From positions 186,001 to 250,000 of the forward strand of contig NZ_FNIR01000006.1 in assembly GCF_900103975.1 (NCBI RefSeq): DNA of 64,000 nt, written 5' to 3'. Every line of letters starts with the position of its first letter. The first letter of the stretch is position 1. Below are positions 1-64,000 of the stretch, piece by piece. This DNA comes from Klenkia soli (GTDB lineage: Bacteria > Actinomycetota > Actinomycetes > Mycobacteriales > Geodermatophilaceae). Below the pieces are notes generated by a model. It saw nothing but the letters and a program-made list of their open reading frames with translations. It was not told where the DNA came from and did not search any database. Both the position numbers and the translations under genes were made by a program.

Positions 1-287
1 CCGTCCCGGTCGAGGTGCTGCGTGCCCGGGCGGAGGCGGTCGTCGCCGCGCTGGGCGGGGATGCGCACGTCGTGGACGCCGGGGCCCGGGTCGGCGGCGG
101 GGGAGCGCCCGAGTTCGAGCTGCCGAGCGTCGCCGTCTCGCTGCCGGCCTCCTGCGCCGAGCCGCTGCGGCTCGGCGCGCCGCCGGTCGTCGGGTACCTG
201 GCCGACGGGCGGACGCTGCTGGACCTGCGCAGCCTGGACCCCGCCGACGACGAGACCCTGGTGCAGGCGGTCCGCGCATGCCGGTGA
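1..287 (+). CDS. selA: L-seryl-tRNA(Sec) selenium transferase, C-terminal end (partial)
   Basis: Only the last 94 codons are present, in frame from base 3 and ending at TGA 285-287; the gene begins left of the window. SelA is the PLP enzyme that converts Ser-tRNA(Sec) to Sec-tRNA(Sec) using selenophosphate. The visible tail ([17 protein letters not shown], then a segment ending in [18 protein letters not shown]) resembles the small C-terminal domain of bacterial SelA. The identification rests mostly on selB starting 4 nt downstream, the standard selA-selB arrangement. No catalytic residues lie in this fragment. Confidence 0.8.
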
Positions 288-291
288 CAGC

Positions 292-2022
292 GTGCAGGTG
301 ATCGCCACCGCGGGGCACGTCGACCACGGCAAGTCCTCGCTGGTCACGGCGCTGACCGGCATGCAGCCCGACCGGTGGGAGGAGGAGCGCCGGCGCGGCC
401 TCACCATCGACCTCGGGTTCGCCTGGACCACCCTGCCCGGCGGTCGCACGGTCGCCGTCGTGGACGTGCCCGGCCACGAGCGCTTCGTCGGGAACATGCT
501 CGCCGGGGTGGGCTCGGTGCCCGCCGCGCTGGTGGTGGTGGCCGCCGACGACGGGTGGTCGGCGCAGACCGCCGAGCACGTCGCGGTGCTCGACGCCCTC
601 GGGGTGCGCGACGCGCTGCTGGTGGTCACCAAGTCCGACCTCGCCGACCCCGCGCCGGTGCTCGCCGACGTGCGGGCGCGGCTGGCCGAGACCTCGCTCG
701 GCGACGTCCCCGGGGTCGCCGCCAGCTCGCGCACCGGTGACGGCGTGCCGGCGGTCGCCGCGGCCCTGGAGGAGCTGCTGGCCGGGCTGCCCGCCCCGGA
801 CACCACCGCGCCGGTCCGGCTGTGGGTCGACCGCACCTTCACCATCCGCGGCGCCGGCACCGTGGTCACCGGCACCCTGGCGGCGGGCACGGTGCGCACC
901 GGGGACCGGCTGGCGCTGGCTGGTCGGGACGTCGTCGTCCGCGGGCTGCAGTCCCTCGGCCAACCGGTCGAGGCGGCCCGGGCGACCGCCCGGGTGGCGC
1001 TGAACCTGCGCGGCGTCGCGGTCGAGGACATCTCCCGCGGCGACGCGCTGCTGACCCCCGACGCCTTCCGGTCGACGGGCGAGCTGGACGTCGTCCTCGT
1101 CCACCCGGCGCAGCGGCTGCCGGCCGAGCTCGTGGTGCACGTCGGCTCGGCCACGGTCGCCGCCCGGGTGCGCCCGCTGGACGACGCCACCGTGCGGCTG
1201 CGGCTGGGTGGACCGCTGCCGCTGCGGGTGGGGGACCGGCTGCTGCTGCGCGACCCCGGCACCCGCACGGTGCACGGCGCGGACGTGGCCGACGTCGACC
1301 CGCCCGAGCTGCGCCGGCGCGGGGCGGCGCGGGTGCGGGCCGCGGACCTCACCGCCGGGTGGGACGCCGATGCCGACCTGGCCCGCCGCCAGGTGGTGCT
1401 CCGGTCGGAGTTCGTCGCGATGGGCTGGCCGGTGCCGTCCGGGGCCACCGAGGTGGGTCGCTGGTTGCTGGCGCCCGGCCTGGCCGACGAGCTGGCCGCG
1501 CGGGTGCCGGCCGTCGTCGCCCGCTACCGGCAGCTGCGGCCGTTGGAGCCGGGGCCGCCGACGGCGGTGCTGCGCAGTGCGCTTGAGCTGCCCGACGCCG
1601 AGCTGGTCGCCGGGCTGGTGCGGCCGCCCTTGGCACTGCGCGACGGCCGGGTGGTCGCCACCGACAGCGGACTGCCCGAGCCGGTGCAGCGGGCGGTGAC
1701 CGGCGTCCTGGCCCGGCTCGCCGTAGAGCCGTTCGCCGCCCCGGACACCGAGGCGCTGGCCGCCGCCGGGCTGGGTCCGCGCGAGCTCGCCGCAGCGGTC
1801 CGGGACGGTCAGCTGGTCCGGATCGCCGACGGCGTGGTGCTCGCCCCCGGCGTCGAGGACCGGGCGCGGCGGGCACTGGCCGCGGTGCCCCAGCCGTTCA
1901 CGCTCAGCCAGGCGCGGCAGGCCTGGGGCACCTCGCGTCGCGTCGCCGTCCCGCTGGCGGAGTGGCTGGACGCCCGCGGGGTGACAGAGCGGCTGCCCGA
2001 CGCCACCCGGCGGCTCCGGTGA
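292..2022 (+). CDS. selB: Selenocysteine-specific translation elongation factor SelB
   Basis: A 576-residue GTPase that delivers Sec-tRNA to UGA codons followed by a SECIS element. The GTG at 292 gives an N terminus [16 protein letters not shown], the usual SelB beginning. The same frame stays open further upstream, but that part overlaps selA and is not SelB-like. Visible motifs are G1 [10 protein letters not shown]3 DVPGHERF and G4 TKSD, followed by EF-Tu-like beta-barrel domains. The C-terminal part is consistent with the winged-helix repeats that bind SECIS RNA, ending around [15 protein letters not shown]. Its start lies 4 nt after the selA stop, so the pair is co-transcribed. No tRNA-Sec, selD or obvious selenoprotein is inside the window. 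Confidence 0.95.
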
Positions 2023-2070
2023 TCGGCGTGGTGGCGCCGGCGGAACGAGACCCGTCGTTACCGTGACGAG

Positions 2071-2445
2071 GTGATCGACTTCTCGAACGGCTCCGTGTTC
2101 AAGCTCAACCCCGCCCGCAACGAGGACCTCGGCCCCGAGGTGGCGCCGCTGCTGATCCCCGGGGAGCGTGTCGTGTCCTGCTACAAGGCGATGCGCGACT
2201 ACGTGGTCTTCACAGACAAGCGACTGATCGCGGTGAACGTCCAGGGCATGACCGGCAAGAAGAAGGACTTCACCTCGTTGCCCTACAGCAAGATCCAGGC
2301 GTTCTCGGTGGAGACGGCCGGGACGTTCGACCTGGACGCCGAGCTCGACCTGTGGTTCAGCGGTCTGGGCAAGGTCAGGCTCGAGTTCAAGGGCAACTCC
2401 GACATCCGTCAGCTCGGCCAGATGATCGCCGGCTTCGCGCTCTGA
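2071..2445 (+). CDS. Bacterial PH-like domain protein
   Basis: A 124-residue soluble protein starting at GTG 2071 (N terminus MIDFSNGSVFKLNP). The body, with LLIPGERVVSCYKAMRDYVV, FTDKRLIAVNVQGMTGKKKD and LPYSKIQAFSVE, is the single-domain bacterial pleckstrin-homology fold (bPH_1/YyaB type). These occur as short cytoplasmic proteins of unknown ligand. No signal peptide or membrane segment is seen. Its stop overlaps the ATG of the following acetyltransferase gene (TGATG at 2443-2447), so the two are translationally coupled. The biochemical role is unknown. Confidence 0.8.
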   Translation: MIDFSNGSVFKLNPARNEDLGPEVAPLLIPGERVVSCYKAMRDYVVFTDKRLIAVNVQGMTGKKKDFTSLPYSKIQAFSVETAGTFDLDAELDLWFSGLGKVRLEFKGNSDIRQLGQMIAGFAL

Positions 2446-2939
2446 TGGCTGCGGTCGTCCGGCTCGCCGTGCCCGGTGAGGCCGAGCGGCTGGACGCAGC
2501 GTTGGAGGCGCCGGACGGCGTGTACGGCCTCCTGCTGTCCAGGCAGACGTCCGGGGAGTGCGCGCTGCTGGTGGCCGAGGTGGGCGGGCGGCCGGTGGGC
2601 GCGGGGCTGCTGCGGTGGGCACCGCGGGACGCCGTCGTCCGGGAGCGCTTCGGCGATCTGCCGGAGATCAGCAACCTGCAGGTGCACCCCGACGAGCAGG
2701 GCCAGGGCCACGGGACGGCGCTGGTCCGGGCCGCCTGCGCCCGGGCCGCGGCCGGCGGTCACCGGCGGGTCGGCATCGGGGTGGGCGACGACAACCCGGA
2801 CGCCGCCCGGCTCTACCTGCGGCTCGGGTTCGCCTAGACCGGGCTGGCGTACGCCGACCGCTACACCTGGACCGACCGGTACGGGGCCGACCACGACGCG
2901 GAGGACGCCGTCCGGTACCTGGTCCGCGACCTGACCTGA
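2445..2939 (+). pseudogene. GNAT acetyltransferase gene interrupted by an in-frame amber codon
   Basis: The frame opens at ATG 2445 and encodes a GNAT-fold N-acetyltransferase with the acetyl-CoA pyrophosphate-binding loop VHPDEQGQGHGTALV. It meets TAG at 2835-2837, directly after LYLRLGFA. The same frame then continues uninterrupted for 33 codons (TGLAYADRYTWTDRYG..., ending TGA 2937-2939) and reads like the normal C-terminal strand of the family. The usual residue at the stop position is an acidic one, so a single GAG-to-TAG change explains it. The truncated product is 130 residues. It could be a recent nonsense mutation, a sequencing error, or a natural truncation. It is not selenocysteine recoding, since the codon is UAG. 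Confidence 0.75.
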
Positions 2940-2950
2940 CCTGACCTGAC
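2931..2950. repeat. Short tandem repeat, four copies of CTGAC
   Basis: Four perfect copies of the pentamer CTGAC lie end to end across the stop codon of the interrupted GNAT gene. Pentamer slippage here would shift the last codons of the GNAT frame. It may be no more than a low-complexity tail between two convergent genes. Confidence 0.6.
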
Positions 2951-2961
2951 CCGGCCGCCGG

Positions 2962-3114
2962 TCAGCCGCCGGCGCCCAGCAGGGCGGACCGCCAGGCGGC
3001 GGGCACCTCCTGCTCGGGCGGGGCCACCTGGGACACGTCGGAGGTCTCGACCAGCTGCTCAGGACGGCAGGGGGCGGGCAGGTCGCGGAAGCGGGCCCGG
3101 GGGTCCTCGGTCAT
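2962..3114 (-). CDS. Small conserved-looking hypothetical protein (50 aa)
   Basis: An ATG at 3114 opens a 50-residue reading frame (N terminus MTEDPRARFRDLPAPCRPEQ, C terminus AAWRSALLGAGG). It lies 38 nt downstream of the enoyl-CoA hydratase gene on the same strand. The composition is charged and proline-rich, with no membrane segment and one cysteine. I do not recognise a family. Support comes from its operon-like position and a sensible codon pattern; the Shine-Dalgarno sequence is weak. It could be a chance frame. Confidence 0.45.
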   Translation of the reverse strand: MTEDPRARFRDLPAPCRPEQLVETSDVSQVAPPEQEVPAAWRSALLGAGG

Positions 3115-3152
3115 GCGGTGAGGGTCCCGCCGCGCCGGCGTGCGGGCAAGGG

Positions 3153-3926
3153 TCAGTCCTGCGGGACCCAGGACGCCGGGCGCTTCTCTCGGAACGCGGC
3201 GATGCCCTCCTGGCCCTCGGCGGAGGCGAAGAACCGGGCGGACAGCCCGAGCAGCTCGCCGAACTGGTCGGCCAGCGAGCCGGTCGGCGTCGAGCGCAGC
3301 AGCCGCTTGGTCTCGGCCAGCGCCGTAGGGGCGCCGGCGGCCAGCGCCCGCACCTGCCCGGCCACGGTGGCGTCGACCTCGTCGTCGGCGACGGCCAGGT
3401 CGACCAGCCCGGTCTGCGCGGCGGTGGCGGCGTCGAACACCTCGCCGGTGAGCATCAACCGGTGCACCGCGTGCGGCAGCATCCGGGGCCGGCAGACCGC
3501 CGAGATGATCGCCGGGACCACCCCGATCCGCACCTCCGCGAACCCGAACGTGGCCGACGCGCCGGCCACCACGACGTCGCAGGCGGCGAGCAGGCCGACC
3601 CCGCCGGCCCGGGCCGGCCCGCGGACGGCGGCCAGCACCGGCTTGGGCGAGTGCCAGATGGTCCCGAGCAGCTCGGGGAACTCGTTCACGCCCTGGTCCT
3701 CGGCCGCGCCGCCGGCTGCCTCGGAGAGGTCCATGCCCGAGCAGAACACCCGGCCGGTGTGGTCGAGCACGACCACCCGCACGGCGTCGTCGGCCAGCGC
3801 CGCAGCCAGGGCGTCGCGCAGCTGGGCGCGCATCGCGCGGGACAGCGCGTTGCGGTTGGCGGGGGAGTCGAGGGTGAGGGTGGCGACACCGCGGGACACC
3901 TCGACGTGCAGCACCGAGTCGGTCAC
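3153..3926 (-). CDS. Enoyl-CoA hydratase/isomerase family protein
   Basis: A crotonase-fold protein of about 257 residues. The start chosen is GTG 3926 (MTDSVLHVEVSRG), which has an AGGA about 9 nt upstream; ATG 3935, three codons earlier, is an alternative. Oxyanion-hole segments are visible as RVFCSGMDLSEAAGG and RAGGVGLLAACDVVVA, and the second-helix acid as FGFAEVRIGVVPA. The position equivalent to the first catalytic glutamate of rat hydratase (Glu144) is glycine here. The protein is therefore probably a hydratase-like or isomerase family member with altered chemistry. It diverges from hemW with only about 40 nt between starts. Confidence 0.8.
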   Translation of the reverse strand: MTDSVLHVEVSRGVATLTLDSPANRNALSRAMRAQLRDALAAALADDAVRVVVLDHTGRVFCSGMDLSEAAGGAAEDQGVNEFPELLGTIWHSPKPVLAAVRGPARAGGVGLLAACDVVVAGASATFGFAEVRIGVVPAIISAVCRPRMLPHAVHRLMLTGEVFDAATAAQTGLVDLAVADDEVDATVAGQVRALAAGAPTALAETKRLLRSTPTGSLADQFGELLGLSARFFASAEGQEGIAAFREKRPASWVPQD

Positions 3927-3966
3927 GGGACCCATCCTGCACGGGCGGGGGACACTGGGCGCAGCG

Positions 3967-5199
3967 ATGACCACCACCCTGCCGATCCTCGGCGACTCCC
4001 CAGCCCTGCCGGCCGACCCGTCGATGCTCGACGACGCCGCCCGCGGGGTGCTCGGCCGCACCCCGTTCGGCCTCTACGTGCACGTGCCGTTCTGCGCGAC
4101 CCGCTGCGGCTACTGCGACTTCAACACCTACACCTCCGACGAGCTCGGGCCCGGTGCCAACCGCAGCGAGTACGCGGCCACCGCGATCGCCGAGCTCGAG
4201 CTCGCCGCCCGGGTGCTCGGGCCCGAACCGCCGGAGATCAGCACCGTGTTCGTCGGCGGCGGCACGCCCACGCTGCTGCCCGCCGCCGACCTGGTCGCCG
4301 TCCTCGCCCGGGCCCGCGAGCTGTTCCCGGTGGCCGCCGACGTCGAGGTCACCACCGAGGCCAACCCCGAGTCGGTGACGCCGGAGTCGCTGGCCGTGCT
4401 GCGCGCGGGCGGGTTCACCCGGATCAGCCTGGGCATGCAGTCGGCCGCCCCGCACGTGCTTGCCGTCCTCGACCGCCGGCACACCCCCGGCCGGGCCGCC
4501 GAGGCCGCCCGCGAGGCCCGCGCCGCGGGGTTCGAGCACGTCAACCTCGACCTGATCTACGGCGCACCGGGGGAATCCGACGCCGACTGGGAGCTGTCCC
4601 TGCAGGCCGTGCTGGACGCCCCGGTCGACCACGTCAGCGCCTACGCCCTCATCGTCGAGCAGGGCACCAAGCTGGCCCGTCGGGTGGCCCGCGGCGAACT
4701 GCCGATGCCCGACGACGACGTGCTCGCCGACCGGTACGAGCAGGCCGACCGGGTGCTCCGCGGGGCCGGGCTCGAGTGGTACGAGGTCTCCAACTGGGCC
4801 ACCGACCGGGCCGCACGCTGCCGGCACAACGAGCTGTACTGGGCCAACGCGCACTGGTGGGGCATCGGACCGGGTGCGCACAGCCACGTCGGCGGCCTGC
4901 GCTGGTGGAACGTCAAGCACCCCGCCGCCCACGCCGGCCGGCTCGCCGCGGGCGAGCACCCGGCCGCCGGCGCGGAGCGGCTGACCCCCGAGGACGTCGC
5001 GCTGGAGACAGTGATGCTCGGCCTGCGGCTGCGCGACGGGCTGCCGCTCACCGCGCTCTCGGACGTCGGCCGCGCCCGCGCCGCCGACGCCGTCGCGCGG
5101 GGGCTGCTGGAGGTCGGTCCGCACGAGGCGGGCCGCGCCGTCCTGACCGACCGCGGCCGACTGCTCGCCGACGCCCTGGTGCGCGACCTGACCGACTGA
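3967..5199 (+). CDS. hemW: Radical SAM heme chaperone HemW
   Basis: A 410-residue radical SAM protein with the cluster motif C43-x3-C47-x2-C50 in VPFCATRCGYCDFNTY. It also has the GGGTPTLL SAM-binding segment and the C-terminal HemN/HemW domain (YEVSNWATD..., GIGPGAHS). HemW proteins were long annotated as oxygen-independent coproporphyrinogen oxidase, but characterised members insert heme into respiratory proteins. True HemN has an extra N-terminal cysteine arrangement not seen here. The start is ATG 3967. In many Actinobacteria hemW lies just upstream of hrcA; here it is about 11 kb away, with recQ and an ABC module between them. Confidence 0.9.
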   Translation: MTTTLPILGDSPALPADPSMLDDAARGVLGRTPFGLYVHVPFCATRCGYCDFNTYTSDELGPGANRSEYAATAIAELELAARVLGPEPPEISTVFVGGGTPTLLPAADLVAVLARARELFPVAADVEVTTEANPESVTPESLAVLRAGGFTRISLGMQSAAPHVLAVLDRRHTPGRAAEAAREARAAGFEHVNLDLIYGAPGESDADWELSLQAVLDAPVDHVSAYALIVEQGTKLARRVARGELPMPDDDVLADRYEQADRVLRGAGLEWYEVSNWATDRAARCRHNELYWANAHWWGIGPGAHSHVGGLRWWNVKHPAAHAGRLAAGEHPAAGAERLTPEDVALETVMLGLRLRDGLPLTALSDVGRARAADAVARGLLEVGPHEAGRAVLTDRGRLLADALVRDLTD

Positions 5200-5267
5200 G
5201 GAGGGGCTGGTGCGACCGGGGTCACCTCTGGCACAGTCAGGGCTGACTGCTCGACGAGGAGGCCCCA

Positions 5268-6185
5268 GTGCGGAAGCGGTACGACGTCCTGCAGCGCATC
5301 GAGTCGCTCGACCCGGTGGCCGACCACCTGGAGATCTACCGGCTCACGGCGACCGTCGAGTTCCCCTGGGACATGAACCAGGCGCTCAGCTTCGCGCTGT
5401 TCCGCACCTACGCCGTCCCGACCATCGGCGAGCTGCTCGGCCGCACCGGTGAGTTCACCGAGCGGGTGCAGAAGCGCTACGACGACACCGGGCTGATCCT
5501 CGACGCCGTCCTGGAGCACGGGCCGGACTCCGGCACCGGCAAGGCCGCGATCCGGCGGATGAACCAGATGCACCGCTCCTACGACATCAGCAACGACGAC
5601 ATGCGCTACGTGCTGTGCACCTTCGTCGTCACCCCGATCCGCTGGATGGACACCTACGCCTGGCGGCCGATGAGCGGGGTCGAGAAGATCGCCAGCGCCG
5701 AGTACTACCAGGCGCTGGGGGCGCGCATGGGCATCAAGGACGTCCCCGGCACCTGGCAGGAGTTCGCCCGGGTGCACGACGCCTACGAGGCCGAGCACTT
5801 CGCGTTCAGCGAGGGTGGCCGGGCCGTCGCCGACTCCACCCTCGCGCTGCTGGGCACCTTCCCGCCGCACGACAAGCTGCCGGCCTCGGTGGTCCGGCAG
5901 ACCTCGTTCGCGCTCATGGACGACGCCCTGCTCGCCGCCTTCCGCTACCCGAAGCCCAACCCGGTGCTGGCCGCCGCCACCCGGGCCGGGCTGCGGGCGC
6001 GCGGGAGGGCGCTGCGGTTCGCGGCACCCCGCACGGAGCCCTTCTACGCCCGGCAGCTGCCCACCATCCGCAGCTACCCCGACGGCTACGACGTCAGCGC
6101 GCTGGGCACCTTCCCGGGCGGCTGCCCGGTGCCGCACGCGGCCGGCGCTCAGCCGGCGAGCGCCGCCAGCACGCCCTCGCCGTAG
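5268..6185 (+). CDS. MpaB-type oxygenase family protein (DUF2236)
   Basis: A 305-residue protein starting at GTG 5268 behind a strong GAGGAGG box. Features such as [34 protein letters not shown] and [18 protein letters not shown] fit the all-helical DUF2236 family. That family includes the heme-containing latex-clearing oxygenases and the mycophenolic-acid enzyme MpaB; conserved histidine and arginine residues bind heme. The substrate is unknown. No signal peptide is evident. The last 37 nt overlap the 3' end of the convergent recQ gene. The protein tail in that overlap is low-complexity (Ala/Pro/Ser) and may be dispensable. Confidence 0.8.
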
Positions 6186-7960
6186 CGCTCCAGCTTGGCT
6201 GCGCCCACCCCGTTGATCGTGCCCAGGGCGGCGACGTCGGCCGGCTCCTCGGTGGCGATCTGGCGCAGCGTGGCGTCGTGGAAGACCACGTAGGCCGGCA
6301 CGCCCTGCTCCTTCGCCGTCGCGGCCCGCCAGGCCCGCAGCCGCTCGAACGCCGGTGCCGCCGCCGGTGCCAGGTCGACCGCGGCCTTGGCGGCCCGCTG
6401 CGTGCGACCCCGGGCGACCCGCTCGGGTTCCCGCCGCATCGGCACGTCGCGCTCGCGCCGCAGCACCGGCCCGCTGGCCTCGTTCAGCGCCAGCGTGCCG
6501 TACTCGCCCTGCACGGCCAGCAGGCCCTGGGCCAGCAGCTGCCGGACGACGCCCCGCCACTGCTGCTCGGTGAGGTCGGACCCGATGCCGAAGGTGCTCA
6601 GCTGGTCGTGCCCGTGCTGGGTGACCTTCTCGGTGCGCTTGCCGAGCAGGATGTCGATCGACTGGCCGGCGCCGAAGGACTGCCCGCGTTCGCGCTGCAG
6701 CCGCAGCACCGTCGAGAGCAGCTTCTGCGCGGGGATGGTGCCGTCCCAGGTCTCGGGCGGGACCAGGCAGGTGTCGCAGTTGCCGCAGGGTGTGCTCTCC
6801 TGCCCGAAGTGGGCCAGCAGCCGCACCCGTCGGCAGTCGACCGTCTCGCAGAGGGCGAGCATCGCGTCGAGCTGGCCGGTGAGCACCCGGCGGTGCGCGG
6901 CGTCGCCGTCCGAGCCGTCGATCATCTTGCGCTGCTGGACGACGTCGGCCAGCCCGTAGGCCAGCCATGCCGTGGAGGGGAGCCCGTCGCGCCCGGCGCG
7001 GCCGGTCTCCTGGTAGTAGCCCTCGACCGACTTGGGCAGGTCGAGGTGGGCGACGAACCGGACGTCGGGCTTGTCGATGCCCATGCCGAACGCGATGGTC
7101 GCCACCATCACCAGGCCGTCCTCGCGCAGGAACCGCGACTGGTTGGCCGCGCGGGTCCGCTGGTCCATGCCGGCGTGGTAGGCCAGAGCCGGGATGCCGT
7201 TCTTCACCAGGAAGTCGGCGGTGGTCTCGACCGAGGCGCGCGACAGGCAGTAGACGACGCCGGCGTCGCCGGGGTGCTCGGTGCGCAGCAGGTCGAGCAG
7301 CTGCTTGCGCGGCTCGTTCTTCGGCGCGATGCGGTACTGGATGTTCGGGCGGTCGAAGCCGGCCACGACGTGCAGGGCGTCGTCGAGCTGCAGCCGGGTG
7401 CTGATCTCGGCGTGGGTGCGCGGGGTGGCGGTCGCGGTGAGCGCGATCCGCGGGACGTCGGGCCACTTCTCGTGCAGCATCGACAGCGCGAGGTAGTCGG
7501 GCCGGAAGTCGTGCCCCCACTGGGCCACGCAGTGCGCCTCGTCGATGGCGAACAGCGCGATGCGCCCGCGCTCGAGCAGCCGGGCGGTGCGGGACTCGCC
7601 GCCGCCCAACGACTCGGGGGCCACGTAGATCAGGTCCAGCTCCTCGGCGAGGAACGCCTGCTCGACCGCCCGGCGCTCGTCGGGGTCCTGGCTGGAGTTG
7701 AGGAACCCGGCCCGGACGCCGAGCGCGGTCAGCGCGTCGACCTGGTCCTGCATGAGCGCGATCAGCGGCGAGACCACCACGCCCACGCCCTCGCGCAGCA
7801 GCGCCGGCACCTGGTAGCACAGCGACTTGCCGCCGCCGGTGGGCATGAGCACCAGGGCGTCGCCGCCGGCGACGACGTGGTCGACCACCCGCTGCTGCGG
7901 CCCCCGGAACGCGTCGTAGCCGAAGACCCTGCTCAGCACCTCCAGGCTCTGCTCGCTCAC
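6149..7960 (-). CDS. recQ: ATP-dependent DNA helicase RecQ
   Basis: A 603-residue 3'-to-5' helicase for recombination and fork repair. The start is GTG 7960 ([20 protein letters not shown]). Motif 0 (FRGPQQ), Walker A ([12 protein letters not shown]), DEAH box ([19 protein letters not shown]), motif III (LTATATP) and motif VI ([10 protein letters not shown]) are all present. The RQC zinc ligands ([19 protein letters not shown]) and a C-terminal HRDC domain ([19 protein letters not shown]) follow. It is full length with normal domain order. It is convergent with the MpaB-like gene and divergent from ABC module 1. Confidence 0.95.
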
Positions 7961-7986
7961 GACAGCGAGGGTAGGGCGGTCCGGTC

Positions 7987-7998
7987 TGACATCCGTCA
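7987..7998. promoter_or_regulatory. Palindrome TGACATCCGTCA upstream of ABC/two-component module 1
   Basis: TGAC-ATCC-GTCA, extendable to CTGAC/GTCAG, ends 59 nt before the ATG of the ABC ATPase gene. An equivalent palindrome (TGACAGGTGTCA) ends exactly 59 nt before the first gene of the paralogous module at 42 kb. NarL/LuxR-type response regulators often bind such short inverted repeats. The co-encoded response regulator is therefore the natural candidate, by inference. Confidence 0.5.
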
Positions 7999-8057
7999 GG
8001 TGCTGTGGACGACGTCCGGCACTACAGCTGCGACGGCGCGCTGACCAGGCTGGACGC

Positions 8058-8945
8058 ATGCCCGAGACACCCGCCCTGGACATCCGGGGGCTCACCGTTC
8101 GCTACGGCGGCACGACCGCCGTCCACGACCTGGACCTGACCATCCACCGCGGCGAGACGGTCGCCCTGCTGGGCACCAACGGCGCCGGCAAGTCCTCGAC
8201 CGTCAACGCCGCGCTCGGGCTCTTCCGCCCCTCGTCCGGCACGGTGCAGCTGCTGGGCCGCGACCCGCTGACCGCCGTCCGGTCCGGTGGGGTCGGCGCG
8301 ATGCTGCAGCACGGCGGTCTGCCGTCGGAGTCGCGGGTGGGCGAGGTGCTGCGGCTGGTCGCCGGCCGCTACGCCGACCCGTGGCCGACGGCCGACCTCG
8401 TGGCCACCACCGGCATCGGCGGCCTGCTGGACCGCCGCACCGAGCAGCTGTCGGGCGGGCAACGCCAGCGGGTGCTGCTGGCCCTGGCCCTGGCGGGCAC
8501 CCCGCCGCTGCTGGTGCTGGACGAGCCCACCAGCGCCATGGACGTCGAGGGCCGGCAGGCGTTCTGGACGACGATGCGCGACCTGGCCGACCGCGGCCAC
8601 ACCGTCGTGTTCGCCACCCATCACCTGGCCGAGGCCGACGCGGTGGCCGACCGGGTGGTCGTCGTGGACGCCGGCCGCGTGGTCGCCGACGGCAGCTCCG
8701 CCCAGATCAAGTCCCGCATCGCCGGCCGCACCGTGCGGTTCGGCTGCACCGACCGCGCCGGGCTGGCCGAGCTGCCCGGCGTCACCGCCGTCCGCGGCAC
8801 CGGCGACCTGGTCGAGCTGGCCACCACCGACGCCGAGGCCACCCTGCGGGCCCTGCTCGCCGCCCACGACCGCCTGCCCGACCTCGAGGTGGCCGGCGCC
8901 AGCCTCGAGCAGGCCTTCCTCACCCTCACCGGAGGCACCCGATGA
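8058..8945 (+). CDS. ABC-2 type transporter, ATP-binding protein (module 1)
   Basis: A 295-residue cytoplasmic ATPase. Walker A is GTNGAGKSS, the signature is LSGGQRQR, Walker B is [12 protein letters not shown] and the switch histidine sits in [10 protein letters not shown]. The C-terminal extension after about residue 225 is the regulatory tail typical of drug or lipid exporters of the DrrA/CcmA group. Its stop overlaps the ATG of the permease gene (ATGA). The ATG at 8058 has no convincing Shine-Dalgarno; the sequence CAGGCT followed by 6 nt and ATG suggests a leaderless transcript. With the next three genes it forms an exporter-plus-sensor module like DesK/LiaS-linked exporters. The substrate is unknown. 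Confidence 0.9.
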
Positions 8946-9685
8946 CCGACCTGCTGCTGTTCCAGCTCCGCCGCGTGCTCCGCTCGTGGGAGTACCTGTT
9001 CTTCACCGTCGTCCTGCCCGCGCTGTTCACCATCTTCTTCACGAAGGTGTTCGGGGGGCAGGTGGGCAGCGGCACCGAGTACCAGGACTACGCCCGCACC
9101 TACATGGTCTCGATGATGGCCTACGGCGGGTTGGGTGCGGCCCTGGGCGCCACCATCCGGCTGTCGTTCGACCGGGCCTCGGGCTGGCTGCGGCAGCTGC
9201 GCGTGCTGCCGGTGCCCGGGCGCGAGGTGGTCGTCGTCGACATCGTCGTGGGCATGCTGCTGGTGCTGCCGAGCGTGGTGGTCGTGGCCCTGGTCGGCCG
9301 GTTCGTCAACGACGTCCGGCTGGGCCCGGGCACCTGGGTCGAGCTGGTCGGCGCCCTGTGGCTGGGGTCGGCCGCGTTCGTCGCCCTGGGCATGCTGCTG
9401 GGCCTGGCCCTGGAGCAGAAGGCGGCCGGCGCCGCGATGGGCATCGTCTCGACGGTGCTCGCCGCGCTGGGTGGGCTGTGGATCCCGGTGGAGGTCTTCC
9501 CGGCGGGCTTCCGCGTCGTGTCCGAGCTGACGCCGTCCTACTGGTACGCCGGGCTGGGCCGCGGCGTGGTCGGCGACGGGGGCCTCGTGCTGCCGGTGCT
9601 GGTGCTCGCCGGGTTCGCCCTGGTGTTCGCCTGCGGGGCGCTCGCGGTCGGCGCACGGCGGCCGTTGCACGCCGTCGCCGGCTGA
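8942..9685 (+). CDS. ABC-2 type transporter, permease (module 1)
   Basis: A 247-residue membrane protein with about six hydrophobic segments (LFFTVVLPALFTIFFT, VVVDIVVGMLLVLPSVVVVA, LGSAAFVALGMLLGLAL, IVSTVLAALGGLWIPV, LVLPVLVLAGFALVFACGAL). The GLWIPVEVFPAGF motif is a hallmark of the ABC2_membrane family. It would pair as a homodimer with the upstream ATPase. It overlaps that gene by 4 nt and precedes the histidine kinase gene by 17 nt. Confidence 0.88.
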   Translation: MTDLLLFQLRRVLRSWEYLFFTVVLPALFTIFFTKVFGGQVGSGTEYQDYARTYMVSMMAYGGLGAALGATIRLSFDRASGWLRQLRVLPVPGREVVVVDIVVGMLLVLPSVVVVALVGRFVNDVRLGPGTWVELVGALWLGSAAFVALGMLLGLALEQKAAGAAMGIVSTVLAALGGLWIPVEVFPAGFRVVSELTPSYWYAGLGRGVVGDGGLVLPVLVLAGFALVFACGALAVGARRPLHAVAG

Positions 9686-9702
9686 GCGGGGAGACTGTCG
9701 CC

Positions 9703-10824
9703 GTGGAGCCCGTCGCCGTCGCCCGCCCGCCCCTGTGGCGGCGCCTGGCCTGGACGGTGCCGTGGCTGGTCTTCCAGGTCTTCCCCGTGCTCGACCTCGT
9801 GCTCACCCCTCGGCCCCTGCTGCTCCGGGTGCTGATCGGGGCCGCGCTGGTGGCCTTCACGGCGGCGTACATGAGCGTGCTGGCCCGGTTCAACGACGCG
9901 CGGGGCGTGCGCCCGGACTTCGTCGTCGTCCTGGTGCTGGCGCTGGCGCTCTCGGCCGGGTTCGGCACCAGCTACGCGGGGCTGTGGATCTACGTGTCGG
10001 CGGCGGCCGCGGCCAGCCTGGCCGAGCGGCTGGTGTGGCCGGTGACCGGGGCGGCGACGCTGGCCTCGGCGGTCGTGATCGTGTCCTACCAGGACTGGAC
10101 GTCGCTGTTCCTGCCGGTGCTGTGCCCGCTGACCGCCGCGACGCTCTGGGGCACCCGGCACCTGCTCACCGTCAACGCCGAGCTCACCGCGGCCCGCGAG
10201 GAGCTCGCCCGCAACGCCGTGGCCGAGGAGCGGCTGCGCTTCGCCCGCGACCTGCACGACCTGCTGGGCCACTCGCTGTCGCTGATCGCCCTCAAGAGCG
10301 AGCTGGCCCGCCGGCTCGCCCCGGTCGACGGCGCCCGGGCCGCCGCGGAGATGGCCGACGTCGAGACCACCGCCCGCCGCGCCCTGGCCGAGGTGCGCGA
10401 CGCCGTCAGCGGCTACCGCCAGGTCAGCTGCGGGCAGGCGCTGGCCGAGGCGCGGTCCGCGCTGTCCGGCGCGGGCATCGCCTTCCGCGGCCCGGACCGG
10501 GTGCCGTCGCTGGCCGGCCCGGTCGACGCCGCGCTGGGGTGGGTGGTGCGCGAGGCCACCACGAACGTGCTGCGGCACAGCCACGCGCGCACCGTCACCG
10601 TCGTCCTCACCGAGGACGGCGTCTCCGCCGCGCTCACCGTCACCGACGACGGCCGCGGCCCCGCCGACGACACCGAGCCCGGTTCGGGGCTGACCGGCCT
10701 GCGCGAGCGGGTCGGGGCGCTGCACGGCGTGCTGACCGGGGGAGCGGGGCCGGGGGGCGGTTACCGGCTGCGGGCCGAGGTGCCGCTGGTGCCGGCCGTG
10801 GCGAGCACGTCGGTGACCGCGTGA
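9703..10824 (+). CDS. Sensor histidine kinase, NarL/DesK family (module 1)
   Basis: A 373-residue kinase starting at GTG 9703 behind GGGGAG. The first 155 residues hold about five short membrane helices without a large extracytoplasmic loop, so it probably senses the membrane or the transporter. The dimerisation/phosphoacceptor region is HisKA_3 with the histidine in ARDLHDLLGHSLSLIALK. The ATP-binding domain shows EATTNVLRHSHA (N box), VTDDGRGPADD (G1) and SGLTGLRERVGAL (G2). The stop overlaps the response-regulator start (GTGA), giving a tightly coupled cognate pair. Confidence 0.92.
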   Translation: MEPVAVARPPLWRRLAWTVPWLVFQVFPVLDLVLTPRPLLLRVLIGAALVAFTAAYMSVLARFNDARGVRPDFVVVLVLALALSAGFGTSYAGLWIYVSAAAAASLAERLVWPVTGAATLASAVVIVSYQDWTSLFLPVLCPLTAATLWGTRHLLTVNAELTAAREELARNAVAEERLRFARDLHDLLGHSLSLIALKSELARRLAPVDGARAAAEMADVETTARRALAEVRDAVSGYRQVSCGQALAEARSALSGAGIAFRGPDRVPSLAGPVDAALGWVVREATTNVLRHSHARTVTVVLTEDGVSAALTVTDDGRGPADDTEPGSGLTGLRERVGALHGVLTGGAGPGGGYRLRAEVPLVPAVASTSVTA

Positions 10825-11426
10825 TCCGGGTGCTGCTGGCCGAGGACCAGCAGCTGGTCCGCGGTGCGCTGCGGGCGCTGCTGGAGCTGGAGGAGGACAT
10901 CACCGTCGTCGCCGACGTCGGCCGGGGCGACCTGGTGCTGGCCGCCGCGCACGAGCACGCCCCCGACGTCGCGGTGATGGACATCGAGATGCCGGGGTGC
11001 GACGGGATCGAGGCGGCGCGGGCGCTGGCCGCCGAGCTGCCGCAGGTCAAGGCGGTCATCCTCACCACCTTCGGCCGGCCGGGGTTCCTCCGCCGGGCCA
11101 TGGAGGTGGGCGCGCAGGGCTTCCTGGTGAAGGACTCACCCGTCGCCGAGCTGGCCGCCGCGATCCGGTCGGTGGTGGCGGGGGAGCGGGTCATCGACCG
11201 CGACCTGGCCGCGGCCGCCCTCGCGCTGGGCTCCTCGCCGCTGTCGGCGCGGGAGGCCGACGTCCTGCGGGCGGCCGCCGACGGCGCCACCGTGGCCGAC
11301 ATCGCCGGCCGGCTGTTCCTGTCCGAGGGCACGGTGCGCAACTACCTGTCCAACGCCATCGGCAAGACCGGTGCCCGCACGAGGGTCGAGGCCGCGCGGG
11401 TGGCGGCCGACAAGGGCTGGCTGTAG
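10821..11426 (+). CDS. LuxR/NarL-family response regulator (module 1)
   Basis: A 201-residue DNA-binding regulator starting at GTG 10821. The receiver domain has the acidic pair in VLLAEDQQLV, the phosphoacceptor aspartate in VAVMDIEMPGCDG, the Thr in LTTFGRPGF and the Lys in FLVKDSP. The C-terminal LuxR helix-turn-helix is LSAREADVLRAAADGATV followed by LFLSEGTVRNYLSNAIGKTG. It is clearly paralogous to the regulator at 44.9-45.5 kb: both contain TTFGRPG and AIGKTGARTR at matching positions. A strong hairpin follows 23 nt after the stop. Confidence 0.92.
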   Translation: MIRVLLAEDQQLVRGALRALLELEEDITVVADVGRGDLVLAAAHEHAPDVAVMDIEMPGCDGIEAARALAAELPQVKAVILTTFGRPGFLRRAMEVGAQGFLVKDSPVAELAAAIRSVVAGERVIDRDLAAAALALGSSPLSAREADVLRAAADGATVADIAGRLFLSEGTVRNYLSNAIGKTGARTRVEAARVAADKGWL

Positions 11427-11449
11427 CGCCTCGATCCCGGGGACGACGG

Positions 11450-11487
11450 CGCGGACCCCGCTCGACGGGTGTCGAGCGGGGTCCGCG
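11450..11487. terminator. Strong hairpin terminator (bidirectional) after module 1
   Basis: Perfect 17-bp arms, CGCGGACCCCGCTCGAC and its complement, enclose a GGGT loop. It sits between the response-regulator stop (11426) and the end of the opposing Pip-repeat gene (11498). There is no long T tract, as usual in high-GC Actinobacteria. It should serve both convergent transcripts. Confidence 0.8.
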
Positions 11488-11497
11488 GTCGGGGGTC

Positions 11498-13273
11498 TCA
11501 GACCCCGGCGGTCCCGGCCTTCGAGCGGGCCCGGATGCGGAACGCGACCATCACCAGCGCGGCGACGACGAGCAGGACGGCGACCGGCAGGGCCCACCGG
11601 TGCGGACCCACGCCTGCGATGCCGCTGTCCAGCTCGGACGCGCCGTCGGCCAGCCGCTGCTGCCCGGCGGTGAGCTGCAGCTGCCCGTCGGAGAGCTGGG
11701 CGGTGCCGTCCTGCGCGGACGCCGCCCCGTCGGCCAGGTCGGTCAGCCCGGAGGTGAGCTGCTGGCCGCCGTCGGTGAGCTGGGCAGCCCCGTCGGCCAG
11801 CGCCTGGTTGTTGGCGGTGATCTGCGAGACGCCGTCGACCAGCTGCACCGAACCCGAGTCCAGCTGAGCGGCGCCGTCGGTCAGTGCCGCGTTGTTCGAC
11901 GTCAGCTCCTCGGCCCCGGCGTCCAGTCGCGCGCCGCCCTCGGCGAGCCGCCCGGCGCCCGCGGCGAGGTCGCTGCTGCCCTGGGCCACCCGGCCGCTGC
12001 CCGCGGCGAGGGTGGCTGCGCCGTTGCTCAGCGTCGCCGCCCCCGAGGCAGCGGAGGACGCACCGGTCGCCAGCGTGGTGGCGCCGGTGGCGAGCGTGCC
12101 CGCCCCCTGGCCGGCCTGGTTGATGCCGGTGTCCAGGGTGACCGCGCCCGATGCCGCGGCGGCGGCGCCGGTGCTCAACCGGGTCGCTCCGACGAGGAGC
12201 TCCCCGTCGATCTTCGTCTGCAGGGTGTCCAGCCCGGCGGACAGGGTGGCCATGCCGGCGCCCGTCTGGGCCAGGGCCCCCTGTGCCCCGGTGAGCTGGG
12301 CGGCTGCGGTGCCGGCAGTGGTGCCGGCGGACGTCAGGCTGGTGTTCACCGACGAGGACAGCGTGCTGAGGGTGCTCAGCTCGGTCGAGGTCAGCGTCTC
12401 GCCGCTGGCCACCCGCTGCACCAGGACGTCCAGTGCGGCCGCGTCGGTGGCGGCCTGGGTGACCGACGAGCGTGCCGAGGTCAGCGACCCGGCGGCGGAC
12501 GTCACCGCGCCGCCGGCGCCGGTGATCCCGGCCGTGACCCGACCGGCGCCGGTCCTGGCGTCGGTGACCCCTCCGCTGACGCGCGTGACGCCGGCCTGCA
12601 CGTCGGCGGCGCCGGTGGCGACGGCCGACGTGCCGGCGCGGAGGGTGGCTGATCCGGCCACCGCGTCCCCGAGACCGGTCGCCAGGCGCTGGGCGCCGGC
12701 GGCGAGGTTCCCCGACCCCGTGGCCACCGCGGCGGCCCCCGTGCTGAGGCTGTTCGCGCCGCTGGCCAGCTGACCGGCACCGTCGGCTGCCGCCTGAGCG
12801 CCCGTGGCCAGGGTCTGGGTGCCGTCGACCAGCGGTGCGGCGCCGGTGACGAGCTGGTCGACGCCGTCGGCGAGCTGCTGCGCGCCCGCGGTGTAGTCGC
12901 GCACGCCGTCGGTGAGCCGGCCGACGCCGTCGGTGTAGTCGGTGACACCGGTGGAGAGGGTGGTCACGCCCGCGGTGTACTGGCCGACGCCGGCCGTGTA
13001 GTCGCCGACGCCCGCGGCGTACTGCTGCGCACCGTCCAGGGCCTGGCCCGCGCCGTCGGACAGCTGGCCCACCCCGTCGGCCAGCTGGTCGAACCCTCCG
13101 GCGAACTCCGACTGACCGGAGTTGAGGCGGTCGGCCCCGGCGGAGACGTCCGAGGCCCCGGCCGACATGGTGCCGGTCAGCCAGAGGAAGGCGGCCGCGG
13201 CGGCCGCCACCGAGGTCAGGACGGCCGGGCCGGTCAGCCGGCGGCCACCCTGCCGCGGGCGGGTGTTCTCCAT
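11498..13273 (-). CDS. Pip/YhgE-type heptad-repeat membrane protein
   Basis: A 591-residue protein built almost wholly of degenerate 7-residue units of the form x-L-x-x-G-A/V-x (for example DQLADGVGQLSDGAGQALDG and TLATGATTLATGASSAASGA). This is the pattern seen in YhgE/Pip and MmpL-associated linker regions. One membrane helix lies near the N terminus (residues about 18-36) and one near the C terminus (ALPVAVLLVVAALVMVAF), so the repeat domain should be extracytoplasmic. Unlike typical YhgE/Pip proteins there is no ABC2/MmpL-type multi-helix membrane domain. ATG 13273 with GGAGA just upstream is preferred over an ATG-like start at 13294. It diverges from a LacI-family gene. The function is unknown. 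Confidence 0.8.
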   Translation of the reverse strand: MENTRPRQGGRRLTGPAVLTSVAAAAAAFLWLTGTMSAGASDVSAGADRLNSGQSEFAGGFDQLADGVGQLSDGAGQALDGAQQYAAGVGDYTAGVGQYTAGVTTLSTGVTDYTDGVGRLTDGVRDYTAGAQQLADGVDQLVTGAAPLVDGTQTLATGAQAAADGAGQLASGANSLSTGAAAVATGSGNLAAGAQRLATGLGDAVAGSATLRAGTSAVATGAADVQAGVTRVSGGVTDARTGAGRVTAGITGAGGAVTSAAGSLTSARSSVTQAATDAAALDVLVQRVASGETLTSTELSTLSTLSSSVNTSLTSAGTTAGTAAAQLTGAQGALAQTGAGMATLSAGLDTLQTKIDGELLVGATRLSTGAAAAASGAVTLDTGINQAGQGAGTLATGATTLATGASSAASGAATLSNGAATLAAGSGRVAQGSSDLAAGAGRLAEGGARLDAGAEELTSNNAALTDGAAQLDSGSVQLVDGVSQITANNQALADGAAQLTDGGQQLTSGLTDLADGAASAQDGTAQLSDGQLQLTAGQQRLADGASELDSGIAGVGPHRWALPVAVLLVVAALVMVAFRIRARSKAGTAGV

Positions 13274-13320
13274 GGATCTCCGATCGGTGGGCACGCGGAC
13301 GACGCAGCGTGCTGGTGAAG

Positions 13321-13335
13321 CGCGTTAATAACGCG
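13321..13335. promoter_or_regulatory. AT-rich palindrome CGCGTTA-A-TAACGCG
   Basis: A perfect 7-bp inverted repeat about a central A lies in the 224-nt divergent region between the Pip-repeat gene and the LacI-family gene. It is the most AT-rich spot of this intergenic region. On the minus strand the overlapping TATTAA could serve as a -10 element for the Pip-repeat gene. It is a candidate operator for an unidentified regulator; LacI operators usually have a central CG, which is absent here. Confidence 0.45.
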
Positions 13336-13497
13336 GGTTACGCACGCTAGGTGAGCGTGGTGGGCGCCACAAGACGGCCGGGTGCCACTCGATCGGGTGA
13401 ACGTGCCCGGACCGGTGACATCGGGGACGCAGGCGGCCTGGCCGTGCCAAGCTGACGCGGGCCGACGGCCGGCGCGCGGAGACGGCGAGGAGCGAGG

Positions 13498-14502
13498 GTG
13501 AGCGGGACGGGACGCACCACGCGCCGGGTCACGAGCGCCGACGTCGCCCGCGAGGCCGGCGTCTCCCGCACGACGGTCAGCTTCGTGCTGAACGACACCC
13601 CGGGGAAGGCCATCCCCGAGGAGACCCGGCAGCGGGTGTGGGCGGCGGCCGACCGGCTGGCCTACACCCCGTCGGCCGAGGCGCGGGCGCTCAGCCGCGG
13701 CCGCAGCGACGTCGTCCTCCTGCTCGTGCCCGCCGATCTCCTGCTCTCCCCGCACGTGGGGGCGATGGCCGTGCAGCTGGCGGGCGCCTTCGCCGGCGCC
13801 GGGCTGCAGCTGGTCGCCCACCTCAGCGCCGGCCGGCCCGGGGTCGACGCCTGGGCGGCCGTCACCCCGGCGGCGGTGGTGGCCTGGGACCTCCCCGACG
13901 ACGACGCCGAGCAGATGCGGCGCAGCGGGGTGCAGGTGGTGGCCTCGTTCACCGGGTCCGACGTCATCGGCAGCTGGGTCACCGGCGCCCGCGAGGCCGA
14001 GGTCGCCCGGTTGCAGGTGCAGCGCCTGGCGCAGGCCGGCCACCGGCACCTGGGCTACGCGGTGCCCGACGACGAGCGGACCGCCGAGCACGTGCGGCTG
14101 CGCTCCCGCCGGTTGCGCGACGCGTGCGGCGAGCTGGGTCTGCCCGACCCCGTCCAGGCGGTGGTGCCGGCCGAACCGCGGGCCGCCGCCGATGCCGTCG
14201 CGGGCTGGCGGACCGTCGCGCCCCAGGTGACCGGGGTCTGCGCGCACGACGCCACGACGGCGCTCTCGGTGCTCGCCGGCGCCCACCGGTTGGGGCTCGC
14301 GGTGCCGGCCGACCTGGCGCTGGTCGGGGTGGACGACGTCCCGGCCGCGGCCGTCGCGGATCCGCCGCTGACCATGGTCGACCTCGACCCCGGGCGCACC
14401 GCCGAGTACATGGTGGCGGTGGTGACCGCGCTGCTGGCGGGAGAGGAGGCGCCCGGCCCCGGACCGTCGGTCGCCCGGTTGGTGGAGCGCTCCTCGGTCT
14501 GA
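13498..14502 (+). CDS. LacI-family transcriptional regulator
   Basis: A 334-residue regulator starting at GTG 13498 with GAGGAG upstream. The N-terminal helix-turn-helix is VTSADVAREAGVSRTTVSFV, followed by the hinge region YTPSAEARALSRGRS. A periplasmic-binding-protein-like effector domain follows, with LALVGVDDVPAAAVADPPLT near the end as in GalR/LacI members. The effector is unknown; no sugar genes are adjacent. The divergent neighbour is the Pip-repeat protein. The gene ends in an inverted repeat that probably terminates transcription. Confidence 0.9.
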   Translation: MSGTGRTTRRVTSADVAREAGVSRTTVSFVLNDTPGKAIPEETRQRVWAAADRLAYTPSAEARALSRGRSDVVLLLVPADLLLSPHVGAMAVQLAGAFAGAGLQLVAHLSAGRPGVDAWAAVTPAAVVAWDLPDDDAEQMRRSGVQVVASFTGSDVIGSWVTGAREAEVARLQVQRLAQAGHRHLGYAVPDDERTAEHVRLRSRRLRDACGELGLPDPVQAVVPAEPRAAADAVAGWRTVAPQVTGVCAHDATTALSVLAGAHRLGLAVPADLALVGVDDVPAAAVADPPLTMVDLDPGRTAEYMVAVVTALLAGEEAPGPGPSVARLVERSSV

Positions 14503-14505
14503 ACG

Positions 14506-14558
14506 GCGCCCAGCTGGCGCCCGGGCCGCCTCGTCGCCCGGGCCGACAGCTGGGGCGC
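14506..14558 (+). terminator. Imperfect inverted repeat after the LacI-family gene
   Basis: The left arm at 14506-14526 and right arm at 14536-14558 pair over about 20 bp with small bulges (GCGCCCAGCTG against CAGCTGGGGCGC, then GCCCGGGC against GCCCGGGC). It begins 3 nt after the stop codon. It probably terminates the LacI-family transcript. The remaining bases up to 14755 show no further feature. Confidence 0.6.
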
Positions 14559-14755
14559 GCACCGGCCCAGGAGCAGCGCGCCCAGGCCGGTCACCGCGCC
14601 CTCGCGGCGGTGCGGGCGCGCACCCGCTGACGGGGTGCGCACGTAGTAGCTGGTCCCGAAGCTGCCGGCCAGAGGTGCAGCCGATCTGTGGACGACGTCC
14701 GTGGGTGTGGACGGCGCGGCACGCCGCGGTCGGCCGACGCCGATGCTCCGGTGCC

Positions 14756-15637
14756 GTGCCCCGTCGACCGCGCAGCGTCCCCGAGCTCGGCCACCGCCCG
14801 TTCCGCGGAAGCGCCGCGGTCACCGCAGGGCTGCTCACACGTCATGAGTTGGCCGGACCGGGTTGGCTGCGGGTCCACCGCGACGTGTACGTCGCGGCCG
14901 GCACCGAGCTCACGCTGCTCGTCCGCGCTCGGTCCGCGATCGCCCTGGTCCCCGGTGCCGTGGTCAGCGGTCGGACGGCAGCACGGCTGCTCGGCCTCGA
15001 CCTCGGTCCGCTGGGTGGGGAGCCCGTCGAGCTGACCGTGCCCAGCACCCAGGGCGGCTGGTCCGTCCCGGGGATCCGGGTCCGTCGGCGGGACCTGCCC
15101 GACGGGTCCGTCTCGTTGGTCGACGGGGTGCAGGTGACGTCGCCGGTCGTCACCGCCGTGGATCTGGCCGCACGGCTGCCGTACGGCTCCGCCGTCCGGG
15201 TGCTGGACCAGTTCGTGGCGGCCAGGCTGGCCGGGCTCGAGGCGCTGCGCGCCGAGGCGGCCAGGAGGTCGGGCCCCGGATCGGCCCGGGCTCGGCGTGC
15301 CGCGTCAGCGGCCGACGGGCTGGCCGGCTCCCCTCCCGAGACCACGCTGCGGCTGCTGCTGGGAGGGTCCGGGCTTCCCCCCGCGGTCGCCCAGGTCGAG
15401 GTCCGCGACCGCGGTGGGCGGTTCGTGGCCCGGGTCGACTTCGGCTGGCCGGAGCTGCGGTTCGCGGTCGAGTACGACGGTGCCGGCCACGTCGATCGCC
15501 TGGCCCACGACCGGAGAAGGCTCAACGCACTGCAGGCAGCGGGGTGGAGGGTCTTCTTCGTCACCGCCGCGGACATGCGCGACCCGGAGCGGCTCGTGCT
15601 GCGCATCGCCGCCGCGATGGCCGACTGCCTGCGGTGA
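14756..15637 (+). CDS. DUF559 (Vsr-like) protein with AbiEi-type N-terminal region
   Basis: A 293-residue cytoplasmic protein. The start is taken at GTG 14756 (MPRRPRSVPELGHRPFRG), which fits the usual N terminus of this actinobacterial family. The same frame is open upstream to 14675. The N-terminal half (GLLTRHELAGPGWLRVHRDV, VVSGRTAARLLGLDL) resembles AbiEi-antitoxin-like winged-helix regions. The C-terminal part (RVDFGWPELRFAVEYDGAGH, LNALQAAGWRVFFVTAADM) is the DUF559/very-short-patch-repair nuclease fold with candidate acidic residues in VDF and VEYDG. No toxin partner lies next to it. Such solo genes are numerous in actinobacterial genomes and their role is unknown. Confidence 0.75.
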   Translation: MPRRPRSVPELGHRPFRGSAAVTAGLLTRHELAGPGWLRVHRDVYVAAGTELTLLVRARSAIALVPGAVVSGRTAARLLGLDLGPLGGEPVELTVPSTQGGWSVPGIRVRRRDLPDGSVSLVDGVQVTSPVVTAVDLAARLPYGSAVRVLDQFVAARLAGLEALRAEAARRSGPGSARARRAASAADGLAGSPPETTLRLLLGGSGLPPAVAQVEVRDRGGRFVARVDFGWPELRFAVEYDGAGHVDRLAHDRRRLNALQAAGWRVFFVTAADMRDPERLVLRIAAAMADCLR

Positions 15638-15800
15638 CCCGTGGTGCCGACCGCGCGGTGCAAGGGGGCGGTGCAGCGGTCTCCCGGCGCGGTCGTGGCT
15701 TGGCTGCGCGCCCAGACGGGTCACCGCAACCGCTGAGCGGCGTGGACGCGCACCGGCGACGGATGTGCGCGGCGGAGCGATCCAGCGGCCGCGGGCGGGC

Positions 15801-16112
15801 TCAGGACGTGGGCATCAGGGAGTCGAGGTCCAGGACGCGGACGTGGATGACGTTGCGCTGCTGCAGGGCCGCGCGCAGGGCCCGGTGCAGGCCGTCCTCC
15901 AGGAACAGCTCGCCGTGCCACTGCACGGCGTGCGGGAAGAGGTCGCCGTAGAAGGTGGAGTCGTCGGCCAGCAGGGCGTCCAGCTCGAGCTGGCGCTTGG
16001 TGGTCACGAGCGTGTCCAACCTGATCTGGCGGGGCGGGATCATCGCCCAGTCGCGGGTGGAGAACCCGTGGTCGGGGTAGGGCCGCCCGTCGCGCACCGC
16101 CTTGAAGATCAG
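15801..16112 (-). CDS. Conserved actinobacterial protein of unknown function (Rv2375-like), apparent CTG start
   Basis: A 103-residue protein divergent from hrcA, the same place where Mycobacterium carries Rv2375. Residues GDGRPYPDHG-like (here RDGRPYPDHGFSTRDW), DDSTFYGDLFPHAVQWHGEL and LEDGLHRALRAALQQRNVIH are distinctive. The DGLHR segment recalls the G-x-H-R motif of ParB/sulfiredoxin-like folds (inference). Homologues as I recall them begin MIFK. Here the codon before ATC-TTC-AAG is CTG at 16112-16110, and an AGAGGAG box sits 7 nt upstream of it. No ATG, GTG or TTG in this frame fits both homology and ribosome-binding site. The next in-frame GTG is five codons inside and has no good box. 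Confidence 0.75.
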   Translation of the reverse strand: MIFKAVRDGRPYPDHGFSTRDWAMIPPRQIRLDTLVTTKRQLELDALLADDSTFYGDLFPHAVQWHGELFLEDGLHRALRAALQQRNVIHVRVLDLDSLMPTS

Positions 16113-16224
16113 TGCCCGACTCCTCTCGGATCCGCACCCCGGGACCCCGGAGCAGCTCGACCGACCCCACCCTAGTGGGCTCCGCGGTGCGCGACGGCGA
16201 CCCTGCCCGGTCGTATGCTGAACG

Positions 16225-16251
16225 CTGGCACTCGGGAGCAGTGAGTGCCAG
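16225..16251. promoter_or_regulatory. CIRCE operator of hrcA-dnaJ
   Basis: CTGGCACTC, nine spacer bases, then GAGTGCCAG: a perfect match to the CIRCE layout (consensus TTAGCACTC-N9-GAGTGCTAA) bound by the HrcA repressor. A -10-like TATGCT at 16214-16219 places the transcription start at the left edge of CIRCE. HrcA encoded just downstream should therefore repress its own operon until heat shock. Confidence 0.93.
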
Positions 16252-16277
16252 ACGGACCAGCGGACGGGAGGTGGCAC

Positions 16278-17324
16278 GTGGCCCACGAGGACCGCCGGCT
16301 GCAGGTCCTGCGAGCGATCGTGCAGGACTACGTCTCCACCAACGACCCGGTCGGCTCCAAGGCCCTGGCCGCCCGGTACGACCTGGGCGTGTCGCCGGCC
16401 ACCATCCGCAACGACATGGCGGTGCTGGAGGAGGAGGGGTACATTACCCAGCCGCACACCAGCGCCGGGCGGGTGCCCACCGACAAGGGGTACCGGTTCT
16501 TCGTCGACCGGATCTCGCAGGTCAAGCCCCTGTCGGCGGCCGAGCGCCGGGCGATCGAGCGGTTCCTGGACGGAGCCCTGGACCTGGACGACGTGCTGGC
16601 CCGCACCGTGCGGCTGCTGGCCCAGCTGACCCGCAACGTCGCGGTGATCCAGTACCCGACGCTGGCCCGCTCCGCCGTCCGGCACCTGGAGGTCGTGCAG
16701 CTGGCCAGCAACCGGCTGCTCGTCGTCCTCATCACCGACACCGGCCGGGTCGAGCAGCGGGTGGTCGAGATCCCCGTGGTCACCGACGCCCCGGCCGGCG
16801 CGGACCCGGTCGCCGAGCTGCGCACGCTGCTCAACGCGGCGTTCGTCGGCGCCAAGCTGGCCGAGGCAGGGCTCAAGGTCGCCGACCTGCTGGACACCGC
16901 GCCAGCGCACCTGCGCGGGCTGGTGGCCGCGGTCAGTGCCACCCTGGTCGAGACCCTCGCCGAACCCGGTGAGGACCGGCTGCTGGTGGGCGGCACGGCC
17001 AACCTGACCCGCGGCGGGGCCCTGGACTTCCCGGGCACCCTGCGTCCGCTGCTGGAGGCGCTCGAGGAACAGGTCGTCGTGCTCCGCCTCATGGGCGAGG
17101 TGGCCCCCAGCCACGTCCTGGTGAGCATCGGCGAGGAGAACGCGCACGAGGGGTTCACCGGTGCGTCGGTGGTCTCCGTGGGCTACGGGTCGGCCGGGGG
17201 CACCGCCGACCTGGCGCTCGGAGGTCTCGGCGTCGTCGGGCCCACCCGCATGGACTACCCCGGGACCATGGCCGCGGTGCGCGCCGTGGCCCGCTACGTC
17301 GGCCAACTGCTGGCCGAGAGCTGA
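16278..17324 (+). CDS. hrcA: Heat-inducible transcriptional repressor HrcA
   Basis: A 348-residue repressor of class I heat-shock genes that binds CIRCE and is kept active by GroE. The start is GTG 16278 ([20 protein letters not shown]) with GGGAGG 7 nt upstream. The winged-helix DNA-binding region includes [20 protein letters not shown] and [20 protein letters not shown]. The C-terminal GAF-like domain ends [25 protein letters not shown] element precedes it and dnaJ follows after 16 nt, so it is autoregulated and co-transcribed with the chaperone. Confidence 0.96.
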
Positions 17325-17340
17325 GGACTGAGAACACCAG

Positions 17341-18483
17341 ATGGCAACGGACTACTACGGCGTGCTCGGGCTCTCCCAGGGGGCCAGCGACAAGGACATC
17401 AAGAGCGCGTACCGCCGCAAGGCCCGCGACCTGCACCCCGACGTCAACCCCGACCCCGGGGCCAAGGAGGAGTTCCAGCAGGTCAGCCGGGCCTACGAGG
17501 CGCTGACCGACCCCGAGAAGCGGCGCATCGTCGACCTCGGCGGAGACCCCTTCTCCACCGGTGGCGGGGGTGGCGGCGGCAACCCGTTCGGCGGCGGCGC
17601 CGGCTTCGGCGGCCTGGGCGACATCATGGACGCCTTCTTCGGCGGGGGCGGCACCACGCGCGGCCCGCGCAGCCGCACCCGCGCCGGCGGTGACGCCCTC
17701 ATCCGGGTCGACCTCGACCTGGACGAGACGGTCTTCGGCACGACGACCGACATCACCGTGGACACCGCCGTGCTCTGCACCAGCTGCACCGGTGCCGGCA
17801 CGGCCCCGGGCACCCACCCGACCGGCTGCACCACCTGCGGCGGCCGCGGCGAGGTGCAGAGCGTGCAGCGCTCCTTCCTCGGCCAGGTCGTCGCCTCCCG
17901 GCCCTGCCCGACCTGCGGGGGCACCGGCCAGACCATCCCCGAGCCGTGCCCGCAGTGCGCCGGCGACGGGCGCGTCCGGGCCCGCCGCACCATCCCGGTC
18001 AAGATCCCGGCCGGGGTCGAGGACGGCATGCGGATCCGGCTGACCGGGCACGGCGAGGTCGGCCCCGGCGGCGGGCCCGCCGGCGACCTCTACGTCGAGG
18101 TCCACGAGCGGCCGCACGACGTGTTCACCCGGGACGGCGAGGACCTGCACTGCCGGGTCACGCTGCCGATGACCGCCGCCGCGCTGGGCACCACGCTCAC
18201 GCTGCGCACCCTGGACGGCGACGAGCCGCTGGACATCAAGGCCGGCACCCAGTCGGGCTCGGTGCTGACGCTGCGCGCGCACGGGGCCCCCCGGCTGCGG
18301 GCCACCGGGCGCGGCAACCTGATGGTGCACGTGGACGTGCAGACCCCCACCCGCCTGGACGGCGAGCAGGAGGAGCTGCTCCGCAAGCTGGCCACGGCCC
18401 GCGGCGAGGACCACCCCGAGGCCAGCCGGGCGCAGCACAACGGTCTGTTCTCCCGGGTCCGCGACGCCTTCAACGGCCGATGA
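17341..18483 (+). CDS. dnaJ: Co-chaperone DnaJ
   Basis: A 380-residue type I Hsp40 that stimulates DnaK. The J domain carries HPD in [11 protein letters not shown], followed by a Gly/Phe-rich linker ([13 protein letters not shown]). Four zinc-finger repeats follow ([32 protein letters not shown]), then the C-terminal substrate-binding domains. Actinobacteria usually have two dnaJ genes. This one, next to hrcA, corresponds to the dnaJ2 type rather than the dnaK-operon copy. Its stop overlaps the rsmE start (ATGA). Confidence 0.95.
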
Positions 18484-19235
18484 GCGAGCCGGACACCCTC
18501 GTCCCGGACGGCGCTCCGCTGTTCCTGGTCGACGAGCTGCCCGAGTCGGCCACGGTGCTGGTGACCGGCCACGAGGCCCGGCACGCCGTCGACGTGCTGC
18601 GGCTGACCGCGGGCGAGCGGGTCCGGGTCGCCGACGGCGAGGGCACCGTGGTCGAGGGCGTCGTCACCGCGGCCGGGCCCGAGGGGCTGCAGGTCGAGGT
18701 GCTCGCCCGGCACGAGGTGCCCCCGCCGGCCCCCGAGCTGGTGCTGGTGCAGGCCCTGCCCAAGGGTGACCGGGGGCCGCTGGCCGTGGAGCTGGCCACC
18801 GAGCTCGGCGTCGACCGGATCGTGCCGTGGACGGCCTCCCGCTGCGTCACCCGCTGGCGCGACGACCGGGTCGACAAGGGCCTGGCCAAGTGGCGGGCAG
18901 CTGCCCGGGCGGCCAGCAAGCAGGCCCGCCGGCCGCGCGTGCCCGAGGTCACCGGGCCGATGAGCACCCGCGAGGTGTGCGGGCTGCTCGGCGACACCGA
19001 CCTGGCGCTGGTGCTGCACGAGCAGGCCCGCCGTCCCCTCGCCGGCCTCGAGGTGCCCGCCGAGGGTGTCGTGGCGGTCGTCGTCGGCCCCGAGGGCGGC
19101 ATCACCGACGGCGAGGCGGTCGCCTTCCGCGCGGCCGGCGCGCTCGTCGTCCGGCTGGGCGACGAGGTCCTGCGCACCTCGACCGCCGGCCCGGCCGCCC
19201 TCGCCGCCCTGTCGGCCCGCACGCGCTGGCGGTAG
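18480..19235 (+). CDS. rsmE: 16S rRNA (uracil1498-N3)-methyltransferase RsmE
   Basis: A 251-residue SPOUT-fold enzyme that methylates U1498 of 16S rRNA in the assembled 30S subunit. An N-terminal PUA-like domain ([20 protein letters not shown]) precedes the trefoil-knot domain. The knot domain shows [21 protein letters not shown] and [20 protein letters not shown]. The ATG at 18480 overlaps the dnaJ stop. The dnaJ-rsmE order is conserved in Actinobacteria. Confidence 0.94.
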
Positions 19236-19252
19236 GTCCTAGGGTCGGCCCG

Positions 19253-19612
19253 GTGACCGACTGCCTGTTCTGCCGGATGGTCGCCGGGGAGATCCCGGCC
19301 GACGTCGTCCACGAGACCGAGCGCACCCTCGCCTTCCGCGACATCAACCCGCAGGCCCCCACCCACGTGCTGGTCATCCCCAAGGACCACCACGCGACCG
19401 CCGGGCTGCTGGTCGGCGCCGACCCGGGCCTGCTGGCCGAGGTGGTCGCCGCGGCGCACGCGGTCGCCGTCCAGGAGGGCCTGGCCACGGCCGAGGCGCC
19501 CGAGCCCGGGTACCGGCTGGTGTTCAACTCCGGGCCGCAGGCCGGCCAGACGGTGCACCACGTGCACGGCCACGTGCTCGGCGGCCGGGACCTCGGCTGG
19601 CCGCCCGGCTGA
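19253..19612 (+). CDS. HIT-family nucleotide-binding protein (HINT-type)
   Basis: A 119-residue protein starting at GTG 19253 (MTDCLFCRMVAGEIPADVVH). The histidine triad is VHHVHGHVLGG near the C terminus, and the CLFC pair near the N terminus is a common zinc-binding pair of HINT proteins. Family members hydrolyse adenosine phosphoramidates and similar AMP/GMP adducts. It lies between rsmE and the second crotonase gene with short spacers, so it is probably part of the same transcript. Confidence 0.92.
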   Translation: MTDCLFCRMVAGEIPADVVHETERTLAFRDINPQAPTHVLVIPKDHHATAGLLVGADPGLLAEVVAAAHAVAVQEGLATAEAPEPGYRLVFNSGPQAGQTVHHVHGHVLGGRDLGWPPG

Positions 19613-19631
19613 GCTGCTGCATGATCGGTGC

Positions 19632-20456
19632 GTGACCGAGCGCACCGCAGCCCCCGTCCGGATCGAGCGGGACGGCGACGTCGCCGTCCTCCTGCTGGAC
19701 AACCCGCCGTTGAACCTCTTCGACGCCGCCACCTTCGACGCCCTCGAGCGCTGCGTCGACGAGCTGGTCGGCGTGACGGACCCGGCTCGGGCCGACCGGG
19801 CCCGGGCGGTGCTGGTGCGGGCCGAGGGCCGGGTCGTCTCCGGCGGCGTCGACGTCGGGGTGTTCGCCGGGGTCGCCGACGGCCCGGACGCCGCGCGGGT
19901 GGGCGGTGAGCTGTGGGCCCGGTTGCTGCGCGTCGAGCAGACGCTCGAGGACCTGCCGGTGCCCACGGTGTTCGCCGCGCACGCGCTCACGCTCACCGCC
20001 GCCTTCGAGATCGCGCTGGCCTGCGACCTGCTGGTGGCCACGGAGAAGGCCTCGTTCGGGCTAGTCGAGATCGTCGTGGGCCTGACGCCGTCGATGGGTG
20101 GGCCGCAGCGGCTGGCCGAGCGGGCCGGGTCCGCCCGCGCCAAGGAGCTGATCTTCACCGGTGAGCGGTACGACGCCACCACCCTGCACAGCTGGGGGGT
20201 GGTGAACCGGGTGCTGCCGGTCGAGGGCTTCGCCGACGCCGCCCTGGCCCTGGCCCGGCAGGTCGCCGCCGGACCGACGGTGGCGCACGCGGCCACCAAG
20301 ACCATCGTGGCCACGACGGTGCGCGAGGGCGTGCGGGCAGCGGACGACGTCGTCCCGGCGGTCTCCGGTGCGCTGTTCGACACCGACGACCTGCGCGGTG
20401 CGGTCGCCTCGTTCCTGGCCGACGGGCCGGGCAAGGCCACCCACCGGGGGCGCTGA
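19632..20456 (+). CDS. Enoyl-CoA hydratase/isomerase family protein with altered oxyanion loop
   Basis: A 274-residue crotonase-fold protein starting at GTG 19632. The first oxyanion segment is GRVVSGGVDVGVFAG. The second catalytic region reads ALTLTAAFEIALACDLLVA, so the usual run of glycines before the F/L-E-x-A-L-A-C-D helix is replaced by Thr-Ala-Ala. Both candidate catalytic glutamates (FEIALACD and FGLVEIVVGL) are retained. Activity may therefore differ from a canonical hydratase. The neighbours are RNA modification and maintenance genes rather than beta-oxidation genes, giving no clue to substrate. Confidence 0.8.
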   Translation: MTERTAAPVRIERDGDVAVLLLDNPPLNLFDAATFDALERCVDELVGVTDPARADRARAVLVRAEGRVVSGGVDVGVFAGVADGPDAARVGGELWARLLRVEQTLEDLPVPTVFAAHALTLTAAFEIALACDLLVATEKASFGLVEIVVGLTPSMGGPQRLAERAGSARAKELIFTGERYDATTLHSWGVVNRVLPVEGFADAALALARQVAAGPTVAHAATKTIVATTVREGVRAADDVVPAVSGALFDTDDLRGAVASFLADGPGKATHRGR

Positions 20457-20543
20457 CCCGGGAATGCGGACGCCGGGCCCCCGCGCCCGGCGTAAGCTCA
20501 CCGGGGTCCCACTCCCGTCGCAGGAAGGCAGGGTCGAGCGTTC

Positions 20544-21599
<1,056 letters not shown>

Positions 21600-21602
21600 C
21601 CC

Positions 21603-22094
21603 GTGGCCGTCGAGGTCGCCAACGAGTCCGAGATCGCCGTCGACGAGACCTCGCTGACCGGCATCTGCCGGTTCGTGCTGGGCCAGATGGGCGTCAGCCC
21701 GCTGGCCGAGCTGTCGGTGCTGTGCGTCGACGTCGACTACATGGCCAGCCTGCACGAGCGGTGGATGGGGGAGAAGGGCCCCACCGACGTGCTGGCCTTC
21801 CCCATGGACGAGCTGGACACCAAGCGGCCCGACGACCCCGACCCGGGTCCCGAGCTGCTCGGCGACGTCGTGCTGTGCCCGGCCGTGGCGATCCGCCAGG
21901 CCCGCGCCGCCGGCCACACCATGGACGACGAGCTGCTGCTGCTGGCCACCCACGGCGTGCTGCACCTGCTGGGCTACGACCACATGGAGCCCGACGAGGA
22001 GAAGGAGATGTTCGGCCTGCAGTCCGAGCTGCTGGCCACCTTCGCCGCCGCACCGCGGGACCAGGTGACCGGCGAGGAGACCGCGCCGCGATGA
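21603..22094 (+). CDS. ybeY: Endoribonuclease YbeY
   Basis: A 163-residue metal-dependent RNase required for 16S rRNA 3' maturation and ribosome quality control. The zinc motif H-x3-H-x5-H is present in [15 protein letters not shown]. The segment [12 protein letters not shown] is the conserved substrate-side strand. The start is GTG 21603, three bases after the phoH stop. The stop overlaps the ATG of the CNNM gene by 4 nt. Confidence 0.95.
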
Positions 22095-23548
22095 GCTCCA
22101 CCGCGATCACCCTCCTGGTGATCGCACTCCTGCTGGTCCCCGTCGCCGGGGTGTTCGCCGCCGTCGACGCCGCGCTGCAGGGCCTGTCCCGGGCCCGGGT
22201 CGACGCGCTGCGCCGCGACGGCGCCCGGGGGGCGGCGGCCCTGCTGCAGGTGGTCGAGGACCGCGCGCGGCACGTCTCGCTCCTCCTGCTGCTCCGGATC
22301 GCCTGCGAGACCACGGCGGCGGTGCTGGTCGGCGTCATCCTCTTCGTCCAGTTCGACGAGGTCGGCGCCGGCCTGGTCACGGCCGCGGTGGTGATGACGG
22401 TGGTCAGCTACGTGCTGGTCGGCGTCGGGCCGCGCACGCTGGGTCGCCAGCACGCCTACCGGATCGCCCTGCGGGCAGCCGGCCCCACCCGGCTGCTGGG
22501 CCGGGTGCTGGGGCCGGTGTCGACCCTGCTGATCCTGCTGGGCAACGCCATCACGCCCGGGCGGGGCTTCCGCGAGGGTCCGTTCTCCACCGACGTCGAG
22601 CTGCGCGAGCTGGTCGACCTGGCGCAGGAGCGCGGCGTGGTCGAGACCGGCGAGCGGGACATGATCCAGTCGGTGTTCTCCCTGGGCGACACCATCGCCC
22701 GCGAGGTGATGGTGCCCCGGCCCGACGTCGTGTTCGTGGAGAGCACCAAGTCGGTCCGGCAGGCGCTGGCCCTGGCGCTGCGCAGCGGGTTCAGCCGCAT
22801 CCCCGTGATCGGCGAGAACGTCGACGACATCGTCGGCGTCGTCTACCTCAAGGACCTCGTCCGCCGGACCCAGGGCGACCAGGACGTCAGCCGCATCCGG
22901 GTCGAGGACCTCATGCGGCCGGCGGCGTTCGTGCCGGAGTCCAAGCCGGTGGACGAGCTGCTGCGCGACATGCAGGCCCGCCGGATCCACATGGCGGTCG
23001 TGGTCGACGAGTACGGCGGCTTCGCCGGGTTGCTGACCATCGAGGACATCCTCGAGGAGATCGTCGGCGAGATCGACGACGAGCACGACGCGGTGCAGCG
23101 GCCGCCGGTCGAGGAGCTGCCCGACGGGTCCTACCGGATCACCGCCCGGCTGCCGGTCGAGGACCTCGCCGACCTGTTCCGCGTCGAGCTCCCGCAGGAC
23201 GACGACGTCGAGACCGTCGGCGGTCTCCTCGCCCGGGCCATCGGCCGGGTGCCGATCGAGGGCTCCGCGACCGTCGTCGGCGAGCTGCACCTGCTCGCCG
23301 AGAGCACCGGCGGCCGACGCAACCAGATCGACACGATGCTGGTGCGCCGGGTCGAGGAGCCCGCCGAGGCCGACGAGCCCGAACCCGTGGAGCCGGCCGT
23401 CGACCCCGAGGAGGAGGAGCGCGCCGAGCGGCGGGCCCGCCGCAAGCGGGAGAAGAAGGAGGCGGCTGCTGCCGCCGCTGCCGCCGCCGCCGAGGAGGCA
23501 GGGGCGGAGGAGGCCGAACCGGACGCGGCTGGGAAACTGCCCGGGTGA
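22091..23548 (+). CDS. CNNM/CorC-type hemolysin-family membrane protein
   Basis: A 485-residue protein. An N-terminal DUF21 domain has four hydrophobic helices ([17 protein letters not shown] through [14 protein letters not shown] and [13 protein letters not shown]). A CBS pair follows ([46 protein letters not shown]). A CorC/HlyC domain ([16 protein letters not shown]) completes the fold. Family members are linked to Mg2+ and other divalent-cation export or homeostasis. The last 60 residues are an unusual Glu/Ala/Arg-rich tail with a run of about ten alanines, probably disordered. The order phoH-ybeY-CNNM-CDA-like-era is the conserved actinobacterial one. Confidence 0.9.
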
Positions 23549-23877
23549 CCGACCTGCAGCCCGAGGACCAGAAGCTCGTCACCCTCGCCCGCTCGGCCCG
23601 CGGCCGCACCGGGGCGCCCGAGGGGGCCGCCGTCCGCGACACCGACGGTCGCACCTACCTCGCCGCCACCGTGGCGTTGCCCTCGTTGCAGCTGTCCGCC
23701 CTGCAGGCCGCCGTCGCCGCCGCGGTGTCCTCGGGCGTCGAGGGCCTGGAGGCGGCCGCGGTGGTGTCCGCCGCCGGCGCGGTGGAGGAGGCCGGCCTGG
23801 CCGCCGTCCACGACCTCACCACCGGCGCGCCGGTCCACCTCGTCGCCCCCGACGGCACCCTCGTCACCACCACCTGA
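23545..23877 (+). CDS. Cytidine-deaminase-like protein lacking catalytic residues
   Basis: A 110-residue protein overlapping the CNNM stop (GTGA). Length, position before era and the pattern TGAPEGAAVRDTDGRTYLAA match the Rv2365c-type proteins related to cytidine deaminase. In true deaminases a C/H-A-E motif and a P-C-x-x-C motif supply the zinc site. Here the aligned region reads LSALQAAVAAAV, and the protein has no cysteine. It is probably a non-catalytic fold relative. Its function is unknown. Confidence 0.7.
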   Translation: MTDLQPEDQKLVTLARSARGRTGAPEGAAVRDTDGRTYLAATVALPSLQLSALQAAVAAAVSSGVEGLEAAAVVSAAGAVEEAGLAAVHDLTTGAPVHLVAPDGTLVTTT

Positions 23878-23906
23878 TCCGCGGACCATCCCGTGATCGG
23901 GAGGCG

Positions 23907-24953
23907 TCACCGGTAGACCGTGCCCATGGCCTCGCGGACCTGGTCGAGGGTGGCCTGGGCCAGGGCGTTCGCGTGCGCGTTGCCGTCGGCCAGCACCCCC
24001 AGCAGGTACCCCGGGTCGGCGGCCAGCTCCCGGCGGCGCGCCCGCAGCCCGCGGAACCGCTCGTTCACCGCCTCGGCGACCAGCGCCTTGAGCGCGGCGG
24101 CACCGTCGAGCCCCACGGCCAGGTCGGCGGGGTCGCGGTCGGTGCACAGGGCGGCCAGCTCGAGCAGCGTGGCCACGCCCGGCCGGGTGGCCGGCTCGTA
24201 GGTGATGTCCCGCCGGCCGTCGGTCAGCGCGCCGCGGACGGCCCGGACGGTGGTGTCCTCGTCGTCCCGGAGCCGGATGGTGTTGCCCCGGCTCTTGCTC
24301 ATCTTGTGGCCGTCCAGCCCCAGGAGTAGCGGGGTGTCGCTGAGCAGGGCGTCCGGTGCCTCGAAGACGGGGGAGTAGCGGGCCCCGAAGCGGCGGGCGA
24401 CGTCCCGGGTCACCTCCAGGTGCGGCAGCTGGTCCCGACCCACCGGCACCAGGTTCGCGCCGCAGAACAGGATGTCCGCGGCCTGGTGCACCGGGTAGGT
24501 GAGCATCAGCCCCGAGACGGTGCGCCCGTGGGTGGCCTCGACCTCGTCCTTCACGGTGGGGTTGCGCTCCAGCTCGGCGACGCTGACCAGGCTGAGGAAG
24601 GGCAGCAGCAGCTGGTTGAGCGCGGGGACGGCGCTGTGGGCGAAGACCGGCGTGCGGGCCGGGTCGATGCCCGCGGCGAGCTGGTCGGCCAGCAGGTCCA
24701 GCACCGACGCGCGCAGGTCGCCGGGGTCGTCGCGGTCGGTGATCACCTGGTAGTCGGCGACCACGAGCAGCACCTGGACACCGAGGTCCTGCAACCGGAC
24801 CCGGTTGGCCAGGGTCCCGAAGTAGTGGCCCAGGTGCAGGGCGCCGGTGGGCCGGTCGCCGGTCAGCACCCGGTACCGGTCCGGGTGCAGGCGCAGGTCG
24901 GCCTCGACCTCCGCGGAGCGGGTGGCGGCCTGGTGGAACGAGGAGTCGTGCAC
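23907..24953 (-). CDS. trpS: Tryptophanyl-tRNA synthetase, probably the auxiliary type under attenuation control
   Basis: A 348-residue class I synthetase that charges tRNA-Trp. The HIGH motif is TGALHLGHYFGT and the KMSKS motif is GHKMSKSRGN. The N-terminal sequence RVLTGDRPTGALHLGHY differs from the housekeeping type (usually SGVKPTG... or SGIQPSG...). It resembles the second, antibiotic-insensitive TrpRS described in Streptomyces (established knowledge; class membership here is inference). ATG 24953 has AGGAG at 24963-24959. It is preceded by a tandem-Trp leader peptide and competing stems, so expression probably rises when charged tRNA-Trp is scarce. Together with the next PH-like gene it interrupts the conserved CDA-like-era order on the opposite strand. 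Confidence 0.92.
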   Translation of the reverse strand: MHDSSFHQAATRSAEVEADLRLHPDRYRVLTGDRPTGALHLGHYFGTLANRVRLQDLGVQVLLVVADYQVITDRDDPGDLRASVLDLLADQLAAGIDPARTPVFAHSAVPALNQLLLPFLSLVSVAELERNPTVKDEVEATHGRTVSGLMLTYPVHQAADILFCGANLVPVGRDQLPHLEVTRDVARRFGARYSPVFEAPDALLSDTPLLLGLDGHKMSKSRGNTIRLRDDEDTTVRAVRGALTDGRRDITYEPATRPGVATLLELAALCTDRDPADLAVGLDGAAALKALVAEAVNERFRGLRARRRELAADPGYLLGVLADGNAHANALAQATLDQVREAMGTVYR

Positions 24954-24973
24954 GGTGCTCTCCTGGGTGGAGG

Positions 24974-25017
24974 GAGCTGCCCGTGGCGGGGTCCTGCGAG
25001 CTGCCGACGGGCAGCTC
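24974..25017 (-). promoter_or_regulatory. Attenuator stems between the trp leader peptide and trpS
   Basis: In transcript order: GAGCTGCC (25017-25010), a 4-base loop, GGCAGCTC (25005-24998, pairing perfectly with the first and extendable to 9 bp), then a second GGCAGCTC (24981-24974) that could replace it. Upstream, the leader codons TGG-CAG-CT also contain GGCAGCT, which can pair with AGCTGCC of the first arm. One segment thus has three mutually exclusive partners, one of them covered by a ribosome stalled at the Trp codons. This is the logic of ribosome-mediated attenuation. Confidence 0.7.
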
Positions 25018-25030
25018 GGGACGGGTCAGG

Positions 25031-25078
25031 TCACAGCTGCGCGAGCAGCTGCCACCAGGTGGTCGGTCGGGCGAACAC
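25031..25078 (-). CDS. trpS leader peptide MFARPTTWWQLLAQL
   Basis: GTG 25078 to TGA 25033-25031 encodes 15 residues with two adjacent Trp codons (TGG TGG at 25057-25052) in the middle. The stop lies 77 nt before the trpS ATG. Two consecutive tryptophans in so short a peptide upstream of a Trp-tRNA synthetase are not expected by chance. No Shine-Dalgarno is visible. TAGCCT followed by exactly six bases and GTG fits a leaderless message starting at the first base of the peptide codon. Confidence 0.8.
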   Translation of the reverse strand: MFARPTTWWQLLAQL

Positions 25079-25082
25079 GCGG

Positions 25083-25679
25083 TCAGGCTAGCGGGCGGTC
25101 CAGGGCGTCGGCGAACGCCTCGGCGTCGCGGACCCAGATCGTGAAGGCCCGGTCCTGCACGCCGTCCGTGCCCAGGTGCCGGACGACGACCCGGGTGCGA
25201 CCGGGCCACCAGCCCCCGCGCCGCTTGGCCCGCGGCCAGCCCGCCGGCGCGGGGGCGACCACGACGTCCTCGACGAGGACCAGCGGCACGATGCCGAACG
25301 ACGAGGTCTGGCGCAGCCCCGCGATGTCGTTGGACACCGCGGCGTCCGAGACGGTGAACCGGCTGGTGGCCAGCACGAGGACGGCGAGACCCAGCCCGAC
25401 GGCCAGCGGCACCTCGTCCTGCGCCGCCGGCCAACCGCTGATCAGCCCCAGCGCGACCAGCCAGACCACGACGGCGGCGACGGTGGCCAGCGCGACCCCC
25501 GGGCTGACCGCGACGTACTGCCAGTACCGCAACGGCGCCGGGACGACGGTGACCGACCGCTTGGGGCCGCGGCGGGCGAGGAACCCGTAGCTGGTGACCT
25601 GGCTGATGTGCCGCTCCCGGTCGCGGGCGGCGCGCACCGCGGGCGGCTCCTCGTTCGGGCGTCGGGTTCGGCGGGCCAT
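25083..25679 (-). CDS. PH-domain membrane protein of unknown function
   Basis: A 198-residue protein (ATG 25679; ATG 25688, three codons earlier, is possible). A basic N-terminal stretch MARRTRRPNEEPPAV is followed by two membrane helices (GVALATVAAVVVWLVALGLI and VPLAVGLGLAVLVLAT). A bacterial PH-like region follows, with FTVSDAAVSNDIAGLRQTSS and IVPLVLVEDVVVAPAP. It ends with an AFTIWVRDAEAFADAL segment, typical of actinobacterial YdbT/DUF3093-like proteins. It lies just upstream of the trpS leader on the same strand and diverges from era. The role is unknown. Confidence 0.65.
   Translation of the reverse strand: MARRTRRPNEEPPAVRAARDRERHISQVTSYGFLARRGPKRSVTVVPAPLRYWQYVAVSPGVALATVAAVVVWLVALGLISGWPAAQDEVPLAVGLGLAVLVLATSRFTVSDAAVSNDIAGLRQTSSFGIVPLVLVEDVVVAPAPAGWPRAKRRGGWWPGRTRVVVRHLGTDGVQDRAFTIWVRDAEAFADALDRPLA
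25085..25090 (-). promoter_or_regulatory. -10 element TAGCCT for a leaderless trpS leader transcript
   Basis: On the minus strand TAGCCT is followed by six bases (GACCGC) and then the leader-peptide GTG, the classical spacing of actinobacterial leaderless promoters (TANNNT-N6-purine start). The hexamer overlaps the last codons of the upstream PH-like gene. No good TTGACA is seen at the -35 position. Confidence 0.55.
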
Positions 25680-25739
25680 GGCGACCATCGTCCCAGCCGC
25701 CGTCCGGGAGCTGTCGTACCGCGGTGGGAGGATGTCGGG

Positions 25740-26654
25740 GTGAGCACCTCTCCCGGCCCGTACCGCAGCGGCTTCGTCGCGCTGGTCGGCCGCCCCAACG
25801 CGGGCAAGACCACGCTCACCAACCGCCTGGTCGGCGACAAGGTCGGCATCGTCAGCAACCGGCCGCAGACCACCCGGCACGCCATCCGCGGGGTGGTGCA
25901 CCGGCCCGAGGGCCAGCTGGTGCTGGTCGACACCCCCGGGCTGCACAAGCCCAAGAGCCTGCTGGGCCAGCGGCTCAACGACGTCGTGCGCGACACCCTG
26001 GCCGAGGTCGACGTCGTCGTGTTCTGCATCCCGGCCGACCAGCCCGTCGGCGCCGGCGACGCGTTCATCGCCCGCCAGCTGAAGAACGTGAGCACCCCCG
26101 TCGTCCTGGTGGTGACCAAGACCGACGCGGCGTCGAAGAAGGCGATCACCGCGCAGCTGGTCGCGGCCTCCCAGCTGGTCGAGGCCCGCGAGGTCGTGCC
26201 GGTCAGCGCCGTGGCCGACGACCAGGTCGACCTGCTGGCCGACCTGCTGGTCGGCATGCTGCCCGAGGGCCCGCCGCTGTACCCCGAGGACCAGCTGACC
26301 GACGACGACCTCGAGCGGCAGATCTCCGAGCTGGTCCGCGAGGCGGCGCTGGAGAAGGTGCGCCAGGAGGTGCCGCACTCCCTGGCGGTCAGCGTCGAGG
26401 AGATCATCCGCAAGCCCGACCCGCGCGACCCCGACGCCGTGTTCACCGAGCTGCACGTGCTGCTGCACTGCGAGCGGCCCAGCCAGAAGCCCATGCTGCT
26501 GGGCAAGGGCGGGGCCACGATCAAGGCGATCGGCAGCGAGGCCCGGGTGGGCCTGGAGCACCTGCTCGGCGGTCGGGTGCACCTGTCGCTGCACGTCACG
26601 GTGCTGGGGGAGTGGCAGGACGACCCCAAGAAGCTGCAGCGGCTGGGCTACTAG
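25740..26654 (+). CDS. era: GTPase Era
   Basis: A 304-residue ribosome-assembly GTPase. GTG 25740 has GGGAGG 8 nt upstream. G1 is GRPNAGKTTL, G2 lies in RPQTTRHAIRG, G3 is DTPGLHKPKS and G4 is VTKTDAA. The C-terminal KH domain contains MLLGKGGATIKAIGSEARVG and binds the 3' end of 16S rRNA. It precedes recO with no intervening base. Era, YbeY and PhoH in one block form a 16S rRNA maturation set. Confidence 0.96.
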   Translation: MSTSPGPYRSGFVALVGRPNAGKTTLTNRLVGDKVGIVSNRPQTTRHAIRGVVHRPEGQLVLVDTPGLHKPKSLLGQRLNDVVRDTLAEVDVVVFCIPADQPVGAGDAFIARQLKNVSTPVVLVVTKTDAASKKAITAQLVAASQLVEAREVVPVSAVADDQVDLLADLLVGMLPEGPPLYPEDQLTDDDLERQISELVREAALEKVRQEVPHSLAVSVEEIIRKPDPRDPDAVFTELHVLLHCERPSQKPMLLGKGGATIKAIGSEARVGLEHLLGGRVHLSLHVTVLGEWQDDPKKLQRLGY

Positions 26655-27404
26655 GTGTCGGCCCACACCCCCAAGGCGCTCTACCGCGACGAGGGCGTCG
26701 TCCTGCGGGTGCAGAAGCTCGGCGAGGCCGACCGCATCGTCACCGTGCTCACCCGGCGCACCGGCAAGGTGCGTGCGGTGGCCAAGGGCGTGCGGCGCAC
26801 CAAGAGCAAGTTCGGCGCCCGGCTCGAGCCGTTCAGCCACGTCGACCTGCAGCTCTACACCGGCCGCAACCTCGACATCGTCAGCCAGGCCGAGTCGCTG
26901 CACTCCTACGGGCCGAAGATCGTCGCCGACTACAAGGCCTACACCGCCGGCACCGCGGTGCTCGAGACCGCCGACCGGCTCACCGCCGAGGAGAAGGAAC
27001 CCTCGCTGCGCATGTTCCTGCTGGTCATCGGGGCGCTGCGCGCCCTGGCCGAGCAGGCGCACCCGCCGGGCCTGGTGCTCGACGCCTTCCTGCTGCGGGC
27101 GATGTCGGTGGCCGGGTGGGAGCCCGCGCTCACCGACTGCGCCCGCTGCGCCGAGCCCGGACCGCACCGGCACTTCTCGGTGCCCGGCGGCGGCATGGTG
27201 TGCCCGGCGTGCCGGCCGACCGGCTCGTCGCTGCCCAGCCCGGTCACCGTGGGGCTGCTCGAGGCCCTGCTGAGCGGTGACTGGGCCACCGCCGAGGCCA
27301 GCCAGGGCATCAACCGACGTGAGGGGAGCGGGCTCGTGGCCGCGCTGCTGCAGTGGCACCTCGAGCGCGGGTTGCGCTCGCTGGCGCTGGTGGACCGCTC
27401 GTGA
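26655..27404 (+). CDS. recO: DNA repair protein RecO
   Basis: A 249-residue protein of the RecFOR pathway that loads RecA on SSB-coated DNA. The N-terminal OB-fold ([20 protein letters not shown]) is followed by a helical domain. A zinc site shows C-x2-C pairs in DCARCAEPG and [12 protein letters not shown] 26655 abuts the era stop. The stop overlaps the uppS GTG. The era-recO-uppS order is the usual actinobacterial one. Confidence 0.94.
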
Positions 27405-28165
27405 AGCGCGCCGTCCGGGCGCCCGACCCGCACCCCTCGGGCGCCCGCCCGCCGGCGATCCCGCGGGACAAGGTGCCCCACCACGTCGCCGTCGTCATGG
27501 ACGGCAACGGCCGCTGGGCCAAGCAGCGCGGGCTGCCCCGCACCAGGGGTCACGAGGCCGGCGAGGCGTCGCTGTTCGACTGCGTCGAGGGCGCCATCGA
27601 GCTGGGCATCGGTGCGATCAGCGCCTACGCCTTCTCCACCGAGAACTGGAAGCGCAGCCCCGAGGAGGTGCGCTTCCTCATGGGCTTCAACCGCGACGTC
27701 ATCCGGCGCCGCCGCGACGAGATGCACGAGCTCGGCGTGCGGGTGCGCTGGGCCGGTCGTCGTCCCAGGCTGTGGGGGTCGGTGATCAAGGAGCTCCAGA
27801 TCGCCGAGGAGCTGACCCGGGACAACGACGTCCTCACCCTGACCATGTGCGTCAACTACGGCGGTCGGGCCGAGATCGCCGACGCCGCGGCGGCCATCGG
27901 TCGCGAGGTCGCGGCCGGTCGGCTGGACCCGGGCAGGATCACCGAGAAGACGGTGGCGCGGTTCCTCGACGAGCCCGACATGCCGGACGTCGACCTGTTC
28001 CTGCGCAGCTCGGGGGAGAACCGCACGTCGAACTTCCTGCTCTGGCAGTCGGCCTACGCCGAGCTGGTGTTCCAGGACGTCCTGTGGCCCGACTTCGACC
28101 GCCGCCACCTCTGGGCGGCCTGCGAGGAGTACGCCTCGCGCCAGCGCCGGTTCGGCTCCGCGTAG
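27401..28165 (+). CDS. uppS: Isoprenyl (decaprenyl/undecaprenyl) diphosphate synthase
   Basis: A 254-residue Z-prenyltransferase that makes the C50/C55 lipid carrier for cell-wall synthesis. The catalytic segment is [20 protein letters not shown], with [16 protein letters not shown] and [18 protein letters not shown] as the other conserved blocks. GTG 27401 overlaps the recO stop by 4 nt. An open stretch to 27353 in the same frame was not used because it lies inside recO. Actinobacteria often have two such enzymes; which chain length this one makes cannot be decided by eye. Confidence 0.94.
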
Positions 28166-28194
28166 AACCCTGTTCCAGTCTCCCGGGTCCTTTC

Positions 28195-29772
28195 CTAGTC
28201 CGCGAAGGTCGTCGTGGTGCGGTCGCCGGACCACCAGGTGACCAGGTCGGCCAGCCCCTGCGTACCGGTGCCGCTCGACGTCGCGGTCACCAGCACCCGG
28301 CCGGCGCTCTCGGTCCAGAACAGGACGGCGTCCCCGCGGGTGGTGGTGCGGCAGCCCACCCGCCCGGCGGTCTGCCGCTGGTCGTCGAGCCAGTAGTAGT
28401 AGCCCTGCGTGGCGGGGCACGTCTCGCGGGCGGGCAGCGGGGTCAGCCCGTCGGTGTCGACCCGGGCGAGGAACGCGGCGTCGGCCGCGCCCGCGTCGCC
28501 GAACCGGGACACCTCGACCCGCGACGGGCCCGGCTGCAGCGGGCTCGCGCCGCAGTCCAGGGCGGCCACCTCCCCCAGGGCCGAGGTGGCCGCCGGGGTG
28601 CAGCCGTCGATCGCGCTGGGCAGCAGCGCCAGCAGCTCCGCGTCGTCGGCCGAGGTGGTCGGGGCGGCCGAGGTGGTGGGGGACGACGTCGGGTCGGCGT
28701 CCCCGTCGCGGGTGAGCACGAACCCCACCACGCCCGCGGCCAGCACGGCGACGGCGGCCGCGGCGGCCCAGGGCACCCACCGGCGACGGGTCGGCCGCCC
28801 GGGGTCGGTCACCGGCGCCACCGGGGGGCCGGCCCAGGCGGGCGCGGGCGACCAGCCCGGGCCGGACATGCCCACGGCCTGCGGCTGCGGCGGGGGTGGG
28901 CCGGGCGCGAACCGGGCCTCCTGCTGCGGGGCCACCCCGCCCGAGGTCAGTGCCGCCCGCGCCGCCGCGGCCATGGCGCCGGCGCTGGGCCACCGGTCGG
29001 CGGGGTCCTTGGCCAGCCCCCGGGCGACGACGGCGTCCAGGCCCGGCGGCAACCCGACCCGCAGCGCCGACACCGGCGGCGGGGTGGTGTTCAGGTGGGC
29101 GTACATCATCGTGGCCAGGTTGTCGCCGGAGAACGGCCGTCGACCGGCCAGGCACTCGAAGAGCACGCAGGCCAGCGAGTACACGTCGGCCCGGGCGTCG
29201 ATCGGGCGCTCCATGAAGCGCTCGGGGGCCATGTAGTCGAACGAGCCCACCGCCATGCCGGTCTGGGTCAGCGACGGGCCCTGCGTGTCGGTGGTCGACC
29301 AGGCGATGCCGAAGTCGACCAGGTAGACGAACTCGTCGCCCGGCTCGCCGGTGACCAGCACGTTGGAGGGCTTCACGTCGCGGTGCACCAGGCCCTCGGC
29401 GTGGGCGGCGTCCAGCGCCTTCGCCACCTGCCCGACGACCGACACCGCCCGGGCCGGTTCGAGACCACCCTGGGCGTGCAGCAGCTCGCCGAGGTCGATG
29501 CCCTGGACCAGCCGCATGTCCAGGAAGAGCCGGCCGTCGATCTCGCCGTAGCGGTGGATCGGCACGACGTGCGGCTCGGACAGCCGGGCCGCGGCGTGCG
29601 CCTCGCGGCGGAACCGCTCGCGGTAGCCGTCGTCCCCGGCCAGGCCGGAGGACAGCACCTTCAGCGCGACGGTGCGGCGGTGCTCGGTGTCGTGGGCCCG
29701 GTAGACCTCGCCCATGCCGCCGCGCCCGATCAGCTGCTCGATGCGGTAGGGCCCGAACCGACCGGACTCCAC
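28195..29772 (-). CDS. PknB-type transmembrane serine/threonine protein kinase (STK1)
   Basis: A 525-residue kinase; GTG 29772 (MESGRFGPYRIEQLIGRGGM) has GAGGAGG three bases upstream. The kinase domain (residues about 9-275) has GRGGMGEVYRA, the Lys in TVALKVL, HRDVKPSNVLV (130-140), DFG in LVDFGIA and the APE-like MAPERF. A proline-rich linker follows, one membrane helix (about 332-354), then a roughly 150-residue extracytoplasmic domain with cysteines in DGCTP, LDCGAS, ETCPAT and VGCRTT. This outer domain is shared with the kinase at 36.5-38.4 kb. No PASTA repeats are present. It diverges from an FAD/4-TM/FHA operon. Confidence 0.93.
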   Translation of the reverse strand: MESGRFGPYRIEQLIGRGGMGEVYRAHDTEHRRTVALKVLSSGLAGDDGYRERFRREAHAAARLSEPHVVPIHRYGEIDGRLFLDMRLVQGIDLGELLHAQGGLEPARAVSVVGQVAKALDAAHAEGLVHRDVKPSNVLVTGEPGDEFVYLVDFGIAWSTTDTQGPSLTQTGMAVGSFDYMAPERFMERPIDARADVYSLACVLFECLAGRRPFSGDNLATMMYAHLNTTPPPVSALRVGLPPGLDAVVARGLAKDPADRWPSAGAMAAAARAALTSGGVAPQQEARFAPGPPPPQPQAVGMSGPGWSPAPAWAGPPVAPVTDPGRPTRRRWVPWAAAAAVAVLAAGVVGFVLTRDGDADPTSSPTTSAAPTTSADDAELLALLPSAIDGCTPAATSALGEVAALDCGASPLQPGPSRVEVSRFGDAGAADAAFLARVDTDGLTPLPARETCPATQGYYYWLDDQRQTAGRVGCRTTTRGDAVLFWTESAGRVLVTATSSGTGTQGLADLVTWWSGDRTTTTFAD

Positions 29773-29876
29773 GGGCCTCCTCGTCAGCGTGCCACGACGC
29801 CCGGGGGATGCGGGGGTCGCGACGATGGTAGAGCGACGACGCGGTCCGGAACTGATCGGTGCCGTGCCGCGGGGCG

Positions 29877-29905
29877 TTGACACCGGGACCCAGGCGCAAG
29901 ACAGT
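29877..29905 (+). promoter_or_regulatory. Candidate promoter of the FAD/4-TM/FHA operon
   Basis: TTGACA at 29877-29882, a 17-nt spacer, then GACAGT at 29900-29905. The -35 matches the consensus perfectly; the -10 matches only at the second and last bases. It lies 42 nt upstream of the chosen GTG start and argues against longer N-terminal extensions of that gene. Confidence 0.5.
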
Positions 29906-29947
29906 TCCCCGGACGACGTCCGCCCCGACGTACCGGAGGTGCCCTCG

Positions 29948-31477
29948 GTGGGCCAACCCCTCGCCCCGCCACCCGTGGCGGGTGACCTCAGCGACCGCCT
30001 GGTGGCCACCGACGTGTGGACCGACGGCATGCTCGCCGAGCACGGCATCCCCGTCGTCGACGTCCCGCTGGTGACCTTCGGCGGCGGCATCGGCTCCTTC
30101 GTCACCGCCGACTACCTGCGCATCTGCGGGGTGCCCACCTCGGCGATCCGGGTCCTCACGCCGCTCGAGACGCCGTGGCAGAGCTACGAGTACCTGACCA
30201 CCGTCTCGCAGATCCCCCGCACCGAGCGGCTGCGCTCGGACTCCGCATCCACCCCGGACAACATCTGGGGCTTCCCCAGCTACGCCCTCCGCGAGGGGCT
30301 GCAGGGCGACCTCAAGCAGCTGTGGAACGTCCTGGTCGAGCCGATCTGGGCGAACTACTACACGCCCAGGGCGGGGGCGGCCTTCACCGCGATGGAGAAG
30401 GAGATGCACCGCATCCGCTACCCGGAGATGGTGGTGCGCGGCCAGGTGCGCATGGTCCGCCGTCGGGCCGGCGGCGGGTACTTCACGATCCTCACCCCGC
30501 CGCAGGGCGCCGCGCCCACCAGGCGGATCGCCTACCGCAGCCAGTGGGTGCACGTGGCCGTCGGCTACCCGGGGCTGAAGTTCCTCGACGACCTGCAGGA
30601 GTACCGGAAGCAGACCAACGACTACGGCAGCGTCGTCAACGCCTACGAGCCGCACGAGCACGTCTACGAGAAGCTGCGCGCCAAGCCCGGCGTCGTGCTG
30701 GTCCGCGGCGGCGGGATCGTCGCCTCGCGCGTGCTGCAGCGGCTGATCGACGACCGCGACCGGTTCCGGCTCGACACCCAGATCGTGCACCTGTTCCGCA
30801 CCTACACCGCCACCCCGCACGGCACGGGCATCCTCAAGCGCCGCAAGGGCGCCGACGGCTGGGCCTACCAGGGGTTCAACTACCCGAAGTCGGTGTGGGG
30901 CGGCCAGCTCAAGCAGCAGGTCCGCAAGACCGAGGGCGCCGAGCGCGCCCGGCTGTACAAGGAGATGGGCGGCACCAACACCCCGGTGCGGCGGGACTGG
31001 CAGGAGCAGCTGTCCCGCGGCCGTGCCCAGGGCTGGTACCGCGTGATGATCGGGCAGATCGACCGGATGACGAAGACCGGCGAGCTGGTCGAGGTGGCCG
31101 TGGCCAGCGACCAGGGTCCGCAGCTGGGCTCGTTCGACGCGGTGGTCGACTGCACGGGCCTGGAGGCCGACATCCGCGAGCACCGGGTGCTGGCCGACCT
31201 GCTCGACCACTCGGGCGCCGGCCGCAACCCCGTCGGGCGGCTGGACGTCGAGCGCACCTTCGAGGTCCGCGGCACCCGCAACGGGAACGGCCGCATCTAC
31301 GCCTCCGGCAGCGCCACCCTCGGTGGCTACTTCCCGGGCGTCGACACCTTCCTCGGCCTGCAGATCGCCGCGCAGGAGATCGCCGACGACCTGCACGCGC
31401 AGGGGTTCGGCAGCAAGCTCGGCCCCGGCCGCTCCACCAGCCAGTGGTGGAAGTGGTTCCGCAACCAGCAGATCTGA
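29948..31477 (+). CDS. FAD/NAD(P)-binding oxidoreductase-like protein, substrate unknown
   Basis: A 509-residue protein; GTG 29948 has GGAGG 8 nt upstream. An N-terminal dinucleotide-binding strand reads PLVTFGGGIGSFVTADYL. The C-terminal segment GRIYASGSATLGGYFPGVDT plus a helical end (LQIAAQEIADDL) resembles the closing FAD-binding part of flavoprotein oxidoreductases. The middle has unusual motifs such as YEPHEHVYEKLRAKPGVVLV and LFRTYTATPHGTGILKRRKG that I do not recognise. It is the first gene of an operon with a 4-helix membrane protein and an FHA protein, divergent from STK1. The reaction is unknown, and FAD binding is inferred from the motif only. Confidence 0.6.
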   Translation: MGQPLAPPPVAGDLSDRLVATDVWTDGMLAEHGIPVVDVPLVTFGGGIGSFVTADYLRICGVPTSAIRVLTPLETPWQSYEYLTTVSQIPRTERLRSDSASTPDNIWGFPSYALREGLQGDLKQLWNVLVEPIWANYYTPRAGAAFTAMEKEMHRIRYPEMVVRGQVRMVRRRAGGGYFTILTPPQGAAPTRRIAYRSQWVHVAVGYPGLKFLDDLQEYRKQTNDYGSVVNAYEPHEHVYEKLRAKPGVVLVRGGGIVASRVLQRLIDDRDRFRLDTQIVHLFRTYTATPHGTGILKRRKGADGWAYQGFNYPKSVWGGQLKQQVRKTEGAERARLYKEMGGTNTPVRRDWQEQLSRGRAQGWYRVMIGQIDRMTKTGELVEVAVASDQGPQLGSFDAVVDCTGLEADIREHRVLADLLDHSGAGRNPVGRLDVERTFEVRGTRNGNGRIYASGSATLGGYFPGVDTFLGLQIAAQEIADDLHAQGFGSKLGPGRSTSQWWKWFRNQQI

Positions 31478-31511
31478 CCCGCCCGAACCCCTGAGAACCC
31501 CGGAGCCCTTC

Positions 31512-31946
31512 GTGCTGCCCACCCTGAACGGCCGGATCCAGACCCGGGTCGCGCTGCTGGTCGTCGTCGGGTCCGTCTGGACCCTGCTGATCACCCCGCT
31601 GCTGCCCACCGGCGTCGGCCTCGGCGCCTCGTACGGGGCCACCTTCTCGGTGCTGCTCGTGGTCACGGTGCTCGGTGTGCTCTGGGAGCTGGTCTACCAC
31701 GGCATCCAGCAGTTCCGGTGGGAGAAGGACTGGCCCACGCTGTTCGGCCTGGTGACCATGGTCCCCGAGGGCCTGCTCGTGTGGTTCCTGTTCGCCGGCG
31801 GGGCCATCCCGTGGATCGGCTCGCTGCCCGGCTGGGCCTTCCTGGTCCACTTCGTCACGACCTGGATGTGGGTGTTCGTCATCGCCAACGGACCGATACG
31901 GGTGCCGTTCGTGCACTGGCGCTTCAACGGCGGGCGGCTGGTCTGA
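31512..31946 (+). CDS. Four-helix integral membrane protein, unknown function
   Basis: A 144-residue protein starting at GTG 31512 (GGAG upstream). Four hydrophobic helices are visible: ALLVVVGSVWTLLITPLL, YGATFSVLLVVTVLGVLW, TLFGLVTMVPEGLLVWFLF and WAFLVHFVTTWMWVFVIANG. Both termini should be cytoplasmic. I do not recognise a family. Its stop overlaps the ATG of the FHA gene, so the two are translationally coupled and probably act together with the preceding flavoprotein-like product. Confidence 0.75.
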   Translation: MLPTLNGRIQTRVALLVVVGSVWTLLITPLLPTGVGLGASYGATFSVLLVVTVLGVLWELVYHGIQQFRWEKDWPTLFGLVTMVPEGLLVWFLFAGGAIPWIGSLPGWAFLVHFVTTWMWVFVIANGPIRVPFVHWRFNGGRLV

Positions 31947-33400
31947 TGCCGTCGTCCCCGCTGCCCCCCATCCCGGGCCGGTCCGGACCGCCGGCACCGG
32001 GCCGGGCGGCGCCCGCCCTCCCCGCCCCGGCGTCGGCCGGCGCCGCGACCGTGCCGGCCTTCGACCAGGTCGCCGTCTCCGTCGTCCCCGGCTCCGACCT
32101 GGTCGTGCGCATGCCCGGGCTGCTGCTGGTCGTCGTGCCCGAGTCGGCCCCGCCCGCACCGCGCGCCTCCGCCGGGCTGGACGGCTGGGGGAGGTCACCC
32201 GGAGTCCGGCAGGCCGGGCACCCCGTCGCGCTCGGGGCCCCGGGCCCCGACCGGCTCGCCGAGCTGGTCGGGCTGTGCCGCAAGGTCTCCGCCGAGGGCA
32301 GCCGGGCCCCCGGTCGACGCCTGCAGGAGACCCTGGGCGGCTGGCTGGACGGGCAGAGCGCCATGCCCTCGCTGGCGGTCGCCGCCGCCACCGAGGACGG
32401 CCTGGCCATCACGCTGGTCGGCAGCGCCCTGGCCCAGGTGCCCGAGCTGGGCCTGCGGCTGTCCGCCGACGAGGGCGACCCGCTGCCCGACGGCACCCCC
32501 CGGCTCGAGCGCACCGTCGACTGGCCCCCCGCGGCGCTGCGGTTGTCCGCGGGCACCGATCCCGGGGGGTCGCCGCACCCGTTGGCCGACCTGGAGAGCG
32601 GTTCGGTGCCCGGGGGTGCCGCCGTCCTGTCCCCGGTGGCCGCGCCCAGCAGCACCGGGGCCTTCGGTCCCTCCACCACCGCCGTCCGGCTGCCCCCGCC
32701 CGGTGCCGTGTCCGGGCCCACCGACGCCCCCACCCCGCCGGTGGTGTCCAGCGCACCGCCCCCGCGGCCCGCCGGGCCCAGCGAGCCGCCGGCACCGCTG
32801 CCCGCCCCGGCCCGTTCGGCCAACCTGCTCGCCCCGGCCGAGCCGCTGCCGGTCGCCGCCCCGCTGCCCGTGGTGAGCTCGGCTCAGCCGGTCACGCCGC
32901 TGGTGGCCGAGGAGGCCGACGACCGCCCGCGGGTGCACGGCTTCCTCTGCTCGCGGGGCCACCTCAACGACCCCCGGGTGCACTTCTGCGCGCTGTGCGG
33001 CATCCGCATGGCTGAGCGCACCGGGGTGTTCCTCGAGGGGGTCCGGCCGCCGCTGGGGCTGCTGGTCTTCGACAACGGCGCCACGGTGAACCTCGACGCC
33101 GACTACCTCCTGGGCCGTGAACCCGACAGCGACGAGCGCGTGCTGGCCGGGGAGCTGCGCCCCCTGCTGGTCGTCGACACCACCGGCGGGGTCAGCCGGC
33201 ACCACCTCGAGGTCCGGCTGCACGAGTGGGACGTCCTGGTCATCGACGCCGGGTCGGCCAACGGCACGCTGGTCGCGGCGGCCGGCGCACCCGGGTGGTC
33301 ATCGCTCGTGCCCGGGCAGGCCGTGCGCCTCACCCCGGGGACGGCGGTCCGGCTCGGCGGTCGCCAGTTCGCCTTCCAGTCGCCGCACGGCGGTTTTTGA
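31946..33400 (+). CDS. FHA-domain protein with zinc ribbon
   Basis: A 484-residue protein. Residues about 1-180 form a region of unknown fold (VAVSVVPGSDLVVRMPGLLL, CRKVSAEGSRAPGRRLQETL). A Pro/Ala/Ser-rich linker runs from about 200 to 325. A zinc-ribbon-like segment (CSRGHLNDPRVHFCALCG) comes next. A C-terminal FHA domain has LLGREPDSD, GVSRHHLEVRL and DAGSANGTLV, the Arg/Ser/His/Asn residues that read phosphothreonine. It is the likely target or scaffold for the nearby PknB-type kinases (inference from context). Two long palindromes follow the stop. Confidence 0.85.
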   Translation: MPSSPLPPIPGRSGPPAPGRAAPALPAPASAGAATVPAFDQVAVSVVPGSDLVVRMPGLLLVVVPESAPPAPRASAGLDGWGRSPGVRQAGHPVALGAPGPDRLAELVGLCRKVSAEGSRAPGRRLQETLGGWLDGQSAMPSLAVAAATEDGLAITLVGSALAQVPELGLRLSADEGDPLPDGTPRLERTVDWPPAALRLSAGTDPGGSPHPLADLESGSVPGGAAVLSPVAAPSSTGAFGPSTTAVRLPPPGAVSGPTDAPTPPVVSSAPPPRPAGPSEPPAPLPAPARSANLLAPAEPLPVAAPLPVVSSAQPVTPLVAEEADDRPRVHGFLCSRGHLNDPRVHFCALCGIRMAERTGVFLEGVRPPLGLLVFDNGATVNLDADYLLGREPDSDERVLAGELRPLLVVDTTGGVSRHHLEVRLHEWDVLVIDAGSANGTLVAAAGAPGWSSLVPGQAVRLTPGTAVRLGGRQFAFQSPHGGF

Positions 33401-33404
33401 TCGC

Positions 33405-33435
33405 CCACGGTGATCAGGTGACCTGATCACCGTGG
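33405..33435. repeat. Palindrome copy 1 (core GGTGATCAGGT-G-ACCTGATCACC)
   Basis: Perfect 15-bp arms, CCACGGTGATCAGGT and its complement around a single G, begin 4 nt after the FHA stop codon. It shares a 23-bp palindromic core with copy 2 at 33469-33497. It could act as a bidirectional terminator between the convergent FHA and antiporter genes, or be a member of a dispersed REP-like family. Confidence 0.8.
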
Positions 33436-33468
33436 TTCCACCCTCACCACCGTTGGTGTGGACGGCGA

Positions 33469-33497
33469 CCCGGTGATCAGGTGACCTGATCACCGGG
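33469..33497. repeat. Palindrome copy 2, overlapping the antiporter 3' end
   Basis: Perfect 14-bp arms, CCCGGTGATCAGGT and its complement around a single G. The palindrome contains the antiporter stop codon (33477-33479) and its last codons, so part of the repeat is translated (LPPGDQVT). It has the same 23-bp core as copy 1, centred 63 bp away. Confidence 0.8.
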
Positions 33498-35546
33498 CGG
33501 CAGGGCGGGGGCGGTCTCCACCCCGGCGACGGTCTCGGTGAGGTCGCGGTCCCGGTCGTCGGTGCCGGCCAGCACCGCCAGCAGCACGCCGTCCTCGGCG
33601 ACCCCGGCCAGACCGGCGGGCCCCAGGTGCAGGCCGGTGGACGGCGCGGCGGCCACCCGGTGCACGGTCAGCCCGGCCTTCTCCAGCAGCTCGGCGACGC
33701 CGTCGGCCTGCCGGCGGGACCGCCAGCCGTCGCCGGCCACGAGACCCAGCGGCACCCCGCGCGCGGTCACGAGCTGCGCGGCCAGCCGGACGGCGGTGCG
33801 GGCGTCGGGGGAACCGTCGACGTGCAGCCAGACGCCGTCCTCCGCGCCGTCCCCGTGCACCTGGACGACGGCGGCGGCCAGCTCGTCGTCCGCGGTGGGA
33901 GCCCCGCCGGGGGAGCCCCACCCGGCCCGCACGAGCACGACGTCGGCGGCCGTCGTCGCGGCCTGGGCGCGGACCACCTGCCACGGGTCGTCGCTGAACC
34001 GGGCGCTGACCGACGTCGTCAGCCCGCGCTCCTCCGCCGGCCGGCACAGCCGCCGCAGCTGGTCGCCGGAGGCGGCGATCAGGCCCAGCTCCTGGCCGAG
34101 GCCGCTGGCGACCTCGAGACCCGGCCGGGCGGGCAGCACCCGGCTGAGCACCAGGTGCGCGGGTCGCTCGTGCCCGGCCAGGTCGCCGGCCAGCTGGACC
34201 AGCGGGGCGTCGGCCTCGGGGTCGCCGACCACGACGAGCACGGTGAAGGCGTCGGGCAGCCCCAGCGCCGCGCGCTCGGCCGCCTCGATGTCCCGCTGCA
34301 CGGCGCGCGGGGGATAGGTGACCCGCAGCAGCGGGGCGGTCATCACGGTGGTGACCACGGCCATCAGGACCAGCAGCGTGAACATCGTGCCGTCGAGGAC
34401 GCCCAGGCCGACGCCGATGTTCAGGATGACCAGCTCGGTCAGCCCGCGGGTGTTCATCAGGACGCCGAGCGAGGTGGCCTGCCGGCGCGGTACCCCCTGC
34501 GAGCGCGCGGCCACCGAGGCGCCGACCCACTTCCCGGCGACGGCGACCAGCAGCACCAGGACCAGCTCGACCAGGTTCTGCGCCGACAGCCCGCCGATGT
34601 CCACGCCCAGCCCGGTGACCACGAAGAACACCGGCAGCAGCAGGAGCACGCTGACCTGCTCGATCCGGTCCAGCACCTCGCGGTTCAGCGCGGCGGCGCC
34701 CGTGCGGGGCATGGCCACCCCGAACAGGAATGCGCCGAAGATGAAGTGGATGCCGATCTCCTCGGTCACGAACGCGCTGGCCAGCACGCCGACCAGCACC
34801 AGCGCCAGCATGTCCGGGGTCAGCCGCCCGTGGTGCTCGTACCGGGCCACCAGCCGGCGCAGCAGCGGGCGCAGCACCAGGAAGACCACCAGCGCGAACG
34901 CCACGGTGAGCAGCAGGATCTGGGCGACGCCGGTGAAGGTGCCGCCGACGGTCACCGCGACGACCACGGCCAGCAGCGCCCAGGCGAAGACGTCGTCCAC
35001 CGCGGCGCAGGCCAGGGCCAGCACCCCGGTGGGGGTGCGGTGCATGCCGCGCTCGCCGAGGATGCGGGCCAGCACCGGGAACGCCGTGATCGACATGGCC
35101 ACGCCCAGGAACAGCGCGAACGCCACGAACCCCACCGCGTCGCCGCCCACGACGTCGTGCCGGGGGTGCAGCAGGAAGGCCAGCCCGATGCCGAGGGCGA
35201 AGGGCAGCAGGATCGAGGCGGCCGAGACGGTGAACGCGATCCGCTCGCGGCCGCGGATGAAGGACAGGTCGACCTCGAGGCCGACGATGAACATGAACAG
35301 CACCAGCCCGAGCTGGGCCAGCACGTTCAGGTAGGGGCGCACGTCGGCCGGGAAGAGCAGCTGGTCCAGGTCGCCGGGCAGCGCCCCCAGCAGGCTGGGC
35401 CCCAGGGCGATGCCGGCGATGATCTCGCCGACCACCGCGGGCTGTCCCAGGCGGACGGCCAGCCGGCCGACGAGGCGGGCCACGACGACGATGACGGCGA
35501 GGCCGACGAAGACGTAGGCGACGACCTCGGCCGGTGTGTGCTCCAC
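33477..35546 (-). CDS. Cation:proton antiporter (CPA2/KefB-type) with C-terminal nucleotide-binding-like domain
   Basis: A 689-residue membrane protein; GTG 35546 has GGGAG about 6 nt upstream. About 12 helices of the Na+/H+ exchanger fold are visible. They include AYVFVGLAVIVVVARLVGRL, GEIIAGIALGPSLLG, GLVLFMFIVGLEVDLSFI, CAAVDDVFAWALLAVVVAV (ion-site Asp pair) and HFIFGAFLFGVAMPR. After about residue 420 come two USP-like alpha/beta segments (TVLVVVGDPEADAPLVQLAG, VWLHVDGSPDARTAVRLAAQ). It is probably K+ or Na+/H+ exchange for pH or osmotic control. It converges with the FHA gene and diverges from an atypical kinase gene. Confidence 0.9.
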   Translation of the reverse strand: MEHTPAEVVAYVFVGLAVIVVVARLVGRLAVRLGQPAVVGEIIAGIALGPSLLGALPGDLDQLLFPADVRPYLNVLAQLGLVLFMFIVGLEVDLSFIRGRERIAFTVSAASILLPFALGIGLAFLLHPRHDVVGGDAVGFVAFALFLGVAMSITAFPVLARILGERGMHRTPTGVLALACAAVDDVFAWALLAVVVAVTVGGTFTGVAQILLLTVAFALVVFLVLRPLLRRLVARYEHHGRLTPDMLALVLVGVLASAFVTEEIGIHFIFGAFLFGVAMPRTGAAALNREVLDRIEQVSVLLLLPVFFVVTGLGVDIGGLSAQNLVELVLVLLVAVAGKWVGASVAARSQGVPRRQATSLGVLMNTRGLTELVILNIGVGLGVLDGTMFTLLVLMAVVTTVMTAPLLRVTYPPRAVQRDIEAAERAALGLPDAFTVLVVVGDPEADAPLVQLAGDLAGHERPAHLVLSRVLPARPGLEVASGLGQELGLIAASGDQLRRLCRPAEERGLTTSVSARFSDDPWQVVRAQAATTAADVVLVRAGWGSPGGAPTADDELAAAVVQVHGDGAEDGVWLHVDGSPDARTAVRLAAQLVTARGVPLGLVAGDGWRSRRQADGVAELLEKAGLTVHRVAAAPSTGLHLGPAGLAGVAEDGVLLAVLAGTDDRDRDLTETVAGVETAPALPPGDQVT

Positions 35547-35694
35547 GGACGGCTCCCGGGACAGGTCGCAGGGCAGGCGGAACGGCTCGGTCCGTCTCCG
35601 CGTCCGCCGGAGCCTAGCGACGGCCGGGCGGACGTGGGAGCCTTTCGCCCGCCGCCCGTGGGGGTGGCCCAGGACCTCAGCCCAGGAGCCGGCG

Positions 35695-36513
35695 ATGGAC
35701 GTCTCGACCCGGAGCAGCACGCCCGCGCACGTCGCCGACTACCCGGTCGTGCGCCTGCTCGGCGAGGGCAACAACGGCCGCTACTACCTGGCCCGGCCCC
35801 CGGCCCGGCTGGGGCTGGCCGACGAGTTCGTCACGGTCAAGGTCTTCACCGGCACGCACAGCGAGCAGGCCTACGAGCGGGGCGTGCGCGAGCTGCGGGC
35901 CTTCGCCCAGGTCTCCTCGCCCTACCTGGTGCGGGTGTACGACGCCGTGCTCGAGGACAGCTTCCTGTACGCGATGGAGTGGTGCCCGCTGGGCTCGTTG
36001 GCCGCGCCGGCCCGGCCGCTGGCCCGGCCCGAGGTGCTGCGCGCGGTCGCCGACGCCGGCCTGGCCCTGCACGCCCTCCACGAGGCCGGGCTGACCCACG
36101 GCGACGTCACCCCGGCCAACGTGCTGGTCACCGAGACCGGGGGCAAGCTGTCCGACCTCGGGCTCAGCCGGGTGCTGGCCCCCGGGGTCACCATGACCGG
36201 CATGGCCGGCGCGGCGTCGGTCGAGTACGTCGACCCGGCGATCCTGCAGGGCCAGCGCCCCTCGCGCGCCAGCGAGGTCTTCGCCCTGGGCGCCACGCTG
36301 CACCGGGCGCTCACCGGCGTCGGGCTGTACGGCGAGCTGCCGGCCAACGAGCCCCTGCTGGCCATCCGGAGGGTGTTGGCCGCCGAACCGGTGCTCGGTC
36401 CGGGCATGACCGCCGACGAGGCAGCCGTGGTGCAGGCCTGCCTGGCGCCGCTGGGCCAACGGCTGGGGACGACGGCCGAGGTCAGCGAGATGCTGCGGCG
36501 GCTCGCGGGCTGA
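35695..36513 (+). CDS. Atypical soluble protein-kinase-like protein
   Basis: A 272-residue protein with kinase fold and no membrane segment; ATG 35695 has AGGAG 7 nt upstream. It has the glycine loop LLGEGNNGRYYLA, the Lys in VTVKVFTG, and the catalytic loop LTHGDVTPANVLV, where HRD has become HGD but Asp and Asn are kept. The metal-binding Asp is in LSDLGLS (DLG for DFG), and there is no canonical APE (EYVDPAIL). Loss of the HRD arginine usually removes dependence on activation-loop phosphorylation (family knowledge). It may be a constitutive kinase or a pseudokinase. Its stop lies 9 nt from the end of the convergent STK2 gene. Confidence 0.8.
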   Translation: MDVSTRSSTPAHVADYPVVRLLGEGNNGRYYLARPPARLGLADEFVTVKVFTGTHSEQAYERGVRELRAFAQVSSPYLVRVYDAVLEDSFLYAMEWCPLGSLAAPARPLARPEVLRAVADAGLALHALHEAGLTHGDVTPANVLVTETGGKLSDLGLSRVLAPGVTMTGMAGAASVEYVDPAILQGQRPSRASEVFALGATLHRALTGVGLYGELPANEPLLAIRRVLAAEPVLGPGMTADEAAVVQACLAPLGQRLGTTAEVSEMLRRLAG

Positions 36514-36522
36514 GCCGCCGGC

Positions 36523-38355
36523 TCAGCCGACCTGGAAGTCGCTCTTGGAGGCGTCCTGCCACCAGTCCCACAGGTCGTCGAGGTCGTTCGCGCCGTCGGT
36601 CACGGCGACGTACCCCTCGGCCCGTGCGTCGTCCTGGGTCCAGAAGATGACCCCGCGGCCGTCGTCCTCCAGGTAGCAGGCGACCGAGCCGGCCTCGTTG
36701 CCCTCGGAGTCGTTGTAGTCCAGCCACCCGGGGTTGTCCGGGCACCCGTCGGTCGTGCCGACCCGGTCCAGGCCCAGCCGCGACACGTCGCCGGCGAAGG
36801 CGTCCTGCAGGCTGCGCTCGTCGGGGTAGCCGTAGAAGAAGGACTGGTCGGGGCCGCCGGAGATGGCTGCACCGCACTCCACCGCCGAGTCGGCGCCGTC
36901 GGAGGGGATCTCGTACTCGTCGCAGTCGTCGACGGCGAAGTCGGCGGGCAGCCGCCCGAGGAGGTCGTCGACGGCCGTGGGCGAGTCGGTGACGACGTCG
37001 CTGGACGGCGCCGTCGTGGTCGGCGTGGTGGTGGCCACGACGTCGTCCCCGCCGCCGCGGGTCACCGCGACGGCGACGACCACCATCACCGCGACGACGA
37101 CGGTGGTGGCCAGCGCGATCCACAGCACGGCGGAGGACTTCCGCGGCGGCGGGACCGGCTGCTGGCCGCCCCAGGTCCCGCCGCCGGTGGGCGGACCGAA
37201 CCCACCGCCGGTGCCCGGACCGGCGGGGTAGGAGGGTGCCCCGGTCCACGACCCGGGTCCGGGGCCGAAGCCGCCGCCCGTGCCGCCGAGCGACGGGGCG
37301 AACCCGCCCCCGGTGCCCTGGCCCACCGGGGCGAACCCGCCGCCGGTGCCGGGCCCGACCGGGGCGAAGCCCCCTCCGGTGCCCCCGCCCGTGCCCCCGC
37401 CGGTACCGCGGCCACCGGAGGGGTCGGTGAACCCGACGGTGTGCGGGGGCACGTTGCGGAGGTCCTGGATGGTCGTGGGCGGCGCCTGGGGCACCACCAC
37501 CTCGGGCCGGGGTCGGCCACCGGCCCCGGCCAGCGCGGCGCGGGCCGCGGCGGCGAGCTCGCCGGCGCTGGCGTACCGGGCGTCGGGGTCCTTGGCCAAG
37601 CCGCGGGACACGACGGCGTCCAGCGCGGCGGGCAGCCCGGGCACCAGCGAGGACGGCGGGTCGACCTCGGTGTTGACGTGGGCGAACATCTGCGCACCCA
37701 GGCCGTCGCGGGGGAACGGGCGGCGGCCGGTGAGGCACTCGAAGAGCACGCAGGCCAGGGCGTAGACGTCGACCCGCAGGTCGATCTCGCGCTCGAGGAA
37801 CCGCTCGGGGGCCATGTAGTCGAACGAGCCCAGCGCCGCACCGGTCTGGGTGAGCGACGGGCCCTGGGAGTCGGTGGTGGACCGGGCGATGCCGAAGTCG
37901 ACGAGGTAGGCGAACTCGGCGTCGCCGCTGCCGGTCAGCAGGACGTTGGAGGGCTTGACGTCGCGGTGCACGAGGCCGTCGGCGTGCGCGGCGTCCAGCG
38001 CCTGGGCGACCTGGCTGACGACCGACACCGCCCGCTCGGGGGTGAACCGCATGTCGCGGGCGAGCACCTGGGCGACGTCGTCGCCGCGCACCAGGCGCAT
38101 GTCCAGGAACAGCCGGCCGTCGATCTCGCCGTAGCGGTGGATGGGCACCACGTGCGGCTCGTTGAGCCGGGCGGCCAGGTGCGCCTCGCGGCGGAAGCGC
38201 TCGCGGTAGCCGCGGTCGGCGGCCAGGTGCTCGGACAGCACCTTGAGGGCCACGGTCCGCTCGTGCTCGGTGTCGTAGGCGCGGTAGACCTCGCCCATGC
38301 CGCCGCGCCCGATCAGGGCCTCGATGCGGTAGCTCCCGAACTGCTCGGACTCCAC
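36523..38355 (-). CDS. PknB-type transmembrane serine/threonine protein kinase (STK2)
   Basis: A 610-residue paralogue of STK1; GTG 38355 (MESEQFGSYRIEALIGRGGM) has GAGGGGG upstream. ATG 38385, ten codons earlier, also has a GAGGAG box and is an alternative. Kinase motifs are GRGGMGEVYRA, TVALKVL, HRDVKPSNVLL (about 130-140), LVDFGIARS and MAPERF. A low-complexity stretch (about 317-395) repeats GTGGGFAPVG-like units five times. One membrane helix (about 408-432) and an outer domain follow. That domain has cysteines in DDCDEY, VECGAA, DGCPDN and VACYLE, matching the four of STK1. The ligand is unknown. Confidence 0.93.
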   Translation of the reverse strand: MESEQFGSYRIEALIGRGGMGEVYRAYDTEHERTVALKVLSEHLAADRGYRERFRREAHLAARLNEPHVVPIHRYGEIDGRLFLDMRLVRGDDVAQVLARDMRFTPERAVSVVSQVAQALDAAHADGLVHRDVKPSNVLLTGSGDAEFAYLVDFGIARSTTDSQGPSLTQTGAALGSFDYMAPERFLEREIDLRVDVYALACVLFECLTGRRPFPRDGLGAQMFAHVNTEVDPPSSLVPGLPAALDAVVSRGLAKDPDARYASAGELAAAARAALAGAGGRPRPEVVVPQAPPTTIQDLRNVPPHTVGFTDPSGGRGTGGGTGGGTGGGFAPVGPGTGGGFAPVGQGTGGGFAPSLGGTGGGFGPGPGSWTGAPSYPAGPGTGGGFGPPTGGGTWGGQQPVPPPRKSSAVLWIALATTVVVAVMVVVAVAVTRGGGDDVVATTTPTTTAPSSDVVTDSPTAVDDLLGRLPADFAVDDCDEYEIPSDGADSAVECGAAISGGPDQSFFYGYPDERSLQDAFAGDVSRLGLDRVGTTDGCPDNPGWLDYNDSEGNEAGSVACYLEDDGRGVIFWTQDDARAEGYVAVTDGANDLDDLWDWWQDASKSDFQVG

Positions 38356-38466
38356 CGCGCGCCCCCTCAGGATCCGGCCCAACATCCGGCGAGGACTCCT
38401 CGGCCCACCGCGCAGGGAGTCTAGGGACCGGGCGGCCTGCGGCCAACGGCCGTGACCCCGCCGTGA

Positions 38467-38865
38467 TCAGCTTTCCGGGACGACGGCGTTCCGGCAGGCG
38501 GCGCAGGTGCCGAAGATCTCCAGCGTGTGGCTGATGTCGGCGAAGCCGTGCTCGTCGGCGACCCGGTCGGCCCACCGCTCGACCGCGGGGCCGGCCACCT
38601 CGACCGTGCGCCCGCAGCTGCGGCAGACCAGGTGGTGGTGGTGCTGCGTGCTGCACCGGCGGTAGAGCGCCTCGCCGGAGTCGGTGCGGATGGAGTCGAG
38701 CTCACCGTCGTCAGCCAGGGCCTGCACGGCCCGGTAGACCGTCGACAGGCCCACGGAGTCACCGCCGGCACGCAGCCGGGCGTGCACCTCCTGCGCGCTG
38801 TGGAAGCCCTCGAGCTCGTCGAAGACGGCGGCGACGGCGGTGCGCTGACGCGTGGTGCGGACCAT
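38467..38865 (-). CDS. zur: Zinc uptake regulator Zur (Fur family)
   Basis: A 132-residue Fur-family repressor starting at ATG 38865. The winged-helix part includes SVGLSTVYRAVQALADDGEL. The regulatory His cluster is STQHHHHLVCRSCG, and the structural zinc is held by two C-x2-C pairs (CRSCG and CAACR). Its start codon overlaps the stop of the smtB-type gene. The smtB-zur pair next to glyS reproduces Rv2358-Rv2359, where the Fur homologue is Zur (FurB). This makes Zur more likely than Fur, by synteny rather than ligand proof. Confidence 0.85.
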   Translation of the reverse strand: MVRTTRQRTAVAAVFDELEGFHSAQEVHARLRAGGDSVGLSTVYRAVQALADDGELDSIRTDSGEALYRRCSTQHHHHLVCRSCGRTVEVAGPAVERWADRVADEHGFADISHTLEIFGTCAACRNAVVPES

Positions 38866-39206
38866 CAGGCGATGGTGACCGACGGGGCCGCGGAGTGCGC
38901 GGCGTGCTCGATCGCGTCGCGGACGATGTGGCCCACGTGGTTGTCGACCAGCCGGTAGTGCACCTCGCGGTGCTTGCGGTCACCGACCACCAGCCGCGCG
39001 CCGCGCAGCACCCGCAGGTGCTGGGACACCAACGGCTGGGGGACGGCGAGGGCGTCGACGAGCTGGTGGACGCACAACGTGCCGTGCTCGTCGAGCAGGG
39101 CGACGATCGACAGGCGCAGGGGCGCGGCCAGCGCCGACAGCAGCTCGCTGGCCGCGGCGACGTCCTCGGGGTGCCGGCGGGGGAGCGGGAGCGGGGCGGC
39201 CGACAT
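38865..39206 (-). CDS. smtB: ArsR/SmtB-family zinc-sensing repressor
   Basis: A 113-residue winged-helix repressor starting at ATG 39206. The recognition helix region reads ALAVPQPLVSQHLRVLRGAR. The alpha-5 helix carries an intact D-x-H-x10-H-x2-H site (DNHVGHIVRDAIEHAAH), the zinc site of SmtB/CzrA, so zinc sensing is well supported. It is first in a two-gene operon with zur (ATGA overlap). In Mycobacterium the pair makes zur expression depend on zinc through SmtB. A Zur-like box lies 21 nt upstream of the start. Confidence 0.9.
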   Translation of the reverse strand: MSAAPLPLPRRHPEDVAAASELLSALAAPLRLSIVALLDEHGTLCVHQLVDALAVPQPLVSQHLRVLRGARLVVGDRKHREVHYRLVDNHVGHIVRDAIEHAAHSAAPSVTIA

Positions 39207-39226
39207 GCCACCATCGTCCCTGCATG

Positions 39227-39241
39227 TGAGAACCATTGTCA
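39227..39241. promoter_or_regulatory. Zur/SmtB-like operator TGAGAACCATTGTCA
   Basis: Fifteen bases with imperfect dyad symmetry of the TGA-x-AA-...-TT-x-TCA type, the layout of actinobacterial Zur boxes. It lies between the divergent smtB (start 39206) and the small monooxygenase-like gene (start 39256). It can therefore influence both. Which of the two metalloregulators binds cannot be told from sequence. Confidence 0.6.
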
Positions 39242-39255
39242 ACGTGGAGGTGTCC

Positions 39256-39525
39256 GTGTTCGCGGTGACCAGGTTCCGGACCGACGACGGGACGGCGCTG
39301 CTCGCCGACGCGGCGGTGCTGCTCGCCGCGCTGCGCGCCCGGCCCGGCTTCCGCTCCGGGGAGTTCGGCGCGGCCGCCGACGACGACGGGCTGTACGCGC
39401 TGCTCACCACCTGGGACGGCGTGGGCGCCTACCGCCGGGCGCTGTCCGCGGCCGAGGTCAAGATCGCCGGTGCACCGGTCTGGGTGCACGCGCTCGACGA
39501 GCCCGGGGTGTACCTCCCGGAATGA
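39256..39525 (+). CDS. Antibiotic-biosynthesis-monooxygenase-like (dimeric alpha/beta barrel) protein
   Basis: An 89-residue protein. GTG 39256 is preferred because GGAGG lies 5 nt upstream; GTGs at 39244 and 39250 are possible. The pattern FAVTRFRTDDGTALLADAAV, LRARPGFRSGEFGAAADDDG and TTWDGVGAYRRALS fits ABM-type ferredoxin-like barrels that dimerise, some of which act on small aromatics or heme. The substrate is unknown. It diverges from smtB-zur with the zinc-type operator between, so it may respond to zinc status. Confidence 0.65.
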   Translation: MFAVTRFRTDDGTALLADAAVLLAALRARPGFRSGEFGAAADDDGLYALLTTWDGVGAYRRALSAAEVKIAGAPVWVHALDEPGVYLPE

Positions 39526-39588
39526 GGTCGCGGGCCCCGTCTAGCGTTGCGGGGCAACCGCCGACCGCCAGCCGGATGGAGATCCTCC

Positions 39589-40983
<1,395 letters not shown>

Positions 40984-40998
40984 AAGGGTCCGTCTGCC

Positions 40999-41092
40999 CG
41001 GCGTGGATCAGCTGGGACGACGACTGTGCATCCTCAGCCACCGACGTCGGCGGCTGAGGATGCACGGTGCTCGTCGCACCTGATCCACGCCG
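40999..41092. repeat. 94-bp inverted repeat after glyS
   Basis: The left arm at 40999-41039 and right arm at 41052-41092 are 41 bp each with about five mismatches (CGGCGTGGATCAG... against ...CTGATCCACGCCG; GTGCATCCTCAGCC against GGCTGAGGATGCAC). The 12-nt centre itself contains the palindrome CCGACGTCGG, so nearly the whole element can fold as one rod. It is far longer than a terminator needs to be and has no T tract. A MITE-like or REP/BIME-like element is possible. Confidence 0.8.
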
Positions 41093-41130
41093 CGCGGTGG
41101 GGGCGGCTCGGGGTCGGCCATGCTGACGCG

Positions 41131-41790
41131 GTGCTGGTGACCTCGCGTTCCTTCGACGAGTACCGGGCCTTCTTCGGGTTGACCGACGACGACCTCGGCC
41201 GGCGGGTGCTCGACTGCTGCGCAGGCGCCTCCGGTTTCACGGCCGTCCTGGCGCAGTGCGGCGGGCAGGTCGTCGCGGTCGACCCGGCCTACGCGGGCGG
41301 CCCGGATGCGCTGGCCCGGGCGGCCCGGGACGGCACCAGCGGCGGGCAGGCGATCATCACCGACCACCACGACCGGTTCACCTGGCGCTGGTACGGCAGC
41401 CCCGAGCGCCGGGCCGAGATGCGGGCCGCCGCCCAGCGCGCCTTCTCGGCCGACGTGGTGGGGCGGTCGGGTGGCTACGTCGCCGGCGCGCTGCCCGCAC
41501 TGCCGTTCACCGACGGGGCGTTCGACCTGGCGCTGTGCTCGCACCTGCTCTTCACCTGGTCCGACGTGCTGGACCAGGCCTGGCACGAGGCCGCGTTGGT
41601 CGAGCTGCTGCGGGTGGCGGCCGAGGTGCGGGTGTTCCCGCTCGTGGTGCAGGGGACCGGGGACGACGTCCCGTTCCTGGCCGACCTGGTCGCGGCACTG
41701 CGGGAGCGCGGGTACGCCGCTGACACCGTGCCGGTCGGCTACGAGTTCCAGCGCGGGGCCGACCGCATGCTGGTCGTGGGTCACGGCTGA
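41131..41790 (+). CDS. Class I SAM-dependent methyltransferase-like protein
   Basis: A 219-residue protein. GTG 41131 (MLVTSRSFDEYRAFFGLTDD) is taken as start; GTG 41137 is possible and no clear ribosome-binding site is seen. The SAM-binding motif I is RRVLDCCAGASGFTAVLAQC, followed by QVVAVDPAYAGGP. Motif IV-like DLALCSHLLFTWSDVLDQ and a strand-rich end (EVRVFPLVVQGTGDDV) complete the fold. The substrate is unknown. The gene is framed by two different long inverted repeats (40999-41092 and 41794-41867), which is unusual. Confidence 0.75.
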   Translation: MLVTSRSFDEYRAFFGLTDDDLGRRVLDCCAGASGFTAVLAQCGGQVVAVDPAYAGGPDALARAARDGTSGGQAIITDHHDRFTWRWYGSPERRAEMRAAAQRAFSADVVGRSGGYVAGALPALPFTDGAFDLALCSHLLFTWSDVLDQAWHEAALVELLRVAAEVRVFPLVVQGTGDDVPFLADLVAALRERGYAADTVPVGYEFQRGADRMLVVGHG

Positions 41791-41793
41791 TCT

Positions 41794-41867
41794 CCGCAGA
41801 CCCACGCGGTGCAGGGATGCTGTCGCTCTGCAGGGGCACGACATCCCTGGACGGCGTGGGTCTGCGG
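41794..41867. repeat. 74-bp inverted repeat after the methyltransferase gene
   Basis: Arms at 41794-41819 and 41842-41867 are 26 bp with two mismatches (CCGCAGACCCACGC perfectly matched at the outside, CAGGGATG inside), enclosing a 22-nt loop. It begins 3 nt after the stop codon. A terminator role is plausible, although the outer 14 bp perfect stem without U tract also fits a dispersed repeat. Confidence 0.75.
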
Positions 41868-41932
41868 TCGGTGGGGTGCCGCCGGATCCCGGGAACCGCG
41901 GTTTCCGGGAACGGGTGGTCGGGGCGTGGCGG

Positions 41933-41944
41933 TGACAGGTGTCA
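41933..41944. promoter_or_regulatory. Palindrome TGACAGGTGTCA upstream of ABC/two-component module 2
   Basis: TGACA-GG-TGTCA ends 59 nt before the ATG at 42004, the same distance as the related palindrome of module 1. Both modules also share CGCT, four variable bases, then AGGCTGG, one base and GCATG immediately at the start codon. It is a candidate binding site of the module's own response regulator. Confidence 0.5.
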
Positions 41945-42003
41945 TGGCGGGGTCGTGATGGGCGGCCGATGTGCGGGGGCCGTGCGCTCGCCAGGCTGGC
42001 CGC

Positions 42004-42947
<944 letters not shown>

Positions 42948-42951
<4 letters not shown>

Positions 42952-43730
42952 CCACCACCGCGATCCCCGTCCGCCGCGCCCCGAAGGCGGGTGGGTTCTC
43001 CCTCGGCTTCCTGGGCCTGGAGATCCGCCGGCTGCTGCGCAACCGCCGCACGCTGGTGTTCACCGTCGTCCTGCCGCCGGCCTTCTACTTCCTGTTCGGC
43101 GGCGCGAGCTACACCGGGGAGAGCGCCGGCCGGGGCAACGTCTCGGCGTACGTGATGATCAGCCTGGCCGTGTACGGCGCCATGATCGCCACCACCTCGG
43201 CCGGCGCCTCGGTCTCGGTCGAGCGGGCCGTGGGCTGGTCCCGGCAGCTGCGCCTGACCCCGCTGCGTCCGGTGGCCTACATCGTCACCAAGCTGCTGGC
43301 AGCCATGGTCATGGGCGCGCTGGCCGTCGCGGTGGTGTTCCTCGCCGCCGGGGTGTTCGGCGGGGCCCGCATGGACCTCTGGGTCTGGGTCGTCTCCGGC
43401 CTCGTCGCCTGGGTCGGTGCGCTGGTGTTCGCCGCCCTGGGGCTGTTCGCCGGGTACCTGCTGCCCTCGGAGAACGTGATGCAGCTGCTGGGCCCGCTGC
43501 TCGCCGTGCTGGCCTTCCTGGGCGGGCTGTTCGTGCCGCTGGACGTGCTGGGCGAGACCTTCCGGAACCTGGCGGAGTACACCCCGGCCTACGGGGTGGG
43601 CGCCCTGGCCCGGATGCCGCTGACCGACGAGGGGTCGCTGGTCACGGCGGTGCTCAACGTCGCGGTGTGGACGGCGGTCTTCGTCGCCGGTGCCGCCCTC
43701 CGGTTCCGCCGCGACACGGCGCGCGTGTGA
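42948..43730 (+). CDS. ABC-2 type transporter, permease (module 2)
   Basis: A 260-residue protein with about six helices (TLVFTVVLPPAFYFLFGG, VSAYVMISLAVYGAMIATT, LAAMVMGALAVAVVFLAAGV, VGALVFAALGLFAGYLL, LLGPLLAVLAFLGGLFVPL, LNVAVWTAVFVAGAAL). The segment FLGGLFVPLDVLGETF corresponds to the ABC2_membrane signature. It overlaps both neighbours by 4 nt (ATPase before, kinase after), so stoichiometric production is likely. Confidence 0.88.
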
Positions 43731-44908
43731 CCAGCACCGACACCCACCTCCGGGGGCCAGACTGGCCCCCGGAGGTGGTCCGCGTGGTGGTCACGTCGCT
43801 GGAGGACCGGCCCGTGGCCGGGCGGCAGCCGCGGCGGTGGGGCGGGTTGTTCGCCGTGGTGTGGCTGGTCTACCTGCTGCAGCCGGTGCACACCGCCTGG
43901 ACCAGCCCGGACGTCGGCACCGGCGCCCGGGTCCTGGCGCTGACCGCGCTGGGCGCCTTCGCGGTCGGGTTCGCCGTCTTCTTCGGCTGGCTGCGCGCGG
44001 TCCGCAGCGCCGGGCCCGTGGTGGCCAGGCCGGTCGTCGCGGGGGCGCTGGTCGCCGGGGTGCTGCTGCTCGTGCTGGCCGAGCCCGCCGCGGGGGAGGA
44101 CGTCCTCGTCGGCTACGTCTACCTCGGGGTGGCTGCGGTCATGGGCCTGCCGCTGCGGGAGGCCTTGTTCACGGTCGCCGGGCTGGTGTTCTCCGCGATC
44201 GGCCTGGGGTACGGCCTGCCCGGCTGGCAGCCGCAGTGGGACTTCCTGCCCGAGCTGCTGCTGGCCTGCTTCGCCGCCTACGGCGTGGACCAGGTGCTGC
44301 TGCGCAACGTCGAGCTCACCCGGGCGCGCGAGCAGATCGTCGAGCTGGCCATCAGCCGGGAGCGCGAGCGGCTGGCCCGCGACGTGCACGACATCCTCGG
44401 CCACTCGCTCACCGTCATCACCGTGAAGAGCGAGCTGGTCGGCCGGCTGCTCGAGGACGCCGGGCCCGAGCGCGCCCGCGTCGAGGTGGCCGAGATCGAG
44501 CAGCTGGCGCGCGGTGCCCTGGCCGACGTCCGGGCCACCGTCGCCGGCACCCGCGAGGTGTCGCTGGCCGGTGAGCTGGTCGCCGCCCGCCGGGCCCTCG
44601 CGTCCGCGGGCATCGAGGCGGAGCTGCCCGGCTCGGTCGAGGCCGCCCCGGCGGCGCACCGCGAGCTGTTCGCCTGGACCCTGCGCGAGGGCATCACCAA
44701 CGTGGTCCGGCACTCCGCCGCCCGGCACTGCGCGGTCCGGTGGGACACCGCCTGCCTCGAGGTCGTCGACGACGGCCGGGGGATCGGGGTGACGGCGGCC
44801 GGCACCGGGCTGGCGGGCCTGCGGGCCCGCGCCGAGGCCGCCGGGGCGGTCCTGGAGTCCGGGCCGGTGCCCGGCGGTGGCTTCCGGCTCCGGCTGGTGG
44901 TCGCGTGA
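43727..44908 (+). CDS. Sensor histidine kinase, NarL/DesK family (module 2)
   Basis: A 393-residue kinase; GTG 43727 overlaps the permease stop. An N-terminal cytoplasmic stretch is followed by about six membrane helices. The HisKA_3 region has LARDVHDILGHSLTVITVKS, and the ATPase domain has REGITNVVRHSAARH, VVDDGRGIG and GLAGLRARAEAAG. It has one or two more membrane helices than its module 1 counterpart. The stop overlaps the regulator gene by 4 nt. Confidence 0.92.
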   Translation: MTSTDTHLRGPDWPPEVVRVVVTSLEDRPVAGRQPRRWGGLFAVVWLVYLLQPVHTAWTSPDVGTGARVLALTALGAFAVGFAVFFGWLRAVRSAGPVVARPVVAGALVAGVLLLVLAEPAAGEDVLVGYVYLGVAAVMGLPLREALFTVAGLVFSAIGLGYGLPGWQPQWDFLPELLLACFAAYGVDQVLLRNVELTRAREQIVELAISRERERLARDVHDILGHSLTVITVKSELVGRLLEDAGPERARVEVAEIEQLARGALADVRATVAGTREVSLAGELVAARRALASAGIEAELPGSVEAAPAAHRELFAWTLREGITNVVRHSAARHCAVRWDTACLEVVDDGRGIGVTAAGTGLAGLRARAEAAGAVLESGPVPGGGFRLRLVVA

Positions 44909-45552
44909 GCGCCCCGACGGGCCGCATCCGGGTGCTGCTGGCCGACGACCAGGCACTGGTCCGGGGCGCGCTGGCGGCGCTGCTGGACCTCGAGCCCGAC
45001 CTCGAGGTGGTCGCCGAGATCGGCCGGGGCGACGAGCTGGTGGCCGCCGTCCGCGAACACCGGGTCGACGTGGCGCTGGTCGACGTCCAGATGCCCGGCG
45101 CCGACGGCATCACCGCGACCGCGCAGCTGCACCGCGAGGTGCCCGGGTGCCGGGTGCTGGTCGTGACGACGTTCGGCCGCCCGGGCTACCTGCGCCGGGC
45201 GATGGACGCCGGGGCCGCCGGGTTCGTGGTCAAGGACACCCCGGCCCGGCAGCTGGCCGACGCCGTCCGCCGGGTGCACGCCGGCCTGCGGGTGGTCGAC
45301 CCGGTGCTGGCCGCCGAGACGCTGACCGCCGGGGACACCCCGCTGTCGGCCCGGGAGACCGAGGTGCTGGCCGCTGCGCAGGACGGCGGCACCGTGGCCG
45401 ACCTGGCCGCCGTGCTACACCTGGCGCAGGGCACGGTGCGCAACCACCTGTCCGCGGCGATCGGCAAGACCGGCGCGCGCACGCGGGCCGAGGCGGTGCG
45501 GATCGCCGAGGAGAACGGCTGGCTCGGGGCCCCGCCTACCCTGGGGCGGTGA
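44905..45552 (+). CDS. LuxR/NarL-family response regulator (module 2)
   Basis: A 215-residue regulator starting at GTG 44905. The receiver domain shows LLADDQALV, the phosphoacceptor Asp in VALVDVQMPGADG, TTFGRPGY and FVVKDTP. The LuxR helix-turn-helix is LSARETEVLAAAQDGGTV with LHLAQGTVRNHLSAAIGKTG. It is closely related to the module 1 regulator over its whole length. Its stop overlaps the dusB GTG (45549), so a tRNA-modification gene is coupled to the module. Confidence 0.92.
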   Translation: MSAPTGRIRVLLADDQALVRGALAALLDLEPDLEVVAEIGRGDELVAAVREHRVDVALVDVQMPGADGITATAQLHREVPGCRVLVVTTFGRPGYLRRAMDAGAAGFVVKDTPARQLADAVRRVHAGLRVVDPVLAAETLTAGDTPLSARETEVLAAAQDGGTVADLAAVLHLAQGTVRNHLSAAIGKTGARTRAEAVRIAEENGWLGAPPTLGR

Positions 45553-46712
45553 CCGCCGTCCTCGACACCCGTACCGCCACGGGCCCGGCCCCGCTGCGGC
45601 TGGGGGCGCTGACCGTCGACCCCGCCGTCGTGCTCGCGCCGATGGCCGGCATCACCAACCCCGCGTTCCGCACCCTGTGCCGCGAGTTCGGGGCCGGGCT
45701 CTACGTCTGCGAGATGATCACCACCCGGGCGCTGGTCGAGCGCAACGAGAAGACGCTGCGCATGGTCCGGGCGACCGCCGAGGAGCGCGACGCGTTCTCC
45801 GTGCAGCTCTACGGCGTCGACCCCGCCACGGTCGGCCGGGCCGTCGAGATGCTGGTCGACGAGTGCGTCGCCGGCACCCGCCCGGCGCACGTCGACCTCA
45901 ACTTCGGCTGCCCGGTGCCCAAGGTGACCCGCAAGGGCGGCGGGTCGGCGCTGCCCTGGCGGCGCCGGCTGTTCGAGGACATCGTCACCGCCGCCGTCCG
46001 GGCCGCGGGCGACGTGCCGGTGACCGTGAAGACCCGCATCGGCATCGACCCCGAGCACCACACCTACCTCGACGCCGGCCGCATCGCGCAGGACGCCGGC
46101 GCCGCCGCGATCACCCTGCACGGCCGCACGGCCGACCAGCTCTACAGCGGCACCGCCGACTGGAGCTACATCGCCCGGCTGGTCGAGACCGTCGACATCC
46201 CGGTGCTGGGCAACGGCGACGTCTGGGAGGCCGACGACGCCCTGCGCATGGTGGCCGAGACCGGCTGCGCCGGCGTCGTCGTCGGCCGGGGCTGCCTGGG
46301 CCGGCCGTGGCTGTTCGGCGACCTGGCCGCCGCCTTCGCCGGGTCGTCGTCCCGGGCGCTGCCCACGCTGCGCGAGGTGGCCGCGGTCATGCACCGGCAC
46401 GCCACCCTGCTGACCGCCGAGCACGGCGAGCAGCACGGCTGCGCCGACTTCCGCAAGCACGTGGCCTGGTACCTGAAGGGCTTCTCCGTCGGGTCGGCCA
46501 CCCGGCGGGCGCTGGCGATGGTCAGCTCGCTGGACGAGCTCGCCGAGCTGCTGGCCGGCATCGAGGACCAGCCCTACCCGACCGCCGTCCTGGGCGAGCC
46601 GCGCGGCCGCACCACGCCGCCGCGGCCGGTCGCCCTGCCCGAGGGCTGGCTGGCCGACCGCGACGACCCCCGCCCGCCGGCCGGCGCCGAGCTCGAGGTC
46701 AGCGGCGGATGA
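45549..46712 (+). CDS. dusB: tRNA-dihydrouridine synthase DusB
   Basis: A 387-residue FMN enzyme that reduces uridines in the tRNA D-loop. The TIM-barrel start is VVLAPMAGITNPAFRTLCRE. The catalytic Cys is in NFGCPVPKVTRKGGGSAL (motif usually N-x-G-C-P), followed by VTVKTRIG, TLHGRTADQLYSG and VGRGCLGRPWLFGD. GTG 45549 overlaps the response-regulator stop. The following membrane-protein gene overlaps its stop (ATGA). The C-terminal 50 residues are Pro/Arg-rich and probably disordered. Confidence 0.95.
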   Translation: MTAVLDTRTATGPAPLRLGALTVDPAVVLAPMAGITNPAFRTLCREFGAGLYVCEMITTRALVERNEKTLRMVRATAEERDAFSVQLYGVDPATVGRAVEMLVDECVAGTRPAHVDLNFGCPVPKVTRKGGGSALPWRRRLFEDIVTAAVRAAGDVPVTVKTRIGIDPEHHTYLDAGRIAQDAGAAAITLHGRTADQLYSGTADWSYIARLVETVDIPVLGNGDVWEADDALRMVAETGCAGVVVGRGCLGRPWLFGDLAAAFAGSSSRALPTLREVAAVMHRHATLLTAEHGEQHGCADFRKHVAWYLKGFSVGSATRRALAMVSSLDELAELLAGIEDQPYPTAVLGEPRGRTTPPRPVALPEGWLADRDDPRPPAGAELEVSGG

Positions 46713-47158
46713 GCACCCCCGACTACCTGTACGACGACGACCCGCAGCCGCTGCACGCCGGGCCGGGGCGGCCCCGGCGCGGTCTGCTGCTGGCGCTGGG
46801 CGCCGGCACCGTCGCGGTCGCGGTCGCCGCGGTCGTGGCGCTGCCCCTGCTCACCGGCAGCGCCGAGGAGCAGGTGACCGAGGTGGCCGACGTGTTCACC
46901 CGGGCGCTGGCGGCGGGGGACGCCGAGACCGCGTGGGGCCTGCTCTGCGAGGACGAGCAGAACCGGGTGCAGGTCGACCAGGTCGCCGCCGACTACCTCC
47001 GTCCGGGCACCCCCTCGGTCGGCGACCCCGCCGAGGGCGAGCGCGACGGGCAGCGGGCCGAGGTCGTGCCGGTCACCTGGTCCGCCGGCGGTGCCACGGT
47101 GACCGTCGAGCTGACGGTCATCGCCGAGGACGGCGCGAAGGTCTGCGGCATCTCCTGA
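46709..47158 (+). CDS. Membrane-anchored protein with small extracytoplasmic domain
   Basis: A 149-residue protein: short charged N terminus (MSTPDYLYDDDPQPLHAGPG), one membrane helix (LLLALGAGTVAVAVAAVVAL), then an outer domain. The domain pattern VFTRALAAGDAETAWGLLCE, then VTVELTVIAEDGAKVCGIS, looks like the DUF4878/NTF2-like lipoprotein fold with two cysteines placed to form a disulfide. The next gene product has the same plan, so they are probably tandem paralogues. The function is unknown. Confidence 0.65.
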   Translation: MSTPDYLYDDDPQPLHAGPGRPRRGLLLALGAGTVAVAVAAVVALPLLTGSAEEQVTEVADVFTRALAAGDAETAWGLLCEDEQNRVQVDQVAADYLRPGTPSVGDPAEGERDGQRAEVVPVTWSAGGATVTVELTVIAEDGAKVCGIS

Positions 47159-47245
47159 CCCCGGGGACCGAGCACTTCCGGTGACCGGCCGGGGCTGGCA
47201 GCATGGCGCCACCCCGCGCCAGCCCCCGTGTCAGAGAGGACCGCC

Positions 47246-47860
47246 GTGGTCCAGCCACCGCCGTCCGGCCCCGGTCAGCCGGGCCCCCAGCCCCAGGCCG
47301 CACCCACGCAGCTGGTGTTCCCCGGCCAGATCGGTGCCCCGCAGCAGCAGTACGCCCCGACGCCGGCCCAGGCCGCCTCGCAGGGCGGCGCCGCGCGCGC
47401 CGTCGGGTTCCCCGGCTACCGGTCGCCGGCGCCCTCCCCGAAGAACCAGACGTCGCTGGTCGTCGGCTTGGTCGTCGTGGCGGCCACCGTGCTGTTCGCC
47501 GTGGTGGGCTTCGTGCTCGTGTCCGGCCGGGCGCCCAGCACCCCCTCGGCGGCGGCGCTGGCCTACGTGCAGGCCGCCGTCGACGGCGACTCGGGGAAGG
47601 TGCACGACCTGCTGTGCGAGCGGGTCCGCGCCGTCGTCCCCGAGTCCGCCGTCGAGTCGAACGTGATGGGCGGCAACCGGGTGCCCGACGCGGTCCAGGC
47701 CGAGGTGGTGAGCGAGACCGACACGGTCGCCGCGGACGGTCGGCCCGCCGTCGACGTGGTGCTCGCGCTGACGGTGTTCGGGCAGACCGCCCAGCAGGAC
47801 GTCGTCCTGGTCGAGGAGGAGGGCTACCGGGTCTGCGGCGGCACGCTCGGGTTCGGCTGA
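47246..47860 (+). CDS. Membrane-anchored protein with proline/glutamine-rich N terminus
   Basis: A 204-residue protein. GTG 47246 is chosen because AGAGGA lies 5 nt upstream; GTG 47228 is six codons earlier. A cytoplasmic Pro/Gln-rich region (residues 1-65) precedes one helix (SLVVGLVVVAATVLFAVVGF). The outer domain reads AYVQAAVDGDSGKVHDLLCE and ends EEGYRVCGGTLGFG. This mirrors the preceding protein (both place LLCE early and VCG at the end), suggesting a shared NTF2-like domain. The function is unknown. Confidence 0.65.
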   Translation: MVQPPPSGPGQPGPQPQAAPTQLVFPGQIGAPQQQYAPTPAQAASQGGAARAVGFPGYRSPAPSPKNQTSLVVGLVVVAATVLFAVVGFVLVSGRAPSTPSAAALAYVQAAVDGDSGKVHDLLCERVRAVVPESAVESNVMGGNRVPDAVQAEVVSETDTVAADGRPAVDVVLALTVFGQTAQQDVVLVEEEGYRVCGGTLGFG

Positions 47861-47896
47861 GCCCCCGCCACGGCCCCGCGTGGTACCCATGTCGAC

Positions 47897-48517
47897 ATGG
47901 TCGGAGGCTTCGTGGGGCGTGCGGTCGGGGCGGCCGTGCTCGCCCTCGGCCTGATCGTGGTGTCCACGGCCACCGCGATCTGGTGGACCGCCCGGCAGGA
48001 CGCCGAGCCCCGGTCCGACGCGATCGTGGTGCTCGGCTCGGCGCAGTACAACGGCGTGCCCAGCTCGATCTTCGAGGCCAGGCTCGAGCACGCCCTCGCC
48101 CTCTGGCAGGACGGCGTGGCCCCGGTGGTGGTCACCGTCGGGGGGAAGAAGGACGGCGACGAGTTCACCGAGGCCGAGGCCGGTCGGGACTACCTGCTCG
48201 ACGCGGGCATCCCCGCCGACGACCTGGTCGCGGTGACCGACGGGGTCGACACCCTGGAGAGCATGCGGCTGGTGGCCGCCGAGTTCGACGACCGCGGCTG
48301 GTCCACCGCCGTCCTGGTGACCGACCCGTGGCACGTCATGCGGGCCGAGCGCATGGCCGAGGACGCCGGCATCGACGCGGCCAGCTCCCCGACCCGCCAG
48401 GGCCCCGCGGTGCAGACCCGTGCCACCCAGTTCCGCTACATCGTCCGCGAGACCGCGGCCTACCTGCTCTACCGGGCCACCGGGGAGAGCGTGGCCGGCG
48501 CCCCGGGCATCGGGTGA
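47897..48517 (+). CDS. YdcF/SanA family (DUF218) membrane protein
   Basis: A 206-residue protein with one N-terminal helix (AAVLALGLIVVSTATAIWW) and a DUF218 domain. Domain markers are DAIVVLGSAQYNGVPSSIFE, ARLEHALALWQDG, VTVGGKKDGDEFTEAEAGRD, DTLESMRLVAAEF and LVTDPWHVMRAERMAEDAG. The family includes SanA/YdcF, linked with envelope integrity and SAM binding in some members. ATG 47897 has no strong ribosome-binding site. The gene lies between the anchored proteins and dnaG. Confidence 0.85.
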   Translation: MVGGFVGRAVGAAVLALGLIVVSTATAIWWTARQDAEPRSDAIVVLGSAQYNGVPSSIFEARLEHALALWQDGVAPVVVTVGGKKDGDEFTEAEAGRDYLLDAGIPADDLVAVTDGVDTLESMRLVAAEFDDRGWSTAVLVTDPWHVMRAERMAEDAGIDAASSPTRQGPAVQTRATQFRYIVRETAAYLLYRATGESVAGAPGIG

Positions 48518-48573
48518 CCACCCTCTGCAGCCCGTCGTGACGCTGGTGGCGCGGCGCTGGGATGATGGACCGC

Positions 48574-50472
48574 ATGGCAGGTGAGCGGCGGGGGCGGATC
48601 CGGGCCGCGGACATCGCCACGGTGCGCGAGCGCGCCAAGATCGACGAGGTGGTCGGCGAGCACCTGCAGCTCAAGCGCGCCGGCGGCGGCTCGCTGAAGG
48701 GGCTGTGCCCGTTCCACGACGAGAAGTCGCCGTCCTTCCACGTCACCCCCGCCCGGCAGCTGTTCTACTGCTTCGGCTGCGGCGCCGGCGGCGACGTCAT
48801 CAAGTTCGTGCAGGACATCGACCACCTGTCCTTCTCCGAGGCCGTCGAGCTGCTGGCCGGCAAGGCCGGCGTCCAGCTGCAGTACGAGGACGACGGCGGG
48901 CGGCCCACCGGAGCCCCCGACCGGGCCGCGGCCGGCCAGCGAGCCCGGCTGGTGGCGGCCAACGCCGCGGCGGCGGAGTTCTACCGCCAGCAGCTGGCCA
49001 CCCCCGACGCCGCGATCGCCCGCACGTTCCTCGCCGAGCGCGGGTTCACCCGGGAGATGGCCGCCGAGTTCGACTGCGGCTTCGCCCCGGCCGGGTGGGA
49101 CGTCCTGACCCGGCACCTGCGCGGGGCGGGGTTCAGCCAGGCCGAGCTCGAGCTGGCCGGGCTGAGCAAGCAGTCCTCCCGCGGCACCTCGATCGACCGG
49201 TTCCACCGCCGCCTGCTGTGGCCGATCCGCGACATCACCGGCGACGTGATCGGCTTCGGCGCGCGCAAGCTGGCCGACGACGACCCGGGGCCCAAGTACC
49301 TCAACACCCCCGAGACCCCGCTCTACAAGAAGTCGACCGTGCTCTACGGCGTCGAGCGGGCCAAGCGCGACATCGCCCGCCAGCACCGGGCGGTCGTCGT
49401 CGAGGGCTACACCGACGTCATGGCCTGCCACATCGCCGGTGTCACCACCGCGGTGGCCTCGTGCGGCACGGCGTTCGGCGCCGAGCACATCAACGTGCTG
49501 CGCCGGCTGCTCATGGACCAGGACGAGTTCCGCGGCGAGGTCGTCTACTGCTTCGACGGCGACAAGGCCGGCCAGGCGGCGGCGATGAAGACCTTCGCCG
49601 AGGACCAGCGCTTCGTCGGCCAGACCTTCGTCGCCGTCGAGCCCGACGGGCGCGACCCCTGCGAGCTGCGGCAGGCGCACGGCGACGCCGCCGTGCGCGA
49701 CCTGGTCGCCCGCCGGGTGCCGCTGATCGCCTTCGTGCTGAAGACGACGCTGGCCGGCTACGACCTGGACACCGTCGAGGGCCGGGTGCACGCGCTGGAC
49801 AAGGCCGTGCCGATGGTCGCCCAGATCAAGGACCACGCGCTGCGGCCGGCCTACGCCCGGCAGCTCGCCGGCATGCTGGGCAACACCGACGAGGCCGAGG
49901 TGCTGGCCCGGGTGCGCGCGCTGACCGGTGACGGGGCCGGCAACGGCCGCCAGGCACCCCGGCAGAAGGCGCCGGCCCGCACGGCCGACGACGCCGCGGC
50001 GTTCATCGAGCGCGAGGCGGTCAAGACCGCGCTGCAGTGCCCGGAGCTGGCCGGCCCGGCCTTCGACGCCGTCGCCCCCGAGTCCTGGACCCAGCCCGAG
50101 TACGCCGCCGTCGCCGCCGCGGTGGCCGCGGCCGGCGGTGCGGCGGCGGCCACCGTCGGCGGCGCGGCCTGGGTCGACCAGGTCGGGGCCGCGGCGGAGT
50201 CCGACGACGCGCGCCGTCTGCTGCCCGCGCTGGCCGTCGAGCCGCTGAAGTCGCCCACCGACGAGCCCGACAGCGGGTACGTGCACGCGGTGCTGACCCG
50301 GCTGCAGGAGATGGCGACGGTCCGCCGGGTGGCTGCGCTCAAGGGCCGGTTGCAGCGGATGAACCCGGTCGAGGCCCCCGAGGAGTACACCAAGGTGTTC
50401 GGCCAGCTGGTCGCCCTCGAGCAGGAGGCCCGCGCGCTGCGCGAGCGGGCGATCGGCGGGCTGGCCCGGTGA
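48574..50472 (+). CDS. dnaG: DNA primase DnaG
   Basis: A 632-residue primase. ATG 48574 (MAGERRGRIRAADIATVRER) is preferred over ATG 48562. The CHC2 zinc motif is C45-x2-H48-x17-C66-x2-C69 (CPFHDEK through YCFGCGAGGD). The catalytic core follows, with a TOPRIM domain (VVVEGYTDVMACHIAGV, EVVYCFDGDKAGQAAAMKTF). A C-terminal DnaB-interacting region runs from about residue 470. The stop overlaps the start of a small conserved gene, as with Rv2343c-Rv2342 in Mycobacterium. Confidence 0.95.
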   Translation: MAGERRGRIRAADIATVRERAKIDEVVGEHLQLKRAGGGSLKGLCPFHDEKSPSFHVTPARQLFYCFGCGAGGDVIKFVQDIDHLSFSEAVELLAGKAGVQLQYEDDGGRPTGAPDRAAAGQRARLVAANAAAAEFYRQQLATPDAAIARTFLAERGFTREMAAEFDCGFAPAGWDVLTRHLRGAGFSQAELELAGLSKQSSRGTSIDRFHRRLLWPIRDITGDVIGFGARKLADDDPGPKYLNTPETPLYKKSTVLYGVERAKRDIARQHRAVVVEGYTDVMACHIAGVTTAVASCGTAFGAEHINVLRRLLMDQDEFRGEVVYCFDGDKAGQAAAMKTFAEDQRFVGQTFVAVEPDGRDPCELRQAHGDAAVRDLVARRVPLIAFVLKTTLAGYDLDTVEGRVHALDKAVPMVAQIKDHALRPAYARQLAGMLGNTDEAEVLARVRALTGDGAGNGRQAPRQKAPARTADDAAAFIEREAVKTALQCPELAGPAFDAVAPESWTQPEYAAVAAAVAAAGGAAAATVGGAAWVDQVGAAAESDDARRLLPALAVEPLKSPTDEPDSGYVHAVLTRLQEMATVRRVAALKGRLQRMNPVEAPEEYTKVFGQLVALEQEARALRERAIGGLAR

Positions 50473-51005
50473 ACCCGTTCCGCCGGCTGGCCCAGCGGTT
50501 CGGCCGGCCGCCCGGTCCGGTCGCCGAGGCCGCGGGGGACGACGACGTCCTCGCCTGGGGCGCGCGCCGGGACGGCGGCTGGCTGGTGGCGACCTCGGCC
50601 GGGCTGCGAGCGGTGCCCGACGGCGAGCTGCTGCCCTGGCACCTGGTCGGCCACGCGCGGTGGGCCGCGGCCGAGACCGGGGGCACGTTCGCCGTCACCC
50701 CGCTGGTCGAGGTGGAGCCGGGGGTGCAGACCCGCGGCCCGGCCACCCGCCACGTGCTGGACGACGCCGGCGAGCTCCCGGCCGTCGTCCGCCGGCGGGT
50801 CGACCAGACCGTCGTGGCCAGCAAGCGGCACCCGCTGCCGGCCGGGGGAGGGGTGCTGCTGGTGGCCCGCCGCGTGCCCGGTCAGGCTGCCCGGGAGTGG
50901 ACCGTGGTGTTCGACGACGACGCCGACCGCGACGACCCCGCGGCGCGCGAGGTCGCCCGGCAGCGCCTGGCCGAGGCCGTGGACGGCGAGGACACCACCC
51001 GCTGA
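50469..51005 (+). CDS. Conserved actinobacterial protein downstream of dnaG
   Basis: A 178-residue soluble protein starting at GTG 50469, overlapping the dnaG stop. Segments LAWGARRDGGWLVATSAGLR, LPWHLVGHARWAAAETGG and RRRVDQTVVASKRHPL, then REWTVVFDDDADRDDPAAR, resemble a family present in the same place in other Actinobacteria (compare Rv2342). The alternating beta pattern at the N terminus recalls PH-like folds (weak inference). The function is unknown; translational coupling to primase suggests a link to replication, untested. Confidence 0.65.
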   Translation: MNPFRRLAQRFGRPPGPVAEAAGDDDVLAWGARRDGGWLVATSAGLRAVPDGELLPWHLVGHARWAAAETGGTFAVTPLVEVEPGVQTRGPATRHVLDDAGELPAVVRRRVDQTVVASKRHPLPAGGGVLLVARRVPGQAAREWTVVFDDDADRDDPAAREVARQRLAEAVDGEDTTR

Positions 51006-51006
51006 G

Positions 51007-51207
51007 TCAGCGGTCGCGCAGCTCCGACTTGGCGGCCGCGACGGCGTGGTCGGCCTGGGCGCGCAGGGTGCCGGCCAGGGACTGCAGGCGCGGGTCGTCC
51101 TTGGCGTGGTCGTAGGCGCGGCGGATCTGCTCGTAGCGCTCGCGGCCGGCCCGCGCGCCCAGCACGTAGCCGGCACCGAACCCGGCGAGGAAGGACAACT
51201 TGGCCAC
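51007..51207 (-). CDS. Small YtxH-like protein
   Basis: A 66-residue protein; GTG 51207 has a perfect AGGAGG 6 nt upstream. The N terminus MAKLSFLAGFGAGYVLGARA is a short glycine-zipper-like hydrophobic helix of the YtxH type, followed by a charged helix (RERYEQIRRAYDHAKDDPRL). Such proteins are small membrane-associated factors of unknown role. It converges with the primase-linked gene (1 nt between stops) and diverges from tRNA-Asn. Confidence 0.75.
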   Translation of the reverse strand: MAKLSFLAGFGAGYVLGARAGRERYEQIRRAYDHAKDDPRLQSLAGTLRAQADHAVAAAKSELRDR

Positions 51208-51322
51208 GGGGGACCTCCTGAGGAGTGGCTGGGAGTGATCGACGCTACCGGCCCGACACACCCGGGGGTGCCCCCAGGGGATCCCCGCACCGTGGGGTAA
51301 TCTCGGCACCCGCACGACGCGG

Positions 51323-51395
51323 TCCCCCGTAGCTCAATTGGCAGAGCATTCGACTGTTAATCGAACGGTTTCTGGTTCGAGTCCAGACGGGGGAG
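51323..51395 (+). tRNA. tRNA-Asn (anticodon GTT)
   Basis: A 73-nt tRNA with encoded CCA (51396-51398). The acceptor stem TCCCCCG (51323-51329) pairs with CGGGGGA (51388-51394) and the discriminator is G51395. The D-arm contains AGCTCAATTGGCAGAGC. The anticodon loop CTGTTAA has GTT at 51356-51358, the correct position 34. The T-arm is CTGG-TTCGAGT-CCAG. A -10-like TAATCT ends 20 nt upstream, and a terminator hairpin follows. Confidence 0.97.
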
Positions 51396-51404
51396 CCACC
51401 ACGG

Positions 51405-51434
51405 AGGCCCCGACCGGAACCCCGGTCGGGGCCT
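51405..51434 (+). terminator. Rho-independent-type terminator of tRNA-Asn
   Basis: Perfect 13-bp arms (AGGCCCCGACCGG and its complement) around a 4-base loop, beginning 7 nt after the encoded CCA. It is followed by TCGTCGTCC, a weak pyrimidine tract as is common in high-GC genomes. Confidence 0.85.
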
Positions 51435-51489
51435 TCGTCGTCCGCGGCGACGAGATGGCGGTCGCGACCGCCCGGCTCGTACGGCCGGC

Positions 51490-53346
51490 CTACGCCGGGA
51501 CGGGGGTCGCTGGTACCTCGGACGGGCCGGCCTCGGCGGGGCGGGGCCGGTCCTCGGGGTGGAAGCGGGCGGCGAGGATCGCGATGTCGTCGTCGGCGCC
51601 CGGGGACAGCTCGGCGAGCAGCTCGTCCAGCAGGTCCTCGAGTGGCAGGGGCGCGAGGGCGGCCAACCGCTGGGCGAGGTGGTCGACGGCGGTGTCCAGG
51701 TCGACGCCGCGGCGCTCGACGAGCCCGTCGGTGTAGAGGACGACGGTGGCCCCGGGCGGGATGTCGACCGTGTGGTCGACACGCGGTGCGTCGGGGTGCA
51801 GGCCCACCAAGAGGTGCGGGGGGCGGTCCAGGACCTCGACCCGGCCGTCGGGGTGCAGCAGCAGCGGAGGGGGGTGACCGGCGTTGGTCCACCGCAGGCG
51901 CCGCATGCCCGAGGCCGCGGCGGGGGCGGGCTGCTCGATGCGCCCCAGGACGAGGGTGGCGTAGGTGTCGATGGCCAGCGCGCCCATGGCGTGGTCCAGG
52001 CGGGCGACGGTGCGGGAGGGGTCCTCGTCGCGGTCCACGCCGTACCCGCGCAGGATCGAGCGCACCTGACCCATGACGGCGGCGGCCGCCGTGTCGTGCC
52101 CGGTGACGTCCCCGATGACCAGGCAGGTCGCGCCGTCGGGGCTGAGGAAGGCGTCGTACCAGTCGCCCCCCACCTGGTCGACGTCGCTGGAGGGCACGTA
52201 GCGGCCGGCCAGCTGCAGGTGGTCGGGCTCGGGCAGACGGGTGAGCATCGCCAGCTGCAGGGTCTGGGCGGCGGTGCGTCGTTCGGCCAGCAGCTGGGCC
52301 CGGTTGAGCGCCTGCGCGGTGTAGCGGGCCAGGGCCAGCTTCTCGTCCCGGGCCGCGGCGGTCCAGCTGCGGGGGGTGTCGAAGACCAGGCTGAGCACGC
52401 CGACGACCTCCCCGGCGTGGGACAGGGGCAGGTGGGCGGTGGCCTCGTAGGCGACGGGGCCGGTCGCGGGGTCCCACGTGGTGGGGTGCCGCTCCATCAG
52501 GGCCGCAGCGTCGGGGAACCAGGTGGCCCGGCCGGTGACGGCGGCGTTCCCGGCCGGGTGCGCGTCGCCGACGGGCACCCAGTCCCACTGCGGGTCCTCC
52601 AGGCCGGGGTGGCCGGGGACGGGCACGAACTCCAGCCGGCGACGGGTGGGGTCGACCAGGCCCAGGAAGCAGTAGCTGGCCCCCAGCGTGCGGGCGGCGA
52701 CGTCGGAGACCGCGCAGGCGATGTCGACGGCGGTCTCGGTGTCGGCCAGCGCCTCGGACAGGGCGAGGAGCACCTGGGCCTGGGTGGTGGCCGTCTCGGC
52801 GGCGGCCCTGCTGCGGGTCGCCTCGTCACCGACCCTGCGCAGTCCCAGAGCCGCGGAGGCCAGCACGCCCAGCCGGGTGAGCACGGCCACCTCGGCCGGT
52901 GTCCAGGTGCGGGGTTCGACGTCCAGGGCGACCAGCACCCCGACCACGCCTGCGTCGCCGGCGGTGAGCGGGACGCCGCAGTAGGCGCGAGCACCCAGCC
53001 CGGTGAGGGTGGTGCCGCGCTGGAGGTCGCCGTCGAGGACCCCGGGGGCGGTGGAGGTGTCGTCGACCGACAACGGGAGCCCGGTGGCGATGACCCGGCG
53101 GCAGAACACCGTGGGCTCGACGACGTAGCCGCTGCCGAGATCGGTCGGGTCGACGTCCGGGGTGCGGACCGGGGAGGAGGCCAGCCAGCGCAACCGGTCG
53201 CCGTCCAGCAGGCTGACCAGGGAGACGGGGCAGTCCAGCAGGTCCCGGACCACCACGGTCAGCTCGTGCAACGCATCCGGGACCGGACCGCTCGCGCGGC
53301 CGGCTGTGGTGGTCGCGAGGCGATCAGCCATCAGATCGGTGGTCAT
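51490..53346 (-). CDS. GAF-GAF-SpoIIE (PP2C-type) serine phosphatase
   Basis: A 618-residue cytoplasmic protein; ATG 53346 has AGGA about 5 nt upstream. Two GAF-like sensor domains (about 20-165, GVPLTAGDAGVVGVLVALDV; and about 195-345, LPLSHAGEVVGVLSLVFD) precede a PP2C/RsbU-type phosphatase. Metal-binding motifs in the phosphatase are DVDQVGGDWYDAF, LVIGDVTGHDTAAAAVM, VLYTDGLVERRG and GADDDIAILAARF. Such enzymes dephosphorylate anti-sigma-factor antagonists in general stress control. No anti-sigma or STAS gene is adjacent. Geodermatophilaceae carry many copies. Confidence 0.9.
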   Translation of the reverse strand: MTTDLMADRLATTTAGRASGPVPDALHELTVVVRDLLDCPVSLVSLLDGDRLRWLASSPVRTPDVDPTDLGSGYVVEPTVFCRRVIATGLPLSVDDTSTAPGVLDGDLQRGTTLTGLGARAYCGVPLTAGDAGVVGVLVALDVEPRTWTPAEVAVLTRLGVLASAALGLRRVGDEATRSRAAAETATTQAQVLLALSEALADTETAVDIACAVSDVAARTLGASYCFLGLVDPTRRRLEFVPVPGHPGLEDPQWDWVPVGDAHPAGNAAVTGRATWFPDAAALMERHPTTWDPATGPVAYEATAHLPLSHAGEVVGVLSLVFDTPRSWTAAARDEKLALARYTAQALNRAQLLAERRTAAQTLQLAMLTRLPEPDHLQLAGRYVPSSDVDQVGGDWYDAFLSPDGATCLVIGDVTGHDTAAAAVMGQVRSILRGYGVDRDEDPSRTVARLDHAMGALAIDTYATLVLGRIEQPAPAAASGMRRLRWTNAGHPPPLLLHPDGRVEVLDRPPHLLVGLHPDAPRVDHTVDIPPGATVVLYTDGLVERRGVDLDTAVDHLAQRLAALAPLPLEDLLDELLAELSPGADDDIAILAARFHPEDRPRPAEAGPSEVPATPVPA

Positions 53347-53519
53347 GGTCGTCCTGACAAACGGGTCGCCGGGGCCGGGGCGAGGAGGCGTGCAACTCCG
53401 GTTCTGTGGACCACAACCTATCGTCGCGCCGGTCCGGGCACCAGGAGCCTGGACCGACGACGTCCCGTGGTGGTCCCGGCGGTCAGCTCCCGCACAGCAT
53501 CACCGCCGACACTCCTCCC

Positions 53520-54314
53520 GTGACCCAGGACGACGGCTCCGGCGGCACGGCCGTCGTGGGCGTGCCCCGGCGGTGGCTGGCGGTCGAGGTGTGGCTGGTG
53601 TTCGGGGTGTCCCTGGGTGCCGCCGGCCTCCGGGCGGCCGTGCAGCTGGTCGGTGCGCTGACCGCGAGCGGTCCGCTGGCCGGCCGCACCGCGGTGCTCA
53701 ACTCCTCCCGGGCGCCCGGCCAGCCGTGGGTCGACCTGGCGCTGCAGCTGACCGGGCTGGCCGCCGGCCTGGTGCCGGTGCTGCTGGCGGTGCACCTGCT
53801 GACCCGCTCCGGGGAGGGCGTGCGCCCACTGGGCCTCCGCCCGGCACGGGTCGGCTCCGACGCGGCCCGCGGGGTGGGGCTGGCCGCCCTCGTCGGCGGC
53901 ACCGGGCTGGCCCTCTACCTGGCGGCCCGCGGTGCCGGGGTGAACCTGACGGTGGTGCCCGAGGCCCTGCCCGACGTCTGGTGGCGGATCCCCGTGCTCG
54001 TGCTGTCCGCCGCCCAGAACGCGGTGCTGGAGGAGGTGCTGGTGGCGGCCTACCTGCTGCACCGGCTGCGGCAGCTGGGCTGGTCGGACAACCGGGCGCT
54101 CGCGGTGAGCGCGCTGCTGCGGGGCAGCTACCACCTGTACCAGGGGCTGGGCGGGTTCGTCGGCAACGTGGTCATGGGCCTGCTGTTCGGCCGGCTCTAC
54201 CAGCGGTGGGGCCGGGTCGGCCCGCTCGTCGTGGCGCACACGCTGATCGACGTGGTCGCCTTCGTCGGGTACGCCGTCCTCGCCGGGCAGGTGTCCTGGC
54301 TACCCACGGCCTGA
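53520..54314 (+). CDS. CPBP-family intramembrane protease-like protein
   Basis: A 264-residue protein starting at GTG 53520 (MTQDDGSGGTAVVGVPRRWL). About seven membrane helices are seen. The Abi/CPBP motif 1 is AVLEEVLVAAYLL, where the usual Arg of EExxxR is replaced. Motif 2 is present as SALLRGSYHLYQG, and motif 3 as NVVMGLLFGRLYQR with a final HTLIDVVAF. Two glutamates and both histidines that could bind metal are kept. Relatives act in CAAX-type processing or bacteriocin self-protection, but most are uncharacterised. The 3' end overlaps rhaB by 15 nt. Confidence 0.8.
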   Translation: MTQDDGSGGTAVVGVPRRWLAVEVWLVFGVSLGAAGLRAAVQLVGALTASGPLAGRTAVLNSSRAPGQPWVDLALQLTGLAAGLVPVLLAVHLLTRSGEGVRPLGLRPARVGSDAARGVGLAALVGGTGLALYLAARGAGVNLTVVPEALPDVWWRIPVLVLSAAQNAVLEEVLVAAYLLHRLRQLGWSDNRALAVSALLRGSYHLYQGLGGFVGNVVMGLLFGRLYQRWGRVGPLVVAHTLIDVVAFVGYAVLAGQVSWLPTA

Positions 54315-55766
54315 GCGTCGCTCGGCGGCGGCCCAGGCCGACGGGTCCCCGCCCGGCTCGTACCGGACGACGTCCTGGGTGTCGCGCAGCAGCGCCCGCA
54401 GCTCGGCCAGCCCGCCGGTGACCGCACCGGCCGCCCGTGCCTGCACCAGCACGTTGCCCAGGGCCGCGGCCTCGACGGGGCCGGCCCGGACCGGGAGCCC
54501 GCAGGCGTCGGCGGTCAGCTGCATGAGCAGGGTGTTGCGCGCGCCGCCGCCGACCACGTGCACCACCTCGACGGCGGTGCCCGACAGCTCGACCGCCGTC
54601 CGCACCGCCCGCCGGTAGGCCAGCGCGAGGCTGTCCAGGATGCAGCGCACGGTCTCGGCCTGGCTCTGCGGTGGGGTCTGCCCGGTCTCGCTGCACAGCT
54701 GGGCGATGCGGGCCGGCATGTCCCCGGGGGCGAGGAAGCGGGGGTCGTCGCAGTCGACGACGGCGGTGAACGCCGGCACCCGGGCCGCGGCGGACAGCAG
54801 CTCGGCCAGGTCGGCGGGCAGCCCGGCGGCCGACCAGGTGCGGATCGACTCCGACAGCAGCCACAGGCCCATGACGTTGCGCAGGTACCGCACGGTGCCG
54901 TCGACGCCGAGCTCGTTGGTGAACCCGGCGGCGCGGCTGTCGTCGGTGAGCACCGGTGCGGGCAGCTCGACGCCGACCAGCGACCAGGTGCCGCACGAGA
55001 CGTAGGCGAACCGGTCGGACGCCGCCGGGACGCCGACGACGGCCGACGCGGTGTCGTGCGACCCCACCGCGGTGACCGGTACCGACCCGGTCAGGCCGGT
55101 CTGCTCCAGCACCGCGGGGGTCAGGACGCCGAGCGGGTCGCCGGGGGAGACCAGTGGGGGAAGGAGCTCGCGGGGCAGGCCCAGGGCGTCGACCAGCGGC
55201 CACGCCCACTGGCGGGTGCCGGCGTCCAGCAGGCCGGTGGTGGAGGCGTTGGTGACCTCGGCCGCGACCACGCCGGTCAGCCAGTGCGCGACCAGGTCGG
55301 GCACCAGCAGGGCGGTGCGGGCAGCGGCCAGCTGAGCCGACCCCTGCCGCGCGGCGAGCTGGAAGACGGTGGTGAAGGGCAGGTGCTGCAGGCCGTTGAG
55401 CCGGTACAGCTCCCCGGCGTCGGCGACCGCGTGCACCCGGTCGACGCCCACGAGGTGCCCGGCGTCCCGGTAGTGCAGCGGGTTGCCCAGCAGCTCGCCG
55501 TCGCCGTCCAGGAGCCCGACGTCCACGGCCCAGCTGTCGATGCCGACGCCGTCCAGGGGCCCGGTGCGCCCGGCGGCCCGCAGGCCGTCGAGCACCCCGG
55601 CGTACAGCGACAGGACGTCCCAGTGCAGCCGGCCGCCCACGTGCACCGGCCGGTTGGCGAACCGGTGCACCTCGGTCAGCTCCAGCCGGCCCGGACCGAC
55701 CTCGCCGACCATCACCCGCCCGCTGGAGGCCCCCAGGTCGACGGCGGCCAGCCGCAGCTCCGCCAC
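54300..55766 (-). CDS. rhaB: Rhamnulokinase (FGGY family)
   Basis: A 488-residue sugar kinase that phosphorylates L-rhamnulose. GTG 55766 lies 1 nt after the stop of the upstream isomerase-like gene. The N-terminal phosphate loop is AAVDLGASSGRVMVGEV. The substrate-binding acid is in GIDSWAVDVGLLDGDG, the hydrophobic core YRDAGHLVGVDRVH follows, and the C-terminal ATP site is VVGGGARNTLLMQLTADACG. Length and the DLGASSGR motif are typical of RhaB rather than xylulokinase. It is the last gene of the rhamnose operon in the window. Confidence 0.92.
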   Translation of the reverse strand: MAELRLAAVDLGASSGRVMVGEVGPGRLELTEVHRFANRPVHVGGRLHWDVLSLYAGVLDGLRAAGRTGPLDGVGIDSWAVDVGLLDGDGELLGNPLHYRDAGHLVGVDRVHAVADAGELYRLNGLQHLPFTTVFQLAARQGSAQLAAARTALLVPDLVAHWLTGVVAAEVTNASTTGLLDAGTRQWAWPLVDALGLPRELLPPLVSPGDPLGVLTPAVLEQTGLTGSVPVTAVGSHDTASAVVGVPAASDRFAYVSCGTWSLVGVELPAPVLTDDSRAAGFTNELGVDGTVRYLRNVMGLWLLSESIRTWSAAGLPADLAELLSAAARVPAFTAVVDCDDPRFLAPGDMPARIAQLCSETGQTPPQSQAETVRCILDSLALAYRRAVRTAVELSGTAVEVVHVVGGGARNTLLMQLTADACGLPVRAGPVEAAALGNVLVQARAAGAVTGGLAELRALLRDTQDVVRYEPGGDPSAWAAAERRSGRG

Positions 55767-55767
55767 G

Positions 55768-57219
55768 TCAGCTCGGCTGGACGTGCAGGAAGTCCAGCTC
55801 GCACAGCTCGGCGACCCGGGCCAGCTCGGCGGCGCGGTGGCCCACCCCGAGGGACCAGTGGTGCCCCACGCCGGAGGCGCTCCACTCGTCGGTCCACTCA
55901 CCCGGGTCGACGCCGAAGTCGACCCGGGACGTGGTGTTGCCGATGGCCAGGAGCGGCCCGTCGACGACGGTGCCCTCGGCGGCGATGAGCCGGAACGAGC
56001 CGTCGCGGAGCTGGCCCAGCCCGCACAGCGTGACGGGGCCGTGCTGGACGTCGAACTCGACCGAGACCCCGTAGCCGCGCTTGCCGTGGAAGACCCCGAG
56101 CCCGCGCAGCAGCGGACGGCGGGCGCTGATCGCGAGGTGCGCCGGACCGTCGTGGCCCATCTCGACGACGCCGGCCCGGAAGTCCAGCGCCTGCAGCTCG
56201 GTGAACGAGCCGCCCCCGCCGAGGCGGTCCATGACCAGCATGGCGATGGACGTGCGCAGCTCGTACTCGCCGACCAGCGGGATGCCCCGCGCGGTGAGCA
56301 GCGAGGCCCCCAGGATCATCCCGGCGGCGACCCGCTCGTGCGCCTCGCCGTCCAGTCCGCGGTGGTAGTAGGCCATCGAGTCCAGCTGGAAGTCCTCGAC
56401 CAGCCGGTCGAGGGCCACCGAGACCTGCGCGCCCCAGCGCAGCTCGGGCTCCTGGACGGAGTCGTCGAGGGTGAAGACGTCCCGGGCCAGCTGCACCCGC
56501 TCGTCGACCTCCCGCTCGGTGACCTTCTCCACCCGCACCCGCAGGTCGTCGATCTCGAGCACCTCGACGTGCCCGCCGAGCTGGGTGGAGATGCTGGTCA
56601 GGTCGGTGGAGACGTCGAGCATGCCCGGGTAGAGGTGGCCCATCAGGCCGTGGCGGCCGTGCCGCAGCATGCCGCGGACGCCTGCCGCCTTCACCCAGTG
56701 CGCGATGCGGCCCCAGGCGCGCTCGTCCTCGACGTAGCCCGACACCGACCGGAACGGGATGCCCGCCCGGCGGAACGAGTTCGCCATCTCGGGCAGCGGG
56801 CAGGCCCCGCAGTAGGCCAGCCACTCGCCCGTGCCGAACGTGGCGTGGTCCATGACCTCGGTGGGCTGCAGGTTGAGCAGCAGCACCGGAGCGCCGGCCC
56901 GCTGGGCGACCGGCACCAGCATGGACGCCGTCATGTAGGTCGTCAGGAACCCGACGATCAGGTCGCACCCGGCGGCGCGCAGCTTCTCCGCGGCGACCGC
57001 GGCCTCCTGCGCGTCGGAGACGAACCCGACGTCGACGACCTCGCAGTCCAGGGCCTGCATGCGCTCGGACACCCGGCGCGCGCTGGACTGCAGCTGGGGG
57101 AGCAGCTGGGGGAACTGGGGCCAGTAGGCGCCGAGGCCACCGGCCACCAGGCCGACCTTCACCGGGCGGGTGGAGACGCGGGCGAGCCCGGCGTGGACCT
57201 GGTCGAGGGTGCTGGTCAT
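55768..57219 (-). CDS. L-fucose/L-arabinose isomerase family protein
   Basis: A 483-residue protein; ATG 57219. Segments LVAGGLGAYWPQFPQLLPQL, GFLTTYMTASMLVPVAQRAG, LLLNLQPTEVMDHATFGTGE and AGMILGASLLTARGIPLVGE resemble the AraA/FucI-like isomerase fold. Glutamates in VGEYELRTS and histidines in GHHWSLGVGHRAAE could form the Mn2+ site. The operon already has a dedicated rhamnose isomerase, so this enzyme may serve another deoxy-sugar (fucose, lyxose) or arabinose. The substrate is not decidable from sequence alone. Confidence 0.75.
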   Translation of the reverse strand: MTSTLDQVHAGLARVSTRPVKVGLVAGGLGAYWPQFPQLLPQLQSSARRVSERMQALDCEVVDVGFVSDAQEAAVAAEKLRAAGCDLIVGFLTTYMTASMLVPVAQRAGAPVLLLNLQPTEVMDHATFGTGEWLAYCGACPLPEMANSFRRAGIPFRSVSGYVEDERAWGRIAHWVKAAGVRGMLRHGRHGLMGHLYPGMLDVSTDLTSISTQLGGHVEVLEIDDLRVRVEKVTEREVDERVQLARDVFTLDDSVQEPELRWGAQVSVALDRLVEDFQLDSMAYYHRGLDGEAHERVAAGMILGASLLTARGIPLVGEYELRTSIAMLVMDRLGGGGSFTELQALDFRAGVVEMGHDGPAHLAISARRPLLRGLGVFHGKRGYGVSVEFDVQHGPVTLCGLGQLRDGSFRLIAAEGTVVDGPLLAIGNTTSRVDFGVDPGEWTDEWSASGVGHHWSLGVGHRAAELARVAELCELDFLHVQPS

Positions 57220-57247
57220 CGGGGGAGCTCCTGGGGTTCCGGGGCGG

Positions 57248-59284
57248 TCAGCGGAGGAAGGCGGCGGCGACGCCGGAGTCGACGGGGACGTGCAGGCCCG
57301 TGGTGCGGGTCAGCTCGCCGCCGGTCAGGGCGAACACGGCGTCGGCGACGTGCTCGGGCAGCACCTCGCGCTTGAGCAGGGTGCGCTGGGCGTAGTAGGC
57401 GCCCAGCTCCTCCTCGGGCACGCCGTAGACCGCGGCCCGCTTGGCGCCCCAGCCGCCGGCGAAGATGCCCGACCCGCGCACCACGCCGTCGGGGTTGATG
57501 CCGTTGACCCGGATGCCGTGCTCGCCGAGCTCGGCGGCCAGCAGGCGGACCTGGTGCGCCTGGTCGGCCTTGACCGCCGAGTAGGCGATGTTGTTCGGCC
57601 CGGCGAACACCGAGTTCTTCGAGGAGATGTAGACGACGTCGCCGCCCAGGCCCTGCTCGATCATCACCCGGGCGGCCTCGCGGGAGACCAGGAAGCTGCC
57701 CTTGGCCATCACGTCGTGCTGCAGGTCCCAGTCGCGCTCGGTGGTTTCCAGCAGCGGCTTGGAGATCGACAGCCCGGCGTTGTTGACCACCAGGTCCACC
57801 CCGCCGAAGGCCAGGACCGCGTCGGCGAACGCGGCGGCCACGGCGGCGGCGTCCGAGACGTCCGCGGCGACCCCGACCGCGACGTCGGCCGAGCCGATGC
57901 CGGCGGCGGCCTCCTGCGCCTTGGCGAGGTCGAGGTCCGCGACGACGACGCAGGCGCCCTCGGCGGCGAGCCGCTCGGCGATGGCCTTGCCGATGCCGGA
58001 GGCGGCACCGGTGACCAGCGCGACCCGGGAGGCCAGCGGCTTCGGCTTCGGCATCCGGGCGAGCTTGGCCTCCTCGAGCGACCAGTACTCGATCCGGAAC
58101 TTCTCGACCTCGTCGATGGGGGCGTAGGTCGAGACCGACTCGGCGCCGCGCATCACGTTGATCGCGTTGACGTAGAACTCGCCGGCGACCCGGGCGGTCT
58201 GCTTGTTCGCGCCGAAGCTGACCATGCCCACGCCGGGCAGCAGCACGATCGCCGGGTCGGCCCCGCGCATCGCCGGGCTGCCGGGCTCGGCGTGGCGCTC
58301 GTAGTAGGCGGCGTAGTCGGCGCGGTAGGCCTCGTGCAGCTCGCGCAGTCGCTCGGTGACCTGCTCGAGCGGAGCGGTCGGCGGCAGGTCGAGCACCATC
58401 GGGCGCACCTTGGTGCGCAGGAAGTGGTCCGGGCAGGAGGTGCCCAGCGCGGCCAGCCGGGGGTGCTCGGCCGACGCCAGGAAGTCCAGGACGACGTCGG
58501 TGTCGGTCAGGTGGCCGACCTGCGGCTTGTCGGTCGAGGCCAACCCGCGCAGCAGCGGGAGCAGCGCCGCCGCGCGGGCCCGCCGCTCGGTCTCCGGCAG
58601 CGGCTCGAACTCGGGCAGCCGGGCGCCGAACGGGTCGGGGCGGCCGTGCTCGGCCAGGAAGGCCTCGGCGGTGCGGATGATCTCCAGGCTGTTGGCCCCG
58701 CACTGCTCGCTCGTGTCGGCCCAGGCGGTGATGCCGTGCCCGCCGAGCACGGCGCCGATCGCCTGCGGGTTGGCCTCGGCCAGCGCGGCGATGTCCAGGC
58801 CCAGCTGGAACCCGGGACGGCGCCACGGCACCCACACCACGCGGTCGCCGAAGCAGCGGCGGGTGAGCTCCTCGCCGTCGGCGGCGGTGGCCAGCGCGAT
58901 GCCGGAGTCGGGGTGCAGGTGGTCGACGTGCGCCGCGCGGACCAGGCCGTGCATGGCGGTGTCGATCGAGGGGGCGGCGCCGCCGCGGCCGTGCAGGCAG
59001 AAGTCGAACGCGGCGACCATCTCGTCCTCGCGGTCGACACCGGGGTAGACGTCGACCAGGGCGCGCAGCCGGTCCAGCCGGAGGACGGCGAGGCCGGGCT
59101 CGGTCAGGGTGCCCAGGTCGCCGCCTGAGCCCTTCACCCACAGCAGCTCGACCGGCTGCCCGGTGACCGGGTCGGTGTCGGTGCCGGCGGCGGAGGTGTT
59201 GCCGCCGGCGTAGTTGGTGTTGCGGGGGTCGGCGCCGAGAGCGTTGGAGCGCTGCAGCAGCTCGCTGACCACGGGGTTCGTCAC
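57248..59284 (-). CDS. rhaD: Bifunctional rhamnulose-1-phosphate aldolase / L-lactaldehyde dehydrogenase
   Basis: A 678-residue fusion; GTG 59284 with GAGGA 8 nt upstream. The N-terminal class II aldolase domain (about 1-400) carries the zinc histidines in AAHVDHLHPDSGIALA and AVLGGHGITAW. The C-terminal short-chain dehydrogenase (about 425-678) has the cofactor loop VTGAASGIGKAIAERLA, NNAGLS, catalytic Ser in VVYISSKNSVF and YSAVK. Known RhaEW-type fusions split rhamnulose-1-phosphate to DHAP and L-lactaldehyde, then oxidise the lactaldehyde to L-lactate, avoiding release of the aldehyde. It lies between rhaI and the isomerase-like gene. Confidence 0.93.
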   Translation of the reverse strand: MTNPVVSELLQRSNALGADPRNTNYAGGNTSAAGTDTDPVTGQPVELLWVKGSGGDLGTLTEPGLAVLRLDRLRALVDVYPGVDREDEMVAAFDFCLHGRGGAAPSIDTAMHGLVRAAHVDHLHPDSGIALATAADGEELTRRCFGDRVVWVPWRRPGFQLGLDIAALAEANPQAIGAVLGGHGITAWADTSEQCGANSLEIIRTAEAFLAEHGRPDPFGARLPEFEPLPETERRARAAALLPLLRGLASTDKPQVGHLTDTDVVLDFLASAEHPRLAALGTSCPDHFLRTKVRPMVLDLPPTAPLEQVTERLRELHEAYRADYAAYYERHAEPGSPAMRGADPAIVLLPGVGMVSFGANKQTARVAGEFYVNAINVMRGAESVSTYAPIDEVEKFRIEYWSLEEAKLARMPKPKPLASRVALVTGAASGIGKAIAERLAAEGACVVVADLDLAKAQEAAAGIGSADVAVGVAADVSDAAAVAAAFADAVLAFGGVDLVVNNAGLSISKPLLETTERDWDLQHDVMAKGSFLVSREAARVMIEQGLGGDVVYISSKNSVFAGPNNIAYSAVKADQAHQVRLLAAELGEHGIRVNGINPDGVVRGSGIFAGGWGAKRAAVYGVPEEELGAYYAQRTLLKREVLPEHVADAVFALTGGELTRTTGLHVPVDSGVAAAFLR

Positions 59285-59336
59285 GTTCGTCGTCCTCAGG
59301 ATCGGTGGAGGGGTGCGGTGGGCGGGGCCGGCGCGC

Positions 59337-60506
59337 TCAGGCGCCCCAGGAGGCCTGCTGGCCGCCGACGCGCTCGGCGGCCGCCTGCTCCGCGTGGCCG
59401 GAGGACAGGTAGGCGCGGTACGGGTCGGCCGGCAGCCCCTGCGACTCCCGCAGCTCGGCCAGGAGGGGGCGGACGTCGGTGTTGTAGGCGTCCATCAGGG
59501 CACCGTTGGCACCCAGGACGTCGCCGTCGCGCTGGGCGCTGCGCAGGGCGTCGCGGTCGACCAGCAGCGCCTTGGCGGTGGCCTCCTGCACGTTCATCAC
59601 CGAGCGGATCTGGCCGGGGATCTTGGCCTCGATGTTGTGGCACTGGTCGAGCATGAAGTTGACGCCGGAGTCCGGTGCCAGGGCGCCGGCCCGCACGATC
59701 TCGTTCATGATCCGGAACAGCTGGAACGGGTCGGCGGCACCGACGATGAGGTCGTCGTCGCCGTAGAAGCGGGAGTTGAAGTCGAACGCGCCCAGCCGCC
59801 CGACCCGCAGCAGCTGCGCCACGATGAACTCGATGTTGGTGCCCGGGGCGTGGTGGCCGGTGTCGAGCACGACCTTCGCCTGGTCGCCGAGGGCCAGGCA
59901 GTGCAGCAGCGAGGTGCCCCAGTCGGGGATGTCCATCGTGTAGAAGTACGGCTCGTAGAACTTGTACTCCAGGATCAGCCGGTGCCCGGGGTCGAGCTCG
60001 GCGTAGACCTGCTGCAGGGAGTCGGCCAGCCGCTCCTGCCGGTCGGTGATGTCGTCCTGACCGGGGTAGTTGGTGCCGTCGGGCAGCCAGATCTTCAGGT
60101 CGGTCGACCCGGTGGCGCGCATGACGTCGATGCACTGCACGTGATGGGCCACGGCCTTCGCCCGCACCGCCGGGTCGGCGTGCGTCATCGACCCCAGCTT
60201 GTAGGCGTCGTCCTGGAACAGGTTGGAGTTGATCGCCCCGATCGACACACCCTCGTCGGCGGCGTGCCGGGCGAGCTTCCCGAAGTCGTCGACCAGGTCC
60301 CAGGGGATGTGCAGCGACACCCGCGGGGCCACCCCGGTGACCCGGTGGACCTGGGCGGCGTCGCTGATCTTCTCGAACGGGTCGCGGGGGACGCCCGGGG
60401 TGCTGAAGACCTTGAACCGGGTGCCGGCGTTGCCGAACGCCCACGACGGCAGCTCGATGGTCTGGGTCCGCAGCACGTCGAGGGCTGCGGTGCGGAGGTC
60501 GGTCAT
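59337..60506 (-). CDS. rhaI: L-rhamnose isomerase (RhaI type)
   Basis: A 389-residue TIM-barrel isomerase; ATG 60506 overlaps the rhaM stop (ATGA). Metal-binding regions are visible in HRLILEYKFYEPYFY, KVVLDTGHHAPGTN and LGAFDFNSRFYGDDDL. Upstream conserved segments are RVSLHIPWDLVDDFGKLARH and INSNLFQDDAYKLGS. It belongs to the Rhizobium/Pseudomonas-type RhaI family, distinct from E. coli RhaA. It converts L-rhamnose to L-rhamnulose for RhaB. Confidence 0.94.
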   Translation of the reverse strand: MTDLRTAALDVLRTQTIELPSWAFGNAGTRFKVFSTPGVPRDPFEKISDAAQVHRVTGVAPRVSLHIPWDLVDDFGKLARHAADEGVSIGAINSNLFQDDAYKLGSMTHADPAVRAKAVAHHVQCIDVMRATGSTDLKIWLPDGTNYPGQDDITDRQERLADSLQQVYAELDPGHRLILEYKFYEPYFYTMDIPDWGTSLLHCLALGDQAKVVLDTGHHAPGTNIEFIVAQLLRVGRLGAFDFNSRFYGDDDLIVGAADPFQLFRIMNEIVRAGALAPDSGVNFMLDQCHNIEAKIPGQIRSVMNVQEATAKALLVDRDALRSAQRDGDVLGANGALMDAYNTDVRPLLAELRESQGLPADPYRAYLSSGHAEQAAAERVGGQQASWGA

Positions 60507-60871
60507 CGGGTGTCCTGCTCTCGGGCGCGGGTCGTGGTGGGGTCGAGCTGGTCCTCCAGGTGGAAGACCTCGGTCAGCAGCAGCAGCCCCTCGTCGGGGC
60601 GCCGTCCGGCCAGACCGGTGAAGAAGGGGGCCATCTCGGCCTGCCACCGGGCGTTGACCTCGGTGGCCTCCATGGCGGCCTGCGCGGCGTCGAGGTCGTC
60701 GGCCTCGACGTAGCCGACGAGCAGGCCGTCGGGGCGGGCGAACAACGAGTAGTTGCGCCACCCGGACTCGGCCAGGGCCGCGGTCATCTCGGGCCACACC
60801 GCGGCGTGGCGGCGGGAGTACTCGTCCAGCATCTCCGGGCGGACCTGGAGGAGGAAGCAGTAGCGGGGCAC
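60503..60871 (-). CDS. rhaM: L-rhamnose mutarotase
   Basis: A 122-residue protein of the YiiL/RhaM family; GTG 60871 has GGGAG 8 nt upstream. Conserved residues are the catalytic His in SRRHAAVWPEMTAAL, the aromatic pair in GWRNYSLFARPDG and a C-terminal WQAEMAPFF. It interconverts alpha and beta anomers of L-rhamnose so that the isomerase is supplied with its preferred form. The stop overlaps rhaI by 4 nt. Confidence 0.94.
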   Translation of the reverse strand: MPRYCFLLQVRPEMLDEYSRRHAAVWPEMTAALAESGWRNYSLFARPDGLLVGYVEADDLDAAQAAMEATEVNARWQAEMAPFFTGLAGRRPDEGLLLLTEVFHLEDQLDPTTTRAREQDTR

Positions 60872-60903
60872 GGACCTGTCTCCCGGTGGGGTGGTGTCGG
60901 GTG

Positions 60904-60939
60904 GTGCGGGGGCCGCCGCGGACGGCGGCCCCCGCACCC
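60904..60939 (-). terminator. Strong intra-operon stem-loop between the binding-protein gene and rhaM
   Basis: Perfect 16-bp arms (GGTGCGGGGGCCGCCG and complement) with a CGGA loop, 13 nt after the binding-protein stop and 32 nt before rhaM. Placed inside an operon just after the binding-protein gene, it may partially terminate transcription or protect the upstream mRNA 3' end. Either would give more binding protein than enzymes, as known for other sugar ABC operons. Confidence 0.75.
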
Positions 60940-60952
60940 GAGCGACGTCGGC

Positions 60953-62032
60953 TCAGAAGTCGAAGTCGTCGATGTTGGTCGCATCGAACGTGGTCGGCGG
61001 GCCGAGGACGACCGACGGACCGGTGTCACCGGCCGGGGCGTCGACGGTGTAGGAACCCAGTCGACCGGCGTCGAAGGTGGCGCCGGTGTCGAGGTTGGTC
61101 GTGCCCGACGCCAGGTTGGCCGCCGCGTAGCCGGCGAGGTAGCCCAGGTCGGTGGGGTTCCAGAGGGCGAAGCTCTTCACGACGCCGCTCTTGACGTACT
61201 CGCGCATCTGCGACGGCAGGCCCAGGCCGGTCAGGGTGATCCGCGAGGCGACGTCGGGGTTGTTCGAGAGGTACTGCGCCGCCGTGGAGATGCCGACCGT
61301 GGTGGGCGAGATGATCCCCTTCAGGTCGGGGTAGGCCGACAGCAGACCCTGCAGCACGGTGAGGGAGGTCGCCGGGTCGTCGTTGCCGTAGACGGTGTCG
61401 ACCAGCTCGAGGTTCGGGTACTTCTCGTCGATGTAGGTCTTCATCGCGTCGATCCAGGCGTTCTGGTTCGTCGCCGACGCGGCGGCGGACAGGATGGCGA
61501 TCTGCCCGCTGTCGGTGCCCATGTTCTGGACGAGCAGGTCGACCTCGGCGGTGCCGATCGTGGTGGTGTCGGCCTGGTTGATGAACAGGTGGTCGAAGCC
61601 GTCGCAGCTGAAGTCGCTGTCGAAGGCGACGATGGCGATGCCCGCCGAGTCGGCCTGCTGCAGGGTGGGGCACAGCGCCTGCGGGTCGTTCGCCGCGATG
61701 ACGATGGCGTCGGCCTGGGCCTGGATGGCGGCCTGGATCGACGGGATCTGGGCCGCGGCGGTCGCCTCGGTGCCGCTGCTGATCGTCACCGTGCCGCCGA
61801 GCTCCTCGAGCGCGGCCTGGCCGCCCTGGTCGGCGAGGACCTCGTAGGGGTTCTGGGTGTCCTTCGGGATGAAGTAGACGTTCAGGCCCTCCTGGAGGGT
61901 GCCGTCGCCGGACCCGCCGGAGGAGGCGCTGCCGCCGTCCGAGCTGGACCCGCAGGCGGCCAGGGTCACGCCGACCAGGACCGTGCTGGCGACGGCGGCC
62001 AGCCGTCGCCGGGTGAAGTTGTGCTGCTTCAT
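60953..62032 (-). CDS. rhaS: Rhamnose ABC transporter, substrate-binding lipoprotein
   Basis: A 359-residue lipoprotein; ATG 62032 with GAGGAG upstream. The signal peptide MKQHNFTRRRLAAVASTVLV ends in a lipobox LAAC, and a Gly/Ser-rich linker follows. The type I periplasmic-binding fold (RbsB-like) shows VYFIPKDTQNPYEVLADQGG, AIVIAANDPQALCPTLQQAD and IVAFDSDFSCDGFDHLFINQ. It captures the sugar outside the membrane for the two permeases. The rhamnose assignment rests on the operon. Confidence 0.92.
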   Translation of the reverse strand: MKQHNFTRRRLAAVASTVLVGVTLAACGSSSDGGSASSGGSGDGTLQEGLNVYFIPKDTQNPYEVLADQGGQAALEELGGTVTISSGTEATAAAQIPSIQAAIQAQADAIVIAANDPQALCPTLQQADSAGIAIVAFDSDFSCDGFDHLFINQADTTTIGTAEVDLLVQNMGTDSGQIAILSAAASATNQNAWIDAMKTYIDEKYPNLELVDTVYGNDDPATSLTVLQGLLSAYPDLKGIISPTTVGISTAAQYLSNNPDVASRITLTGLGLPSQMREYVKSGVVKSFALWNPTDLGYLAGYAAANLASGTTNLDTGATFDAGRLGSYTVDAPAGDTGPSVVLGPPTTFDATNIDDFDF

Positions 62033-62106
62033 CGCTGCTCTCCTCGGAGGTGGTGCTCAGGCGTCGGTGCATCGGTGCCTCGACGTCGGCCGGTGGCCAG
62101 GACCTG

Positions 62107-62175
62107 CGGTGCGGGTGGTGCGGTGCGGGTGGTGCTGGGGTGGGTGGTGCAGGGGTGGGTGGTGCAGGGGTGGAG
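62107..62175. repeat. Tandem 14-15-bp minisatellite between rhaQ and the binding-protein gene
   Basis: Three near-identical 15-mers (GGTGCTGGGGTGGGT, GGTGCAGGGGTGGGT, GGTGCAGGGGTGGAG at 62131-62175) are preceded by a 14-mer GGTGCGGTGCGGGT and a partial unit. They lie in the 169-nt gap upstream of the binding-protein gene; the transcript strand is C-rich (CACCCACCCCTG). The plus strand is G-rich with spaced GGG/GGGG runs. No other gene is seen in the gap. Confidence 0.8.
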
Positions 62176-62201
62176 GTCCGACCGGGGCCGGACCGTCCCG
62201 G

Positions 62202-63296
62202 TCAGGGGGTGGGTGCGGGGGTGGGCGGCGGTGGGGCGGGTCGGCCCCGGCCGCGCAGCGCGGTGCGGACCCGCCGGCCGGCGGCGGCGGCGTTGGGCAC
62301 CAGGACGCTGGCCAGCAGCAGGCCGCCGGTGACGATGTTCTGCACCTCGGCCTGGACCTGCTGCTGGGTCAGCGCCTGCTGCAGGACCGCCACGATCGCC
62401 AGGGACAGCACGACCCCGGCCACCGTGCCGCGGCCGCCGAAGATGGAGACGCCGCCGAAGAGCACGACGGCCACGACGGTGAGCTCGAGACCGAACCCGG
62501 CCGAGTAGCTCGCCGAGGAGTTCTTCAGGGCGAACAGGACGCCGGCCAGGGAGCAGACGAGCCCGGAGAGGACGAAGAGCTCGAACCGCACGCGGGTGAC
62601 CCGGATGCCGGCGAACTCGGCGGCCTCGGGCTGGAGCCCGATCGCGTAGAGCGACCGGCCCGAGGGCGTGGCGTGCACGAAGGTCGCGGTCGCGACGGCG
62701 AGGACGGTGAACACCGCGATCGAGTACGGGACCTGCGTGCCCGGGATGGGCAGCACCCCGAGGGTGGCCACCTCGGTGGGGAACGGGGTGGTGGTGGGGT
62801 TGGGCAGGATGATCTGGGCGATGCCGCGGAAGAGCGTCAGGGAGCCGATGGTCACCGCGATGGACGGCAGCCCCAGGTAGGCGATCAGGTAGCCGTTGAG
62901 GGCGCCGCCGACCAGCCCGGTCACCAGGGCGGCGGCCACGGCGACGCCGAAGGACGTGCCCGACTGCCACAGCACGCCCATGACCGCCCCGGACAGGGCG
63001 AGCATGGCGGCCACCGACAGGTCGATCTCGCCGATCAGGACGATCATCAGCAGCGGGAGAGCCATGATGGCGATCTCGCCGATGTTCAGCCCGGCGAAGA
63101 AGAACGTCGTCCCGGTGAAGAACCGGGCGGACCCGTTCGACCCGATCAGCAAGGTCAGCAGCAGGATCGCCACCAGGGCGGTCTCCCACCGCAGGGCCAG
63201 GCGCCACCGGGGCGGGCGTGCGGTGTCGACGCCCTCGTAGGTGGGCGCGGGCCCGCTGTCCCGGGGGGTCTCGGCGTGGACCGCGGTCTCAGACAT
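62202..63296 (-). CDS. rhaQ: Rhamnose ABC transporter, permease
   Basis: A 364-residue BPD_transp_2-family permease; ATG 63296 with AAGGAG 9 nt upstream. About 9-10 helices are visible, including ETALVAILLLTLLIGSN, IAIMALPLLMIVLIGEIDLS (the conserved G-E-I/x-D-L-S loop), ALVTGLVGGALNGYLIAYLG and VVAVVLFGGVSIFGGRGTVA. The last 30 residues are Pro/Arg-rich. It overlaps the preceding permease gene by 8 nt. The two permeases would form the channel heterodimer. Confidence 0.92.
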   Translation of the reverse strand: MSETAVHAETPRDSGPAPTYEGVDTARPPRWRLALRWETALVAILLLTLLIGSNGSARFFTGTTFFFAGLNIGEIAIMALPLLMIVLIGEIDLSVAAMLALSGAVMGVLWQSGTSFGVAVAAALVTGLVGGALNGYLIAYLGLPSIAVTIGSLTLFRGIAQIILPNPTTTPFPTEVATLGVLPIPGTQVPYSIAVFTVLAVATATFVHATPSGRSLYAIGLQPEAAEFAGIRVTRVRFELFVLSGLVCSLAGVLFALKNSSASYSAGFGLELTVVAVVLFGGVSIFGGRGTVAGVVLSLAIVAVLQQALTQQQVQAEVQNIVTGGLLLASVLVPNAAAAGRRVRTALRGRGRPAPPPPTPAPTP

Positions 63297-64000
63297 CGCG
63301 GTGGGCTCCTTCCTGGGTCCGCAGCTTGCGGGCGATGCGGAGGCTGAGCGAGCGGTCGAAGGCGATGGCCGCCAGCAGCAGGGCGCCGGCGATGGCATCG
63401 GTCCAGAAGCCGGAGATGCGGCTGGAGACCAGGGCCTGGTCGATCGTGTTGAGCAGGACGGCGGCCAGCGCGGCGCCGATCACGGTCCCGCTCCCGCCGA
63501 AGATCGCGACCCCGCCGACGACGACCGCGGCGACGACCAGGAACTCGTAGCCGCGCCCGGCGGTGACGTCGACCTGGGCGAACAGCGCGACGAAGAGGGC
63601 GCCGGTGAGGCCGGCGAGGGAACCGCTGACCAGGAAGGCGGTGAAGACCCGCTTCTGGGTGGGGATGCCGGCGAGCTCGGCGGCGTCCGGGTTGGAGCCG
63701 ATGGCGTACAGGTCGCGGGCCGACCGGAAGGACCGCATCGCGTAGGCGGCGACCAGCACGACGACCAGCACCAGGAGGAACAGGACCGGGACGCCGAGCA
63801 CGGTCTCGAACCCGATCCGCTGGAAGCCCCGCGGGATGGACTGCGGGTTGATGATCACGCCGTCGACGAGGAGGCCGTCCAGCCCCCGGATGACGTACAG
63901 CCCGGCGAGGGTCACCACCAGGCTGGGGACCCGGAACAGGGTGACGACGGCACCGTTCACCGCGCCGAAGAAGGCGCCGACCGCGATGCCCACGACGAAG
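63289..64000 (-). CDS. rhaP: Rhamnose ABC transporter, permease (partial, N terminus outside window)
   Basis: The last 237 codons of a second BPD_transp_2 permease; the gene continues past base 64000. Visible helices include SLVVTLAGLYVIRGL, VLFLLVLVVVLVAAYAM, FTAFLVSGSLAGLTGALFVA and EFLVVAAVVVGGVAIFGGSG, with the family segment GSNPDAAELAGI before the coupling helix. Its stop overlaps rhaQ by 8 nt. No ABC ATPase (rhaT) or rhamnose regulator is in the window; both are expected further right. Confidence 0.9.
   Translation of the reverse strand, partial: FVVGIAVGAFFGAVNGAVVTLFRVPSLVVTLAGLYVIRGLDGLLVDGVIINPQSIPRGFQRIGFETVLGVPVLFLLVLVVVLVAAYAMRSFRSARDLYAIGSNPDAAELAGIPTQKRVFTAFLVSGSLAGLTGALFVALFAQVDVTAGRGYEFLVVAAVVVGGVAIFGGSGTVIGAALAAVLLNTIDQALVSSRISGFWTDAIAGALLLAAIAFDRSLSLRIARKLRTQEGAHRDV

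Follow-up and report, generated by a model that had tools for sequence, protein, structure and literature searches.

Ribosome-mediated attenuation is a kind of switch already known from auxiliary tryptophanyl-tRNA synthetase (TrpRS) genes of Streptomyces. Vecchione and Sello (2010, J Bacteriol 192:3565, as cited in PMC4787780) described transcriptional attenuation, mediated by the ribosome, of the gene for an auxiliary, antibiotic-resistant TrpRS, and Seliverstov et al. (2005) predicted a candidate classical Trp attenuator before trpS2 of Streptomyces avermitilis (PMC1262725). In Streptomyces lividans TK24, the leaderless trpL1 (MFAHSTRNWWWTAHPAAH) precedes trpE and trpL2 (MMTRTCTQLWRAA) precedes trpS, and the leader peptides of this organism are reported to be transcribed leaderless (PMC8079986). 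Finally, an enzyme termed TrpRS II has been presented as a second TrpRS which is inducible (PMC9437257). In the parts of the open literature available to us, no account was found of the locus group, the cassette or the Shine-Dalgarno hairpin presented below.

The window, i.e., the whole 64,000-nt stretch of Klenkia soli DNA analysed here, carries a trpS gene preceded by a short open reading frame (ORF) with two adjacent Trp codons (Table 1). This frame (GTG TTC GCC CGA CCG ACC ACC TGG TGG CAG CTG CTC GCG CAG CTG TGA) comprises 15 codons on the minus strand, from the start GTG (25078-25076) to the stop TGA (25033-25031), and 77 nt separate the TGA from the GTG of trpS (24953). At the sequence level, it is a short ORF with adjacent Trp codons as in trp-type attenuators, coding for a putative leader peptide. 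A first-pass annotation of the same DNA had claimed a 15-codon frame with adjacent TGG codons 77 nt ahead of a TrpRS gene, all of which reads as it said; the range it assigned (24907..25090) contains the leader, but begins within trpS. We consider it likely, with a probability of roughly 0.85, that a ribosome-mediated Trp attenuator of classical order controls this auxiliary TrpRS gene, a layout which that annotation had proposed and on which the second trpS, the recurrent leader and stems and the anatomy all agree.

Table 1. Features of the trpS locus and their positions in the window.
Feature	Position	Strand	Remarks
Upstream gene	25679-25083	-	No Pfam or NCBIfam match at E 0.001
Putative -10 box TAGCCT	25085..25090	-	6 nt 5' of the leader GTG, overlapping the upstream gene's stop codon
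Leader ORF	25031..25078	-	GTG start, MFARPTTWWQLLAQL, stop TGA
Tandem Trp codons TGG TGG	25052..25057	-	Presumed regulatory codons; recur at homologues
Segment 1, GGTGGCAGCTGC	25045..25056	-	5' arm of hairpin 1:2; holds most of the Trp codons
Segment 2, GCAGCTGTGACC	25029..25040	-	3' arm of 1:2, extending across the leader stop; contains GCAGCT, able to pair with segment 3
Segment 3, CGAGCTGCC	25010..25018	-	5' arm of hairpin 3:4
Segment 4, GGCAGCTCG	24997..25005	-	3' arm of 3:4, a hairpin presumed to act as a U-less terminator
Segment 5, ACGGGCAGCTC	24974..24984	-	11-nt complement of segment 3 and flank
Hairpin 5:6 (GCTCCCT / AGG-A-GAGC)	24957..24977	-	Covers the trpS Shine-Dalgarno AGGAG (24964-24960)
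Auxiliary trpS	23907..24953	-	348 aa, complete; HLGH and KMSKS motifs
Leader-plus-trpS stretch	23882..25082	-	Absent from 7 same-genus genomes that align on both sides of it; junction placed to within ~20 nt

The product of the window gene is identified as a TrpRS by TIGR00233 (about 232.5-232.7 bits; cut-off 176.75) and also matches PF00579. The annotation had implied a second TrpRS gene, and a search of the genome found one other trpS, a canonical copy on a separate contig (G000:C20; TIGR00233 352.2 bits), beside which the window gene is the auxiliary one. The two enzymes are strongly diverged (37% identity, tblastn), and no leader with adjacent Trp codons (WW leader) was found upstream of the canonical trpS. 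The best solved match of the auxiliary enzyme is the TrpRS 1yi8 (E 2.5e-67), followed by 2a4m, "Tryptophanyl-tRNA synthetase II", both of which we take to be TrpRS II of Deinococcus radiodurans; the canonical TrpRS is best matched by 7el8. The canonical stretch VVDLHAIT corresponds to VVADYQVIT in the auxiliary enzyme, i.e., Q stands for H, and this H is presumably position 43 of Bacillus stearothermophilus TrpRS. In the B. stearothermophilus enzyme, replacement of His43 by Asn is reported to give indolmycin resistance (PMC4899734).

The complementary segments that the annotation had pointed out are all present, namely GAGCTGCC at 25017-25010, GGCAGCTC at 25005-24998 and again at 24981-24974, and GGCAGCT at 25053-25047, which overlaps the second Trp codon. 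It overlooked GCAGCTG (25040-25034), which lies at the 3' end of the leader ORF and forms hairpin 1:2 with the Trp-codon segment. Once this segment 2 is recognised, the hairpins 1:2, 2:3 and 3:4 fit the classical order with the Trp codons in segment 1, and the doubt that had been raised about a classical 1:2/3:4 scheme finds no support. As to the suggestion that one arm has three possible partners, segment 5 does exist as an additional partner, but in the window's group its place is in the ribosome-binding site hairpin, with its 3' part contributing to the stem over the trpS Shine-Dalgarno sequence. A single arm choosing among three partners was rejected as the primary, non-classical switch, since segment 2 restores the classical order, and is retained as a possible further layer.

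The 128-nt leader folds at -63.3 kcal/mol, compared to a shuffle mean of -48.3 (z -4.1; none of 200 shuffles as stable), and the predicted fold consists of 1:2, 3:4, the Shine-Dalgarno hairpin and a short hairpin at the 5' end. The 9 nt on the 3' side of 3:4 are CAGGACCCC, with no T among them, and an intrinsic terminator with a U-tract was not found at 3:4 in the window. A T-box or other Rfam element at the leader was rejected as no relevant Rfam match emerged: the sole match in the window above the gathering score is a tRNA (51323-51395), and at E up to 10 the region 24900-25120 yielded four matches, all of them to microRNA or lncRNA families.

Homologous loci were collected from one contig-database scan (the best 80 of 509 confirmed) and from further genomes, where homologues of the window trpS occurred in 16 of 97 relatives, 46 of 394 genomes of the class and 40 of 81 genomes of one other family; 30 places of the class search, the window's own included, were made into loci, and 30 of the other-family search were listed as loci. 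Leaving out L001, L002 and L018, this resulted in 152 loci, 150 of them distinct, a sample biased to close matches. In the window's family, this type of trpS was found in 4 of 112 genomes including that of the window, one per genus in four genera; family searches to enlarge the window's group yielded one new member (L128), and two further searches added none.

A WW short ORF lies upstream in 74 of the 150 distinct loci (73 by a slightly different scan); the tandem-Trp leader thus recurs upstream of homologous trpS genes and is conserved there. The other 76 loci have no WW leader at all. A TANNNT box is located 4-10 nt before the leader start in 70 of the 74 loci, at a distance of 6 nt (n=51), 7 nt (n=17) or 9 nt (n=2). 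The spacing of 6-7 nt implies a leaderless leader mRNA, and we infer that the transcript starts at or very near the leader GTG; since the putative -10 box of the window lies partly on the upstream gene's stop codon, transcripts may also reach the leader by read-through from that gene. GC-rich DNA readily makes stable hairpins, and the two strands of the window contain six WW short ORFs (the sole one with a TANNNT box 6-7 nt upstream being the trpS leader), which would suit a chance ORF followed by hairpins without regulatory role. However, compared to WW ORF plus box in 70 of 150 loci, shuffled regions contained a WW ORF in 0.7% and a WW ORF with a box at 6-7 nt in 0 of 3000 cases, and both the fold of the leader and its hairpins exceed those of shuffled sequences. 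A chance origin is contradicted by the recurrence at homologues and appears extremely improbable.

The leaders were sorted by eye into groups A (that of the window, 12 leaders), B (41), C (leaders ending WWLPS, 9) and D (8, mostly from genomes without a canonical trpS). Two loci with Trp-X-Trp leaders, L013 and L104, are part of the hand alignments of group A and stand outside the automatic sets. The group C leader ...VWWLPS belongs to family f34, whose one named record, L086, bears the title Jiangella rhizosphaerae.

The number of trpS copies was determined with TIGR00233 in 79 genomes, out of 80 of the then 125 homologue loci, and a canonical copy was called at a best E of 1e-90 or better; L017, with fragments only, was left unclassed. 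A canonical copy is present in 33 of the 79 genomes, and in 29 of these 33 a WW ORF precedes the homologue of the window gene (27 with box). Canonical copies also accompany the Trp-X-Trp leaders of L013 and L104, and are held by L010 and L112, yet no WW leader was found there. Among genomes without a canonical copy, 9 of 45 have a WW ORF (L022 and L100 apparently represent the same genome): eight with box (L021, L025, L029, L033, L063, L071, L076 and L122), where one trpS match per genome was found, and L042 without box. Fisher's test of canonical copy against WW ORF gave p 2e-9 (1e-8 with box), statistics which ignore relatedness. The leader mostly marks an auxiliary trpS copy, and is also present where no other copy was found.

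Seventy leaders were mechanically dissected for 1:2, 2:3 and 3:4, and a shuffle control was added, because the hairpin finder often finds something in GC-rich RNA. Hairpin 3:4 was present in all 70 leaders, and in 69 a 1:2 hairpin began within 0-7 nt of the first Trp codon, the exception being L122, where the best 1:2 lies away from the Trp codons. While segment sequences differ between the groups, in each group 1:2 and 3:4 are on average more stable than those of shuffled leaders, e.g., -16.7 vs -9.2 for 3:4 and -15.4 vs -5.7 kcal/mol for 1:2 in group A, and those of the window itself are both at the floor of 20 shuffles. A p of 0.1 or less was obtained for 3:4 in 10/12 (A), 39/41 (B), 9/9 (C) and 7/8 (D) leaders, and for 1:2 in 9/12, 31/41, 9/9 and 3/8, respectively. 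The end of the 3' arm of 1:2, counted from the first nucleotide of the stop codon, lies anywhere from 2 nt upstream to 5 nt downstream in group A, 7-14 nt downstream in B (9 nt upstream in L140) and 8-11 nt downstream in C. The energies of 2:3 range from -7.2 to -22.4 across the 70 leaders, and in all four groups 2:3 is stronger than with scrambled arms (-11.9 v -8.9, -16.7 v -10.2, -17.5 v -11.3 and -13.7 v -9.1). Compared to cross-group pairing, 2:3 is clearly better in B and C, little better in D and not better in A, where it reaches -11.9 vs -11.8 with segment 3 of other groups (median scramble p 0.105). Overlapping 1:2, 2:3 and 3:4 with the codons in segment 1 were thus found, 2:3 being weak in the window's group.

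In 14 group A loci with hand-placed arms, standard pairs account for 126 of 135 in 1:2 and 124 of 127 in 3:4, percentages which are descriptive and not a test, since the arms were placed by hand (alignment A1 misregisters the first arm). Apparent double changes in these arms are partly a register shift in L052, L093 and L067. Alignment A2 comprises 11 of the 14 group members, leaving out these three, which have another 3:4 register. Its 3:4 cells are 100% paired, a value reached by 9 of 500 shuffles and to at most 51% by slid versions, and two pairs of 3:4 change on both sides, as many as in 98 of 500 shuffles. The annotation had called for an alignment of conserved WW codons and covarying stems; WW codons and stems do recur, but compensatory change in 3:4 is thin.

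In the proposed classical attenuator, the leader would be translated from a leaderless 5' end at or near its GTG. With ample Trp-tRNA, the ribosome would reach the stop and cover segment 2, and 3:4 would form, resulting in low expression. If charged tRNA-Trp runs low, whether by starvation or by inhibition of TrpRS (e.g., with indolmycin), the ribosome would stall on the tandem TGG and cover segment 1; segment 2 would then be free to pair with the emerging segment 3, the formation of 3:4 would be delayed, and trpS would be made. The spacing from the first Trp codon to segment 2 is 17 nt, and the footprint of a ribosome at that codon covers segment 1 and leaves segment 2 free; for RNA ending just before segment 4, the fold model predicts that 2:3 forms with P 0.94. 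A ribosome at the stop covers segment 2, and segment 3 starts 12 nt downstream, which equals the published figure for how far a ribosome at a stop codon reaches (PMC4833913). In the window, 3:4 is far more stable than 2:3 (-16.7 vs -10.8), and with segment 4 present 3:4 or 3:5 wins at equilibrium in six of six stalled states modelled. The switch would therefore have to be kinetic, decided during transcription.

The 8 nt that follow 3:4 contain four or more U in 0/12 (A), 20/41 (B), 0/9 (C) and 1/8 (D) leaders. In group A, 3:4 would be a terminator without U-tract, and given the count of zero, termination at 3:4 is only putative. Group C and S. lividans trpL2 also have no U-tract, and the window is therefore compatible with an actinobacterial kind of attenuator. 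A 3:4 without U-tract would likewise suit Rho-dependent attenuation, where translation of the leader governs the access of Rho to untranslated RNA 3' of the leader, and Rho has been suggested as one possibility for Mycobacterium cys leader peptides without terminators (PMC1262725). By our reasoning, however, an early-stalled ribosome would expose more RNA to Rho and lower expression in starvation, and the paired segments would be left without a role. As the response would run in the wrong direction, Rho-dependent attenuation was rejected as improbable.

The same 3:4 without U-tract fits a translational attenuator, in which 3:4 is no terminator, and a stalled ribosome would cause 3:5 to replace 3:4 and open the Shine-Dalgarno hairpin. 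For group A, folding predicts this site to be paired with upstream bases (mean 0.91 vs 0.60 shuffled, 12 loci; combined p 3e-6, inflated by relatedness), and 59 loci without leader, included in the same test, show 0.488 vs 0.480 shuffled, with 2 at p 0.05. For all leader loci the values are 0.679 vs 0.541 (67 loci, 14 at p 0.05; L008, L017 and L021 were dropped from the 70). Hairpin 5:6 is supported at group level, but the Shine-Dalgarno hairpin is not significant for the window alone (0.79 vs 0.64, p 0.26). Pairing 3:5 is strong in the window (-15.8 vs -8.5 shuffled, p 0.005) and in 8/9 group C loci, which are near-identical, and it reaches P 0.58 in one stalled state. However, only 4/12 group A loci attain p 0.05 or less for 3:5, and the anti-Shine-Dalgarno bases account for part of this pairing. 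Moreover, a change of 2 nt in the footprint reverses the stalled-state outcome, and a ribosome placed at the stop likewise allows 3:5 (P 0.70 at +14), which renders the direction of control ambiguous. The U-tracts in 20/41 group B leaders also argue against a mainly translational mechanism, which we consider unlikely; a second, translational layer that the Shine-Dalgarno hairpin may add to the classical attenuator is possible.

Pairing 4:5 was rejected as a general step to free the Shine-Dalgarno site, with p 0.05 in just 6/41 group B and 0/12 group A leaders; it is strong in L102, L109 and L110 (p 0.01, 0.005 and 0.005, respectively). At its most elaborate, the locus might be a two-level attenuator in a mobile cassette, where segment 3 picks segment 2, 4 or 5, and a stalled ribosome both blocks the U-less 3:4 and uncovers the Shine-Dalgarno site, freed through 3:5, or through 4:5 in relatives such as L102, L109 and L110. 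This joint reading, which includes a self-regulated switch-plus-enzyme unit of ~1.2 kb moving between actinobacteria, is rather doubtful.

The gene upstream of the leader is present in 7 of 8 other same-genus genomes, and leader and trpS are missing in 7/7 of these; no trpS homologue of the window gene was found in the 8 genomes searched. The aligned flanks are 2-22 nt apart in L159, L161, L162 and L163, and 106 and 119 nt apart in L158 and L160; in L157, they are separated by 550 nt, with a GNAT acetyltransferase gene in between (PF00583, 48.4 bits). Owing to the absence from all seven genomes with the upstream gene, leader and trpS look like one acquired cassette, and horizontal gain as a cassette is probably the simplest reading, although repeated loss may account for the pattern instead. 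Among the loci up to L155 (flanks of up to ~1.5 kb), both neighbour proteins were matched only in the window's own copies L002 and L003, and the immediate neighbourhood is therefore different in the other carriers. The family member L005 clusters in the tree with L019 (support 100/97), a metagenome bin that carries the label Streptosporangiaceae.

These results suggest that a Trp attenuator of the Streptomyces kind occurs widely ahead of auxiliary TrpRS genes in Actinobacteria, mostly in genomes which also have a canonical TrpRS, that it is leaderless by promoter spacing, and that it can travel with the gene. The leader should point to those environmental actinobacteria that are able to switch on a spare TrpRS once the charging of tryptophan is blocked, and the natural sets of leaders with and without U-tracts are suited to asking whether U-less hairpins terminate transcription in this phylum.

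The group C leaders (...VWWLPS) presumably resemble the leader of S. coelicolor trpRS1; segment 2 lies after the stop codon in group C, in contrast to the window's group, where it lies at the stop codon. Judged by the title of its description, the S. coelicolor trpRS1 attenuator shares with the window an auxiliary TrpRS gene under ribosome-mediated attenuation, and S. avermitilis trpS2 shares a predicted classical Trp attenuator before a second trpS (PMC1262725). The trp operons are reported to have GC-rich terminators with poly-U (PMC1262725), unlike the U-less 3:4 of the window. S. lividans trpL2 is followed by hairpins without U-rich stretch, as in the window, but it has a single Trp codon, and the trpE gene behind trpL1 is a biosynthesis gene (PMC8079986). 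Finally, TrpRS II (1yi8 and 2a4m) is the closest solved relative of the window enzyme, but it is described in the context of nitric oxide synthase and radiation damage (PMC9437257).

At the intergenic site occupied in the window by the leader and trpS, the same-genus relative L157, which lacks this cassette and whose upstream protein is 91% identical to that of the window, carries a gene for a GNAT acetyltransferase, and thus the gene content of the site varies between strains. The leader's putative −10 box shares bases with the final codons and the stop of the upstream gene; in L157 the corresponding stretch is nearly identical but reads TG instead of TA. The junction of the cassette is located at or within this putative leader promoter. 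The sole Rfam match above a gathering score in the window is a tRNA gene.

Coordinates of the features in the window and in the relative L157
Feature	Sequence	Position	Strand
Putative leader −10 box through leader start codon	window	25090-25076	
tRNA gene	window	51323-51395	+
GNAT acetyltransferase gene	L157	2104-2655	

Among the homologous loci, L021, L025, L029, L033, L063, L071, L076 and L122 combine a tandem-Trp leader and a −10 box with the only trpS found in the genome, and attenuation of a housekeeping TrpRS is possible in these bacteria. Two further loci, L086 (record title Jiangella rhizosphaerae) and L116 (family f34), share the same upstream region at nearly equal contig coordinates; they may represent one genome, and the title of the L086 record may be wrong.

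In the loci with leaders ending in WWLPS (group C; e.g., L113, L115, L118), a nearly invariant segment, GACAGCTCTCGCGGTGG...GGAGAGC, located between hairpin 3:4 and trpS, is able to form a stem that covers the Shine-Dalgarno site. In L102, L109 and L110 the 3′ arm of the presumed terminator, GGACGGCCC, is complementary to GGGCCGTCC shortly before trpS, a complementarity that could produce a cascade of 1:2-3:4-5:6 versus 2:3-4:5.
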